From a virus, in IMG/VR virus record IMGVR_UViG_3300048580_000440, positions 1-46,282 of that record: a stretch of DNA of 46,282 nucleotides; one strand, given 5' to 3'. How positions within the stretch are numbered: position 1 is the first letter of the stretch; the number at the start of each line of letters is the position of its first letter. The position numbers were made by a program, and so were the translations under genes. Below are positions 1 to 46,282 of this stretch, one piece after another. The notes below the pieces were generated by a model. It saw only the letters and a list, made by a program, of their open reading frames with translations, made no database searches and was not told the origin of the DNA.

Positions 1-1392
1 TTGGAACGACTCATTGAGGAACGACGCCCCAGCCATGCGATAGGCCGCTGTGCCGGATGCGGCCATGCCAGCGGTCACGCCGCCGATGAGACCGCCGATG
101 CCCGCGCCGACTGGAACAGTGACAATTTCTTCAGGAGTGAGGGCTTGGGGGCCAGCAAAGCCAGCGGCGGCAGCAATAGCGGCACCAGTAGCGGCACCTG
201 CTTTAGTCCCCGCCATACTCGCAGGAATTGCCGCAGCCATCGAGCCAAGCGAGAAGCCAAGGCTCCCACCTGCTTCACGGAAACTCTCACCCACGGACGA
301 GGATGTTCCCGCTGCCTGATTCGCTGCCGTCTTGGCCTGCATCTCCGCGTTGAACGCATCCGCCTCGGCAAATGCCTTCTTGGCACTATCCGAATACTGG
401 TCGGGACGCTCCATGCCTTCGACCAGTTGGTAGAACGCGGCAGGCGCGGTGACGCCAAGTCCTTTAACAGCATCCCAGATGCCCGAAATCGTATCCTTCG
501 CGTTAAAAAAATCTTTCTTTTCAGCCTCCTGCCTCACCCCCTCAATCGCCTGCCCCGCCTCCACCTTCTTCTCGCCGGCCAGTGCGCGGGCCTGGGCTAT
601 TTCCGCCTGACGCGCCTGAATTTCCTGCAAGCGAGCGGCGGGAACACCGCCAGCCAATTCCTGACCTAACGCTTTCTCTTCCTCCATCGCCGATTGATCG
701 GCGGCGTCGGCTTCATCACGCTGAGCAACGGCGGTCTGCACCGGATCAACCGGGGCGGGAGCCTCACGGCTTGACCACCAGGATTCATGGTCGGTGTTGC
801 CAAGATTCGTCGCCTTGACCTTGGCGTCGTATTTCCGCTGCTCCAAGTCGGCGCGCTCGGCGCGGTATTCGTCGTCGGCGACGAGTTGGGCCTTGAGCTG
901 CTTGTGTCGAGGATCGGTCTCCGCCAGCACGGAACCCTCCAGCTCGATGTCCTCCCGAGCCTTCTTGCTCAACTGCTTCGCCTTGAACGCCGGATCTTCC
1001 AACCGCAAAGCGTGCGAGTCGTATTCGGCGGCCGCCGTGCGTTTCTCGCGGTCAAACAGACTCTTGCGAGCGAATCCGCCGACGTTCGGATCTTCCGTGT
1101 AGAGTTCCGCGTCGAACTGCTCGATGCCGTTGCGGGTTTTTCTCAGTAGGCGGCCATTGTCGCCTCCCCATGTTTCGTGGGGAGCGGAAGATTCGTTGTC
1201 CTTCGATGCGATCGCCCGCTGCTCGTTGGCAATCGCTACGCGGTCCCGCTTGTTGATGGATTCATTGGTGATAAACGACTTCCAAATCGGTGTGCCGGAC
1301 CCTCCGCCACCACTCCGTTCACTCGGATTCGCATCGACGGCTTCGCCACGCGCAACGCCTGGCCCTTTCTGGCGGAAAATTTCATCATCCAT
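1..1392 (-). CDS. Large virion-associated protein (C-terminus cut by window start)
   Basis: An open frame of 464 codons runs from ATG at 1392 off the window edge with no stop. The N-terminal 100 residues are polar and disordered-looking. Residues about 110-290 are charged, Glu/Lys/Ala-rich and probably coiled. From about residue 360 there are Gly/Ala-rich hydrophobic stretches (GGSLGFSLGSMAAAIPAS, then a GAAIAAAAGFAG-like run and GIGGLIGGVTAG) like membrane-active segments of internal or ejection proteins. An in-frame TGA lies just upstream, which fixes the start. By position (after terminase, before portal if the genome is circular) and composition it is probably an internal virion or DNA-ejection protein. 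No enzymatic motif is visible in the part present. Confidence 0.7.
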   Translation of the reverse strand, partial: MDDEIFRQKGPGVARGEAVDANPSERSGGGGSGTPIWKSFITNESINKRDRVAIANEQRAIASKDNESSAPHETWGGDNGRLLRKTRNGIEQFDAELYTEDPNVGGFARKSLFDREKRTAAAEYDSHALRLEDPAFKAKQLSKKAREDIELEGSVLAETDPRHKQLKAQLVADDEYRAERADLEQRKYDAKVKATNLGNTDHESWWSSREAPAPVDPVQTAVAQRDEADAADQSAMEEEKALGQELAGGVPAARLQEIQARQAEIAQARALAGEKKVEAGQAIEGVRQEAEKKDFFNAKDTISGIWDAVKGLGVTAPAAFYQLVEGMERPDQYSDSAKKAFAEADAFNAEMQAKTAANQAAGTSSSVGESFREAGGSLGFSLGSMAAAIPASMAGTKAGAATGAAIAAAAGFAGPQALTPEEIVTVPVGAGIGGLIGGVTAGMAASGTAAYRMAGASFLNESFQ

Positions 1393-1459
1393 GAGTGTTC
1401 ATTGAGTTGGTGCCGGAATCCACCGGCGGTCGTTTGCATCCTATCGGGGATGCCCGTTA

Positions 1460-3025
1460 TTAAATTCTCGCTTTACCGGTCCGCAGTTCCTCCGGCGTGG
1501 CCGGACGTTGGGCGACTACGCGCTGGGAGACTGGTTGCGGCTTCTGAATGGCCGGCTTGTCAATCCCCTGCGCCCGGAGTGCCACCTGACCGCCGATGGC
1601 GTTCCGGGTGTTCACGTCGGCATTGTTGAAGATCCCTTGCGTTTCCTTGGCCAGTGCCGGATCTGCGCCGTAAGCGTGCTGGCGTTCCATGGCAGAGGCG
1701 TGCTGATTCATCACGTCTTGGTTCGGCTTCACGATTGCGCGTGGCGCGGTGACGGCCGCTGGTTGGCTGGCGGGTCCGCGCATCGGGAGAGCGGCGGGAG
1801 TTGGTGCCGTCGGGGTTCTCAGTGACGACGGCAAGGCGCGGTCGGCGGCAGCGACGTTCTGGTTGCGGGCTTGGTAGTCGGCGCGCATGGCGTCAAGCGA
1901 CGGTGCTGCCATCGGCGGCTTCGCTGCGCCATACAACGTGTCAGCCTTGGTGTAGGTCTTGCGGCCTCCGACCATGCCTGTGAGTTCTTTGCCTTCGCCG
2001 GGTTCAAAATCGTATTTGCTATCGGGGGCGGGGGCGGGGGCGGGTGGTCCGACGAACGGGGGTGCGGAGGGAGTAGCGGCAGATGTAACTGCGGCAGCGG
2101 CGGGCTGGACGTTGGGCTGGACGTTGGGCGCGGGATTCATTGCTGAAGCTGGCGGTCCGACAAATGCTGGCGGCCCGACAGTCGGAGCAGGTTGGACCCC
2201 AAGTCCTACGGCGGCGGCCTGACCTTGGCTCTTCATCTGGGCGGTCCTTTCGGCTGTCGCCTTTTCTCGTGCCGTGTTTTCGGTGGCGAGGGCTTGATTT
2301 TTCGCAACGTCTTTCGCGGCTTGGGAGTATGGATTCGCGTCCATCGCGGCAAACGGGCTTGCGTCGTTTCCAAGTGCAGCAATCCACTTCCCATCCTTCG
2401 TAGATCCATCGCCAATCGCGTTGATCTTCCCATCAGGACCGGTGGCCAGTCCCGAGGCATCCATGTTGAAATTGTGTGGGCGGGATACGGTGAGCTTCTC
2501 GAAGTCAGCGCCGGGGGCGGGTTTCTCGTCCTTCGCATTCGCCTGCGGAACCGGATTCTCCTTCGCCTCCTTGTCCCGTTGCAGCTTCAACTGCTTCGCT
2601 CGTTCGCTCGGGGCCATGCCTGCGCCGGGGTCGGCCTTCTTCGCATACACCTCGCGCTGGGCGGGGGTGGCTTTTTCGTATGTCCTTTCAAAAATCTCAT
2701 CCGCCTCTTCCGGCGTCTTGCCTGCAAAACGGCCCATCTGATACCGGCCTTGGAAGCGGTCGTTGCCGTCTTTCCCCGGCGTAATCACACGCCCGGAGCC
2801 TGAAAACATCGACTGCTTGGCGCGGGCTTTCGCGTAGAGTTTCGGATCTTTCACCACTCCGTCATCGGTCGGCGGCTGGATCTGATTCACGGCACCTTTC
2901 TTCTTCTTTTCCTCCTTCTTCTTCTCCTTGCCTGGATAGCCCTCAACAATCTCCAGCTTGTTCGCCGCAACGGCTCCTGCTGCGCGTTGCCCCACTCCTC
3001 CAATGTCTTCGTCCTTGGCTGCCAT
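1460..3025 (-). CDS. Pro/Ala-rich virion-type protein
   Basis: 521 residues. The N-terminus has a lysine/glutamate run (KEKKKEEKKKK, residues about 33-43). A charged middle follows, then a long Ala/Pro/Gln-rich low-complexity stretch with repeated VGPPA/PPFVGPPAPAPAP elements. I do not recognise a family. Its place between terminase and the large protein at 1-1392, on the same strand, suggests a structural or internal virion protein. The start codon lies 19 nt downstream of the 17-bp palindrome at 3045-3061, with no convincing ribosome binding site, so this gene probably begins a transcription unit. Confidence 0.7.
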   Translation of the reverse strand: MAAKDEDIGGVGQRAAGAVAANKLEIVEGYPGKEKKKEEKKKKGAVNQIQPPTDDGVVKDPKLYAKARAKQSMFSGSGRVITPGKDGNDRFQGRYQMGRFAGKTPEEADEIFERTYEKATPAQREVYAKKADPGAGMAPSERAKQLKLQRDKEAKENPVPQANAKDEKPAPGADFEKLTVSRPHNFNMDASGLATGPDGKINAIGDGSTKDGKWIAALGNDASPFAAMDANPYSQAAKDVAKNQALATENTAREKATAERTAQMKSQGQAAAVGLGVQPAPTVGPPAFVGPPASAMNPAPNVQPNVQPAAAAVTSAATPSAPPFVGPPAPAPAPDSKYDFEPGEGKELTGMVGGRKTYTKADTLYGAAKPPMAAPSLDAMRADYQARNQNVAAADRALPSSLRTPTAPTPAALPMRGPASQPAAVTAPRAIVKPNQDVMNQHASAMERQHAYGADPALAKETQGIFNNADVNTRNAIGGQVALRAQGIDKPAIQKPQPVSQRVVAQRPATPEELRTGKARI

Positions 3026-3044
3026 GCCTGTGACGATTCATGAA

Positions 3045-3061
3045 CTTTACGTTTCGTCAAG
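3045..3061. promoter_or_regulatory. 17-bp palindromic control element, copy 1
   Basis: On the minus strand it reads CTTGACGAAACGTAAAG, two 7-bp arms around AAA. It sits 19 nt before the start codon at 3025 and 5 nt beyond the tmRNA 3' end. It is identical to the copy at 43371-43387. Confidence 0.7.
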
Positions 3062-3066
3062 AAAAA

Positions 3067-3494
3067 TGGTGGACCACAGGGGAGTCGAACCCCTGTCCAG
3101 AACTGATTCTCCTCACAACTTCAAACATGCTTATCTCCAACCCGGATTTTACAAGGCGGCCGGAGTCCTTGAGGGCGACTGGCTTCATCTTTCGATTCTT
3201 CCAATAGCCTCCACCACTGAATCATCGGCAGGACTCAGACTGTCTTTTGATCCGCTTTGAAGTCTCCCAGTTATCGGATCATTCCGGGGACCGTTACCTT
3301 CCGAGGCTTAGGCTGCGGCCAGTTCACCAGCTTCGGCATAACCGAAACGGGCAAGGATGGCGTCGGCTTCTGCGACGGTCGGGGCGAACTGATGTTTGCC
3401 ATTTGGATTCGTGATCGGCTTTTAAGAGGCCAACCGATCAACCTCTGCATGCTATCGTGAGGGCCTTCTGTTCTGTCGAAACCGGAAGTGGCCC
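3067..3494 (-). ncRNA. ssrA: Transfer-messenger RNA (tmRNA)
   Basis: The 428-nt minus-strand RNA has a 7-bp acceptor stem, GGGCCAC at 3488-3494 with GTGGTCC near 3071-3077 (one G-U), and an encoded CCA at 3067-3069. The T arm is AGGGG-TTCGACT-CCCCT. The 5' tRNA-like part has the typical GGTTTCGAC. The segment CGGTTGGCCTCTTAAAAGCC closely matches the first pseudoknot of bacterial tmRNAs. About 12 nt after it a frame opens at Gly-Lys and ends GELAAA-stop (TAA at 3308-3310), the small hydrophobic ending expected of a proteolysis tag. The tag would be about 30 residues, long for the family. tmRNA rescues stalled ribosomes; here it is phage-encoded, next to two tRNAs. Confidence 0.9.
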
Positions 3495-3529
3495 ATTATG
3501 GTTGCGGGGCTTCCCGCTGTTGCTAAAAA

Positions 3530-3607
3530 TGGGACCAGAAGTCGGGATTGCACCGACGACCTGCGGTTTAGAATTCCGCCGCTCTCTCATTGCTGAGCTA
3601 TTCTGGG
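3530..3607 (-). tRNA. tRNA-Arg (anticodon TCT)
   Basis: A 78-nt cloverleaf: acceptor CCCAGAA/TTCTGGT with the first pair mismatched, D stem GCTC/GAGC with a 10-nt loop, anticodon arm GCGGA-ATTCTAA-ACCGC (TCT at positions 34-36, last pair A-A), T arm GTCGG-TGCAATC-CCGAC, discriminator C and an encoded CCA. It would read AGA codons. It lies 35 nt upstream of the tmRNA on the same strand, probably in one transcript. The imperfect acceptor and anticodon stems are typical of phage tRNAs. Confidence 0.85.
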
Positions 3608-3681
3608 TATTTGGTGGGCGAGTCGCTTGAAATCAGAATCGGTTGCTGCCAAATACAGTGCAATCAAACGACAAGCCCTTT

Positions 3682-3755
3682 TGGTTGCGCGACTCGGAAT
3701 CGAACCGAGTAATGAACCGTATGAGAGTCCCGACTAGCCTTTCGTCACCCGCGCT
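3682..3755 (-). tRNA. tRNA-Met (anticodon CAT)
   Basis: A 74-nt cloverleaf: acceptor AGCGCGG/TCGCGCA with a mismatched first pair, D stem GAC/GTC, anticodon arm GGACT-CTCATAC-GGTTC, T arm CTCGG-TTCGATT-CCGAG and an encoded CCA. The CAT anticodon means Met, or Ile if C34 is lysidine-modified. The 5' end lies 6 nt after the palindromic element at 3762-3778, which probably drives or controls the tRNA/tmRNA operon. Confidence 0.85.
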
Positions 3756-3761
3756 GAACGT

Positions 3762-3778
3762 CTTTACGTTTCGTCGTG
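3762..3778. promoter_or_regulatory. 17-bp palindromic control element, copy 2
   Basis: The minus strand reads CACGACGAAACGTAAAG; the right arm and centre match the consensus and the left arm is degenerate. It lies 6 nt upstream of tRNA-Met and so heads the tRNA/tmRNA cluster. The close spacing to a processed RNA favours a promoter-associated role. Confidence 0.6.
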
Positions 3779-3785
3779 GTGGATG

Positions 3786-4148
3786 TCAACCATTCTTCTC
3801 CGTAGCCTCCATAAACAACTGCGACAATAGATAGCAGAATGGCTCCTCGTTCCCGCTTTCGGCGCGAATCCCTACTGCGTCAAAGATACCGAAGATCACA
3901 TGCGCCAGCTCGTGCGCCAATACCGCATGGCTCGAATACCAGACCAGCGACGTGTGCGGATGATACCATGACGGCTCCATAAGAAACCTCCCGGCTTTCC
4001 CGCTGAGGTCTTCTTCGCGCCCAAACAACTCCATCGCTGCACGCTCGAACGCCTTCCGACTCTTGGTGACGAACACCATGCCGGGGTATGGGCGGAGTGG
4101 GAGTTCTTTTAAATCCTTCCGGGTGAGTTTCTTCCGAACGCTTCTCAT
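3786..4148 (-). CDS. HELAH-motif putative metalloprotease-like protein
   Basis: 120 residues from ATG 4148, which overlaps the terminase stop by ATGA; an ATG two codons earlier at 4154 is also possible, and longer frames run inside terminase. The C-terminal half has HELAH followed about 16 residues later by GNEEPFCYLLSQLF, so an HExxH zinc site with a downstream acidic ligand is plausible. Many phages carry small HExxH proteins of unknown role next to terminase. Metal-dependent peptidase activity is an inference from the motif only. Confidence 0.7.
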   Translation of the reverse strand: MRSVRKKLTRKDLKELPLRPYPGMVFVTKSRKAFERAAMELFGREEDLSGKAGRFLMEPSWYHPHTSLVWYSSHAVLAHELAHVIFGIFDAVGIRAESGNEEPFCYLLSQLFMEATEKNG

Positions 4149-5884
4149 GACCATTGATTTCTCTTCACCGCCGCCCGCTGCATATACGACTCCCTCACCC
4201 GCTCCTGATAAGGAATCGCTGAGTCCAGGCAATAGCTTCCAAATCCAAGCGCAAGCACGGCATCATCGTGATGCCCCGTCGCCGCCTCGCTCCGCCCATT
4301 CGGCTTCACGATGAAATTCCGCAACTCCTTGATCGCCCATGGACAACGGATCTCGATGCCTTCGTTCACCTGCCCCCGGCCTGCCTCCCGGATCATCCGT
4401 GCCAGTCCTTCGATCACCATCGGTCGCGTCCGCAGGTCTGTCATCCATCCGAGTGCCGTCGTCTTCGTCTGCTCGCGCCGGTTGAACATCTCGCGTTGAT
4501 AAATATCCACGTCGCCACGCAGCTTCAGCAGCTCGACCAACCCTCTGTCCATGTTCATTTCGGGAACGATCAACGCCTGCCAGTGGCGCGCCATCCGCCA
4601 GACTTCTTCTTCGAGCACGTCGATGTCACACCAATCGCCAAACCTCTGCCCGTCCGCATGGAGCATATTCCGCATGACTACCGCCGGCTCATTCCACACG
4701 CCGTGCTGCAAGAATCCGGCACGCAGCACAAACACCGCATGGCTGTCGGGGTCATCGCCGCCTGTCTGACTGGCACCGGTCATCGGGTCAATCGCCATGA
4801 GATACCGGCATCCGATTCGCGGCTGCTCCCATCGAACCACCCGCGCTTGCTGCTCGGTCGTCGCCACCCATTGCACGCGGTCAGGTCCGGGGCGATACTC
4901 CAGCACTCCGAACTCACGCGGATTCTCGCGAGCGCGCTTGTCCTGGTATGCGAGTCCTTCGATACTGAAGCGGCCACGGCCTGAACGAAGGAATGCGCTG
5001 AACTCGTCGCTTGGGTAGTCTTCCTGAAACTTGTCGAAGTTTCCATTACACTCGTCACGCAGAGTCATCCGCATCCATGCCATCTGCCATAGATCCAGCT
5101 CCCACTTCTCCGCATATTCCTTCTCGAAGCTGGTGTAGTCGGCAGGGCTAGTAATCGCCTCGCCTGCTGGATCGGTGCGCGAGTCCCTGAATGAGAACCA
5201 CGGATAGAACACTTTGATGTAACCGTTCTGTCCGGCCTTGAATTCCTCGAACGTGATCGCCCGCTGATACCGGTCGTAGTAGTCGCCGGATGCGCCGGAT
5301 GCCGTGGATTCAAGGATAACGATGGTATCCGGCAGAAACTTCACCGTCTTCAGTAGGCCGCTCACCACTTCCGGGGCATTGGCGACGCCTTCGTTTGACA
5401 GCAAGGCCATTTCCGTAACGACGAGGAACTGATAGCCACCTGATCGACCAGCCGCAGCGTTGGCAAGCGTCATCCGGTCCATGCTCGATCCATTGTTGAA
5501 TCGCGCCACCATGTCCTGCACCTTGCACGTCTTCGGGTTGATCGTGTCGTTGTTCGCGTAGATCTTGAGCATGTCGAACAGTTTGCCGCCTTGGTAGTGT
5601 GATCCACCCGCTATGCACCCTGTTGCGCGCTGTGCCTGCAATCGCGTGTATCCAGCACCCACTGAAACGGTTGAGCTTCCTTTGCGTCGAGGCTTGAGAA
5701 TAATCATTCGGCATGGGCGCTCGTTCTCGTGGCACCACTTGATGATGTCGCTAGCGTCCCGTTGGAACTCGTTGCACGTCGGGCTAACGATATTGCCCGA
5801 GTCATCAGCGATCTTCCCGCCTGTCTCCATCCAAGCGGCGGTGTCCCACTTAGCGGCTTCCTTGATAAGCTCGGCGATGTCCAT
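4145..5884 (-). CDS. terL: Terminase large subunit
   Basis: This is the packaging motor: an ATPase plus nuclease that cuts concatemers and pumps DNA through the portal. Of 579 residues, a Walker A-like KPRRKGSST is at about 65-73, the Walker B-like FLVVTEMALL near 154, and the RNase H-like nuclease starts around LMAIDP (about 370). The C-terminal GHHDDAVLALGF is the catalytic acidic motif typical of TerL. ATG 5884 overlaps the upstream stop (TGATG); GTG 5887 is an alternative start. The length is normal for the family. Confidence 0.92.
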   Translation of the reverse strand: MDIAELIKEAAKWDTAAWMETGGKIADDSGNIVSPTCNEFQRDASDIIKWCHENERPCRMIILKPRRKGSSTVSVGAGYTRLQAQRATGCIAGGSHYQGGKLFDMLKIYANNDTINPKTCKVQDMVARFNNGSSMDRMTLANAAAGRSGGYQFLVVTEMALLSNEGVANAPEVVSGLLKTVKFLPDTIVILESTASGASGDYYDRYQRAITFEEFKAGQNGYIKVFYPWFSFRDSRTDPAGEAITSPADYTSFEKEYAEKWELDLWQMAWMRMTLRDECNGNFDKFQEDYPSDEFSAFLRSGRGRFSIEGLAYQDKRARENPREFGVLEYRPGPDRVQWVATTEQQARVVRWEQPRIGCRYLMAIDPMTGASQTGGDDPDSHAVFVLRAGFLQHGVWNEPAVVMRNMLHADGQRFGDWCDIDVLEEEVWRMARHWQALIVPEMNMDRGLVELLKLRGDVDIYQREMFNRREQTKTTALGWMTDLRTRPMVIEGLARMIREAGRGQVNEGIEIRCPWAIKELRNFIVKPNGRSEAATGHHDDAVLALGFGSYCLDSAIPYQERVRESYMQRAAVKRNQWS

Positions 5885-6030
5885 CACTCCGCCTCCTGCA
5901 TCAACTCCACCTTGACCACCTCCAGAACACCTACAACCGAGGCGAGCGTTAGGCCATGAGTGACGCGATAGGCGTCGATCGTCTCTTTGATGTCCTCGGC
6001 CAACGCGGTGATGTATTCGGGTGCATCCAT
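5884..6030 (-). CDS. Small conserved-looking protein upstream of terminase
   Basis: 48 residues from ATG 6030: acidic, predicted helical (EYITALAEDIKETIDAYR), then the hydrophobic LASVVGVLEVVKVELMQ. The frame continues upstream to 6093 but the ATG at 6030 is the better start. It is coupled to terminase by a TGATG overlap. It could be a packaging accessory factor; no family is recognised, and it is too short for a typical small terminase. Confidence 0.55.
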   Translation of the reverse strand: MDAPEYITALAEDIKETIDAYRVTHGLTLASVVGVLEVVKVELMQEAE

Positions 6031-6132
6031 AAGAAAATTTCCCGGTGTCCGCTCTCGCCGGGTCTGAGTGTATGAGCCTGTCAGGTGTAACAACTCACCT
6101 GACAGCCAGCGCGGACCGCTGGAGAATTATCA

Positions 6133-6708
6133 TTAGACCGCAGCTACGGCGGATTTTTCCCAGCCCGAGGTGGAGCTGATGGCGACGTTGGCAGTAGCGG
6201 TGTAGAGGTAGTCGCCATCAATCATCTGGTCGCCCTTGCTCGCGGTGGTGGCATTGACGCCTCCGGTGAGGTTGGTTGCGGCCACGGCAGCGATTGCGCC
6301 GGTGACGGTGCCGGACGCGGCAGCTAGGACGAGAGCGGCGGCAGTCGCATCAGCATTGACGGCCGTGACGACAGCGGAGGCGATAGTCGCGCTGCCAGCA
6401 GTGACGACGATGTTGCGGTCAGTGGTGACAACGGTGAGGACGGCAGAGCCGACGCCGCTGATGAGGTAGGTGATCGTGATCCCGTTGCCTGCGGCACCTG
6501 CGGTGATGGCGGTGTAGAGGATCGAGTTGTCTGCGCCAGCAGGGTTGATCGTGCCAGTGGCGGCGACTCCGACAACGGGAGTGCCGGACTCAGGCCGTAA
6601 GCGATAGCGGCGGCCAGTGGCATCGAGCACGCGGAACTCTCCGTCGTCGTTGCAAAGTCGGAAATAGCCGGGGGCGGGAAATGTCTCGTCGATGTTTTTG
6701 ATGTGCAT
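6133..6708 (-). CDS. Ala/Thr-rich probable virion surface protein
   Basis: 191 residues. The first 45 residues form a polar domain (ETFPAPGYFRLCNDDGEFRVLDATGRRYRL). A long Ala/Val/Thr/Gly-rich beta-strand-like repeat region follows, resembling decoration or Ig-like virion domains. It starts exactly 19 nt from the palindromic element at 6728-6744. The composition is like the structural proteins at 38537-40216, suggesting a head or tail surface role. The function is inferred from composition and position only. Confidence 0.65.
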   Translation of the reverse strand: MHIKNIDETFPAPGYFRLCNDDGEFRVLDATGRRYRLRPESGTPVVGVAATGTINPAGADNSILYTAITAGAAGNGITITYLISGVGSAVLTVVTTDRNIVVTAGSATIASAVVTAVNADATAAALVLAAASGTVTGAIAAVAATNLTGGVNATTASKGDQMIDGDYLYTATANVAISSTSGWEKSAVAAV

Positions 6709-6727
6709 GAACGCGAAGATTCACGGT

Positions 6728-6744
6728 CTTGATGTTTCGTCAAG
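6728..6744. promoter_or_regulatory. 17-bp palindromic control element, copy 3
   Basis: The minus strand reads CTTGACGAAACATCAAG. The arms CTTGACG and CATCAAG are an inverted repeat with one mismatch. It is 19 nt upstream of the start codon at 6708. Confidence 0.7.
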
Positions 6745-6901
6745 AGAATCGCGCTAAAATCCCGGAAAAACCTCAGTACTTGTTATAATGATGTTAATGC
6801 TGAATCGGTGTTCCACGCTCTAGCCCTACTTTTTAGGGCGTTCCACGGGCCTTTCGTCTATCTGATTTCACAAAAACAGCGTCTAACACTGTTCCACGGG
6901 G
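6745..6901. other. Intergenic region with GTTCCACG repeats and a hairpin
   Basis: Non-coding. It has three direct copies of GTTCCACG (6810, 6840, 6891) and an inverted TGTGGAAC at 6919-6926 just inside the next gene. A hairpin GCCCTA-CTTTT-TAGGGC lies near 6823-6839 and a TATAAT hexamer at 6784-6789, without a convincing -35. It could hold protein-binding repeats or a terminator for the minus-strand gene at 6902. Confidence 0.4.
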
Positions 6902-7408
6902 TTATTTTTTGGAATCCTGTGGAACATTTTCCACCCGCGCGATCAGATTTTTCATCGCCGCAAGCATCGCCGGGGACTGGAGGGTGCGCATGTTGTCCTC
7001 TTCGGACTTGTTCACGACCGTCTGGTGGATCTCTTGGCGTTGGACGGGCAGGCCGACCTGATACGCGAGCCAGAGCTTTGCCCCAGCTTCTCGCGCTCGC
7101 CAGTCTGGCTCGTATCCGCCCTCCTTGGTCCGCTTGTCTGCCGTGAGCAGGCTTTTGATCGTCTCCCCTACCTCGGCGCTCGAAACGGTGTCGGCGAGCA
7201 CCTCGGCGATTTGGCGGTTAATCTCGCCTGGGCGGGAGAGGCTGGTGATCGGCCTGCGGCCTTCCGGGAGTTTCGAGTTGATTGCTTCAACGAGGTTTAT
7301 AACGCAAATTAGTTGCAAATGTAGTTTTGATGCAAGAACGAAATCCTCGCGTCCGCGCACGCGAGGCGATTCATATTTTTGAATCATGATCCGACGATGC
7401 GACATCAT
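6902..7408 (-). CDS. Unrecognised protein, possible small terminase or DNA-binding protein
   Basis: 168 residues starting directly after the upstream stop (TGA-ATG at 7409/7408). The sequence is largely helical: SLSRPGEINRQIAEVLADTVSSAEVGETIKSLLTADKR, then WRAREAGAKLWLAYQVGLP and a C-terminal helix PAMLAAMKNLIARV. The size and helical organisation would suit a small terminase or an HTH protein, but no motif proves it. Confidence 0.55.
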   Translation of the reverse strand: MMSHRRIMIQKYESPRVRGREDFVLASKLHLQLICVINLVEAINSKLPEGRRPITSLSRPGEINRQIAEVLADTVSSAEVGETIKSLLTADKRTKEGGYEPDWRAREAGAKLWLAYQVGLPVQRQEIHQTVVNKSEEDNMRTLQSPAMLAAMKNLIARVENVPQDSKK

Positions 7409-7774
7409 TCAAACAATCGTTTGACTTTTTCTAAAGTCAGCAAAGAACGAATCGCCCGAAAGAGTCTCCCGATATTCAGGAATGACCGTCAACGCCTCAT
7501 GAACATCTTTCGGATCGAGCCAATCCCGGCAAACGATATGCCACGCCTCGATGTAGATTTGAAGAATCCTCTGCTGCTTGGTGGCCTTGCTCCAGTAATG
7601 GCAACACGCTCCGGTTGAGTCGGTGAGTCCGAGATGGCGGAACCAGTCCTTGTCGTCGTTCAGATGAGGGATCACGACGATGCGCCCCGGAATTCCGATT
7701 CTCGATGACATGGGCGTCCATGCGATCATGGCGAGTTTGATCGGAACATCTCCGAATGGTTTTGGTGTTTTCAT
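7409..7774 (-). CDS. Unrecognised 121-residue protein
   Basis: A soluble protein with a basic N-terminus, the hydrophobic core RIGIPGRIVVIPH, then HLGLTDSTGACCHYWSKATKQQRIL and an acidic helical C-terminus. No family is recognised. It is translationally linked to the gene at 6902-7408 and lies downstream of the helicase and the repeat region at 7789-7989, so a role in replication or packaging is possible but unproven. Confidence 0.55.
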   Translation of the reverse strand: MKTPKPFGDVPIKLAMIAWTPMSSRIGIPGRIVVIPHLNDDKDWFRHLGLTDSTGACCHYWSKATKQQRILQIYIEAWHIVCRDWLDPKDVHEALTVIPEYRETLSGDSFFADFRKSQTIV

Positions 7775-7788
7775 AGATTTTGATTTTT

Positions 7789-7989
7789 ACCGCAAAGTCT
7801 TTTTTGAACTTTGCGGTTTGCGGTAGGTGGTGATTCTGAAAATGGATGCCATGCCGGCAGGATGAAAACGACCGCAATACGGCCCCCCCTAAAGGGGGCC
7901 TACTTTGCGGTCTTTGCGGTTTTCATTTGAACACTGCCGGGGACCGCAAAGCTGCGGTAACTTTGCGGTAGCTTTGCGGTCTTTGCGGT
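7789..7989. repeat. CTTTGCGGT repeat cluster (iteron-like, possible origin)
   Basis: Six copies of CTTTGCGGT (7809, 7903, 7912, 7961, 7972, 7981) and two inverted copies ACCGCAAAG (7789, 7943) lie in 200 bp, with partial copies TTGCGGT and CTGCGGT. A perfect hairpin GGCCCCC-CCTAAA-GGGGGCC lies at 7881-7900. The segment TTTGAACAC also appears twice (near 7927 and 7997), showing a local duplication. It lies directly downstream of the replicative helicase gene. Iteron clusters by helicase genes are often replication origins or initiator sites; that role is inferred. Confidence 0.6.
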
Positions 7990-7993
7990 TTGT

Positions 7994-9640
7994 TCACTTG
8001 AACACATATTTTCCCTCATTTGTTTTGACGATCAATCGACCAGTCCACTTGCTAACCTTGGTTTCCGCGGCCCTCTTTTTAACGTCAAATCTCTCCATGA
8101 CGGCGATGGTGAGATCAGAGAAATTCATGGGTGTTTCGAGGATATCTTGAACGATTGGAGAGTCGTCCCTATCGCGTTTAGCCTGAGCCTCATTGGCCTT
8201 CTCCTCGCGCTTGGATGCAATCACTTCCCGTTGAGATCCAAGAGTAACGTGCATCCGGGCATCTTCGCTCCAGGCGAAACAAGTCCCCATGTGCTTCGGA
8301 ATGTCTTTTTTGCGCATGAGTGGACCATACAAGACGGACACGCTGTCGTCGTCCTTGTCCACCCGGAGGTTGCCGTAGGCTTTTCGGGTAAGCTCACTGC
8401 CAAGGTGTCCGCGCGTCTTGCCATCCTCGCTGGAAGGGTTTTCGTGGAGCACACAGAAGATCGCGGTGGAGTATTTGTGACTCAACTCCATGAGCCACCT
8501 GACTGTCTCGAATGCCTCTTCCGGATCATTTGGATCACGGCAGATGTCGGCCACACCGTCGATTACGACCACGCTGATTGAACCCATCTTGGTGTTTTGG
8601 TCGCTCAAGACGGAACCAAGGAGGGACCGGCGCTCTTTAACGGTGAACTGAATGAGCGGGATCGAAACGAGTCGCTGAACAATGTCGGGGCGGTTGATGC
8701 CGGACCTGATGACTCCTCTGGTAGCGAGGCCCCACCAGTCACCTGGACTTTGCTCGGTATCGAAATGGATCACCGCTCCACTTGGGTCTTTCCCTGTCCA
8801 TTCGATGTCGATGGTGTCGCCCTTGGTGGCGTATTTGCCGCGCAGGGCTGCTCCGATGATGGATGAGACGACGGCAGACTTGCCGGCCTTGGCTTTGCCT
8901 TGAACCACCGTTAAGCCTGCCTGAGCTGCAATCGGAGCATCTCCAAGTGACATCACTACTTCGTCCGGAGGTTGCGGACTATCCGGGCGGTATGCCATCT
9001 CATAAGCGCGCGCTAAAAGCGGCGTGGCGAAGGAGGATGAATCCGCAGTGGACTTAAGAACGACGGCGGCCTTGCCGATGGTTTCAATAACTTCATCCGG
9101 CGACTCTTCGATTTCTTGGATGAGTTTGCGTGCTTGGGTGATAGCCTCGCGGGCAGCGTGTTTTGTTGAAAGCAGTTCCAGCGCATTATCGAGTCCATCA
9201 GGAGTGAGAGCGTAGGACCAAAGATCAGCGATGGTTGACGGGCCACCGATGCGATCCAGATTGCCGCCGTCGAGAAGATATTGAAGCAGGCTTGAAGGCT
9301 CGATTGCTTTGCCCTTTGAGTGGATCGATGTGGCAATCTCCCACATGATGCGGTGAGCAGGTAGGTAAAAATGATCGAGGGTGACGGTATCTCCAATCCT
9401 TGTGCGTAGCTTCGGGGTTGTCAGATACAGCGAAAGAACCGTTTTCTCGCTCCCCACCGAATGCGGCGGAGGATTTGGTATGATTTCCGCAGGCTGAACC
9501 AAGCGGAGCGGGGCAGGCTTGGGATTTGTCGCTGGCGGCTTGTATTCAGGGATGTCGTCGGGTGCTGAATCCGGCGCTGGAGCATCGGCGTTTTCAGGCT
9601 CGAAGTCGTAATTAGACGGGTCAATTTCCATGGCGTTCAT
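7994..9640 (-). CDS. Replicative helicase (DnaB N-domain plus RepA/RecA-like ATPase)
   Basis: 548 residues. A Pro/Asp-rich N-terminus (1-60) is followed by a DnaB N-terminal-like helical domain at about 60-200 (EKTVLSLYLTTPKLRTRIGDTVTLDHFYLPAHRIMWEIA-type sequence). A RecA-fold ATPase follows, with Walker A GKAKAGKSAV, an acidic HFDTEQ and Walker B SVVVIDGVADI. The C-terminus is a charged coil then a winged-helix-like segment. It probably unwinds DNA at the phage fork. It starts ATGA-overlapping the excisionase-like gene upstream. The direction and repeats downstream fit a replication module. Confidence 0.85.
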   Translation of the reverse strand: MNAMEIDPSNYDFEPENADAPAPDSAPDDIPEYKPPATNPKPAPLRLVQPAEIIPNPPPHSVGSEKTVLSLYLTTPKLRTRIGDTVTLDHFYLPAHRIMWEIATSIHSKGKAIEPSSLLQYLLDGGNLDRIGGPSTIADLWSYALTPDGLDNALELLSTKHAAREAITQARKLIQEIEESPDEVIETIGKAAVVLKSTADSSSFATPLLARAYEMAYRPDSPQPPDEVVMSLGDAPIAAQAGLTVVQGKAKAGKSAVVSSIIGAALRGKYATKGDTIDIEWTGKDPSGAVIHFDTEQSPGDWWGLATRGVIRSGINRPDIVQRLVSIPLIQFTVKERRSLLGSVLSDQNTKMGSISVVVIDGVADICRDPNDPEEAFETVRWLMELSHKYSTAIFCVLHENPSSEDGKTRGHLGSELTRKAYGNLRVDKDDDSVSVLYGPLMRKKDIPKHMGTCFAWSEDARMHVTLGSQREVIASKREEKANEAQAKRDRDDSPIVQDILETPMNFSDLTIAVMERFDVKKRAAETKVSKWTGRLIVKTNEGKYVFK

Positions 9641-9816
9641 TTTCCAGAAATAAAGTTTTCAAGGGAATCAAAAGTGACGCGCACGGTTTTAGCGCCGAGG
9701 CTGATCGACGTGAGTTTGCCTGTCTGGATTAAGTGGGTGACGTGGCGCACAGAGCAGGATAACGCCGCCGCCACGTCCTTCTTTTTAAGTAAGCGAGGAA
9801 TGGAAATTTTGGACAT
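9637..9816 (-). CDS. Excisionase-like helix-turn-helix protein
   Basis: 59 residues from ATG 9816: LLKKKDVAAALSCSVRHVTHLIQTGKLTSISLGAKTVRVTFDSLENFI, the MerR/Xis-type winged helix (HTH_17) that binds short DNA sites. It could be a recombination directionality factor or an early regulator. The start is 19 nt from the palindrome at 9836-9852, as in three other genes. It overlaps the helicase start by ATGA, so it is the first gene of the leftward helicase operon. Confidence 0.75.
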   Translation of the reverse strand: MSKISIPRLLKKKDVAAALSCSVRHVTHLIQTGKLTSISLGAKTVRVTFDSLENFISGK

Positions 9817-9835
9817 GCAGGGGAAAATGACAATT

Positions 9836-9852
9836 CCCCACGAAACATCAAG
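9836..9852. promoter_or_regulatory. 17-bp palindromic control element, copy 4
   Basis: The minus strand reads CTTGATGTTTCGTGGGG: consensus left arm, TTT centre, degenerate right arm. It is 19 nt before ATG 9816. Together with the copy at 9905-9921 it brackets the divergent intergenic region between the leftward helicase operon and the rightward integron region. Confidence 0.6.
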
Positions 9853-9904
9853 GCGGAAGTTTAAAAAATAAATAACGATATTTACCATACAGATGATTAT
9901 TTTT

Positions 9905-9921
9905 CTTGATGTTCCGTAAAG
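9905..9921. promoter_or_regulatory. 17-bp palindromic control element, copy 5
   Basis: The plus strand reads CTTGATGTTCCGTAAAG, oriented towards the rightward gene at 9966. An A/T-rich stretch precedes it. Confidence 0.65.
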
Positions 9922-9965
9922 TCGGGCGTATTGGTCGAGCGTATCGAGCGAAACACGAAACAGTC

Positions 9966-10193
9966 ATGAAAATTGAAATCGAAATATCAGAGGAAACTGC
10001 CGCCTGTATATGGGCGAATGGATGGGGAGAAAAAACCGGGCAGTCAGTCGCATTGTGCGTGAAAACCCTCGTGGAATCTCATGCTGACCAATATCGTAAG
10101 TCGTTCCCGGGATTGGTTCCGGGATTGGTTCCGCCGAACGCAGAGGTATCCCGTGGAGACGGGAGCGCCAGCCAGCCACACCAAAAATCATGA
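9966..10193 (+). CDS. Small protein at the 5' end of the integron array
   Basis: 75 residues from ATG 9966: MKIEIEISEETAACIWANG, then an acidic-basic helical part. The C-terminus GLVPGLVPPNAE is encoded by a 12-bp tandem duplication (10108-10131). The last codons run into attC1, so the 3' end is part of the recombination site. No family is recognised. An upstream in-frame extension to 9906 starts inside the palindrome and is unlikely. It is either the first cassette gene or a resident gene with an attC attached. Confidence 0.55.
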   Translation: MKIEIEISEETAACIWANGWGEKTGQSVALCVKTLVESHADQYRKSFPGLVPGLVPPNAEVSRGDGSASQPHQKS

Positions 10194-10254
10194 TAGCCAC
10201 CACTGAAAGCCTGACTCGGGGCGGGTCTCCATCGGGATCACCGTCTTGTTCTCT
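10133..10254 (+). other. attC1 recombination site
   Basis: R'' GCCGAAC (10133), spacer GCAGA, then GGT-ATCCCG-TGGAGAC pairing with GTCTCCA-(T)-CGGGAT-(C)-ACC, spacer GTCTT and R' GTTCTCT (10248). The two bracketed bases stick out of the stem, as in known attC sites. The loop is about 60 nt. Confidence 0.85.
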
Positions 10255-10258
10255 GCCG

Positions 10259-10438
10259 TCATCTTCCGGCATCTCTTCTCTTCGCGTGCCGACGGATCGC
10301 CGCAAGGAAAAGCGCTTGCTGCCATTCGGGGGGCTGGCGCGTGCCATCAAGCCACGCATAGGCCGTCTGTCGGGGACATCCAAGGGCGGCGACGATCTGG
10401 GCGGCGGAAAACTCGGCAAGCGATTCGGCGAAGGTCAT
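10259..10438 (-). CDS. Small helix-turn-helix protein in cassette 2 (reverse orientation)
   Basis: 59 residues from ATG 10438: SLAEFSAAQIVAALGCPRQTAYAWLDGTRQPPEWQQALFLAAIRRHAKRR. The stretch AQIVAALGCPRQTAYAWLDGTR is a Cro/XRE-like helix-turn-helix. A longer frame to 10540 exists, but its N-terminus is not protein-like. It reads against the other cassette genes, so it must carry its own promoter. It may be a regulator or small antitoxin; no partner is identified. Confidence 0.6.
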   Translation of the reverse strand: MTFAESLAEFSAAQIVAALGCPRQTAYAWLDGTRQPPEWQQALFLAAIRRHAKRRDAGR

Positions 10439-10539
10439 GGGCAAACCATACCCGATAAAAAAAAGTATGCAATGCAGAAAATAATCCTTGCCAAGTGTCT
10501 GCAATGCGGACAGAGTAACGCCGTCAACCAACCACTGCA

Positions 10540-10833
10540 ATGCAACTCGAAACCATCATCAACTCAGCAATCATCAACGGAAACCGTATCCAAGAAAACG
10601 GAATCGGAACAATCTTTGCCACCGACAAGCAACTCAAGGAAATGGATCGCCACTCGGACAAGCAAGAGAAAGCCCGCCGCGCTCTTGGTGCCAAAGACCT
10701 TGGCCACTTGGACAAGCGCAATGAGGGCGGCGAAGTCCGCTACTACGACGGCGCAAACCGCTACGCCATCGTCAGCCGCTCGATGCGGGTGCTGTGGTTC
10801 ACGAAGCGGAATGGCGGATGGTATGCCGCATGA
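10540..10833 (+). CDS. Unrecognised cassette-2 protein
   Basis: 97 residues: MQLETIINSAIINGNRIQ, then TIFATDKQLKEMDRHSDKQEKARRALGAKDLG, ending in beta-rich VRYYDGANRYAIVSRSMRVLWFTKRNGGWYAA. Soluble and basic, with no known domain. It shares a cassette (crossovers 10248 and 10967) with the reverse HTH gene; the stop is followed by attC2. Integron cassette genes are often of unknown function. Confidence 0.6.
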   Translation: MQLETIINSAIINGNRIQENGIGTIFATDKQLKEMDRHSDKQEKARRALGAKDLGHLDKRNEGGEVRYYDGANRYAIVSRSMRVLWFTKRNGGWYAA

Positions 10834-10875
10834 TGCGACCGGGCGGGGGTTCTTCCCCCGCCTCTCTTCCAGTGA

Positions 10876-10973
10876 AATGAACGACAAAAATCCTGCCACC
10901 GGCAGCAAATGAAACGACCATGAGCAAAGAAACTGAAAAGATAGTGCCGGTTGGCAGCGATGCCTTGTTCGGC
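10876..10973 (+). other. attC2 recombination site
   Basis: R'' AATGAAC (10876), spacer GACAAAA, stem ATC-CTGCCA-CCGGCA pairing with TGCCGG-(T)-TGGCAG-(C)-GAT, spacer GCCTT, R' GTTCGGC (10967). The next gene's ATG (10920) lies in the loop. R'' does not match this cassette's own first bases (GTTCTCT) beyond GTTC. Confidence 0.85.
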
Positions 10974-11291
10974 TGGCCCGATGCTCCCGGATTCTACTGG
11001 TGGCGTGGCGCTCCGTCATTCCGCTGGGAAATTATGCAGGTGCTCGCCTACGGCGCGGATGACGATCAAAGCCGATACATGGCGCAGAAAGTTGAAGCAC
11101 GACAAGTCATGCGCTCACTCCAAGTCTGGAAGGAGCGTGGGCCGGAATGCGGGGAGTGGGTGAAAATCCGCCAACCAGAAACGGTGACGGAACAACGCGA
11201 GCGCAAATTGCGCGAACATGTTTGCAACTTCAGCCGAGCCATGGATGGGACATGCTTCATCTGCGGATCTTCATCTCTGCCGAACGCCTAG
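10920..11291 (+). CDS. Unrecognised cassette-3 protein with C-terminal CxxC
   Basis: 123 residues. ATG 10920 lies in the loop of the preceding attC and the frame runs across the crossover at 10967. The middle is aromatic-rich (WPDAPGFYWWRGAPSFRWEIMQVLAYGADDD). The C-terminus has VCNFSRAMDGTCFICGSSSLPNA, with three cysteines that could bind metal. A native start downstream (ATG 11034) would remove the aromatic part. Unknown function; the stop overlaps attC3. Confidence 0.6.
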   Translation: MSKETEKIVPVGSDALFGWPDAPGFYWWRGAPSFRWEIMQVLAYGADDDQSRYMAQKVEARQVMRSLQVWKERGPECGEWVKIRQPETVTEQRERKLREHVCNFSRAMDGTCFICGSSSLPNA

Positions 11292-11367
11292 CTCATGGAC
11301 GCCGACCAATTACAGCCCGAACTCGACAAGGACGCTCCTCGGCGTTCCATGCAGCGTCTTGTTCTGG
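11279..11367 (+). other. attC3 recombination site
   Basis: R'' GCCGAAC (11279) is the exact complement of the GTTCGGC that opens this cassette at 10967. Spacer GCCTA; stem GCT-CATGGA-CGCCGA pairing with TCGGCG-(T)-TCCATG-(C)-AGC; spacer GTCTT; R' GTTCTGG (11361). Confidence 0.88.
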
Positions 11368-12071
11368 CTCTTGGGGTTGAGGTGTGGCTGGGCGACTGCA
11401 TGGACATTGCGCCGACGCTGCAAGGCGTGGATGCCGTGATAAGTGACCCGCCATATGGGATGGCATGGCCGTGTGAAAACGCCCGATTCAAGGGTGGAAG
11501 TGAAGCCAGCCAAAAACGCCGCCCGAAGAATCCAAGGATCTACGCGAAAGGCATCATCGACGATGACAAGCCCTTCGACCCGTCGCCTTGGCTCGCATGG
11601 GAAAAGGTGGTTCTCTTCGGCTCCAATCACTTCGGCGCACGCTTGCCAGTGGGAACCAAACTGATCTGGATCAAGCGAATGGATGCAGCTTTCGGATCGT
11701 TCCTGAGTGATGCTGAGGAAGCGTGGATGAAGGGCGGGCATGGAATCTACTGCAAGCGTGACTTGAGCATGGCGGGGGAAACGATGACCCGCGTTCATCC
11801 GACGCAGAAACCCGTGGCGCTCATGGCGTGGTGCATGGACAAAGCCAAGGTGCCGGAAGGTGCAACCGTGCTCGACCCATACATGGGCAGCGGGTCAACG
11901 ATCATCGCCGCAATCCGCACCGGGCGGAAAGCCATTGGCATCGAGAAAGACCCGGAACACTTCAAAAACGCCGTGGAACGGATCAAGCGCGAACTCGCGC
12001 AAGGCGATCTATTCCGTGGCCAGAACGCAAAAAGCGCAGGCACCGCCGCGCATGAAGGGAAAACGATATGA
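11295..12071 (+). CDS. DNA (N4/N6-amino) methyltransferase, beta class, cassette 4
   Basis: 258 residues. Motif IV DPPYG lies at about 51-55 and the AdoMet-binding motif I-like VLDPYMGSGSTIIAA comes later, near 195, the beta-class order. GRKAIGIEKDPEHF follows. It transfers methyl groups to adenine or cytosine amino groups in DNA. No cognate restriction gene is seen, so it is an orphan methyltransferase, useful for evading restriction or for regulation. The ATG lies in attC3 and the frame crosses the junction at 11361; GTG 11382 is an alternative native start. The stop overlaps the next ATG (ATGA). Confidence 0.9.
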   Translation: MDADQLQPELDKDAPRRSMQRLVLALGVEVWLGDCMDIAPTLQGVDAVISDPPYGMAWPCENARFKGGSEASQKRRPKNPRIYAKGIIDDDKPFDPSPWLAWEKVVLFGSNHFGARLPVGTKLIWIKRMDAAFGSFLSDAEEAWMKGGHGIYCKRDLSMAGETMTRVHPTQKPVALMAWCMDKAKVPEGATVLDPYMGSGSTIIAAIRTGRKAIGIEKDPEHFKNAVERIKRELAQGDLFRGQNAKSAGTAAHEGKTI

Positions 12072-12116
12072 AATTGAAAAGCAAATGGGCGGTTGTCCTG
12101 CCGCGACTTGTTCTGC
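12020..12116 (+). other. attC4 recombination site
   Basis: R'' CCAGAAC (12020) complements the GTTCTGG that opens this cassette at 11361. The stem GC-GCAGG-CA-CCGCC pairs with GGCGG-(T)-TG-(T)-CCTGC-(C)-GC; spacer GACTT; R' GTTCTGC (12110). It overlaps the methyltransferase 3' end. Confidence 0.82.
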
Positions 12117-12298
12117 GTCTTTGGCATTCCATCTGGATCGCCTACTGGCGCGAAAGAATGGATGACCCTGTAACATTCACGGACTCGTCTGGAATCTCAA
12201 AAGCACAACGGAAACACGCCGCCCATGTCTGGGCGTGGCGCGATACTTTTCCGCAGAACGACAAGGATCTGGCGCGGCGGGCGCTGGACTCCGAATAA
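12068..12298 (+). CDS. Small unrecognised cassette-5 protein
   Basis: 76 residues: basic hydrophobic N-terminus WAVVLPRLVLRLWHSIWIAYW, then polar MDDPVTFTDSSGISKAQRKHAAHVWAWRDTFPQND. The N-terminal part is encoded by attC4 and the crossover region. ATG 12158 would give a 46-residue soluble protein and may be the native start. No family is recognised. The stop lies inside attC5. Confidence 0.5.
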   Translation: MKLKSKWAVVLPRLVLRLWHSIWIAYWRERMDDPVTFTDSSGISKAQRKHAAHVWAWRDTFPQNDKDLARRALDSE

Positions 12299-12344
12299 AC
12301 CAAACAGGCAACTTCCCGCCGTTGCCAGCATCCACTTGTTAGCC
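12253..12344 (+). other. attC5 recombination site
   Basis: R'' GCAGAAC (12253) complements the GTTCTGC that opens the cassette at 12110. The stem GGAT-CTGGC-GCGGCGGG pairs with CCCGCCG-(T)TGCCAG-(C)-ATCC; spacer ACTT; R' GTTAGCC (12338). This is the one site here with a canonical GTTRRRY core. Confidence 0.87.
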
Positions 12345-12354
12345 TTTCTTGATT

Positions 12355-12585
12355 ATGAACGCACGAATGAAAACCGGGCTGATCGCCCTATACGACGAAG
12401 CACTACCACACGAACGCGCCGCCCTCCCGCTCGACGAGCGGGAGTATCTGGACGAGTTCTTGCGGTCCATTGATGGGAGGGAAATCAGACTCGTCTTCAC
12501 GGCGGGAGACGCCTTTGAGGCAAAGGATAACGACATATGGCTACCGCCCTCCCTGTGGGATGAAATCTCTGAGGCTAACGTCTAG
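12355..12585 (+). CDS. Small acidic cassette-6 protein
   Basis: 76 residues from ATG 12355: MNARMKTGLIALYDEALPHERAALPLDEREYLDEFLRSIDGREIRLVFTAGDAFEAKDNDIWLPPSLWDEISEANV. It is acidic, helical then beta, with no membrane segment. It does not match a family I know. Small acidic cassette proteins are sometimes antitoxins or decoys, but nothing here proves it. The stop overlaps attC6. Confidence 0.6.
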   Translation: MNARMKTGLIALYDEALPHERAALPLDEREYLDEFLRSIDGREIRLVFTAGDAFEAKDNDIWLPPSLWDEISEANV

Positions 12586-12659
12586 CTATGGCACCGCCGC
12601 GCAAAACTCCGATTTCTGACAGGGCGCTTCCGGCGCTTGTCATCAGCGTCTTGTTCATG
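12573..12659 (+). other. attC6 recombination site
   Basis: R'' GGCTAAC (12573) is the perfect complement of GTTAGCC opening the cassette at 12338. Spacer GTCTA; stem GCT-ATGGCA-CCGCCG pairs (one mismatch, one G-T) with CGGCGC-(T)-TGTCAT-(C)-AGC; spacer GTCTT; R' GTTCATG (12653). Confidence 0.87.
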
Positions 12660-12685
12660 GCCGAAAATGGACGCCCGAAAAAAAA

Positions 12686-12732
12686 CGAGAATCTCGTAAA
12701 ATAAATGTTGACCTTGTGCGAGAATCTCGTAA
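12686..12732 (+). promoter_or_regulatory. Duplicated CGAGAATCTCG operator around a TTGACC box
   Basis: CGAGAATCTCGTAA occurs at 12686-12699 and 12719-12732, 33 bp apart. Each copy is nearly palindromic. TTGACC (12708-12713) lies between them as a possible -35. The arrangement suggests a cassette-borne promoter controlled by a dimeric repressor, possibly the HTH protein encoded at 12976. Confidence 0.55.
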
Positions 12733-12781
12733 GTTGTGCGTGTTGCCACTGAGCGACACCAACACCAAACCAAACAAGAAA

Positions 12782-12979
12782 ATGAAATTCGAATCCTACA
12801 TCGCCAAGCAAGTCACCAAGCACACCGCCGCTGGCTTCCGCTCACTCCTCGCCTTCGAGGGCTTCGACTCCAAGGGCAAGCACAAGATCTTCACGAAGAT
12901 CACCGGAATCCAAAACCGCCCAACGTCCGTCACGGTCGAAGGTGCAAATGGAGAAAGCGTCACCGTCAAAACAGCATGA
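12782..12979 (+). CDS. Small cassette-7 protein paired with an HTH gene
   Basis: 65 residues: MKFESYIAKQVTKHTAAGFRSLLAFEGFDSKGKHKIFTKITGIQNRPTSVTVEGANGESVTVKTA. Basic, mixed alpha/beta, no known motif. Its stop overlaps the start of the HTH gene (ATGA), the usual layout of a small toxin-antitoxin or autoregulated pair. The duplicated operator at 12686-12732 lies upstream. A toxin role is a guess from this context. Confidence 0.6.
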   Translation: MKFESYIAKQVTKHTAAGFRSLLAFEGFDSKGKHKIFTKITGIQNRPTSVTVEGANGESVTVKTA

Positions 12980-13164
12980 GCTTCGCCGACCAACTCAAAA
13001 GCGAGCGCGACCGCCTCGGCCTGACACAGGCCGGGGCGGAAGCCTTGCTCGGACTCGGCACGGGGCAAATCACCGCATGGGAAACCGGGCGAAATGTCCC
13101 GCATCGATGGATGCAGGAAGGCGCTCTTCGGGAACTCCGTGCCACCAAAAAGCGCCCGAAATGA
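12976..13164 (+). CDS. XRE-family helix-turn-helix protein, cassette 7
   Basis: 62 residues: MSFADQLKSERDRLGLTQAGAEALLGLGTGQITAWETGRNVPHRW. This is a Cro/CI helix-turn-helix (LTQAGAEALLGLGTGQITAWETGR). As the second gene of a two-gene cassette it may repress its own promoter through the CGAGAATCTCG pair and act as an antitoxin-like partner of the upstream gene. It ends 5 bp before attC7. Confidence 0.75.
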   Translation: MSFADQLKSERDRLGLTQAGAEALLGLGTGQITAWETGRNVPHRWMQEGALRELRATKKRPK

Positions 13165-13168
13165 AGGC

Positions 13169-13264
13169 CATGAACGTCAAAGGTGTGGCACGGCGGAAAG
13201 AGGGCGGACAGAGCGAAGCGAAAGAAGGACGTTGCCCGCCGTTGCCACTACCGTCTTGTTCGCT
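13169..13264 (+). other. attC7 recombination site
   Basis: R'' CATGAAC (13169) complements the GTTCATG opening the cassette at 12653. The stem GGT-GTGGCA-CGGCGG pairs with CCGCCG-(T)-TGCCAC-(T)-ACC; spacer GTCTT; R' GTTCGCT (13258). Confidence 0.88.
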
Positions 13265-13287
13265 TCTTTCTTCATCTGAGGGGAAGG

Positions 13288-13845
13288 TCAGCTTTGTGGA
13301 GGCGCTTGAACGGAAGATGTATCGGGACATGGGGGTGCCTGAATCCCTATATCCGCCGCAACTCTTCCGAGGAGATCCTGCATCCGACGATAAACAGCCT
13401 CAGTCGTAGAAACAGCCACTTCGATGTCCGCAAACTCCACAATCTTAGAAGGCTCGCCACTGAGCGACTTCTTCACATTCGGAATAATGGCAAACAGCGT
13501 CCCATCTTCGTGGCTCCCCCACATCATCGGATTATGCGCCACAATGTTCCGAAGCTCATACGTCTTCTGGATGGCAGTAAGCGCCTTCTTGACTTCAGAT
13601 CGAAGACTCTTGCTCAACGTGGTGTTCTTAAGCGTCTCGCGTATCCAATCCACCCTCTCAGACCAAGATAGATCCGTAGCCTTGGGTGGAAGCTCAAATC
13701 GAGGCGACAAACAACTCATCCACGCATAAGTATGAAACTCCAATACTCCACAATTCAGGATGAACTCGCCCAAGCGGCGGGCAAACTTCCCGCCGTCGGG
13801 TGGACTCATTGCGCCTCCAAAGGCCGATGTGGGCTTGCTCTTCAT
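13288..13845 (-). CDS. HEPN-like protein, cassette 8 (reverse orientation)
   Basis: 185 residues, mostly helical. RNIVAH at 99-104 is an RX4H motif of the kind that forms the active site of HEPN ribonucleases, preceded by a helix (LRSEVKKALTAIQKTYEL). The C-terminal helix VAVSTTEAVYRRMQDLLGRVAADIG would suit a HEPN bundle. HEPN proteins are frequent toxins and antiphage effectors. The gene fills a cassette backwards, so it needs its own promoter. The HEPN assignment rests on motif and helicity; a start a few codons downstream is possible. Confidence 0.65.
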   Translation of the reverse strand: MKSKPTSAFGGAMSPPDGGKFARRLGEFILNCGVLEFHTYAWMSCLSPRFELPPKATDLSWSERVDWIRETLKNTTLSKSLRSEVKKALTAIQKTYELRNIVAHNPMMWGSHEDGTLFAIIPNVKKSLSGEPSKIVEFADIEVAVSTTEAVYRRMQDLLGRVAADIGIQAPPCPDTSSVQAPPQS

Positions 13846-13850
13846 TTTCT

Positions 13851-13982
13851 AGCGAACGCCTAGCTCTGGCACCCTCACCGCTAACCACTAAAACACTATG
13901 CAAACCGAAAATGATACATCGAAGCCCGAAACCGAACTCAAACAGGAGACTGGTGAGGGTTGCCAGGAGCGACTTGTTCTGC
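13851..13982 (+). other. attC8 recombination site
   Basis: R'' AGCGAAC (13851) complements GTTCGCT at 13258. The stem GCT-CTGGCA-CCCTCACC pairs with GGTGAGGG-(T)-TGCCAG-(G)-AGC; spacer GACTT; R' GTTCTGC (13976). It is the longest site (132 bp), with the next gene's ATG (13898) in its loop. Confidence 0.88.
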
Positions 13983-14371
13983 CTCTTATGATGCTGGACG
14001 AGTCGATGCCGGAAACCTATGTGGCACCAATCAACATAGACGGAGAGCTATGGTATGAAAAACAATGGGAACTTGTGGAACTCGCCACGGCATTGAGATA
14101 CGAACCCGACGACGATCTACGGAAAGAGGCGGAAGCCGAATACAAAGCGGCGATGGTGGGTGTCGCATTTGAAGACCGGCCGTACTTCGCACAATCGTCG
14201 TTCGCGCTCGGTGCGGCCTTCAAGGATGTCACGCCACGGGAAGTGTATCACTGCCACCCGAAAACGTGGGAGAAAGTGCCCGACGATGCGAAAGCCAAGT
14301 TCGAGGTGCGCGTCCAATCGGAGTATTCATTTCTTGGGCAGAACGCTAGGGATCTGGCACCGCCGCCCTAG
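13898..14371 (+). CDS. Unrecognised cassette-9 protein, paralogue of the gene at 29063
   Basis: 157 residues from ATG 13898 in the attC8 loop; the native cassette start may be ATG 13988 (MMLDESMPETY), where similarity to the second copy begins. The body is acidic: EKQWELVELATALRYEPDDD, then PYFAQSSFALGAAFKD and YHCHPKTWEKVPDDAKAKFEVRVQSEYSFLGQN. The last block is nearly identical in the protein at 29063-29524. No family is recognised. The 3' end enters attC9. Confidence 0.65.
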   Translation: MQTENDTSKPETELKQETGEGCQERLVLPLMMLDESMPETYVAPINIDGELWYEKQWELVELATALRYEPDDDLRKEAEAEYKAAMVGVAFEDRPYFAQSSFALGAAFKDVTPREVYHCHPKTWEKVPDDAKAKFEVRVQSEYSFLGQNARDLAPPP

Positions 14372-14425
14372 ATGCTGACTTCAAGAGCGACGTTCCCGGC
14401 GGTTGCCAGCATCCCATTGTTCTAC
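14338..14425 (+). other. attC9 recombination site
   Basis: R'' GCAGAAC (14338) complements GTTCTGC at 13976. The stem GGAT-CTGGCA-CCGCCG pairs with CGGCGG-(T)-TGCCAG-(C)-ATCC; spacer CATT; R' GTTCTAC (14419). Confidence 0.88.
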
Positions 14426-14436
14426 ATCTTAATTTT

Positions 14437-15291
14437 ATGAGCTTCAAACCACCCCAAGACACCGAATACACCATCCTCTCGTTAGGGGCTGGCGTGCAAT
14501 CATCATGCCTCGCGCTAATGGCGGCAAAGGGTGAAATCACGCCAATGCCTAACGCTGCAATCTTCGCAGATACGCAAGCCGAGCCTGCAAGCGTGTATAA
14601 GTGGCTGGACTGGCTGGAAACCCAACTGCCGTTCCCCGTGCTGCGCGTCACGAAAGGCGACCTCACGGAAGCATCCCTGCGAGTGAGGACTTCAAAGGCA
14701 ACAGGACTGAACTACCTGAAACACGCCGTCCCCGCCTATGTGCTGAGAGATGGACACGCCAACGGGATAATGAGCCGCGCCTGCACGCTGGACTTCAAAA
14801 TCACGGTGCTGGAACGCGAAGCTAAAAAGCTTGCTGGAATCCGCCGTCACAAGAAAGGCGCACCGCCAACGGTCACAACGTGGATCGGGATGAGCATGGA
14901 TGAACTGCAACGGGTGAAGATGGCAAACAAGCCATGGACGCAAAACCGCTGGCCGCTACTGGAAAAGCGCATGACCCGCCGCGACTGTCTGCAATGGATG
15001 AAGGATGCCGGATACCCCGAACCTCCCCGATCGTCATGCTCCTATTGCCCGTATCACTCAAACGCGGAATGGCAGCGACTCAAGACCGACGAGCCGGAAG
15101 CGTTCGCGCAAGCGGTCTGGTATGAGAAGCAACTGCAAAAGTCGATGGAACGCGTGGAACGCATCGACGGCGTGCCGTATCTCCACCCACTGAGGGAGCC
15201 GCTAGACACTATCGACTTCGCCAAACCTCTTCCGCAGATGGATCTGTGGCAGGACTTCAACAACGAATGCGCCGGAATGTGTGGCGCGTAA
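14437..15291 (+). CDS. PP-loop ATP-pyrophosphatase, PAPS reductase/DndC-like, cassette 10
   Basis: 284 residues. The PP-loop is SLGAGVQSS (about 12-20), which binds the ATP or adenosine phosphosulfate phosphates. IFADTQAEP and a C-terminal cysteine cluster SSCSYCPYH plus ECAGMC could hold a metal or Fe-S group. Members of this superfamily reduce phosphoadenosine phosphosulfate or activate sulfur for tRNA or DNA modification. In mobile DNA they often accompany modification or defence functions. The ATG is 18 nt after the crossover, so this cassette gene has its own start. Confidence 0.85.
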   Translation: MSFKPPQDTEYTILSLGAGVQSSCLALMAAKGEITPMPNAAIFADTQAEPASVYKWLDWLETQLPFPVLRVTKGDLTEASLRVRTSKATGLNYLKHAVPAYVLRDGHANGIMSRACTLDFKITVLEREAKKLAGIRRHKKGAPPTVTTWIGMSMDELQRVKMANKPWTQNRWPLLEKRMTRRDCLQWMKDAGYPEPPRSSCSYCPYHSNAEWQRLKTDEPEAFAQAVWYEKQLQKSMERVERIDGVPYLHPLREPLDTIDFAKPLPQMDLWQDFNNECAGMCGA

Positions 15292-15299
15292 ATTTCTCT

Positions 15300-15323
15300 G
15301 TAGAACAGTTAATTATAGGAACC
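15300..15323 (+). other. Array terminus: R'' half-site without an attC stem
   Basis: GTAGAAC (15300-15306) is the exact complement of GTTCTAC opening cassette 10, so it is an R'' box. Instead of a stem it is followed by AGTTAATTATAGGAACC. The same AGTTAATTAT...AACC follows the R'' box at 29512. It may be a degenerate attC, a terminal site or an attI-like element in front of intI. Confidence 0.6.
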
Positions 15324-15354
15324 AATAAGTGTCTATAACCACAAATCCGATCCG

Positions 15355-16320
15355 ATGAGAACGATTGAAGAAGTAATGAAGGCTTTCGAAACGGCTGCGC
15401 TGAATGCGGGGCTGGCTCGGAATACTCGAAAAACCTACGGGCCGACGATCGCGGAGTTTGCGGGGATGATGAAGCGTGGAGAAATCACCGGGGTGCAAGA
15501 CTATCTGAACCACCTGGCCAGCGTGAAAAAGATTTCATCGAACAGTGTGTGGCACGCTTTGAATCCACTGAAGTTTTTCTATGAAAAAGTTTTGCTGAAG
15601 GAGTTTGGGGAATTTGATCTTCCGAAGCGCAACCGATCGAAGCCAATGCGCTCGGTGCTCACGATGCGCCAAATCCTCGGCATGATGCAAACCATGCCAA
15701 GGGTGCCGCGATTGCAAGCGGGACTGCTGGCAGGAACCGGCATGCGGATCGAAAGCGACATGCTGACGCTGCGGCTGAAGGATGTGCGGATTGAGGATCG
15801 GGTGTTGACAATTTATGAGGCCAAGGGCGGGAAGTCCCGCGCGCTGCGGATTCCTGAATTCCTGGTGGCGGATCTGGAACAACAAATCATGGCCTGCCGG
15901 ATGCAATGGGAGCGCGACCGCGCAAGCGGCATCATCTGCCCGCACAATGAGGAAAGTCTGATGCGCAAGTTTGGCCGCCGAACCTTTGGGACGCTGCCAT
16001 GGTATTGGCTTTTTCCATCTCAGAAAGTCCATGGGACGGATCGTTGGCATGCGACTGACAAACGACTGGTGACGGCGCTAAAGGAGGCTGCGGAACTGCA
16101 AGGCATCACGCAACGGGTGAACCCGCATGCGCTCCGCCATAGCTATGCCACCGGCCTACTGCGCGATGGGGTGGACATCAAAACAATTCAAGAACAGCTC
16201 GGCCATACGAGTTTGGAAACAACACAGCTTTACTTGCATACCGCCGGCAAGACGACGGTGGATAGCCCGCTGGATGCGGAAGTAGCGAGAAATATTATCC
16301 CTTTACGAAGAACCGCATGA
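15355..16320 (+). CDS. intI: Integron integrase (IntI family tyrosine recombinase)
   Basis: 321 residues. After an N-terminal SAM-like DNA-binding domain, the catalytic domain has GTGMRIES (first Arg), then [40 protein letters not shown] (His/Arg) and [15 protein letters not shown] (His, nucleophilic Tyr). Between them is the patch that marks IntI proteins, [21 protein letters not shown], and the family-typical ending SPLD. IntI excises and inserts gene cassettes at attC and attI sites. It reads in the same direction as the cassettes, immediately 3' of the array, unlike the usual divergent layout. The stop overlaps the next gene. Confidence 0.94.
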
Positions 16321-16499
16321 AAAAACGCCACACCATCGACCTCGACGCCGACGAAATCAAATCATTGCTGGCGATCTCCAGAAAATGCAACGCCACCGCA
16401 CGCGCCGGAATCTATTCCGGCCGGCCGAGTTGGCGCGCATTGCTCCGAGAAATCGCAGCCGGGAGGGTGGTTTGCCGGGATAAACTGAAAAAGCCATGA
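16317..16499 (+). CDS. Small basic protein downstream of intI
   Basis: 60 residues: [60 protein letters not shown]. It is basic and helical, possibly ribbon-helix-helix-like at the N-terminus. Its ATG overlaps the intI stop (ATGA) and its stop overlaps the next gene, so the three are co-translated. A role in cassette recombination is possible but not shown. Confidence 0.6.
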
Positions 16500-16684
16500 A
16501 AAAAGGACTCGAATCCATTCCGACGGTAAAAGACGCGCATTCGCCATCTGGTCAGCCGTTCTACGCCCCGAAGTCCTACGCTGATTTGCCGGACTGCCCG
16601 GTTTGCAAATTCGGGACACCGATGGAGAAAAATGGAAAGCTCGTCTGCATTGATTGTAAGGCGGTGCTTAAAAATGTTCGGTAA
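16496..16684 (+). CDS. Small zinc-ribbon protein
   Basis: 62 residues. CPVC and CIDC near the C-terminus (residues about 34-55) form a plausible zinc ribbon: CPVCKFGTPMEKNGKLVCIDCK. It is the last gene of the intI operon. Function unknown; such ribbons usually bind nucleic acid or act as small adaptor proteins. Confidence 0.65.
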   Translation: MKKGLESIPTVKDAHSPSGQPFYAPKSYADLPDCPVCKFGTPMEKNGKLVCIDCKAVLKNVR

Positions 16685-16706
16685 ATGTTCTGTGAAAGCC
16701 GGGATT

Positions 16707-16723
16707 CTTCACGTTTCGTTGGG
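16707..16723. promoter_or_regulatory. 17-bp palindromic control element, copy 6
   Basis: CTTCACGTTTCGTTGGG on the plus strand. On the minus strand (CCCAACGAAACGTGAAG) it closely resembles the copy at 28737. It lies in the short gap between the intI operon and attP. Confidence 0.55.
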
Positions 16724-16767
16724 ATGAAAAACAGAGAAAAACACCTAAAAAACAAGCCAAAACCGAT

Positions 16768-16784
16768 CTTTACAAAACGTAAAG
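16768..16784. promoter_or_regulatory. 17-bp palindromic control element, copy 7
   Basis: CTTTACAAAACGTAAAG, a near-perfect inverted repeat 12 bp before the tmRNA-like attP core. No start codon follows on the plus strand, so here it may serve integration or regulate the convergent units. Confidence 0.6.
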
Positions 16785-16793
16785 AAGCACCCC

Positions 16794-16824
16794 TTGAGGG
16801 GTTCGACTCCCCTCGCCTCCACCA
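16794..16824 (+). other. Probable attP: 3' end of a host tmRNA (or tRNA) gene
   Basis: GAGGGG-TTCGACT-CCCCTC is a perfect T arm, followed by GCCTCC and ACCA, exactly the 3' end of a tmRNA or tRNA, with no 5' half nearby. Phages that integrate into such genes carry this identity block next to int so the host gene is restored. It lies 8 bp from the integrase stop codon. TTCGACT in the T loop favours tmRNA. The acceptor sequence differs from the phage's own tmRNA. Confidence 0.75.
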
Positions 16825-16831
16825 TATAGAA

Positions 16832-18016
16832 TCAAGGTTTTTTCGCTGTGTTCGGTAAATGTTCGGTGATCGGCGAAAACGCGGACACTGAAAACCAAGC
16901 CTCCGCTTCGGCGGGACTCTTGGCATCCAGGTAGGACTTCTTGATTTCATCCTCCGAATTTCCGGCCTCCATGGCCGTGACGCCCATTCCTTTCAGGGCG
17001 CACCGGAATGAAATGAAAGATGCCCGCAGGGCATTGTCCTTCCATCCGCCGATGAATGCGCCCAGCCGGGCGGTTTCTGCCACGATCTTCTTGCCGTCGC
17101 TCCGGGTGGGGGCGATTGTAGCGTGCATGGGGCCTTGGGGCTTCCTGAGCGGCAGCAGGATCGCCTTGAGTGCCGCGCACATGGGAATAACCCTCCGGCG
17201 CTTCATCTTGGCCGTGGCAGGGCTTACAACGATCTGATCGCGCTCGAAGTCAATGTCGCTCCAATCCAGCGGAGGTTTCCGACTCCCGGCGATCGGGCAA
17301 ATCTCATCGGTCCTGATGCCCGCCAGCGCGGCGCCCGCGAGCCATGCCCGGAAATCCGGGCGAACATTGGCCAGCAAGACGCGCAGCTCGTCGGGCGTGT
17401 AGGTTTCTGGCACCGTGTCAGTCACCATCGGGATCTCCGCCTTCTCCGCCGCCGTGCGTTCATCGGGGAGGTATTCCCTGAGTCGGCACCACCGGAAGAA
17501 CGTCACCAGCGACGCCCTGATGTTGCGGCGGGTCCGGTTTTTGTTTTTCGGGTTGGATTCCATATAATCCTCGATGTCCTTCACGGTGATGGATGCGAGG
17601 TCGGATTTCCCGTGGATGTCGATGAACGGCTTGACGTGCTTTCGGATGGTTCGGACGTTCTGAGTCGAACGACCGGCGTTCTTCTCCTTCAAAGCGAGAA
17701 ATTCGGTGTAAGCGTCAATGGCGAGTTTCTTAGGTGCTTTCCGGGAATGCCATAGCAGGAACTCCTCGACGTGCTGGAGTGCCCCCGCCTCGACAATGCG
17801 TTGCAGTTTCCGGATTTCATCCGCTTCCAGGATGTTTAGATCCAGACTGCCACGGTAAATCGTCTGAGCGTGCTTCTTCGCGTCCCGCTTGGCTTTTTCG
17901 AGCGTGCTGCGGGTCACGTCCTTGCCTCCCTGCTTGAACCGCCAATACTCTCTTCCGGATGGGTGCCGCCATGGATAGACGTTCACGGAAACGGACTTGT
18001 ATTTTACGACGTGCAT
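16832..18016 (-). CDS. int: Phage site-specific integrase (tyrosine recombinase)
   Basis: 394 residues. The N-terminal arm-binding-like part carries HPSGREYWRFKQGGKDVTRSTLEKAKRDAKKHA; a core-binding helical domain spans about 110-200. The catalytic domain has AGIRTDEI (Arg), NALRASF (Arg of the HxxR box with Asn in place of His) and AGNSEDEIKKSYLD (Tyr). It would insert the phage at the site matching 16794-16824. Its 3' end abuts that site. It is distinct from IntI at 15355 and lacks the IntI patch. Confidence 0.87.
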   Translation of the reverse strand: MHVVKYKSVSVNVYPWRHPSGREYWRFKQGGKDVTRSTLEKAKRDAKKHAQTIYRGSLDLNILEADEIRKLQRIVEAGALQHVEEFLLWHSRKAPKKLAIDAYTEFLALKEKNAGRSTQNVRTIRKHVKPFIDIHGKSDLASITVKDIEDYMESNPKNKNRTRRNIRASLVTFFRWCRLREYLPDERTAAEKAEIPMVTDTVPETYTPDELRVLLANVRPDFRAWLAGAALAGIRTDEICPIAGSRKPPLDWSDIDFERDQIVVSPATAKMKRRRVIPMCAALKAILLPLRKPQGPMHATIAPTRSDGKKIVAETARLGAFIGGWKDNALRASFISFRCALKGMGVTAMEAGNSEDEIKKSYLDAKSPAEAEAWFSVSAFSPITEHLPNTAKKP

Positions 18017-18031
18017 GGTAGGTTTGGGCGT

Positions 18032-18286
18032 ATGAAAATTAGCCCGCCTCTGTTTATGTTTGGTCTTTTAGGTTTTCTCGCGCTCCTGTTTTTTGGGCTG
18101 ATGTCAAAAATATGGTCCGAAAACAAGCCTGTCCCGCAAACCCCAAAAGAGGTGTATTTGTCGCGAAAATTTGAAATGGAAAAATCGCCAGAAATGAGGC
18201 AGATGGAGCTTGAGGACAAGGCTCAAGAGCGCGACGGCGGAGATATTGGCGGGCCACAGGATAATCGCGGATACTCGGATTATTGA
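18032..18286 (+). CDS. Small single-pass membrane protein
   Basis: 84 residues from ATG 18032: a hydrophobic segment PLFMFGLLGFLALLFFGLMSKI (about 5-26), then a charged tail KEVYLSRKFEMEKSPEMRQMELEDKAQERDGGD. It diverges from the integrase. No family is recognised. It may be a lysogenic membrane protein (superinfection exclusion type), which is only an inference. Confidence 0.6.
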   Translation: MKISPPLFMFGLLGFLALLFFGLMSKIWSENKPVPQTPKEVYLSRKFEMEKSPEMRQMELEDKAQERDGGDIGGPQDNRGYSDY

Positions 18287-18293
18287 TGTCGGT

Positions 18294-18635
18294 TTATTTT
18301 GATCTAAGCCTCCTTTCCTCCTGAAACGGAGGTTTTAGAGCAGAAAGCGCAGGGATGGAAGGGGAGCATTTGTTGTCGTTTCCCAAGGGATGAGGATAAT
18401 CAGCGGAGTCGGGGTCTTCGTAGGTGTAATTTGCGGGATTGATGGAAGGGGATAGCAATCCGACTTCCTCCGCCTTGCGGCGAATAAGGCAGGTTATCAC
18501 GGCGGAGGAACTGAGGTGTTGATGGTCCGCGAGGTCTTTTAAGACTTCGTGCGTTCCGCGCGTCAGGGAAATGTTCACGCGGACTGCCTCCAAGGGGTTT
18601 TTATCCTTTGGTTTCGTGGTTTTTTTTGCGCTCAT
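18294..18635 (-). CDS. Ribbon-helix-helix-like regulator
   Basis: 113 residues from ATG 18635. The segment EAVRVNISLTRGTHEVLKDLADHQHLSSSAVITCLIRRKAEE is a ribbon-helix-helix pattern (beta strand RVNISL, two helices), typical of small phage repressors. The tail is Pro/Ser-rich. It faces the RHH gene at 18755 on the other strand, forming a divergent pair of regulators beside the integrase, a likely lysogeny control region. The N-terminal extension to 18674 is not needed. Confidence 0.65.
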   Translation of the reverse strand: MSAKKTTKPKDKNPLEAVRVNISLTRGTHEVLKDLADHQHLSSSAVITCLIRRKAEEVGLLSPSINPANYTYEDPDSADYPHPLGNDNKCSPSIPALSALKPPFQEERRLRSK

Positions 18636-18754
18636 GGAATGGACTATACACCCACGGAATACACACCGCAACACGATTTATCGTGTGTATAAATAAATAA
18701 TTGTAAAATTGATGTTGCTTGGTGCGCAAGGCTTGTGTAGCCCTTGCGCATCGA

Positions 18755-18955
18755 ATGAGCACAAAGCAAATTACACGCAAGCGGGGCGCGCCCAAAAAAA
18801 GGGTCATAAAGGTTCGCCAAAACATTTCCATCAACCCGGCCATTTTGAAGGCGGGGCAAAAAATCGCCTTTGCCTCTGGCTTGTCATTCTCGACATGGCT
18901 GGAGCAGTTGATTCGGGAAAACCAAGCAAGCATTACGGGGAGGACGGGGGCATGA
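18755..18955 (+). CDS. Ribbon-helix-helix-like protein
   Basis: 66 residues: STKQITRKRGAPKKRVIKVRQNISINPAILKAGQKIAFASGLSFSTWLEQLIRENQ. It has a basic N-terminus, strand RQNISINPAILKAG and helices typical of RHH DNA-binding proteins. It is divergent from the RHH gene at 18294-18635 and overlaps the start of the GIY-YIG gene. It probably regulates the rightward early operon. Confidence 0.65.
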   Translation: MSTKQITRKRGAPKKRVIKVRQNISINPAILKAGQKIAFASGLSFSTWLEQLIRENQASITGRTGA

Positions 18956-19773
18956 ACGACATCATCCCAACCAGCGCGCCATCGTTATCAGTCACCACCT
19001 CGATTGGACGCATGGGATACCGAATTCTTGAAATCAGCGCAAAAGACATCGGGCGCATAATTGGAATGACGAAACTCGAAGTCCTCCAAGGTGCCGGAAT
19101 CAATAACAAGAATCAATGGGTGCGAGGATATTATCCCGTAGGCATCAGCGTTATGGATAGCGTTCACATGGTCAATGGGCAAGGTAAGCTCGCAATACTT
19201 AATTATTGGAACGAGGCTATTCACAAATACGTTCCACGCAACAAGCGGGAGTTGCTCTACATAAAGTCTGTCGAGCAAGACCTCATGGCCTGCGCTTTGC
19301 GATTATTGATCGATTTAAACGGCGATGATTTCGATGATGAGGCGTCGCGGTTAGAATCTGAGGAGGCGTATGCCGCTGATTTTTTGGAAAAGTCGCACCC
19401 TGATTATCAAAGCCAGTGCTTTTTCAACGAAATGCTTAAACGCATGAAATTAGCAGGCCCCTGTCGCCGTAGCGAGATTGGATTTGTCTATGTTATTGAA
19501 TACGCAAACTCGGTCGTGAAGATCGGAAAGACACAAAAGCCAAAAGAGCGGTTGGCATCACTATCCACAGTTAGCTCTTCTCCGATACTGCGAGTTTTTG
19601 TATCATGCGAAAGCAAACATTACTCAGTTATCGAGCGGCGTTCTCATAAATATTATGATGAAGAGCGACTGCATGGGGAAATGTTCACCGTTCCTTTTGA
19701 GGATGCCGTGAATTTTATCGCCGCCGCCGTGGCTGCCATGAATGAAAAAGACGCAGGAAAAGCCACCGCATGA
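18952..19773 (+). CDS. T5orf172/GIY-YIG-like nuclease-domain protein
   Basis: 273 residues from ATG 18952. The C-terminal about 110 residues begin GFVYVIEYANSVVKIGKTQKPKERLASLSTVSSSP, the T5orf172 (GIY-YIG-like) pattern, with HGEMFTVPFEDAVNFI near the end. The N-terminal half, including ILEISAKDIGRIIGMTKLEVLQGAGI, may hold a DNA-binding helix-turn-helix or antirepressor-type domain. Phage proteins of this type are often antirepressors or DNA-modifying accessory factors. The A/T-rich coding sequence differs from its neighbours, suggesting acquisition. Confidence 0.75.
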   Translation: MNDIIPTSAPSLSVTTSIGRMGYRILEISAKDIGRIIGMTKLEVLQGAGINNKNQWVRGYYPVGISVMDSVHMVNGQGKLAILNYWNEAIHKYVPRNKRELLYIKSVEQDLMACALRLLIDLNGDDFDDEASRLESEEAYAADFLEKSHPDYQSQCFFNEMLKRMKLAGPCRRSEIGFVYVIEYANSVVKIGKTQKPKERLASLSTVSSSPILRVFVSCESKHYSVIERRSHKYYDEERLHGEMFTVPFEDAVNFIAAAVAAMNEKDAGKATA

Positions 19774-19856
19774 AAATCACCCTCGCCATCATCATCGGAA
19801 TCAACGCCGTGGTTTTCGCGGTCATTGCCCACCTCCACCTCTGCCCAGGAATTTAA
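19770..19856 (+). CDS. 28-residue membrane peptide
   Basis: MKITLAIIIGINAVVFAVIAHLHLCPGI follows the upstream gene with an ATGA overlap. It is almost entirely a transmembrane helix. Tight coupling within the operon supports translation, but the short length keeps confidence low. Confidence 0.45.
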   Translation: MKITLAIIIGINAVVFAVIAHLHLCPGI

Positions 19857-19861
19857 CCACC

Positions 19862-19975
19862 ATGGAATCCGAACACCAATACCGCCACCGCAAAATGATC
19901 ATGGCGGGCCGAGTGATCCTCGCCTGCGCACTCATTCTCGCCGCCCTCGTCGCCATCACCGTTTTTTCCGCATGA
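19862..19975 (+). CDS. 37-residue single-pass membrane protein
   Basis: A basic N-terminus MESEHQYRHRKMIMAGR, then the transmembrane segment VILACALILAALVAITVF. The start is 5 nt after the upstream stop and the stop overlaps the next ATG. Possibly a small early inhibitory protein; the function is unknown. Confidence 0.5.
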   Translation: MESEHQYRHRKMIMAGRVILACALILAALVAITVFSA

Positions 19976-20229
19976 ACATCACCCTCACCCCCGAACAGCT
20001 CGAAACCGTTCTCAGCCAAGCGCGCGCCGAGATTGTCCAGCACATCCTCACGGAGTGCCGGGACCGGATCACGCTCATCAGCCGGTCACAGGCGGCTGGC
20101 TTACTCAACGTCGAGCCTCGCACGATGGACGCCATGGGAATCCCCCGTGTCTCTCTCTGCGTTGGGAAGCGTATCGGCTACCGCCTGTCCGACATCGTCT
20201 CTTACATCGAAGCAAATCTGGAACGATAA
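19972..20229 (+). CDS. Helix-turn-helix (excisionase/MerR-like) protein
   Basis: 85 residues from ATG 19972: NITLTPEQLETVLSQARAEIVQHILTECRDR, then ISRSQAAGLLNVEPRTMDAMGIPRVSLCVGKRIGYRLSDIVSYIEANLER. The second half is the HTH_17 winged-helix pattern ending in a typical helix. It is a second Xis-like candidate beside the one at 9637-9816, and this one sits closer to int, so it may be the true excisionase. Confidence 0.65.
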   Translation: MNITLTPEQLETVLSQARAEIVQHILTECRDRITLISRSQAAGLLNVEPRTMDAMGIPRVSLCVGKRIGYRLSDIVSYIEANLER

Positions 20230-20236
20230 CAATTTT

Positions 20237-20305
20237 CCGATCCGGTGGATGGGTGGCGACCTCTAGTGCCTGACCTGCTGGTCTTTAAAACTCCCACCGG
20301 ATCGG
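20237..20305. repeat. 12-bp inverted repeat upstream of the MarR gene
   Basis: CCGATCCGGTGG (20237-20248) and CCACCGGATCGG (20294-20305) are perfect inverted copies separated by 45 bp, just before the MarR-like start. It can form a long stem-loop in the leader or bind a dimer. No T tract follows, so a simple terminator is unlikely. Confidence 0.55.
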
Positions 20306-20309
20306 GACA

Positions 20310-20326
20310 CCCTACGAAACATGAAC
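20310..20326. promoter_or_regulatory. Weak match to the 17-bp palindromic element
   Basis: CCCTACGAAACATGAAC: only the centre ACGAAACAT matches well, and it overlaps the ATG at 20321. It may be functional, since it begins the operon, but a chance match is possible. Confidence 0.35.
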
Positions 20327-20617
20327 TTCACCGAAAAATTTCTAAAATCATTGGATGCCTGCAAAGAGCACCACATCACGACGTTCAGCCACATCGCCAC
20401 GCTGGCGATACTCAACAAATCCGAGAAAGGCGTTTATATGTCCAATCTGGCAAGGTTGCTCAAGATCAAGGCGGCGTCGGTCACGACAATCGCCGACAAA
20501 CTCGCCGCCATGGGCTTGGTGAAGCGTGTTCCAGACGAAAAAGACCGCCGTGCATTCCGCCTTCAGATCACCGCCGCTGGCCGTGACGCCCTCGACATCA
20601 TTCTCCCAAACAAATAA
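20321..20617 (+). CDS. MarR-family winged-helix regulator
   Basis: 98 residues: LAILNKSEKGVYMSNLARLLKIKAASVTTIADKLAAMGLVKRVPDEKDRRAFRLQITAAGRDAL is a clear MarR winged helix (recognition helix ASVTTIADKLAAMGLV, wing KDRRAFRLQIT). It is shorter than chromosomal MarR (about 140) and lacks the C-terminal dimer helix. It heads the recombination operon and is probably its regulator, perhaps using the upstream inverted repeat. Confidence 0.82.
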   Translation: MNFTEKFLKSLDACKEHHITTFSHIATLAILNKSEKGVYMSNLARLLKIKAASVTTIADKLAAMGLVKRVPDEKDRRAFRLQITAAGRDALDIILPNK

Positions 20618-20624
20618 TAACAGT

Positions 20625-21575
20625 ATGAGCCTATTAAATAACATCACACGCGGGCCAATCGTCCGCCCTCACTTCATCGGCCTCTACGGGGTTGGTGGCG
20701 TTGGTAAATCATCGTTCGCCGCAGCCGCCCCGAAACCGATTTTTATCGGCACCGACGACGGCACCGGCACCATGGACGTTGCGCGGTTTCCGATCTTGGA
20801 AACATGGCAGCAAGCCATCGCCGCAATCGACACGCTCGAAAACGAGAAGCACGAATTCGAGACAGCGGTTTTCGACACGATCAACGGTCTGGAACCTCTG
20901 CTTTGGAGTTTCCTTTGCCGGGAATCAAATTGCAAATCCATCGAGGAGATCGACGGCGGGTTCGGCAAGGGATACGTCCGAGCCACTGAACAGTGGGTTG
21001 AATTCTTCAAGCGCCTCAAACGCCTGAGAAACAAAATGAACGTCATCGGTCTTGGTCACTCGCTGGTGAAAACCGTCGAGGATGTCATCGAAGGCGAACG
21101 CTACGACCGCTATCTGCTCAAGATGCACCAGCAATCCGCGGCGACGTTCCACGAAGCCGTGGACTGCATGTTCTTCGCCAACTTCCAGACATCGTTCCGC
21201 AAGGAGAAAGGCGCGAAGAAATCCAAAGCGTCCGGCGAAGGCCGGCGCGTCATGTACACCGAAGAGCGCCCCGGTTTCCTCGCCAAGTCCCGCTTCGACC
21301 TCCCGTCCGAAATGGAACTCTCATGGGATGAATTCGCCAAGCGCGCAGCGGTCGCCAAGACCTCTGCTAGTGTCGATGAACTCGCAGTCGTGTTCAAGGG
21401 CATCGAGGCCGAGGCGACTGCCTATCTGGTCAACATCGGCTGGCTGGTCGATGGGCAGGCGCTCACGGACCTGAAAGAAGCCAAGCGGAAGAACATCCTC
21501 AACAAAGCCGATGGCTTCCGTGACGCCGTGAATAAATACACCGCTGAACTCTCCGCCCCTGCCACCGATGAATGA
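20625..21575 (+). CDS. Sak4-like RecA-family ATPase (AAA_24)
   Basis: 316 residues from ATG 20625. Walker A is GVGGVGKSSF near residue 25, and the Walker B-like TAVFDTINGL near 85. KMNVIGLGHSLVKT and FHEAVDCMFFANFQ follow the phage AAA_24 pattern. Such proteins (Sak4) are single-strand annealing or RecA-like recombinases in phages. The adjoining SSB-like, SMC-like and RecB-like genes make a coherent recombination and repair module. The start is chosen after an A-rich leader. Confidence 0.8.
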   Translation: MSLLNNITRGPIVRPHFIGLYGVGGVGKSSFAAAAPKPIFIGTDDGTGTMDVARFPILETWQQAIAAIDTLENEKHEFETAVFDTINGLEPLLWSFLCRESNCKSIEEIDGGFGKGYVRATEQWVEFFKRLKRLRNKMNVIGLGHSLVKTVEDVIEGERYDRYLLKMHQQSAATFHEAVDCMFFANFQTSFRKEKGAKKSKASGEGRRVMYTEERPGFLAKSRFDLPSEMELSWDEFAKRAAVAKTSASVDELAVVFKGIEAEATAYLVNIGWLVDGQALTDLKEAKRKNILNKADGFRDAVNKYTAELSAPATDE

Positions 21576-21629
21576 ACCATACCTGCCTAATATTTTTGAC
21601 GATCCCAACCAACTGAAACTACCACTATA

Positions 21630-22139
21630 ATGGACCCCACAAAATACGAATACCAAGACCCAGCAGACCGCGATTTCATTGTTTTCCCGAAAGGCGAATA
21701 CGCATGGAAGATTCTCGAAATCAACGAGATGACCACCGGCCGCACCAGCGGAAACTCAATGCTTCCCATCAAGTTTGAATTCTCCGACGGAACCGGCCGC
21801 ACCACGACAGTCGAAGAAAACCTCGTCTTCTGCGAAGCCGCCAAATGGAAGATCGACCAATTCATGAAAGCCTGCTCCGGCCAGATGGCTCCTGGCCGAA
21901 AGATCAACTTCACCGACGCTGATACGCTGAAGTGGATTAAGGCTCGCACTGGAACAGCTAAGCTGAAGATTGAGAAATTTGTCAGCAAGGCGGGGAAAGA
22001 CTGCGAGAAGAACGCGATCGAAGCATTCCTCTACGGAAAAACAACGGTTGATGGCACGACGCTATCGACACCGCCCGCGAAGCAACAACCTCCGTCTGCT
22101 CCGGTGGAGGAAGTGGACGACGATCATATCCCGTTCTGA
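21630..22139 (+). CDS. SSB-like single-stranded-DNA binding protein
   Basis: 169 residues. A beta-rich core (KYEYQDPADRDFIVFPKGEYAWKILEIN and GNSMLPIKFEFSDGTGRTTTVEENLVF) resembles the DUF669 phage SSB-like family. The acidic tail EVDDDHIPF closely mimics the DDDIPF tip of bacterial SSB, which recruits repair proteins. It directly follows the Sak4-like gene, as in other phages. I infer ssDNA binding and partner recruitment. Confidence 0.8.
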   Translation: MDPTKYEYQDPADRDFIVFPKGEYAWKILEINEMTTGRTSGNSMLPIKFEFSDGTGRTTTVEENLVFCEAAKWKIDQFMKACSGQMAPGRKINFTDADTLKWIKARTGTAKLKIEKFVSKAGKDCEKNAIEAFLYGKTTVDGTTLSTPPAKQQPPSAPVEEVDDDHIPF

Positions 22140-22378
22140 TAGATTTCTACCACGTCAGACGCGCCCGAGGCAATAGCCACGTAGAGAGCGTCACGGTATG
22201 GCCGCAACACTGACGGAAGGCACGGCCCCAAATAGGAGTTCTGGAAAATGCGTCGAACCATCGACAATAGCTCCGCACACAGGTGACAGCCGGGAAAGAC
22301 CGGCACTTTAAACCGGCGCGTGTGCGCAGCAACGGGAAACCGTGCGCGTCGGACCACTCTCCTACAAATAACAACACC
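22140..22378 (+). other. Non-coding gap with GC-rich stem-loops
   Basis: No gene is convincing. A 12-codon frame with an upstream GGAG (ATG near 22238, MRRTIDNSSAHR) could be a leader peptide. It is followed by the stem GCCGG-GAAAGA-CCGGC (near 22289-22304) and a further GC-rich structured stretch to 22350. The gene after it begins at 22379 with a leader ACAAATAACAACACC. This may be an attenuator or structured leader of the SMC-like gene. Confidence 0.4.
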
Positions 22379-23665
22379 ATGAACATCCTCCACCTAGAAA
22401 TCACCGACCTCAAGAAAATCTCCGCCATCGAGATCGACCCCACCACTGGCAAGCCCGTCGTTCTGACCGGCGACAACGGCCAAGGCAAGTCCTCCGTGCT
22501 CGACGGCATTATCCTCGCTCTCAGCAACACCGGACTGGATGACCCGATCCGCCACGGTCGCCCAGCGGCTTCCGTGAAATTGACCCTTGGCACCGACAAG
22601 GCCGAGTATCTACTGGAACGCAAGATCACGAAGAAGGGCAGTTACCTCACCCTGACCGACGCCAACGGAATTCCCGTGCAGAAGGCTCAGACGTTTCTTA
22701 ACGGCCTGCTAGGCAACTACGCATTCGACCCGCTGGAATTCACACGCTTGAAGCCCAAGGCGCAGGTTGAAGCTCTCAAGACTGCCGCTGGCCTCGACTT
22801 CACCGAGCTGGATGCTAAGCGCGCCGGCCACTACGCCGAACGCACTGCCGCAGGCCGTGACGGCAAGGAAGCGGTCGCGCAGCTCGCTGCGGTGCCTGAA
22901 CCTGCCGCCGACGTTCCTGCGGAAGAGGTTAGCGCAGTGGAGTTGGTGGAGGTGTTGCAGACGCTTGAGAAAAACGCCGCGTGGCTTGTCGCCGCCGAGC
23001 GCCAAGTGAAAGAAGCGATGGAACGTGAAGCTGCCGCCTTGCGAGAAATCGACAGCATCAAGGCGAAACTCAAGGACGCGGAGAACTATCATTCGACATG
23101 CGCCGAGATGATTGACGAGACGCAGAATATCTTGAAGGCCGCGCAAGCGACTGCTGCCGATCCTTCTGCCATCGACGCCGCCCGCGACGCCATCGCCAAG
23201 AGTGATGAAACCAACCGCGCCGTGCGCCAAGCACGCAAGCACGGTGAACTCACCGCCAGGGTGAAGAAACTCCGCGCTGAATACGCCACGCTTGATCGCA
23301 GGATTGAGGAGATCGACCTTGCGAAGTCGAACGCGATCAAAGACGCCAACCTGCCGCTCGACGGCTTAGAATTGACGGACGAAGGCGTTTTGATGAACGG
23401 CGTGTTTTTCAGTCAGCTTTCGACGGCGGAGCAGATCCGGGTTTCCGCGCTGGTTGCGATGAGTCAGAATCCGAATCTGAAAATCATCGTGATCCGTGAG
23501 GGCGCTTTGATGAATTCCGCGAATCTGGACATGCTGGCGAAGCTGGCTTCAGAGCGGGATTATCAACTTTGGATTGAGAAGTTTCAGGAGACGGCCAGCA
23601 GCGAGGGATTGCATATCGTTGACGGGGCGGTGGCGTTTGTGGATGGGGAGGAGGTTCAGCCATGA
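22379..23665 (+). CDS. SMC/Rad50-like ATPase
   Basis: 428 residues from ATG 22379. The N-terminal ABC-type ATPase begins LEITDLKKISAIEIDPTTGKPVVLTGDNGQGKSS (Walker A GDNGQGKSS). A central coiled coil spans about 170-330. The C-terminal LSTAEQIRVSALVAMSQNPNLKIIVIREGALMNSANLDML carries the signature and Walker B-like parts. Phage Rad50-like proteins pair with nucleases in recombination-dependent replication; here the RecB-like and VRR-NUC nucleases are nearby. Short for the family, so it may be a minimal form. Confidence 0.83.
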   Translation: MNILHLEITDLKKISAIEIDPTTGKPVVLTGDNGQGKSSVLDGIILALSNTGLDDPIRHGRPAASVKLTLGTDKAEYLLERKITKKGSYLTLTDANGIPVQKAQTFLNGLLGNYAFDPLEFTRLKPKAQVEALKTAAGLDFTELDAKRAGHYAERTAAGRDGKEAVAQLAAVPEPAADVPAEEVSAVELVEVLQTLEKNAAWLVAAERQVKEAMEREAAALREIDSIKAKLKDAENYHSTCAEMIDETQNILKAAQATAADPSAIDAARDAIAKSDETNRAVRQARKHGELTARVKKLRAEYATLDRRIEEIDLAKSNAIKDANLPLDGLELTDEGVLMNGVFFSQLSTAEQIRVSALVAMSQNPNLKIIVIREGALMNSANLDMLAKLASERDYQLWIEKFQETASSEGLHIVDGAVAFVDGEEVQP

Positions 23666-23937
23666 GTGATTTCATTGAAATCGCAGGAATTAAATTTCCT
23701 CGTCCTATTAGTTCGTTGCCGAAAGACAGGAATGCTATGCTTCATTTTGTTGACCTTCAAATTAGCGACGGTGTTCTATCTGACCGTTTTGACGAATCTG
23801 ATTATCACTTGAGGGCAATTTACAACGGAATCGCCCATCTTAATGAAGATGCGGCGAAGCTTCACGCTAAAGCTCTTATCCGGCTTAACCATGGATTTGT
23901 TTGCCCTTGCCGTGATGAGGAGGTGGGCGGTGTCTAA
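23662..23937 (+). CDS. Unrecognised 91-residue protein
   Basis: MSDFIEIAGIKFPRPISSLPKDRNAMLHFVDLQISDGVLSDRFDESDYHLRAIYNGIAHLNEDAAKLHAKALIRLNHGF ending in a CPC motif. It overlaps the SMC-like stop (ATGA). Its A/T-rich codon use differs from the flanking GC-rich genes, as does the following repeat protein, suggesting a late insertion. No domain is recognised. Confidence 0.6.
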   Translation: MSDFIEIAGIKFPRPISSLPKDRNAMLHFVDLQISDGVLSDRFDESDYHLRAIYNGIAHLNEDAAKLHAKALIRLNHGFVCPCRDEEVGGV

Positions 23938-24622
23938 GCCTAAAAATATGACGGAGGAGGAGTGGAGGGAAAAAAGAAGGGCTTACATGAAAGCCTATTG
24001 CCAAACCTCTAAATACAAATCTTGCCAGAAAACCTTTTATCAAAACCCTGAGAACAAAGCCCGAATTAAAGCCCGCGCTAAAGCGTGGTATCAAAACCCT
24101 GAGAACAAAGCCCGAGCTTTAGCTCGCGCTAAAGCCCGCCAAAAAATTATCAGCCAGACGCCTAAATATAAAGACTACCGAAAAGCATACAGACAAAAGC
24201 CTGAAAATAAGTCTCGCATTAGAGCCCGCAAAAAAATCTTCAGACAGACGCCTAAACATAAAGACTGGCAAAAGGCATATAACCAAAAGCCTGAACGTAA
24301 AGAATGGGCAAGAATTTACAGGAAAACTGACAAATATAAAAACTCATGCTCATACATAGCTGGCGGGCTTGGCCTCACCGCCTCTATCCTCCGCAAACAC
24401 CCCGAACTCCTAGAAGCAAAACGCGAACAATTAAAAATACACAGAAATCTAAAACAATGCACAAGAACCCCAGCAACCTATCAGAAGTCCGCGACAATCT
24501 CGCGGAAGCCGCTTACACCGCATGGATTGACAAGTCTTTTGTCCCTAGAGCTATCGTCATGGTCAATGCCATGGGTAAGACAATTAACTCAGTTGCTCTT
24601 GAACTCAAAGCCGCAGAACTGA
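23930..24622 (+). CDS. Lys/Arg/Tyr-rich repeat protein
   Basis: 230 residues from GTG 23930, preceded by GAGGAGG (ATG 23948 is the alternative). The middle is built of short repeats of the form xYxQNPENKARIKARAKAW and xQTPKYKDYRKAYRQKPENKSR, very basic and aromatic. Such repeats occur next to HNH endonuclease domains in phages, but no HNH residues are present. After about residue 175 the sequence changes character and overlaps the next frame by 166 nt, so the true end may be earlier or frameshifted. Confidence 0.6.
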   Translation: MSKPKNMTEEEWREKRRAYMKAYCQTSKYKSCQKTFYQNPENKARIKARAKAWYQNPENKARALARAKARQKIISQTPKYKDYRKAYRQKPENKSRIRARKKIFRQTPKHKDWQKAYNQKPERKEWARIYRKTDKYKNSCSYIAGGLGLTASILRKHPELLEAKREQLKIHRNLKQCTRTPATYQKSATISRKPLTPHGLTSLLSLELSSWSMPWVRQLTQLLLNSKPQN

Positions 24623-24690
24623 ACAAGACGGAAGCAACGTCAACCATGCTGCTGCCAATGAAACAAGCATCCAAGAAACTCGCACCATGA
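24457..24690 (+). CDS. Small unrecognised protein overlapping the repeat gene
   Basis: 77 residues: MHKNPSNLSEVRDNLAEAAYTAWIDKSFVPRAIVMVNAMGKTINSVALELKAAELNKTEATSTMLLPMKQASKKLAP. The frame looks like real protein (amphipathic helices), whereas the overlapping end of the gene at 23930 does not. No clear ribosome binding site. The stop overlaps the next start (ATGA), which supports translation. Confidence 0.55.
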   Translation: MHKNPSNLSEVRDNLAEAAYTAWIDKSFVPRAIVMVNAMGKTINSVALELKAAELNKTEATSTMLLPMKQASKKLAP

Positions 24691-24863
24691 AACCAGAAAA
24701 CACAATAACCGGCGTAGCCACCATCACCGACCTCAACGGCAAGCAAGTAATCATTGCCTGCGAGGATCTTGAAACCCTTCAAGCATACCTTGAGCAACAG
24801 AACGAAGTCGGCGCGCCTGAAGCGCGTAAGGTTGCAATTATCCTCGGACCATCAGCACTATGA
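24687..24863 (+). CDS. Small unrecognised protein, 58 residues
   Basis: MKPENTITGVATITDLNGKQVIIACEDLETLQAYLEQQNEVGAPEARKVAIILGPSAL. The frame is coupled at both ends by ATGA overlaps (24687-24690 and 24860-24863), which is good evidence for an expressed gene in this operon. Alpha/beta fold likely; no family is recognised. Confidence 0.6.
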   Translation: MKPENTITGVATITDLNGKQVIIACEDLETLQAYLEQQNEVGAPEARKVAIILGPSAL

Positions 24864-25645
24864 AAATCACCCGCACCGAACAATCATCCCACTGGTATCA
24901 CCGCGACGGCACCGCCTGTCACGAAGTCATCGCCAAGACCACCGGCCTACCACGTCCAACGAACGTCGCCGACGCCCGTAAGCTCAACCTTGTGCCATCG
25001 GTGACGAACATCCTGAACATGAAGGCGAAACCCGCCTTGAATACGTGGTTGCAGGACAACGCGATCCGGGCGGCACTCGCCACCCCGCAGAATCCAGGCG
25101 AACCGGAAGACCAATGGCATTCCCGAATTGCCGTCGAGTCTGATCGAATCGGCAGAGAGGCCGCCGAGTGGGGAACGCTCTTGCACGAACAGCTAGAGCA
25201 CCTGCTGACCGGAGGTGCATTCACCGCCACCGGCGAGATCCTCGACTATGTGAGAGGCGCGGAAACGTGGCTGCGTGAGAACGTGGAAACCACCATCCAA
25301 GCCGAACAATCGGTTGTCGGTGATTTGGGCTATGCTGGCCGCCTTGACGTTCACGCGATGTTGAAGGACGGTCGCCGTGCGGTGATCGACTTCAAGTCGC
25401 AGAAGCTCGTCGGCAAGCGTGCTCCGTCGTTTTACAAGGAATGGTCGATGCAGCTCGCCGCCTATGGCGATTGTCTCCGCGAACCCGGCGAACCGCTGCC
25501 AGTCCTGATTTCACTCATCATTCCATCCGACGCACCGGGACCAGTGTTTCCGAAGGAATGGGACAACGGGGAAGCGGCGCTGGTCGCGTTCCATGCGTGT
25601 TTCCGGTTGTGGTGTTTTGATCGTGATTACACTCCCGCGCCATGA
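24860..25645 (+). CDS. RecB-like PD-(D/E)XK exonuclease
   Basis: 261 residues. GTLLHEQLEHLL, then GYAGRLDVHAM followed by RRAVIDFKSQK (the D...DxK catalytic motif) and SMQLAAYGDCL. The pattern is that of Cas4/RecB-type nucleases in phage recombination systems. It degrades or trims DNA ends, probably with the Sak4-like and SSB-like proteins. The stop overlaps the HNH gene start. Confidence 0.85.
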   Translation: MKITRTEQSSHWYHRDGTACHEVIAKTTGLPRPTNVADARKLNLVPSVTNILNMKAKPALNTWLQDNAIRAALATPQNPGEPEDQWHSRIAVESDRIGREAAEWGTLLHEQLEHLLTGGAFTATGEILDYVRGAETWLRENVETTIQAEQSVVGDLGYAGRLDVHAMLKDGRRAVIDFKSQKLVGKRAPSFYKEWSMQLAAYGDCLREPGEPLPVLISLIIPSDAPGPVFPKEWDNGEAALVAFHACFRLWCFDRDYTPAP

Positions 25646-26157
25646 ATAACAATTTGCCATCTCTGCAAGAAGTAACCGAGCTTCTTGATTATAATTCCGA
25701 GACAGGAGAATTCACTTGGAAGAAAAAGGTTAGTCGTCGGGTTTTTAAGGGAGACACTGCTGGGGTAGTCGGTTTGGTTGGATATAGATACATAGGTATC
25801 AATAATAAAAGGCTACTGGCTCACCGGATTGCTTGGTTGATAACAACCGAGCAATGGCCGAGATTTGACATCGACCATATTAACGGAGAGAGAGCGGATA
25901 ATAGAATTTGCAATCTTCGGGAAGCGTCCCGATCTGAAAACTGCCATAACGCAAAATTTAGAAAAACTACACAAACTGGATTTAAGGGCGTTTATAAAAA
26001 CTCAACGGGGAGATTTTATGGAAGAGTTTGCAAAAACTACAAAACGCACAATACCACATGTTTTGACATAGCAGAAGAAGCTAATCAGGCGACTCAATCA
26101 TTAAGGATTTTGTTGCACGGAGACTTTGTGAATCACGGAGAATACGCAACACCATGA
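25642..26157 (+). CDS. HNH homing-type endonuclease with AP2-like C-terminus
   Basis: 171 residues. HRIAWLITTEQWPRFDIDHINGERADNRICNLREASRSENCHNA is the HNH_3 nuclease core (His, DIDH, N). The C-terminal GFKGVYKNSTGRFYGRVCKNYKTHNTTCFDIAEEANQA is an AP2-type DNA-binding domain. This pairing is typical of free-standing phage homing endonucleases. Its A/T-rich composition differs from the neighbours, consistent with an inserted selfish element. Confidence 0.87.
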   Translation: MNNNLPSLQEVTELLDYNSETGEFTWKKKVSRRVFKGDTAGVVGLVGYRYIGINNKRLLAHRIAWLITTEQWPRFDIDHINGERADNRICNLREASRSENCHNAKFRKTTQTGFKGVYKNSTGRFYGRVCKNYKTHNTTCFDIAEEANQATQSLRILLHGDFVNHGEYATP

Positions 26158-26444
26158 AAACCACCTATAATATATCCACCCTGAAAGACATCTTCGAGCT
26201 ACCAACAATCGAACAAATGACCGATTGCCTAAACGAGCTTGGAAGGCTCATGGTGGCCGCACGCGACATGAACGACCAGATGGTCGAGATCGTCGCCACC
26301 AAGGGCGAAACCATAGAGAAGGCGATTGAATGGCCGGAAACCCTCGAATGGGTTGACGACGGCAAAGGCGACATCGGAATCAAACTCGTTGCCCCTAGCG
26401 GCGAAATCGTGGCTGATGTTGATTTTGGAAAGGTGGACGCATGA
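26154..26444 (+). CDS. Unrecognised acidic protein
   Basis: 96 residues: TLKDIFELPTIEQMTDCLNELGRLMVAARDMNDQMVEIVATKGETIEKAIEWPETLEWVDDGKGDIGIKLVAPSGEIVADVDFGKVDA. Helical then beta, very acidic. ATGA overlaps on both sides place it in the replication operon. Unknown role. Confidence 0.6.
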   Translation: MKTTYNISTLKDIFELPTIEQMTDCLNELGRLMVAARDMNDQMVEIVATKGETIEKAIEWPETLEWVDDGKGDIGIKLVAPSGEIVADVDFGKVDA

Positions 26445-26764
26445 CACCCACCAAACAAGACCGCGTTGATGTAATCCTGCAATGCGCTCACGCCATCGCC
26501 GTGCACTACGGAACGACCGCCGAGAAGCTGCTGTCAGAAAAAGCCTACCGAGGCCAGAACATCCAGAACGCGAGAACCGTCTTTGCATACCACCTGCACG
26601 ACTGCGGCATCAGCATGGCGAGTATTGCCGGGATGTTTAAACGGTCGATCTACTCGACAGAAGAGAAAATACGCCACGGCAGGATTTTCCTGATGAGTAG
26701 TGACCGGGAGATGATCGAGACGCTGCCGAGGGTGCCTTCAACCTTGAACATTACAAAGGCATGA
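26441..26764 (+). CDS. DnaA C-terminal-like DNA-binding protein
   Basis: 107 residues. AEKLLSEKAYRGQNIQNARTVFAYHLHDCGISMASIAGMFKRSIYSTEEKIRHGRIFL resembles DnaA domain IV, with the order ARxxxxY...S...IA..F.R...ST...... (GGRDHSTV is replaced by RSIYSTEE). DnaA domain IV binds origin boxes. A phage protein with only this domain could bind its origin or block host DnaA. This is suggested by pattern, not proven. Confidence 0.6.
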   Translation: MTPTKQDRVDVILQCAHAIAVHYGTTAEKLLSEKAYRGQNIQNARTVFAYHLHDCGISMASIAGMFKRSIYSTEEKIRHGRIFLMSSDREMIETLPRVPSTLNITKA

Positions 26765-26976
26765 GTGACACGCCGGAAACCATGAACACTAACATGCTGC
26801 GGAACCTCTATGAAACGCAAGAACACCGCGTGAGCGTTGGGGATATCTGGGATCATGCTGCGGCTTTGGAGCATGAGCGCGACGAGCTAATTCATGCTGC
26901 CAGATCTCTCAAAGCCGCCAAAGGCCGATTCCACACCCAGCAAGCCGCTGAACAGTTATTCAAGCTGATCCCGTGA
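26761..26976 (+). CDS. Small unrecognised helical protein
   Basis: 71 residues: NMLRNLYETQEHRVSVGDIWDHAAALEHERDELIHAARSLKAAKGRFHTQQAAEQLFKLIP. Probably a short coiled coil. Coupled to the helicase gene: its TGA overlaps the helicase GTG (GTGA). Function unknown. Confidence 0.6.
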   Translation: MSDTPETMNTNMLRNLYETQEHRVSVGDIWDHAAALEHERDELIHAARSLKAAKGRFHTQQAAEQLFKLIP

Positions 26977-28340
26977 TCCTGAGAAATTACCAACAAACCC
27001 TAGCCGACCAAACCCGCAAAGCATTCGGCGAGGGCAAGAATCGCCCGCTGATCGTCCTCAGCACGGGCGGTGGAAAAACGGTCGTGTTCTCATACATCGC
27101 CTCGAACGCCGCTAGAAAAGAGAACCGCGTCTGGATCATCGCCCACCGGAAGGAGCTTATCCGGCAGGCCGGAAACACGCTCGCGGCGTTCGGCGTCTCG
27201 CATGGAATCATCAAGTCCGGCGAACCAGAATCGCCCGAGGAATTGGTTCACGTTGCGAGCGTTCAAACACTGGTGGGGCGGATGAAAACCCTCGCTCCAC
27301 CAGATTTGATCGTCATTGACGAATGCCATCACGCAGTCTCGGGATCATACCGGAAGATCCTCGACGCCTACCCAAACGCGAAGGTGATCGGCGTGACCGC
27401 CACCCCATGCAGATTGGACGGCAAAGGACTTGGAGACGTGTTTGACATCCTGATCGAAGGACCGCCGCTGAAGTGGCTCACTGAAAACGATTTCCTCTCG
27501 TCGGCCAAATATTACGCCCCGCCCGTCGTGGCGAATCTCACCGGCTTGAAGACCACGCGAGGCGACTACGACCAGACCGAGCTTGCGGCCGCGATGAATA
27601 AGCCGTCCATCACCGGCGACGCGGTGAAGCACTACCAGAGGTTCGCCGATGGCCAGCCGATGCTCGTGTTCTGCGCATCAGTCCAGCACGCCAAGGACGT
27701 TGCGGAGGAATACCGGAACGCGGGCTACCGCGCCGAGCATGTGGACGGGAATCTTTCCGACGATGACCGCGACGACCGGATTCAGGGGTTGGCCACCGGG
27801 AAATATCAAATCATCACTTCGTGCGAGCTGATCGGCGAGGGGCTGGATGTCCCGGTTTGCGTGGCCGCGCAACTCCTCCGGCCGACACAATCGCTGGTTT
27901 TGCATTTGCAGCAGATCGGGCGGGTCTTGAGGAAATCCGCAGGGAAATCCCATGCAGTGATCCTCGATCACGTCGGGAATTGCCAACGCCACGGCCTCGC
28001 CGACGACGTGCGGGAATGGTCGCTCGACGGACGGAAGGCAACGAAACGTAAAGACGATGATCCCGAGGTGCTGGTGAGGAGCTGCCCGGAATGCTTCAGC
28101 GCGCACAAGCCGACTCCCGCCTGTCCATACTGCGGATACGAATATCCTCCCAAGCCACGAACGAAAGCGGAGATCAAAGCGGGCGAGCTGGAAGAGCTGC
28201 TTATCGTGAGGAAGGCGAAAAAAATGGAAGAAGGCATGTGCCGGACCTACGAAGACTTTTTAGCCCTGGGGGTTTCCCGTGGCTACGCTGCGCCAGCGGT
28301 ATGGGCGAGAATTAGAATCCAAAATAGACACCACAGATGA
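26973..28340 (+). CDS. SF2 DNA helicase with C-terminal zinc ribbon
   Basis: 455 residues from GTG 26973. Motif I STGGGKTVV, II DECHH, III VTATPCR, and the C-terminal helicase domain with ITSCELIGEGLDVP and QQIGRVLRKS (motif VI). After it, CPECFSAHKPTPACPYCGYE forms a four-cysteine ribbon. This resembles phage DEAD/DEAH helicases of the recombination and replication set, such as UvsW/RadD-like proteins. The stop overlaps the VRR-NUC start. Confidence 0.9.
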   Translation: MILRNYQQTLADQTRKAFGEGKNRPLIVLSTGGGKTVVFSYIASNAARKENRVWIIAHRKELIRQAGNTLAAFGVSHGIIKSGEPESPEELVHVASVQTLVGRMKTLAPPDLIVIDECHHAVSGSYRKILDAYPNAKVIGVTATPCRLDGKGLGDVFDILIEGPPLKWLTENDFLSSAKYYAPPVVANLTGLKTTRGDYDQTELAAAMNKPSITGDAVKHYQRFADGQPMLVFCASVQHAKDVAEEYRNAGYRAEHVDGNLSDDDRDDRIQGLATGKYQIITSCELIGEGLDVPVCVAAQLLRPTQSLVLHLQQIGRVLRKSAGKSHAVILDHVGNCQRHGLADDVREWSLDGRKATKRKDDDPEVLVRSCPECFSAHKPTPACPYCGYEYPPKPRTKAEIKAGELEELLIVRKAKKMEEGMCRTYEDFLALGVSRGYAAPAVWARIRIQNRHHR

Positions 28341-28735
28341 GCGAAACCGACATCCAGAACTCCATCCGCATAGCCGTCAGCGCCACCAAGAAAGCCGTGG
28401 CGCTCCGCAACAACACGGGACTCTTCTTGACCCTCGACGGCACAAGGAAGGTGCAAGCGGGACTTGGGAAAGGAACCTCCGACCTGATCGGGCTGGTCGA
28501 GCACGTCATACGCCCCGAGGATGTCGGGCGGAAGGTTGGCCTGTTCCTCGCCATCGAAGTCAAGACCACCACCGGAGCCACGCGAGACGAGCAGAAGTTA
28601 TTCCTGAAATCCGTCGTTCGACGCGGCGGAATCGGGGGAATCGCCCGGAGCGTGTCAGACGCGGAATCGCTCGTGAATGATTTGTGGGATTCTGAGAAAC
28701 TTTGGATTGACGACTCGGGAAAAACGAGCCTTTGA
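28337..28735 (+). CDS. VRR-NUC nuclease
   Basis: 132 residues. KVQAGLGKGTSDLIGL is followed by LFLAIEVKTTTGATRDEQKLFLKSVVRRGG: the SDL...ExK core of VRR-NUC restriction-like nucleases. They cut branched or flapped DNA. The gene directly follows a helicase, a standard phage pairing in which the nuclease resolves structures the helicase makes. Length is typical for stand-alone phage forms. Confidence 0.87.
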   Translation: MSETDIQNSIRIAVSATKKAVALRNNTGLFLTLDGTRKVQAGLGKGTSDLIGLVEHVIRPEDVGRKVGLFLAIEVKTTTGATRDEQKLFLKSVVRRGGIGGIARSVSDAESLVNDLWDSEKLWIDDSGKTSL

Positions 28736-28736
28736 T

Positions 28737-28753
28737 CCCAACGAAACGTAAGG
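28737..28753. promoter_or_regulatory. 17-bp palindromic control element, copy 8
   Basis: CCCAACGAAACGTAAGG on the plus strand, ending 3 nt before ATG 28757. The centre and right arm match well and the left arm poorly. Confidence 0.55.
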
Positions 28754-28756
28754 ACT

Positions 28757-29056
28757 ATGGAAAGCAACACCAATCCTTTTACCCATAACATCATGGACAA
28801 ATCCGACACCCCGGAGCTGGACGCGCTGCGGGACGAATGCGAGGAAGCAAAACACACTCACGCGGAATGCGAGCACCTGCTGTGGCGACTCTGCCGCAAA
28901 CTCGAACGCGAGCGGGACGCCGCCATTGCGGTAATCTCCGCGATCGAAGAACGATACATAGACGGCTGGGACACTTACGAAGATTGGAAATTCATGGGCC
29001 GCGCCGCCCGCGCATTTCTTGAGAACGTCCATGTGGACACATCCCCACCTCAATAA
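28757..29056 (+). CDS. Unrecognised protein ending in an attC site
   Basis: 99 residues, acidic, with His and Cys: ECEEAKHTHAECEHLLWRLCRKLERERDAAIAVISAIEERYIDGWDTYEDWKFMGRAARAFLEN. Probably a coiled coil. Its last codons lie inside the attC site at 29020. Either the gene is itself a cassette or an attC was fused to its end. A second possible start is ATG 28793. Confidence 0.6.
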   Translation: MESNTNPFTHNIMDKSDTPELDALRDECEEAKHTHAECEHLLWRLCRKLERERDAAIAVISAIEERYIDGWDTYEDWKFMGRAARAFLENVHVDTSPPQ

Positions 29057-29150
29057 AACTCTATGACCACGAACGATGCTCAACCACCCTCCGACTCCAT
29101 CGAAGCCAACAAGGCCGCTGGTGGGGATTGTGTCTCACGCCTTGTTCTGC
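29020..29150 (+). other. attC site of the second, remote locus
   Basis: R'' TGAGAAC (29020), then stem GTG-GACAC-ATCCCCACC pairing with GGTGGGGAT-(T)-GTGTC-(T)-CAC, spacer GCCTT and R' GTTCTGC (29144). Same layout and extrahelical bases as the nine sites in the main array, about 14 kb away. The start of the next gene (29063) lies in its loop. Confidence 0.85.
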
Positions 29151-29524
29151 CTCTTATGATGCTGGACGAGTCGATGCCGGAAACCCACATGGCCGCAATA
29201 CACCCTGAAACAGGCGAAGTATGGGAAGAGAAGCAATGGGAACTTGTCGAGCTTGGCACAGAATGGAGTTATGAATCCGACAAGGATCTACGCAAAGAAG
29301 CCGGAGTAAAATTGCAAAATGCAAGAAGAGGAGTCCTGTTCGCGCCTCGTCCATACGTAGCAAAGTCGTCGTTCATACTCGGTGCGGCCTGCAAGGATCT
29401 TCCGCCGCTACGGGAAATGTATCACTGCCACCCGAAGACGTGGGAGAAAGTGCCTGATGATGCGAAAGCTAAGTTCGAGGTGCGCGTCGCTTCGGAGTAT
29501 TCATTTCTTGGGCAGAACAGTTAA
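29063..29524 (+). CDS. Unrecognised cassette protein, paralogue of the cassette-9 gene
   Basis: 153 residues; ATG 29063 is in the attC loop and the frame crosses the junction at 29144, so the native start may be the ATG at 29157. From there it resembles the protein at 13898-14371: MMLDESMPET and EKQWELVEL are shared and YHCHPKTWEKVPDDAKAKFEVRV is nearly unchanged. The first 40 nt after the crossover are the same in both. The stop follows R'' GCAGAAC (29512). Function unknown. Confidence 0.65.
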   Translation: MTTNDAQPPSDSIEANKAAGGDCVSRLVLPLMMLDESMPETHMAAIHPETGEVWEEKQWELVELGTEWSYESDKDLRKEAGVKLQNARRGVLFAPRPYVAKSSFILGAACKDLPPLREMYHCHPKTWEKVPDDAKAKFEVRVASEYSFLGQNS

Positions 29525-29535
29525 TTATCCCAACC
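29512..29535 (+). other. Terminal R'' half-site of the remote cassette
   Basis: GCAGAAC (29512-29518) complements GTTCTGC at 29144, so it closes the cassette. It is followed by AGTTAATTATCCCAACC, matching the array terminus at 15300-15323 (AGTTAATTATAGGAACC) except for three bases. No attC stem is present. Confidence 0.6.
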
Positions 29536-29553
29536 AGACTGCGAATAATCCCA

Positions 29554-29688
29554 ATGAAAGACCAACAAATAACAACACCAGACGATGAAGAAGACGACAT
29601 CGACCGCCAACATAAAGCTCGTGAGCACGAGATCGAAAAAGCGGATAGGATGATGGATGAGATTAGGGATAGGGAGGTGGCAGCGTGA
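29554..29688 (+). CDS. Small charged protein, 44 residues
   Basis: MKDQQITTPDDEEDDIDRQHKAREHEIEKADRMMDEIRDREVAA, a highly charged single helix. Its TGA overlaps the next GTG (GTGA), supporting translation. No homolog is recognised. Confidence 0.5.
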   Translation: MKDQQITTPDDEEDDIDRQHKAREHEIEKADRMMDEIRDREVAA

Positions 29689-30029
29689 AAGAGATCGTCA
29701 CCACATCCGCCAATTTTCTAGCAATACTCGAAGACGGCAAACTGACGCCTCAAATCGAGCTTGGGATCACGACATCCGAAGTCGAATATGGCTTGGACTA
29801 CCAAGGCGTCACCAAAAGCCGGATATGCAAAACGATTCGATTTAGTATCAGTCCCGAAAAACTTAGGAAGATGGCGAAGGGATTGGATAAATTCGCCGAC
29901 GACTGCGATGAGGAATTTGCCAAATCGAAAGGCCCGGATATCCGCGCCGACCTCCTCATGCTCCGCCAGAGCAACAACCAACCCGGATGGAAGGAAGCCA
30001 TCGACGCCGTTTCAAATATACTGCCATGA
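29685..30029 (+). CDS. Unrecognised 114-residue protein
   Basis: Starts at GTG 29685. MKEIVTTSANFLAILEDGKLTPQIELGITTSEVEYGLDYQGV, then KSRICKTIRFSISPEKLRKMAKGLDKFADDCDEEFAKSKGPDIRADLLML. It has a beta-rich N-terminus and a helical C-terminus. Coupled to the neighbours on both sides. Unknown function within the early operon. Confidence 0.6.
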   Translation: MKEIVTTSANFLAILEDGKLTPQIELGITTSEVEYGLDYQGVTKSRICKTIRFSISPEKLRKMAKGLDKFADDCDEEFAKSKGPDIRADLLMLRQSNNQPGWKEAIDAVSNILP

Positions 30030-30316
30030 GTTCCGCAAACAGCATCACGAATTACAACCTCCACCCGAGCAAGCAACTCACGGAACGCTCTCCCGAATGG
30101 GAGATCCATTTTGGAATGACAGGAATGCTCTACGTCTGCGGACCGGGAGCGCGGGCCATGCTCCGAGTGGCGCGAACTCCCGACGAAACAGCCATCCAGA
30201 TAGCGCGGGACACGGTGATTCACTTGAATCAGACGCGCCGGGAGGATTGCGATGCGGGGGCGCGTGAGATCCGCGAGGCGCTTTTGCTCTGCGGGTGGGA
30301 TGAAGAGATTGTTTGA
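30026..30316 (+). CDS. Unrecognised 96-residue protein
   Basis: MSSANSITNYNLHPSKQLTERSPEWEIHFGMTGMLYVCGPGARAMLRVARTPDETAIQIARDTVIHLNQTRREDCDAGAREIREALLLCGWDEEIV. ATGA overlap with the gene before. Soluble, alpha/beta; no known motif. It is the last gene before the XRE regulator. Confidence 0.6.
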   Translation: MSSANSITNYNLHPSKQLTERSPEWEIHFGMTGMLYVCGPGARAMLRVARTPDETAIQIARDTVIHLNQTRREDCDAGAREIREALLLCGWDEEIV

Positions 30317-30328
30317 CACGCCGTAGTT

Positions 30329-30345
30329 CTTGACGGAACGTGCGG
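30329..30345. promoter_or_regulatory. 17-bp palindromic control element, copy 9
   Basis: CTTGACGGAACGTGCGG on the plus strand, ending 4 nt before the XRE repressor start at 30350. Left arm perfect, right arm degenerate. A location this close to the start would suit autorepression. Confidence 0.6.
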
Positions 30346-30349
30346 GCGT

Positions 30350-30754
30350 ATGAAAAAAGAAACACTCGCGTCCGCGTTTGCGGAGGCACGAAACAAATCA
30401 GGGCTGACTATGCTCGGAATGGCGATGAAGTGCGACGTGGCGGAAACGACGGTCTGGAAGGTCGAGAAAGGAAAATCGGTGCGCTGGGAGACCGTCCATT
30501 TGATCCTAACGGTGGCGCTTCGCATCAAACAAGGCACCGAGGAATATCAGAAGTTCCAAGACCTATGGCTGGCCGATCGCCGGAAGATGGCGGCGAAGCA
30601 GTCGCCGGAGTTCGCCACCAAGCAAATGTCGCCTCACGCTGAAACGGCGGTGAGGAGATTCAGAAAGATCGTCCGGGACATGGACGAAGAATCAACGGAG
30701 AAGTTGATGCGGTCGATCGACCGGGCAGTTGTGAAGATTTTCAAGGCTTCATGA
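30350..30754 (+). CDS. XRE-family regulator (candidate phage repressor)
   Basis: 134 residues. The N-terminal helix-turn-helix KSGLTMLGMAMKCDVAETTVWKVEKGKSVRWETV is a Cro/CI-type domain. The rest is a charged helical tail with no protease (S24) domain, so it is not LexA-like. Its promoter region holds a copy of the 17-bp palindrome, which makes it the best candidate in the window to bind that element; the inference needs a binding test. It converges with the endolysin gene (14-bp overlap). Confidence 0.72.
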   Translation: MKKETLASAFAEARNKSGLTMLGMAMKCDVAETTVWKVEKGKSVRWETVHLILTVALRIKQGTEEYQKFQDLWLADRRKMAAKQSPEFATKQMSPHAETAVRRFRKIVRDMDEESTEKLMRSIDRAVVKIFKAS

Positions 30755-31373
30755 CCTTCCAGATCGCCGCAATGCCGACCTGCTTGCTGCGGGCGGTGGG
30801 GGACCATTTGCCATCAGAGACGTATTTTCCCGGTCGCTCGACTGAGGTTGCCGCGTAGAGATACGGGGTAGGCGTCTCGGGATGGTAACGGCGGTAGCCG
30901 CTGCCGTTGTAATCCTCGCAGGCATTCAGGCTCGCGCCGAGATCGCTCCACTGCTTCAGGTGCATGCGGTCGTAGAACAGCGCGTCCTTCGCCGAATACT
31001 CCCACGAGAACGGCGGGGTGCCGTTGAGCGGTCTGCCCTTCGGGACATATTTCGTTCGCCATTTCAGGGAGGAGCCTTCGTGGAGGTGCAGGAGAAATGA
31101 TCCCCCGGCCTCCATATTATGGAGACTGGCGATGACGTGCGCCGGAACGCCCGTGGACTGGCTCACCGCCTCGTAGCGGGCGCGGTTGCGCTCGATGCGG
31201 GCCACGATGACCTGCACCTCGTGGACGCGGTGTTTGGGGATCGTCGCATTCTGATACCGTGCTGCGTTGAGCGCGGCGTGGCCTGCGGGCTGGGCTATAC
31301 ACGTCGATGCGACAATTAAAGAAAACGCGAGTTTCCTTAAATAGTGCTTCGGAATATTAAAGCGGGCGGTCAT
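30741..31373 (-). CDS. Endolysin-like cell-wall hydrolase with signal sequence
   Basis: 210 residues. Signal or signal-anchor LRKLAFSLIVASTCIAQPAGHA at about 12-33. The catalytic part starts with SQSTGVPAHVIASLHNMEAGGSFLLHLHEGSSL, where the Glu of NMEAGGSF is the likely catalytic acid, then KGRPLNGTPPFSWEYSAKDALFYDRM, typical of a lysozyme-like phage family. It degrades peptidoglycan at lysis. The signal suggests Sec export (SAR-type). It lies with the holin and spanin. ATGA overlap with the holin. Confidence 0.8.
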   Translation of the reverse strand: MTARFNIPKHYLRKLAFSLIVASTCIAQPAGHAALNAARYQNATIPKHRVHEVQVIVARIERNRARYEAVSQSTGVPAHVIASLHNMEAGGSFLLHLHEGSSLKWRTKYVPKGRPLNGTPPFSWEYSAKDALFYDRMHLKQWSDLGASLNACEDYNGSGYRRYHPETPTPYLYAATSVERPGKYVSDGKWSPTARSKQVGIAAIWKVMKP

Positions 31374-31702
31374 GCCTGAATGCCCGCGATGCAGGCGATG
31401 GGGACGAGGTAACAGATGGCGGTGCCGAACCAGTATTGGATCATGTTTGGTGTAATCTTGCCTGCCGCGAGATCAATAGAGAGCTGTCCTGTTTCGGCAT
31501 ACACGGCGGCTTCGTTGAACACCATTAAACGCAACACGGGGGCGAGCGTCACGACACCGAGCACGGTGATGGCTTTATACATTAGCTCGGTGAACGGCAC
31601 GCCGGAAGGTAGGAAGTTGTAGAGCGTGACGGCGGCGGCAAGCACCAAGAGCGAGACGGTCTTGTTGCGGAGGTAGTAGGCGATGGATTGCAGTGTTTTC
31701 AT
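31370..31702 (-). CDS. Holin candidate (three membrane segments)
   Basis: 110 residues with hydrophobic helices at about 15-31 (TVSLLVLAAAVTLYNFL), 41-62 (MYKAITVLGVVTLAPVLRLMVF) and 88-108 (YWFGTAICYLVPIACIAGI). Three-helix small proteins next to an endolysin are usually class I holins, which open the inner membrane at the lysis time. The identity is inferred from topology and position. Confidence 0.65.
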   Translation of the reverse strand: MKTLQSIAYYLRNKTVSLLVLAAAVTLYNFLPSGVPFTELMYKAITVLGVVTLAPVLRLMVFNEAAVYAETGQLSIDLAAGKITPNMIQYWFGTAICYLVPIACIAGIQA

Positions 31703-31824
31703 GTTATGATTGCGTGGGTGATGAGATAGGCGAGGGCGATCAGGGTGATGAGCGCGACGGCGGAGAGTGCCCAGTCGATCAGATCGCGGGGGTTGTCGTC
31801 GTTGAAGGGGTCGTTAGGGTTCAT
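31699..31824 (-). CDS. 41-residue single-pass membrane protein
   Basis: MNPNDPFNDDNPRDLIDWALSAVALITLIALAYLITHAIIT: an acidic N-terminus, then one transmembrane helix. It overlaps the holin start by ATGA. It may be an accessory holin or an antiholin. Confidence 0.6.
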   Translation of the reverse strand: MNPNDPFNDDNPRDLIDWALSAVALITLIALAYLITHAIIT

Positions 31825-31830
31825 GGCAGG

Positions 31831-31965
31831 CTATGGGTAAAACGATTCATGCTCGCGTGCGTCATAGGGTTTGTTTGGTTTCGCTGGCGCAGGCATGGTG
31901 CGCTCGTTGGAGGCGGTTTTGAGGATTTCCAGCAAGTCCGCAATGAGTTGGTCGATTGGGTTCAT
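31831..31965 (-). CDS. Small unrecognised protein, 44 residues
   Basis: MNPIDQLIADLLEILKTASNERTMPAPAKPNKPYDAREHESFYP: an amphipathic helix and a Pro-rich tail. The start overlaps the spanin stop, so it is part of the lysis operon. It has no membrane segment. Function unknown. Confidence 0.5.
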   Translation of the reverse strand: MNPIDQLIADLLEILKTASNERTMPAPAKPNKPYDAREHESFYP

Positions 31966-32525
31966 AGCGGTTTCACGAGCGGGAGGATGAAGCGGATGGC
32001 GAGGTAGAGGACGCCGATGCCGAGCAGCAGCCAGAGGCCGTGCTTGACGGCTCGGCCACGGGCGGCGTCGGGAGCCTGCTTGGCAAGTTCCTGCTGGAGG
32101 GCGAGAGCGGTAGCATCAGCCTTTTCGGCGTCGGCTTTGAGCAGGGCGGATTCAGCGGCGGCGCGGTCGGCCATGACTTGCAGGTCGGTGACGTCGATCA
32201 TCGCATTCTGGACAGCGGCTTCGAGAAACAGGTTCTTGATGCTCACGGACTCCCACGCGTCGGCGTTTTGCTTGAGTTGCGTCGGCGTTGCGGTGCCCGT
32301 CTTGGCCATGTGGTGCGCGAGGTTGCGGCCCTTCACGATGTCCGCCTGCACGCCCCGGATGCCTTCGTCCAGTTTCTCGGTGTTGTGTTTCACTTTGGTG
32401 GCTTGGGTTGAGGTGGCGCGGGTGGTTTCCGAAACCACCACGGCGCGGGGCGCAAGCGGGCTCACCACGATCTTGGGGGCGCAGGAGGCGAGGAGGAGGA
32501 TGATGATGGCGGCGAGGGCTTTCAT
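31962..32525 (-). CDS. Unimolecular spanin candidate (lipobox plus C-terminal membrane helix)
   Basis: 187 residues from ATG 32525. The N-terminal lipoprotein signal ends LLLASC (lipobox, Cys about 16). A long helical periplasmic region (about 40-150) is followed by the C-terminal membrane helix HGLWLLLGIGVLYLAIRFILPLV. An outer-membrane lipid anchor plus an inner-membrane helix is the hallmark of u-spanins, which fuse the two membranes in the last step of lysis in Gram-negative hosts. It implies a diderm host. The longer frame upstream is not protein-like. Confidence 0.72.
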   Translation of the reverse strand: MKALAAIIILLLASCAPKIVVSPLAPRAVVVSETTRATSTQATKVKHNTEKLDEGIRGVQADIVKGRNLAHHMAKTGTATPTQLKQNADAWESVSIKNLFLEAAVQNAMIDVTDLQVMADRAAAESALLKADAEKADATALALQQELAKQAPDAARGRAVKHGLWLLLGIGVLYLAIRFILPLVKPL

Positions 32526-32878
32526 TTGGGTTTTCTGAGTTCCTCGCGCACCCATTCGCGCATCTTTGCTTCGGCGATGGCGTCGCGGTCGGCGGAGTGC
32601 AGGATGTAGGCCTCGATCTTGGCGCGGCTGGTGGCGAGTTCGACCGCGTGTTGGCCGAGGATGGTGGCGGTGTTGTTGAGGGAGTTGGCGGCAAAGCCGA
32701 GGCACAGCAGCACGATGCTTTGCACCACGCCGACCACCCAGCACATGACCGAGATCCCCCCAGCCATTTTATCCCGCCACGCCAGCAGCGAGGAGACGAC
32801 TTTGCGCAGCTCGTCAAACAGCTCCTCTACGGTGTGTAGGCGGCGGCCTAGTTCGTGGGTATCGGGTGTTTCGGACAT
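32522..32878 (-). CDS. Single-pass membrane protein of the lysis region
   Basis: 118 residues. RLHTVEELFDELRKVVSSLLAWRDK is amphipathic, and GGISVMCWVVGVVQSIVLLCLGFAANSL (about 40-67) is a membrane helix. The C-terminal half is acidic and helical. It may be a second holin or a regulator of lysis timing. The stop overlaps the spanin start (ATGA). Confidence 0.6.
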   Translation of the reverse strand: MSETPDTHELGRRLHTVEELFDELRKVVSSLLAWRDKMAGGISVMCWVVGVVQSIVLLCLGFAANSLNNTATILGQHAVELATSRAKIEAYILHSADRDAIAEAKMREWVREELRKPK

Positions 32879-32899
32879 GGCGGTTAGATCAAGGGAGGG

Positions 32900-33730
32900 T
32901 CAAAGAGCATCGATTAAATCCGTGATGGTTTCGCGTTGTGCGTCTGTGAGCGTCGTTTTACAGAGTAGCAGCGCAACGCGTGTGGTCGCGGCAAATGAAA
33001 TGAAGGTTGAATTGCTCAAGTCGCTGATCGCATTAAGGTGCAAGATCGAGTTCGTGCTGAACCCAGCTTGCGACGGCGCAAAATTCTGCGTTCCTACAGT
33101 GAGGTTTAGAGTCGCTGCTGTTTTTCCTTTCCAAATACCAAAACCTGTCGCGGAGAGCTTGGCGACGAGTTGGGTTTTCTCGCCAGCCCCCCAAGTGATA
33201 CCGCTGGCTCCAGCCCTGCGCACGTCCGCAGATGTGACCGTTACAGCTAAACATGTCGTCTCGCCAGCCAGCGATCCCGTCACTGTCGATGCTACGAAAA
33301 ATCGCGTATTTGCGGCAGCAACATTGCCGACCGACCATAACCCGAATCTATTAACGTCTGGAGATGACGCTGCCAGAGGGCGCTGAACATCAAAAACGAT
33401 CAAATCGGACAGGCCAGCGATACCAGTAGCTTCCCACGTTGCTCTGTCATCCGTGGCGTCAAAGGCCACTCCGTTCACGCCCCATGTAGGTCCGTTGACT
33501 AAATCAACATTGTTTGATGTCCACCCCCCAAGCCCGAAAACCGTTGTTCCACTGCCCTTGTTTTGCGCGGATTTGAACGGGAAAAAGCGCGAGCTGGTCC
33601 AGAGTGATTCGGCCTTGAGGTATGCGACAAGAGCGGAAATGCCTGCGGTGTCCGACGCCCCGGATGCAGCGATAAACGCGGCGAGGTCGGGGTCGCCCGA
33701 GGCAAACATCATGTTTCGGGCGGCAAACAT
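32900..33730 (-). CDS. Probable receptor-binding or tail-tip beta-sandwich protein
   Basis: 276 residues from ATG 33730, which overlaps the upstream stop (TAATG). The N-terminal part DPDLAAFIAASGASDTAGISALVAYLKAESLWTSSRFFPFKSAQNKGSGTTVFGLGG resembles phage LamG-like tail proteins that start with a helix then beta-sandwich strands. The remainder is beta-rich with FDATDDRATWEATGIAGLSDLIVFDV. It is at the 3' end of the fibre cluster, the usual place for a receptor-binding protein. Upstream in-frame codons to 34159 belong to another gene. Confidence 0.65.
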   Translation of the reverse strand: MFAARNMMFASGDPDLAAFIAASGASDTAGISALVAYLKAESLWTSSRFFPFKSAQNKGSGTTVFGLGGWTSNNVDLVNGPTWGVNGVAFDATDDRATWEATGIAGLSDLIVFDVQRPLAASSPDVNRFGLWSVGNVAAANTRFFVASTVTGSLAGETTCLAVTVTSADVRRAGASGITWGAGEKTQLVAKLSATGFGIWKGKTAATLNLTVGTQNFAPSQAGFSTNSILHLNAISDLSNSTFISFAATTRVALLLCKTTLTDAQRETITDLIDAL

Positions 33731-34029
33731 TAGGCGAGTTCGGCTTCGAGTGCGGCGGCTTGGGCTTGGAGGGCGGCGAGTTGCGCGACCTTGGCGAGGC
33801 GTGCTTTTTCCTCGACCGGGGTGAGAAACTCGGTGGCCAGCGCCTCGTATTGCGCGGGGTCGCCGGATGAGAGCACGGCGGAAACGCGGGATTCCATGGC
33901 GCTCTTGTAGGCTTCCAGCGCCGTGTGTTCGGTGGTGAGCGTCGCCAACTCGGACGCCAGCGATGCAACGCGGAGATTGAGCTGGTCGATGGTGTCTTGC
34001 GCCTGTGCAGCGGCTTGGATGATGGTCAT
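33730..34029 (-). CDS. Coiled-coil tail accessory protein
   Basis: 99 residues with heptad-like hydrophobic repeats: DTIDQLNLRVASLASELATLTTEHTALEAYKSAMESRVSAVL and RLAKVAQLAALQAQAAALEAELA. A chaperone or trimerisation factor for the adjacent fibre is plausible. It sits between two tail genes with TAATG coupling to the downstream gene. Confidence 0.6.
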   Translation of the reverse strand: MTIIQAAAQAQDTIDQLNLRVASLASELATLTTEHTALEAYKSAMESRVSAVLSSGDPAQYEALATEFLTPVEEKARLAKVAQLAALQAQAAALEAELA

Positions 34030-34041
34030 GGTGGTGTGTGG

Positions 34042-35514
34042 TTAGTAGGTGTATCCTTGGTTGTATGCGCCATACCATTTGGTGCCGTTGGCCATAAAGG
34101 TGAGTATATCCATTTTGCCCGCTGTTACGGTGATCGTGGGTGCTCCGGCGCTGCCCCAATCGACGTCGGTGAAGGCGGCCGATCCCGCTCCTGTGGTGGC
34201 TGCTTGCTCGACTTCCAGCACGAAGCTCTTGCCGTCCGTGGCAGTCGGCATGGCGAAAGTGCAGAGGGTTGATGCCGTTAGCCTTACGCGCTGGCGGGTG
34301 CCGCTGGTCAGCGCCAGAGGGTGGCTCGAAACCACGGTGCCGATCGCCACCACGCCCTCGACGTAGTTGTTGATCGCCGGGTTGGTCAGCGTCTTGTTAG
34401 TGAGCGCCTCGGTCCCCGCGAGGGTGGCAAAATCCCCGTCTGTAAGTGCGGCGTTGAATTGCGCCACGGTGCCAGTGATCCCGACGATGGTGGTTTGGTC
34501 GCCCGTGTTGGTGCCGCTGTTGGTGCCAGTGATGTCGCTGGTTAGCGCAATCGTGCCGTCTTTATCGGGAAATCGCTGCACACGGTCTGCCGTGAGCGTA
34601 TCGACGGCGGAAACCATGAGCGTATATGCACCCCGCCACCATCCGAGCGCTCCTAGCAGGCGGGCGACGAATGATCTGTCATCGCCGGAATTTCCAAACG
34701 TCGCGTGGTAGTTAGCACCGTTGCCTGACGCCACCGCAGATAGTGCGTTGCCGTTACTGCTGGAGGCCCTAACACCGTTGCCGTTGGTTGAGGTCCCCGA
34801 GATACCAAATGTATTGGTGCCGGCAAAAGTAATACCCCCTCCCTCCCCTCCAAATTTAACTAATTTGCCAGAGTCGGTTGCGCCATTGCCCCCCGTGCTG
34901 GCATCCGTTACGTCCGCACTAACATGCGTGTGGCTGGATGCGGCGTAAACCCCGCTGTGCGTGTGATTGCCAGCGGCTACCTGCGTCGATCCAGTGCCGA
35001 TAGATAGGCTGATTTGCTGACCCGTGAGGGCGATGCCGTTGCCGGATACGGTGGCAGCGGCATGCAGCGCGGCTTTTTGGGCGTCCGTGACATAGTTGTC
35101 GTCGGCTCCAAGGGCGGATGCATAGGCGGTGCTCGCGGTGTAGGCGGCGGTGCCGAGGTTGCCGATATTGGTTTTCTCAGCGTCGGTGACGTAGTTGTCG
35201 TCCGCTCCTTTTGCCGGTTCCGCGTCCGTGATGCCGTAGCCTACGAGCGTCGTCGGCTTCCCGGTCACGCTGCCCCATGCGATTTGCAGGCCGGAGAGCA
35301 CCCATGTTTTGATCGCCGAGTAGGTGATCTTCCCGAGGACCCCGCCACTCAGCGCGGGCGCGATCTCGTCGCCGGTGATCGGCGTGATGGTGGCGGCTTC
35401 TGGAATACCTAGATCGTCTTTATCGGCTTTCAATGCCAACGCGGCGGTCACAGCCGCGTCAATCCCCGGGATTAACGCGCCTGCAATGCTTCGGATTCTG
35501 TTTCTGATAGCCAT
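34042..35514 (-). CDS. Tail fibre protein
   Basis: 490 residues. N-terminus MAIRNRIRSIAGALIPG then ALKADKDDLGIPE. Typical fibre features: YGITDAEP, GADDNYVTDAEKTNIGNLGTAAYTAS and its repeat, AGNHTHSGVYAASSHTHVSADVTDAS, and TLTNKTLTNPAIN. The DDNYVTDAEK unit occurs twice. It is a trimeric, shaft-like host-recognition protein in other phages. The C-terminal domain ends with KMDILTFMANGTKWYGAYNQGY, a common fibre tip. Confidence 0.9.
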   Translation of the reverse strand: MAIRNRIRSIAGALIPGIDAAVTAALALKADKDDLGIPEAATITPITGDEIAPALSGGVLGKITYSAIKTWVLSGLQIAWGSVTGKPTTLVGYGITDAEPAKGADDNYVTDAEKTNIGNLGTAAYTASTAYASALGADDNYVTDAQKAALHAAATVSGNGIALTGQQISLSIGTGSTQVAAGNHTHSGVYAASSHTHVSADVTDASTGGNGATDSGKLVKFGGEGGGITFAGTNTFGISGTSTNGNGVRASSSNGNALSAVASGNGANYHATFGNSGDDRSFVARLLGALGWWRGAYTLMVSAVDTLTADRVQRFPDKDGTIALTSDITGTNSGTNTGDQTTIVGITGTVAQFNAALTDGDFATLAGTEALTNKTLTNPAINNYVEGVVAIGTVVSSHPLALTSGTRQRVRLTASTLCTFAMPTATDGKSFVLEVEQAATTGAGSAAFTDVDWGSAGAPTITVTAGKMDILTFMANGTKWYGAYNQGYTY

Positions 35515-35520
35515 GATGAA

Positions 35521-36126
35521 TTAGCAGGATGAGGCCGCAGGGACGCGGCCAAGGATGGGGATTGAAAACGTAACCTTGCAGGCGATGTTGGCGAGCTGCT
35601 TGGACTCACCCGTCTTGCTGGACGTGCCGTTGTTGCGCGTGGTTCCGACGGATTTCGAGCTTCCGTTCTTCTCGGACGTGCCGTTGCTGGTGGAATTCTT
35701 CGTGTTGGTGGAGCTTCCGTTTTTCTCGGACGTGCCGTTGCTGGTGGACTCCTTCGTATTGGTGGAGGTGCCTTTCTTCTCGGACGTGCCGTTGCTGGTG
35801 GACTCCTTCGTATTGGTGGAGGTGCCGTTCTTGGTCGAAGTCCCGTTTGAGAACGATTTCTTATCGCTCGTGGAGTTCCCGTCCTTCGTGGAAGTCCCGT
35901 TTGAGAACGATTTCTTGTCGCTTGTGGAGTTCCCGTTCTTCGTGGAAGTCCCGTTTGAGAACGATTTCTTGTCGCTTGTGGAGTTCCCGTCCTTGGTGGA
36001 AGTCCCGTTTGAGAACGATTTCTTGTCGCTTGTGGAGTAACCGTTGTTGGTCCGCGTTGAATTCTCCGACGAATCGGTTGATGACTTGCCTAACGTCGTG
36101 CTGGTGGTGTCGAGGGTGTTGGCCAT
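35521..36126 (-). CDS. 18-residue-repeat Ser/Thr/Asn/Lys-rich protein
   Basis: 201 residues, mostly about seven consecutive 18-residue units of the type STSDKKSFSNGTSTKDGN, later STNTKESTSNGTSEKKGT. The sequence has no hydrophobic core and would suit an extended beta-solenoid or linker. The last 20 residues (IACKVTFSIPILGRVPAASSC) differ. It is in the tail region. Neighbour 36135-36857 has 18-residue repeats of a different sequence, so the two may form one structure. Confidence 0.75.
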   Translation of the reverse strand: MANTLDTTSTTLGKSSTDSSENSTRTNNGYSTSDKKSFSNGTSTKDGNSTSDKKSFSNGTSTKNGNSTSDKKSFSNGTSTKDGNSTSDKKSFSNGTSTKNGTSTNTKESTSNGTSEKKGTSTNTKESTSNGTSEKNGSSTNTKNSTSNGTSEKNGSSKSVGTTRNNGTSSKTGESKQLANIACKVTFSIPILGRVPAASSC

Positions 36127-36134
36127 GGTGGATT

Positions 36135-36857
36135 TTAGGAAGTGCTAGAGGAGGCTGATGCTGAGGATGTGAAATTCTCCGTGCTCTGCGTGGCATCGTG
36201 GATGGCGGTGCTGTTTCCCCTGTCGGTAACGTCGCCCCTTTCCGTTGTTTTGTTGTTGTCGGTAGAATCGTTGGTGTCGCTCGACGTGCTGAAATCCGTT
36301 GTTTTGTTGTTGTCGGTAGAATCGTTGGTGTCGCTCGACGTGCTGAAATCCGTTGTTTTGTTGTTGTCGGTAGAATCGTTGGTGTCGCTCGACGTGCTGA
36401 AGTCCGTTGTTTTATTGTTGTCGGTGGAGTCGTTGGTGTCGCTCGACGTGCTGAAATCCGTGCCGTTGCTTGTATCCGACGAGATGTTCGTGTCGGTGGA
36501 CGTGCTCGCGTCGGTGCCGTTGCTTGTATCCGACGAGATGTTCGTGTCGGTGGACGTGCTTGTGTCGGTGCCGTTGCTCGTATCCGACGACGTGTTCGTG
36601 TCGGTGGACGTGCTCGTGTCGTCCGAATGCCGCTCCTCCGTGACCGTGGTCCCGTCGATTCCGCTGTTCACGTCGGTAGAAACCAACACGAGGTCGGATG
36701 ACTGCCACGTTTGAACCAGCGTCACCTCGAATCCGACTTCTTTTGGAAGTTCCGCCATGATGCCTTGCTCACGCGCAAGCGCCACGCCTTTGGAGATGTT
36801 GGCGACGGTGTTCGCAATGAACGCAGGGAGATCGGCGATAGGGATGATGTTTTCCAT
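36135..36857 (-). CDS. 18-residue-repeat Ser/Thr/Asp-rich protein
   Basis: 240 residues. The first 70 residues are a non-repeat N-terminus (PIADLPAFIANTVANISKGVALAREQGIMAELPKEVGFEVTLV). About seven 18-residue units then follow (TSTSTDTNISSDTSNGTD, FSTSSDTNDSTDNNKTTD), encoded by 54-bp DNA repeats at 36241-36456 and 36457-36618. The C-terminus is STENFTSSASASSSTS. The N-domain probably anchors it to the virion and the repeats form a fibrous arm. Confidence 0.78.
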   Translation of the reverse strand: MENIIPIADLPAFIANTVANISKGVALAREQGIMAELPKEVGFEVTLVQTWQSSDLVLVSTDVNSGIDGTTVTEERHSDDTSTSTDTNTSSDTSNGTDTSTSTDTNISSDTSNGTDASTSTDTNISSDTSNGTDFSTSSDTNDSTDNNKTTDFSTSSDTNDSTDNNKTTDFSTSSDTNDSTDNNKTTDFSTSSDTNDSTDNNKTTERGDVTDRGNSTAIHDATQSTENFTSSASASSSTS

Positions 36858-36860
36858 GAA

Positions 36861-37715
36861 TTAGAATCCGGGTTTGGTTCTGCAAAGGTTGCGCGGAGTA
36901 GCGAGGGTGCGAGGGACGCGGGTTGCGAAGTCCGACTCCGCCTTTTCCGCGCTCTTCATGACGATGCTGCGGGTGTCCGCGTTCTTCCACATTTCCGAGG
37001 TGGCCAGCAGGCCGCGACAAATGGGGAGCAGGTAAATTTCGATGTATTCCGTGCGGATTGGCAGGTTACTCCCGGCTGTGAGCAGGTCCGCAAATGCCAC
37101 ACGCGAAGGAGCGAGGGTGAATTTAGCTTCGAGCCGATAGGCTCGGCTGGGCAAGGAATCCAAACGGATCACGGCAGGAACCGGAGGCGTTTGGTTGCGG
37201 GCGTTTGGCTCAACAATGAATGACCGAGGCTCGCCGGTTCTGCGGGATGACTGCCCCACGACGCGGTTTTCAATCTCGCGCAAAGTTTCCAAAATCCGGA
37301 TGTTTCCGACAACCTCGTCATAAGGTTCTGGAACCGTCATGGCGTCGCTGTAAATGATCGCCGAAACGGTGCCAGTGGCCCCGGAATACGGGTGCAGGAG
37401 TTCGCCAGCCGCGATGACCTGGTTGTCGATGTCGTCGCCGTCAACGCGGATGGTCCGGTAAAGTTGATCGTCCGTGAACGCGGTGCCAGTCGTCCCGGTG
37501 CTGCCAGTCGTCACGCCGATGGACACGGTGGCCGGGGCGGCGAGCGAGAAGCCAACGGTGGTGGTGCGGGACTCATGCGAGGCGAGGGCGTCGAGGCGTT
37601 GGATGCCGCCATTGATGGCGTCCAGTATTTCCTGCCGATCTCTTGAAGACACGTCCGCGAAACTCTCAGCATTGAGGTCTCGGCAAAGTCGGTTGGCGAA
37701 GGCGAATGCGTTCAT
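36861..37715 (-). CDS. Head-tail connector or tail-adaptor protein
   Basis: 284 residues: FANRLCRDLNAESFADVSSRDRQEILDAINGGIQRLDAL, then a beta-domain (GDDIDNQVIAAGELLHPYSGATGTVSAIIY) and IEIYLLPICRGLLATSEMW near the end. The domain order resembles podovirus adaptor or tail-tube-A proteins and the gene at 37712. Assigned by gene order and pattern; exact role unproven. Confidence 0.6.
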   Translation of the reverse strand: MNAFAFANRLCRDLNAESFADVSSRDRQEILDAINGGIQRLDALASHESRTTTVGFSLAAPATVSIGVTTGSTGTTGTAFTDDQLYRTIRVDGDDIDNQVIAAGELLHPYSGATGTVSAIIYSDAMTVPEPYDEVVGNIRILETLREIENRVVGQSSRRTGEPRSFIVEPNARNQTPPVPAVIRLDSLPSRAYRLEAKFTLAPSRVAFADLLTAGSNLPIRTEYIEIYLLPICRGLLATSEMWKNADTRSIVMKSAEKAESDFATRVPRTLATPRNLCRTKPGF

Positions 37716-38533
37716 GCTTCTTTACTGGAGGATGGGGATTCCTTCACCGGGTTTGGATCGACAAGCCCGAGCTGCTGGCGGGCTTGCTGGTATTCGCGGT
37801 CGATGGTTTCCTTCTGCTTGGGGTCAAGTGCCTCAAACAGATAGTAGGACGAGGCGTGGTAGCGGATGATCGGGATGAGGAGGGTTTCCGCGTAGCGGTG
37901 AGGGATTGGCACCGCTGGGCAGGAGACGAGATCCGCAGTGGTGTAGCGGGGTGCTTCTTTCACCACGTCGAGCAGGAATGCTACGCTGGTGCCGGAAACT
38001 GCCGGAGTGATCCGGAAGACGGTTTTCGCCGGATCTTCGCCCGCCTGCTTCATGGATTCGATATGGTAGGCCACCGGGCCGGAGGCGGCGTCGCCGTCCA
38101 AGTAGAGGTCCACGAATGATTCAAACTCGCTGATCGAACCGATCGCCGCGAGCGGTTGCTTGGTGTCGTCGCGGCGGCACGGGCCTTTGACGTTCTGGAT
38201 CGTGTCCGGCAGGTCATAGGAATCCTCCGTATCTGCCAGAGTGATCGTCAGCGTCTCGTTCGTCCAGTAGTCGTTGCCGTCGGCATTGCTCCAGACGAGC
38301 TGCAACGCGGTGTTGAGATCGGTGAGAGCGCGGGACTTGGCGAAGTCCGGCGCGGTTTTCGCGCAGAGGAACCCCCACAACGAAAGCGACTCTTGGATGA
38401 GACTGCACACCGAGCGCGTGCGGATGTCGCTCGCGCCGGTGACAACTGCGATGGCGGTAGCCGACTGTAACGCCTCCGCTTGGAGCGCGGCGTTAAAACC
38501 TGATACAACTGCGATGGCGGTAGTGATAGTCAT
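37712..38533 (-). CDS. Head-tail connector or tail-adaptor protein
   Basis: 273 residues. The helical part SLIQESLSLWGFLCAKTAPDFAKSRALTDLNTALQLVWSNADGNDYWTNETLTITLADTEDSYDLPDTIQNV, ending with DPKQKETIDREYQQARQQLGLVD, recalls podovirus tail-tube A or adaptor proteins. The N-terminus has a duplicated TAIAVVSGFN/TAIAVVTGAS unit. It overlaps the next gene by ATGA (37712-37715), so the two are co-translated. Role inferred. Confidence 0.6.
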   Translation of the reverse strand: MTITTAIAVVSGFNAALQAEALQSATAIAVVTGASDIRTRSVCSLIQESLSLWGFLCAKTAPDFAKSRALTDLNTALQLVWSNADGNDYWTNETLTITLADTEDSYDLPDTIQNVKGPCRRDDTKQPLAAIGSISEFESFVDLYLDGDAASGPVAYHIESMKQAGEDPAKTVFRITPAVSGTSVAFLLDVVKEAPRYTTADLVSCPAVPIPHRYAETLLIPIIRYHASSYYLFEALDPKQKETIDREYQQARQQLGLVDPNPVKESPSSSKEA

Positions 38534-38536
38534 GGC

Positions 38537-39232
38537 TTAAACGTAACTATTGAAGCCGCTAATTTCGGCCTTGGCGCGAGAGAGTGTCCTTGGTTTTGCT
38601 TCTATGAATCGATCTCTCGTTACCTTGATTGGAGCCGATGCCGTGGCTGAAGTTGAAGCAGTCGCTCGAAAGAATACAAAGAGGCCGCCCGCTATTGCCG
38701 TGGCCGCTGCGGTGTTGATGCAGTGGAAAGCAAACGGAGAGCTGTGGCCGGACAAGAAAGACTTCGCGGATACGGCTTCAAGGCCAATAAAACCGAGATC
38801 AACACGGCGTCCCCAATTGGTTGTCGCCGTGGCCGCTGCGGTGTTGATGCAGTGGAAAGCAAACGGGGAGTTTCCGCCGCTCGTTGTCGCCGTGGCTTTG
38901 ACTCCATCTAAAAACGACGATTCCAACATCACGGCCGCGCCAGAAATCAGAATCCCTGCCACGGCGGCAGAAACCGCTATCGCCTCAGCATACACGATTG
39001 CTGCCCCTCCCGCTTTGGGTTCGTAAAGCGTAAACGTGTATTTGTATGCCTCTTCAGACGCAACGGGAGTGACCGTGAAAGAAAGGCCCGCCACGCCTTC
39101 AATGTCTGTTACCGTCGCTCCTGATGGGAACACCACGCACGGAGCAATCTTCATGCCCGTGGCCAACCCCGAATACGCGGTGGTATTCGAGATTGTCCCA
39201 GAAGCATCAGCACATGTCCCAACAAGAGTCAT
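38537..39232 (-). CDS. Virion protein with internal direct repeat
   Basis: 231 residues. The N-terminal 80 residues form a beta-rich domain (SGATVTDIEGVAGLSFTVTPVASEEAYKYTFTLYEPKAGG). A hydrophobic Ala-rich segment and two copies of SPFAFHCINTAAATA follow, encoded by a direct repeat of about 42 bp at 38697 and 38826. The C-terminus is basic. The repeat looks like a recent duplication. Structural by position; the C-terminal half is hard to interpret. Confidence 0.55.
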   Translation of the reverse strand: MTLVGTCADASGTISNTTAYSGLATGMKIAPCVVFPSGATVTDIEGVAGLSFTVTPVASEEAYKYTFTLYEPKAGGAAIVYAEAIAVSAAVAGILISGAAVMLESSFLDGVKATATTSGGNSPFAFHCINTAAATATTNWGRRVDLGFIGLEAVSAKSFLSGHSSPFAFHCINTAAATAIAGGLFVFFRATASTSATASAPIKVTRDRFIEAKPRTLSRAKAEISGFNSYV

Positions 39233-40216
39233 TTATTGAAGCGTGCAGCTGATTGAACCGATGGCGAATTTACAACTGTCACCAACCGGAATGGTTCGTG
39301 CGGAAGATAGCGGGCCGCTCAAAAGGGCGTTTCCTACGGTGGCGCTATCAAGAAGCTGGAATTGGGTAAGCGGGCCTATGGAGGAAACCACCGCCCCGCT
39401 CATCGTGATTACTCCAGAGTTGGAAGAAACCCCTCCGCTTGGAGCCCCAAACGTGACGGCTTGGCGGGTGTAGCTGGAATCTGTCCACTCGGTAAAACCA
39501 GCAGTAGTCAGTCCGGTGGCAACTGCCGCATAAACCGTTGTGGGAGGGGTGAAGGCGTAAGCGCCGAACACCAGATCGAGCAACTTGGATTTTGCGTAGT
39601 CGGTCAGGCCGATTCCCGTCAAGGATCCAAAGCTGACGCTCATCGCGCCAGCCGCGATTTTCGGGGTGTCGCCAGTCGCAACATAGCGCGGAGACAAGAG
39701 AGCCCCGTGCACGAGCATCTGCTCCCCAGCGATGGATACGGTGCCCGAGGCGGTAGCGACCAAGCTCATGGTCACGGATGTATTTAGCACGATCGAAACC
39801 ACGGTAGCGCCAGCGGCGATTCCGGTTCCAGAAAGCGCCATGCCCACTTTGATTGCGCTAGTGTCGGCAACGGACGCAATGGTGGCGTTTCCGCTGGTGG
39901 TAGTGCCAGTGAACGATGTTGGGGTTTCATAAACAGCCCAAAACTTCGGGGTTCCCCAAGCGGCGGTGGCTTCCGGGAACACGATGTCGATGGCGTTGCT
40001 TTTCCCTGCAATGTTAGAAGCAAGTCCGAAGCTGGTCGAATTATTGGTAACGGCTACGCGGGCATAGCTTCCGCCTGAAACCTCGCCGGATACCCCGCTT
40101 TCGCCGGGGTCGGTGAGGAAGAGGCCAAAGTGAAGCGCGGTTGCGGGAGTGTATGCAGTGGCTCGGAGCAGATGGTTCAGCAACGAGGTTTCGAGGGCGT
40201 CTGATAGTGCGGACAT
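39233..40216 (-). CDS. Tail-fibre-like protein with two copies of a beta-domain
   Basis: 327 residues. The N-terminal unit LLNHLLRATAYTPATALHFGLFLTDPGESGVSGEVSGGSYARVAVTNNSTSFG is repeated in the C-terminal part (KLLDLVFGAYAFTPPTTVYAAVATGLTTAGFTEWTDSSYTRQAVTFGAPSGG). The GSYARVAV/SYTRQAV-type motif is frequent in phage tail fibre and tip proteins. An Ig-like linker (TGTTTSGNATIASVADTSAIKVGMAL) lies between. Position between adaptors and capsid supports a virion role. Confidence 0.75.
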   Translation of the reverse strand: MSALSDALETSLLNHLLRATAYTPATALHFGLFLTDPGESGVSGEVSGGSYARVAVTNNSTSFGLASNIAGKSNAIDIVFPEATAAWGTPKFWAVYETPTSFTGTTTSGNATIASVADTSAIKVGMALSGTGIAAGATVVSIVLNTSVTMSLVATASGTVSIAGEQMLVHGALLSPRYVATGDTPKIAAGAMSVSFGSLTGIGLTDYAKSKLLDLVFGAYAFTPPTTVYAAVATGLTTAGFTEWTDSSYTRQAVTFGAPSGGVSSNSGVITMSGAVVSSIGPLTQFQLLDSATVGNALLSGPLSSARTIPVGDSCKFAIGSISCTLQ

Positions 40217-40222
40217 GGTGGT

Positions 40223-40720
40223 TTAGATGGTTGGTTGAGATTTCAGCCATGCTTCGAGCTCCGGGCGGAGGTCGGCGTGTTCGGCTGCGACACGCAAATG
40301 TTGCTTGTCTCCTTCACCGAAAAGACCGGCTACGCGGTCAGCTCCGAGGAAGATGGCCTTGCCTTCCATGCGGAAGGGGGATTCGGAAACGACCGGAGCG
40401 GATTCCTCGACCGGAGCGATTTCCTCGACCAGTTCCGGTTCCGGTTCGGAAACCTCGACAACCGGCGCGATAACGACCGGCTTAGCGGTCAGCTTCGCCT
40501 CGTCGGCAGGAGTGAGAATGTAGGCGGAAATGACAGCGCCACGGCGCGGGAAGCGCGGGTCGTCAATCAGGGCCAAGGTGGCGTTGAACTCCGCAGGATC
40601 GGTGATGATCTTCTGTTGGAAGCAAAGCCCAAGATGCTCGATTCCGGGAATCGGCAGGAAATCCCGAGGGATTGGAGCACCAGCGCGGAGGCGGTTGGAA
40701 ACGCGGAAAACGGCTTTCAT
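40223..40720 (-). CDS. Unrecognised structural-region protein
   Basis: 165 residues from ATG 40720; the frame also starts at 40768, but that lies within a terminator hairpin and is rejected. KAVFRVSNRLRAGAPIPRDFLPIPGIEHLGLCFQQKIITDPAEFNATLALIDDPRFPRRGAVISAY is followed by an acidic Pro/Glu/Val-rich linker and a C-terminal helix HADLRPELEAWLKSQ. Downstream of the capsid gene; possibly a head-completion protein. No family is recognised. Confidence 0.6.
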   Translation of the reverse strand: MKAVFRVSNRLRAGAPIPRDFLPIPGIEHLGLCFQQKIITDPAEFNATLALIDDPRFPRRGAVISAYILTPADEAKLTAKPVVIAPVVEVSEPEPELVEEIAPVEESAPVVSESPFRMEGKAIFLGADRVAGLFGEGDKQHLRVAAEHADLRPELEAWLKSQPTI

Positions 40721-40721
40721 A

Positions 40722-40766
40722 GTAGAGAAAAGGGAAAAGGAGGGGGCGAATTGCTCCGCCCCCTCC
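40722..40766 (-). terminator. Rho-independent terminator after the capsid gene
   Basis: On the minus strand a perfect 10-bp stem GGAGGGGGCG / CGCCCCCTCC with an 8-nt loop is followed by the T-rich TTTTCCCTTTTCTCT. It lies 9 bp beyond the capsid stop (40775) and just before the start at 40720, so it would reduce read-through from capsid to the tail genes. Confidence 0.8.
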
Positions 40767-40774
40767 AAGTTGGG

Positions 40775-42265
40775 TTAGGCAATCGTTGGCAGGTTGATGC
40801 CGGGGCGGTTGAGGGCGTGGGTCAGCAAGGCGACAGCAGGCACGCGGTTCTTGCGGTCGCGGCGAAGGGCCTGACCGAAGATGCTCATGATGAACACGCG
40901 CTTGATGAAGTTGCCGTTGTCCATCTCGATGTCGCGCTTGGCGCGCTCGGAGCCGTAGCCACGAACGATGCCGGCACGTCCCATTGCGATGGTGTGGCCG
41001 AATGGAACACCCTTGGCGTTAGCAGGGATGATGAGAGCGCCGGACGCCCACACTTCGGTGTTGATGGCGGCGTTCCAAGTGACCGAACCAACGGTGCCCT
41101 TGCGGTAAGTTCCGTCGGCTTGGCCAGTGAGGAACTCGGTGACATCAATGCTGTTGCCGTCGTTGCCAGTGGTGTATTTCACGAAACCCCACTTGCCAGC
41201 GTTTGCGCCGCTGGTGTTGTAGATGATCGCGTAATACGGGCCAGCAACGTCGCCGATCGCGGAGGCGCTCACGTCGAGCACACCGGTGTCCACGAATTGG
41301 AAGTCGTGGCCGCCGAAATACTTGAACCAGAGAGGCTTACCGGTGCCTGTCAATGCGTCGTCGGCGTTGTCAGAGCCACCGCCCGAGAGCGTGCGGGCTG
41401 TGTCGGCGTAGCCAGCGATGGCAAGACCGAGGAACGCTTCGGGAGCGAGGAACGAACCGACCGCGCCTTTGCCAGCGTGGTTGAGTGCGTTGTGAGGGAT
41501 GATGGTGTGACCGTCAATGGCGGGGTATCCGCCTTTGAACAGGGTGTTGCCACGTCCGCGCACGTCGCCGGAACTAAGCACAGTCTTGTAATCCGGATCG
41601 AGACGGAGGCTGAGGGCAGCCGTTTCGGAAGGGATGAAGTTCTGCGACCAGATAGGATTGCTGCCGTTCGCCGCCACGTTGGCTGGAAGGCCGCCGAGGG
41701 GTTTCATGGCGGCACCGGTGATGACGACATCATCCCAGCTCAACACGTCGGCAGAACCGAGAGTTGCGAGGGTTTTGCCGCCAGCATAGATGCGGTTATC
41801 CTGCGGCAAGGTCAGGGTGCAAAGACCCATGATGTTGTCGCGTTTGACGCGGCCAAGCCATTTGCCGAGCTTGACAGGAACCATGGACTTGAGTTCGTCC
41901 ATGAGGCCCATGATCTCGTCGGCGCGCTTGGAGCGGGAAGCGGCATTGCGGATGTAATCCACCTTCAGCTCGAAAGAGTCGATGTCGTCCTTCTCGTAGT
42001 CGTCCGGGCCTTCAAAGAGTCCTTCGCCGTATTGACCCTCTCCGTAGTAACCGGAGGTGGTGGTGAAGGTCATTTTGGCACCGTCTCCTTTGGAGAGGTC
42101 TTTCTGCACCCAGATGGGAGCACGTTCGTTGCCCTCGAATTGTTGGAAGAAATCTTCCTCTTCTTCGGCGAGTAGAGCACCCTTGTGCCATTTCTGGCGG
42201 AGGGAGGCGGCGTCCTGACTGAGCAGGTTGGTTCCAGTCGTGGCTGGTGTGATGTCGATGGCCAT
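40775..42265 (-). CDS. Major capsid protein (N4-gp56/DUF4043-like)
   Basis: 496 residues. LLSQDAASLRQKWHKGALLAEEEEDFFQQFEG starts the N-terminal helix. KGDGAKMTFTTTSGYYGEGQYGEGLFEGPDDYEKDDIDSFELKVDYIRNAASRSKRADEIM is the conserved core segment of N4-gp56-type capsid proteins. Position is directly downstream of the scaffold gene. An HK97-like fold is typical of the family. A stem-loop at 42285-42323 lies 19 nt upstream of the start. Confidence 0.85.
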   Translation of the reverse strand: MAIDITPATTGTNLLSQDAASLRQKWHKGALLAEEEEDFFQQFEGNERAPIWVQKDLSKGDGAKMTFTTTSGYYGEGQYGEGLFEGPDDYEKDDIDSFELKVDYIRNAASRSKRADEIMGLMDELKSMVPVKLGKWLGRVKRDNIMGLCTLTLPQDNRIYAGGKTLATLGSADVLSWDDVVITGAAMKPLGGLPANVAANGSNPIWSQNFIPSETAALSLRLDPDYKTVLSSGDVRGRGNTLFKGGYPAIDGHTIIPHNALNHAGKGAVGSFLAPEAFLGLAIAGYADTARTLSGGGSDNADDALTGTGKPLWFKYFGGHDFQFVDTGVLDVSASAIGDVAGPYYAIIYNTSGANAGKWGFVKYTTGNDGNSIDVTEFLTGQADGTYRKGTVGSVTWNAAINTEVWASGALIIPANAKGVPFGHTIAMGRAGIVRGYGSERAKRDIEMDNGNFIKRVFIMSIFGQALRRDRKNRVPAVALLTHALNRPGINLPTIA

Positions 42266-42284
42266 GGTAGTGGTTTAGTTGGTT

Positions 42285-42323
42285 GGTTTCAGGAGACGTT
42301 CCGTTGCCGGAACAGGAGAAACC
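42285..42323 (-). promoter_or_regulatory. Stem-loop in the capsid mRNA leader
   Basis: Nested inverted repeats GGTTTC / GAAACC enclosing GTTCC / GGAAC. On the minus strand it lies between the scaffold stop and the capsid start. It could be an mRNA processing or stabilising hairpin that raises capsid expression; it has no T-run. Confidence 0.45.
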
Positions 42324-42361
42324 CCGCATCTAACTACCGATGGGAAAACGAGAGACCGAAA

Positions 42362-43351
42362 CTACATTGCTCCGATGAGTGCTTCAAAAGCATCCAAAGA
42401 GTTAATGCCTTCCAACTCCTCATTAGCCCGTTTGGTAGGGTTAGTGGGGGCTGTGCGAGCGTTGCCGCTTGCGGGTTGGACGGGACTCTTGGAAGGTCTT
42501 GGGGTTTCCTTGCTGACGGGGCGCTTCATCGGTTTTCCGAGTTCTGCGGCGGCCATCTTGGCAAGGATGAACAACTTGTCTGGAGAGTGGAAAATCGGAT
42601 CGCCGTTTTGTTGCATCCAATCATTGATCTCGATCATGCGCTGGCTGATATCGGAATCCGGCTTGTCAGTGTCAGGATAAAAAGCAACGGCTTGGCGCTT
42701 GCTCTCCTCCCACTTGGCGTCGAATTCTTGTGATCTAGCCACTTCGGCGCGGGATTGCTCCTGCACTTCGGCGATGCGGCTGTCCACCTGCCTGTCGCGC
42801 AACTCCTCAATCTGGTCGGAAATTTCCGCTGCGGTTTCAAATTCAAGCGCGCCAGTGGCTTCCTTGAGTTTTACCCGTAGTTCCTTGATTTGCTGAGTGA
42901 TCGACGTGCTGGTTTCGGACGTGCTGGTTTCGGCCTGCGTGTGATCTTGACTCTCCGTGGCGGTTGTTTGGTTAGGCGACGTGTTGCCGTCGATGATCTT
43001 GGCTGCTTCGATTAGGGAAATCCCTTTGGCTTTCGCCAGTGAAGCAACCGCGATGTCGAGCGGGTCTTTGAGCCTTGGGCGCATTTGTTCACGCGCCTGC
43101 GTCTCTTCGTCGTCTTCCTGCCCGGAAGATTCTTCGTGCGTTTCGCTGGCTTCTTCCTCTGCGGCAGGTTCCTCAGCAGGCGTATCGCCTTGCTCGGGTT
43201 GCGCGTCGGTGAGTTCAAGAGAGTAAATCTCCTGTTCGTAACTGGCGAGTTCGCTGGTCCCATTGTCTAGGGAGTTCCTCGTATCCAATGGATCGAGGAC
43301 CGTTGAGTCGTCTTCCGGCAAGTCGGCTTGCGCCTGATCTGTGTCTGACAT
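42362..43351 (-). CDS. Scaffolding protein candidate
   Basis: 329 residues, very acidic N-terminal half (AEEPAAEEEASETHEESSGQEDDEETQ), then a helical domain and a C-terminal Pro/Ser/Lys-rich tail (KRPVSKETPRPSKSPVQPASG) ending in helix ELEGINSLDAFEALIGAM. Acidic then basic helical proteins directly upstream of capsid are typical scaffolds for head assembly. Its start lies 19 nt from the 17-bp palindrome at 43371. Confidence 0.78.
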   Translation of the reverse strand: MSDTDQAQADLPEDDSTVLDPLDTRNSLDNGTSELASYEQEIYSLELTDAQPEQGDTPAEEPAAEEEASETHEESSGQEDDEETQAREQMRPRLKDPLDIAVASLAKAKGISLIEAAKIIDGNTSPNQTTATESQDHTQAETSTSETSTSITQQIKELRVKLKEATGALEFETAAEISDQIEELRDRQVDSRIAEVQEQSRAEVARSQEFDAKWEESKRQAVAFYPDTDKPDSDISQRMIEINDWMQQNGDPIFHSPDKLFILAKMAAAELGKPMKRPVSKETPRPSKSPVQPASGNARTAPTNPTKRANEELEGINSLDAFEALIGAM

Positions 43352-43370
43352 GGAAACGATGGGCCCCAGT

Positions 43371-43387
43371 CTTTACGTTTCGTCAAG
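43371..43387. promoter_or_regulatory. 17-bp palindromic control element, copy 10
   Basis: CTTTACGTTTCGTCAAG on the plus strand, identical to the element at 3045-3061. It lies 19 nt before the scaffold start on the minus strand and 42 nt before the divergent plus-strand gene at 43430. Confidence 0.7.
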
Positions 43388-43429
43388 AATAGAATTGCAA
43401 TTTTTGTGCATTTGTATCTTTTTTGCGTT

Positions 43430-44098
43430 ATGGACCACTCACGATCCGACATCGCCCGCTTGGAATCGAAAGTCTCCGGACTGCTCCGCGACTTAGACGG
43501 CGTGCAATCCAGGCTGCGGGGCGTGGGAACTGAAATCGTCGTGGTGCCAACCGGCATCGAAGGATGGGGGAATCAAATCCGCGTGCTAGGGAGCATCCTT
43601 GGGCGGGTGACGTTGGAGTCCTCGGTTAATCACATGTGGAAGGTGACGCAAAGCGGCGAGACTGACGAGGAGCCGAAATTCAGCGCACGGGGAGGCGTCG
43701 CCGTCATCCAGGGAACACGGGTCAAGGTGGCGGATGTCGTTGAAGTGCCGCTAGGCGACGATACCACGACGACGAAAGGCGGCGGGTTTGTTGTGCTCAA
43801 AGTCACAAGAGACAACGCGAGCCGGGTATATGACTCTGAACATCCGCCCGTCATCGAATTTCACGCCGCGCAGCCAACCAGCACGGACGAGGAGGAATAC
43901 ACCGTGCTCGCCGAGACGCTGGCGGTCACCGTCCCCGCAGATCCGGCTCCCGGTCCGCCGACCTACCGCCACGACATCACCCAGTGCCGCCGTGATGAGA
44001 TTTGCAGCTATGAGCTGTTAATTGTCGCTAACGGCGAGTTTGCCTTGCTTCCAGTGCAGGCTAACAGCCGCAACAGCTACGCCCCGCCATTACCATGA
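43430..44098 (+). CDS. Unrecognised plus-strand protein in the structural block
   Basis: 222 residues from ATG 43430 (an in-frame ATG at 43406 would add 8 residues; not preferred). The N-terminal coiled coil DIARLESKVSGLLRDLDGVQSRLRGVG is followed by a beta-rich body and a C-terminus with two Cys (DITQCRRDEICSYELL). It is transcribed against its neighbours from a divergent region. The combination suggests a late virion component or a moron; function unknown. The stop overlaps the next start (ATGA). Confidence 0.65.
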   Translation: MDHSRSDIARLESKVSGLLRDLDGVQSRLRGVGTEIVVVPTGIEGWGNQIRVLGSILGRVTLESSVNHMWKVTQSGETDEEPKFSARGGVAVIQGTRVKVADVVEVPLGDDTTTTKGGGFVVLKVTRDNASRVYDSEHPPVIEFHAAQPTSTDEEEYTVLAETLAVTVPADPAPGPPTYRHDITQCRRDEICSYELLIVANGEFALLPVQANSRNSYAPPLP

Positions 44099-44961
44099 GT
44101 GCCGGAGTTTTCACCGCCGACCTGAGATTTGAGTTTGTCGATAAAACGGCAGGCGAGGTTGGTGACGGCACGGCATTTCCGATGGAGGTTACGCTCGGCC
44201 AGATCGCGGAGATATTCTACCGCGTCAAAGACGCTCAGTTTACGGGCGGCAGCGCATCGTGGAAAGTAACAGTATATGACGTTGGTTTTTCAACGATCAG
44301 CGCCCCTACGACCGCTCCAACAAACAGGCGGCTTGATGTCAGCGCGTCAACCTATCAGCAGCGCGGTTATTGCAAGCTCGGCGGCGACGATTACAACGGA
44401 GCGACATACAACTCCGGAACCGGCAGCCATTACAGCGACATCGCGGCGAGCGAGTATGGCATCTGGCGTGACGCGTGGAAGACTCCCCACGTCGACGCCT
44501 TTTCTTTCGAGCAGGATGACTTTAACGGCACCCAGTCTAGCAATTCGCAATGGTGGGGGACGCCTTTCGTTGGCGTTGGGGTAAGAGCGGAAGTGAAGCG
44601 CGGGGACAGCGTGGCGGTCGTCAAGCTCGATCCGGCGGACGGGCTTTTCGCTGCAACTAACAAGTTCTATCTGGAGATTGAGATGCTTTGGACCGATTAC
44701 TACCCGGTGCAATATTTCGGCGGAACCAATATCTATGACGACGGCTACGGCTATGATTGGAGCGCATACGCGGAACCGATTTGCCAATACATCCTGCGGC
44801 TCGAAAGCGGCGACGCGACTTGCCAAGTCTATTTCGCCGCCGACGCATGGTCCGAGGAATCCGGAACCCATTTCATCCATGAGGCTACCGAATGGTGGCC
44901 CTACGCCAAGGACGCGCCCCCCGTCGCCGTGTGGGATGCGGACACCGGGGCCAAGCTCTAG
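44095..44961 (+). CDS. Unrecognised aromatic-rich protein, partner of the gene at 43430
   Basis: 288 residues. Beta-rich and aromatic: YRVKDAQFTGGSASWKVTVYDVGFS, YQQRGYCKLGGDDYNGATYNSGTGSHYSDI, EIEMLWTDYYPVQYFGGTNIYDDGYGYDWSAYAEP. No signal peptide. It could be a virion surface or receptor-interaction protein. The pair with 43430 moves as a unit on the opposite strand to the structural genes. It converges with the small gene at 44958. Confidence 0.65.
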   Translation: MSAGVFTADLRFEFVDKTAGEVGDGTAFPMEVTLGQIAEIFYRVKDAQFTGGSASWKVTVYDVGFSTISAPTTAPTNRRLDVSASTYQQRGYCKLGGDDYNGATYNSGTGSHYSDIAASEYGIWRDAWKTPHVDAFSFEQDDFNGTQSSNSQWWGTPFVGVGVRAEVKRGDSVAVVKLDPADGLFAATNKFYLEIEMLWTDYYPVQYFGGTNIYDDGYGYDWSAYAEPICQYILRLESGDATCQVYFAADAWSEESGTHFIHEATEWWPYAKDAPPVAVWDADTGAKL

Positions 44962-45224
44962 CTCTGATTCAAGAGCCTCATGCAAGACCGCTTGGTGTCT
45001 GATGGCCAGCGCAAGACTTCCATGATTCCCATGCGGAACTGCCGCTTGGCTTCGCGCTCTTCCGCCGTCATGTCGGCGTGAAGGATTTCTTCCGCCAATC
45101 CATCGGCTCGGGATTTGAAGGAATCCATGAATCGGGTGAACTCCTCGCGGGTGGCAAGGTAATCAATATCCGCGACCATGGAGTTCGCGGCACGCATCAT
45201 TTCGGTTTTCGGGTCTGCTCTCAT
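44958..45224 (-). CDS. Small helical protein downstream of portal
   Basis: 88 residues: MRADPKTEMMRAANSMVADIDYLATREEFTRFMDSFKSRADGLAEEILHADMTAEEREAKRQFRMGIMEVLRWPSDTKRSC. Fully helical and charged. Coupled to the portal gene by ATGA. May be a head-assembly accessory factor; no family is recognised. Confidence 0.6.
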   Translation of the reverse strand: MRADPKTEMMRAANSMVADIDYLATREEFTRFMDSFKSRADGLAEEILHADMTAEEREAKRQFRMGIMEVLRWPSDTKRSCMRLLNQS

Positions 45225-46282
45225 AGGTTTGGTGTGGATTGACGTGGTTTCGGAGCAACGGCGGCGGCAGCACCGGGCGCGACGGGGGCGGTCGGCATGG
45301 CCTGCAATTGGATCGGCTCGATCACGCGGTCGGCGTTCGGGATCTGGAGTGCCTTGAGAATATCAATCGCCATGTTCTGCGTGCGCATCTGCACGTCGAT
45401 GGATGGTTGGGCGTAATACTTCTCAACGATCTCCCAAGCGCGGATGCTGCTCTCAAGGATTTGTTCCCCGCGATAACGGGTGAGCAGGATCCGAGTATCC
45501 AGCTCGATGTTTGAAATGTCCCCCGCGTTGATCTCGCGGAACTCGCCCGAGCCTTCGCCGCCTTCGCCATCCTCGAAATAGCGGTGGGTTTCCGTGGGGT
45601 CTAGGCGACTCATCATCAGCTTGACCATTTTCCCAAGGGTTTCGCTCACGCCGGGTTCCAAGTGTCCGAGGTGGAGGGAAAACAACTCTTGGCCGGACTT
45701 CTCGATGTTTCTGATGCCAGTGGCGAGCTTGCCGGATTCCAAGCCTGCAAGTTCGGCGTCGTTGGAATTCGATACGCCGCTTTCGTTGGTCATGAGCTGC
45801 ATGAAGAACTCTGACAACTCTTGCACCTGATCGCCTGTCTGGTTTTCCAGATAGACGCTCTCAAGGCAATCCTTGGCGGTTTTCCCCGGTGCCGGGGTGT
45901 AGGTGCCGCCCCAGTTCAATTCAAGGTTCTGGTTCGCCCGCCCTTCAATCGTGTTGTGAGGATTCCAGAAATCCACGCGGGCGGACTTCGAGTTGCTGAA
46001 ACTCCATCGGTTGACAAGGAGGTCAACAATCCGCTGCGAGGTGTCGAACATCTCCATCGCGCCAATGCCATACCAACGCCCAGGGACTTCATTCACGCGG
46101 ACCACCACGAACGGGCGGAGGCCGTCGGCGGTGATGTTCGCCTCGTAGTCGTAGAAGATCGGCGCGCGGCTGCGGCGGTCCACCAGCAGCATGACATCCT
46201 CCAAGATGCCGTCGCCGTCGCAATCGTAGCGAAGGTGGAACTCGGCAATCTCGATGATCGGTTGTGACTGCTCGTCGGCGCG
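45221..46282 (-). CDS. Portal protein (N-terminus beyond the window)
   Basis: 353 codons are open to the window end with no start codon in a plausible place (the in-frame TTG at 46204 is internal). LRYDCDGDGILEDVMLLVDR is the DGDG element frequent in podovirus-type portals. EVPGRWYGIGAMEMFDTSQRIVDLLVNRWSFSNSK and the long helical C-domain (NDAELAGLESGKLATGIRNIEKSGQELFSLHLG) fit the wing and stem. The C-terminus is Pro/Ala-rich. The portal ring holds the terminase and the tail. Confidence 0.82.
   Translation of the reverse strand, partial: RADEQSQPIIEIAEFHLRYDCDGDGILEDVMLLVDRRSRAPIFYDYEANITADGLRPFVVVRVNEVPGRWYGIGAMEMFDTSQRIVDLLVNRWSFSNSKSARVDFWNPHNTIEGRANQNLELNWGGTYTPAPGKTAKDCLESVYLENQTGDQVQELSEFFMQLMTNESGVSNSNDAELAGLESGKLATGIRNIEKSGQELFSLHLGHLEPGVSETLGKMVKLMMSRLDPTETHRYFEDGEGGEGSGEFREINAGDISNIELDTRILLTRYRGEQILESSIRAWEIVEKYYAQPSIDVQMRTQNMAIDILKALQIPNADRVIEPIQLQAMPTAPVAPGAAAAVAPKPRQSTPNL

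Follow-up and report, generated by a model that had tools for sequence, protein, structure and literature searches.

The window analyzed here, a 46,282-nt stretch of viral DNA (IMG/VR record IMGVR_UViG_3300048580_000440), contains the tail of a tmRNA gene next to an integrase gene and, elsewhere, a complete tmRNA gene. This arrangement raises the questions of whether the tail serves a temperate phage as its attachment site (attP), which host gene such a phage would enter, and whether its own tmRNA has any bearing on integration. We put a probability of about 0.93 on the reading that the tail is the attP of a temperate tailed phage, with a map of ~61.5 kb, whose insertion site is the 3′ end of ssrA in a Verrucomicrobiia-type host.

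The attP core and the flanking recombinases

The features on which the analysis draws are as follows.

16797..16824, plus strand: attP core, the last 28 nt of host ssrA (exact host copies and a partial RF00023 match)
16832..18016, minus strand: tyrosine integrase, 394 aa (PHROG 1 integrase, E 1e-19)
16675..16695, plus strand: left arm-type repeat, a pair of units spaced 11 bp apart, TGTTCGGTAA and ATGTTCTGTGA (repeat family D19)
16849..16869, plus strand: right arm-type repeat, a pair of units spaced 11 bp apart, TGTTCGGTAA and ATGTTCGGTGA (within the integrase gene, at its 3′ end)
15355..16320, plus strand: second tyrosine recombinase, 321 aa, across the core from the integrase (PF00589, E 5e-30)
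3067..3494, minus strand: complete one-piece tmRNA (ARAGORN and Rfam RF00023, 97.6 bits, model positions 1-374)
3530..3607, minus strand: tRNA-Arg (TCT), beside the tmRNA (ARAGORN and Rfam)

The core, 16797-16824, reads AGGGGTTCGACTCCCCTCGCCTCCACCA and consists of a T stem-loop, the 3′ acceptor strand, a discriminator A, and CCA. Upstream of its T arm there is no tmRNA or tRNA body, and only the tail of a tmRNA is present. The three assemblies that span the core (the window, G003, and G004) are in agreement. Immediately 5′ of the block shared with the host gene, host ssrA has GGAC whereas the phage has CTTG, and the shared block therefore begins at 16797; it amounts to 29 nt if the next T, common to most matching hosts, is counted. 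A sequence-only reading of the window had placed the site at 16794-16824. The T arm, acceptor strand, and CCA of that span are as described, but its first three bases are phage sequence (TTG, compared to GAC in host ssrA). The same reading had described a lone T arm and CCA end adjoining the integrase gene, and these are present, with the integrase stop codon at 16832, 7 bp from the CCA.

Two tyrosine recombinases flank the core. Of these, the predicted integrase at 16832-18016 is most likely the enzyme that acts on attP. This 394-aa protein has no match to the Pfam catalytic-domain model PF00589, and it is at most 45% identical to the non-sister relatives that we found. The arm-type repeats form two pairs, one on each side of the core, with 174 bp between the pairs. 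The motif TGTTCGGTRA occurs in three exact copies in the whole window, all of them at attP, and the fourth unit there is one base off. This layout suggests that the paired repeats are integrase arm sites. When the repeats were subjected to a random-placement test, 1 of 60 random sites scored equally high (21/21), possibly from tandem arrays elsewhere in the window, and support for the arm repeats was taken from the exact-motif count instead of this test.

We assign the 16797-16824 region as attP from these sequence features. In the model that we propose, the integrase (16832-18016) would bind the paired repeats on both sides of the core, and the 28-nt phage core would recombine with the identical end of host ssrA at a crossover position that we infer. 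One junction would then carry a complete ssrA with a phage-derived 3′ end and the other only a lone 28-nt fragment. By this route, integration at ssrA is expected to work.

The host gene that carries the core

A pattern search of 384 genomes, sampled from the class of a Verrucomicrobiales genome, returned exact copies of the 28-nt core in at least 10, counted among the matches listed. In all 10 matching genomes that we inspected, the copy closes a complete tmRNA gene (ssrA) at its 3′ end, so that at least 10 ssrA genes of Verrucomicrobiia agree with the phage core at 28/28 nt. A 29-nt pattern starting at the phage G was found in 0 of 388 genomes, because this G differs from the host ssrA base at that position. 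Since the exact 28-nt match is to one gene end, recurs in many genomes of one class, and is accompanied by the expected flanking repeats, we take a chance origin to be excluded. The host is probably Verrucomicrobiia-type, placed to class level, with its genus inferred.

Several other searches bear on the host. The sampled genomes contained no integrated copy of the window phage (attL and attR), and none of the genomes searched was seen to harbor a close relative of it. Comparison by tblastn of the integrase or terminase with isolated phages gave no useful host lead, and the fetched ssrA neighborhoods of the core-matching genomes had no tblastn match to the window integrases.

The closest comparison comes from G657, a 54.9-kb contig of a relative phage (IMGVR_UViG_3300031951_000204) with the same structural gene set. 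Its integrase is 45% identical to that of the window and lies beside a tRNA-type 3′ fragment; its paired arm repeats are 175 bp apart and enclose a different RNA-gene end, GACGGTTCGATCCCGTCCTCGTGCA, which was not found in 76 genomes. No tmRNA, tRNA, or second recombinase was found in G657, and the second recombinase of the window had no tblastn match there beyond the first recombinase.

Other elements use the same end of ssrA. The 28-nt core also occurs in an unrelated phage, G005, next to an integrase and paired repeats that belong to that phage; the G005 genome is probably complete, as its start is repeated at its end (long terminal repeat). Integrases of the same subfamily as that of the window adjoin ssrA in three genomes of the host class (G443, G421, and G514), and other chromosomal integrase relatives in the class adjoin tRNA-Asp, Leu, Thr, and Val genes. 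Two genomes carry islands that end in a displaced core copy: a 4.3-kb island at ssrA in G448 and, in G456 (contig 3, 35158-91913), a 56.7-kb region running from ssrA to the displaced copy and encoding many large proteins. In both, an integrase-like gene, called by eye from translation, lies beside the displaced copy. None of the G005, G448, and G456 elements has a tmRNA of its own. Used by two or more unrelated phages and by several islands, ssrA is a busy integration site in Verrucomicrobiia. The sequence-only reading had proposed that the core is the attP for a host tmRNA/tRNA gene and that genomes be searched for it at the 3′ end of ssrA; the search found the 28-nt block at the end of ssrA and other elements occupying the site, and the exact ssrA ends together with the adjoining same-subfamily integrases bear the proposal out.

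Two other accounts of the core have to be weighed. It could derive from a tRNA-Ala gene rather than ssrA, as the two are alike in G3-U70, A73, and similar acceptor stems, and phage tRNA-Ala genes contain 30-nt stretches that are 93% identical to the core. We consider this extremely unlikely: the exact copy lies in ssrA in every one of the 10 matching genomes inspected and was seen in tRNA-Ala in none, and it is ssrA that the same-subfamily integrases adjoin. Alternatively, the window could be a prophage or a tandem prophage junction, in which case the lone core would be attR or the join of two elements. A tandem prophage array would indeed look alike, with phage genes on both sides of the core. 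However, in the sister contig G652 a match to the leftmost 6.8 kb of the window is followed by 15.2 kb absent from the window and then by a match to its rightmost 10 kb. G652 thereby joins both window ends, and the map closes as a circle of ~61.5 kb with the core inside. The terminase on the left and the head genes on the right also belong to one phage, both sets being found in G657. We therefore regard a prophage origin as highly unlikely and read the window, from its contig structure, as free phage or concatemer and not as a prophage end. The earlier proposal of a free (circular or packaged) phage stands, as G652 closes the map.

Some further observations concern the window and its sisters. 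Compared to the window, G003 and G652 are nearly identical over ~5 kb and then diverge by ~9-23% within a few hundred bases (window 1-800 and 6751-7433), a mosaic pattern. A paralogous gene pair, 13898-14371 and 29063-29524, lies ~15 kb apart and is 76-92% identical in blocks; neither member has a PHROG match. Two adjacent minus-strand genes between the tail and head genes (35521-36126 and 36135-36857) encode Ser/Thr/Asn-rich proteins with 18-aa repeats (54-nt tandem repeats).

The phage tmRNA and its relation to the integration site

The sequence-only reading had also described a full phage tmRNA with a different acceptor, which the Rfam match (97.6 bits) and the acceptor sequence confirm. 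The acceptor stem is GGGCCAC/GTGGTCC in the phage tmRNA compared to GGGGGCG/CGCCTCC in host ssrA, pairs 4-7 differing on both strands, while both share the outer acceptor pairs, G3-U70, A73, and CCA. Measured against the core, the T arm GGACAGGGGTTCGACTCCCCT is identical (and is also that of host ssrA), and 4 of the 7 bases of the acceptor 3′ strand differ. The predicted tag is (A)GKHQFAPTVAEADAILARFGYAEAGELAAA, from a 30-codon frame with an ELAAA end (ARAGORN); tags of host-class tmRNAs mostly end in LALAA. Overall identity to ssrA of the host class is 48-56%, indicating that the phage tmRNA is not a recent copy of it. The gene adjoins the terminase gene, ~13.3 kb away from attP and in the opposite orientation. 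An identical tmRNA gene is present in three sister contigs. We considered the lack of substitutions across the sisters as a sign of selection and rejected it, because divergence is patchy and the surrounding 5 kb are nearly identical.

Copies of a motif, TTGACGAAACGTAAAG, precede start codons by ~36 bp both in the window (3060, 3777, 6743, and 43386, minus strand) and in G657 (23153, 24720, 46502, and others); the motif probably serves the phage as a promoter or regulator site. The tRNA-Arg/tmRNA pair has a copy ~155 bp upstream of it, and another copy follows the tmRNA directly. A copy with two mismatches, at 16769-16784, is 12 bp from the attP core and directed at it.

As the core equals host ssrA from the T stem to the CCA, integration should regenerate a complete ssrA. 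This bears on the earlier suggestion that the phage tmRNA covers for the host gene, that is, maintains ribosome rescue as a functional backup whenever ssrA is altered by integration or excision. There is a precedent for such damage, as CP4-57 is reported to remove U357 of E. coli ssrA when it excises and so to inactivate the tmRNA (PMC10107115), and a tmRNA and an ssrA attP occur together in the window lineage whereas G657, the single comparison available, has neither. However, the core would restore ssrA exactly, U70 included; G005 and the G448 and G456 islands target the same end of ssrA, and none of them encodes a tmRNA; and tmRNAs are also found in phages without integrases (PMC9004378). 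The suggestion is left unsupported, and we consider a backup role very unlikely. Scarcely more can be said for other functional links between the tmRNA and the ssrA attP, by which acceptor pairs 4-7 would have been rewritten so that rescue survives an excision-altered ssrA, or so that the phage's own tmRNA is a poor target for the integrase; we give these little credence. It is likewise quite unlikely that the tmRNA arose through capture of host ssrA during imprecise excision at attP. Such an origin has been suggested for the ssrA genes of phages (PMC9004378), and the T arm GGACAGGGGTTCGACTCCCCT is shared with host ssrA, but the gene stands beside tRNA-Arg at its distance from attP and on the other strand, has only 48-56% identity to class ssrA, and differs in acceptor stem and tag. 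Use in the lytic phase, discussed for other phage tmRNAs (PMC9004378), would be a simpler explanation than cover for host ssrA. On this analysis, the phage tmRNA is most likely ordinary translation cargo for lytic growth, independent of the integration site.

Comparison with known ssrA-targeting elements and tmRNA-carrying phages

tmRNA genes are a well-known location for attachment sites (PMC4383910). Islander islands, CP4-57 (in E. coli ssrA), and CP4So (in Shewanella) resemble the window phage in combining a tyrosine integrase with an ssrA 3′ fragment in attP that rebuilds the gene, and they carry the displaced fragment at the far end, as proposed here (PMC4383910, PMC10107115, PMC5148205). 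The window phage differs from them in its host class, in an integrase whose non-sister relatives found here reach at most 45% identity, and in having a complete tmRNA gene of its own.

One survey counted a tmRNA in 402 of 18,146 phage genomes (PMC9004378). Like Melnitz and some crAss-like and Streptomyces phages (PMC9004378), the window phage has a complete tmRNA, in its case together with a tRNA gene; in contrast to Melnitz, which has no integrase (PMC9004378), it is temperate by its gene content and would target ssrA. A limited literature search found no published phage with both an ssrA attP and its own tmRNA.

Phage integration at ssrA is thus already known, and what the window adds is its placement in a poorly studied host class and its unusual pairing with a phage tmRNA. 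The core match points to a probable host class for a phage lineage that had none assigned, and the combination of a tmRNA with an ssrA target in one temperate phage offers a convenient system in which to ask why tmRNAs are carried by phages.
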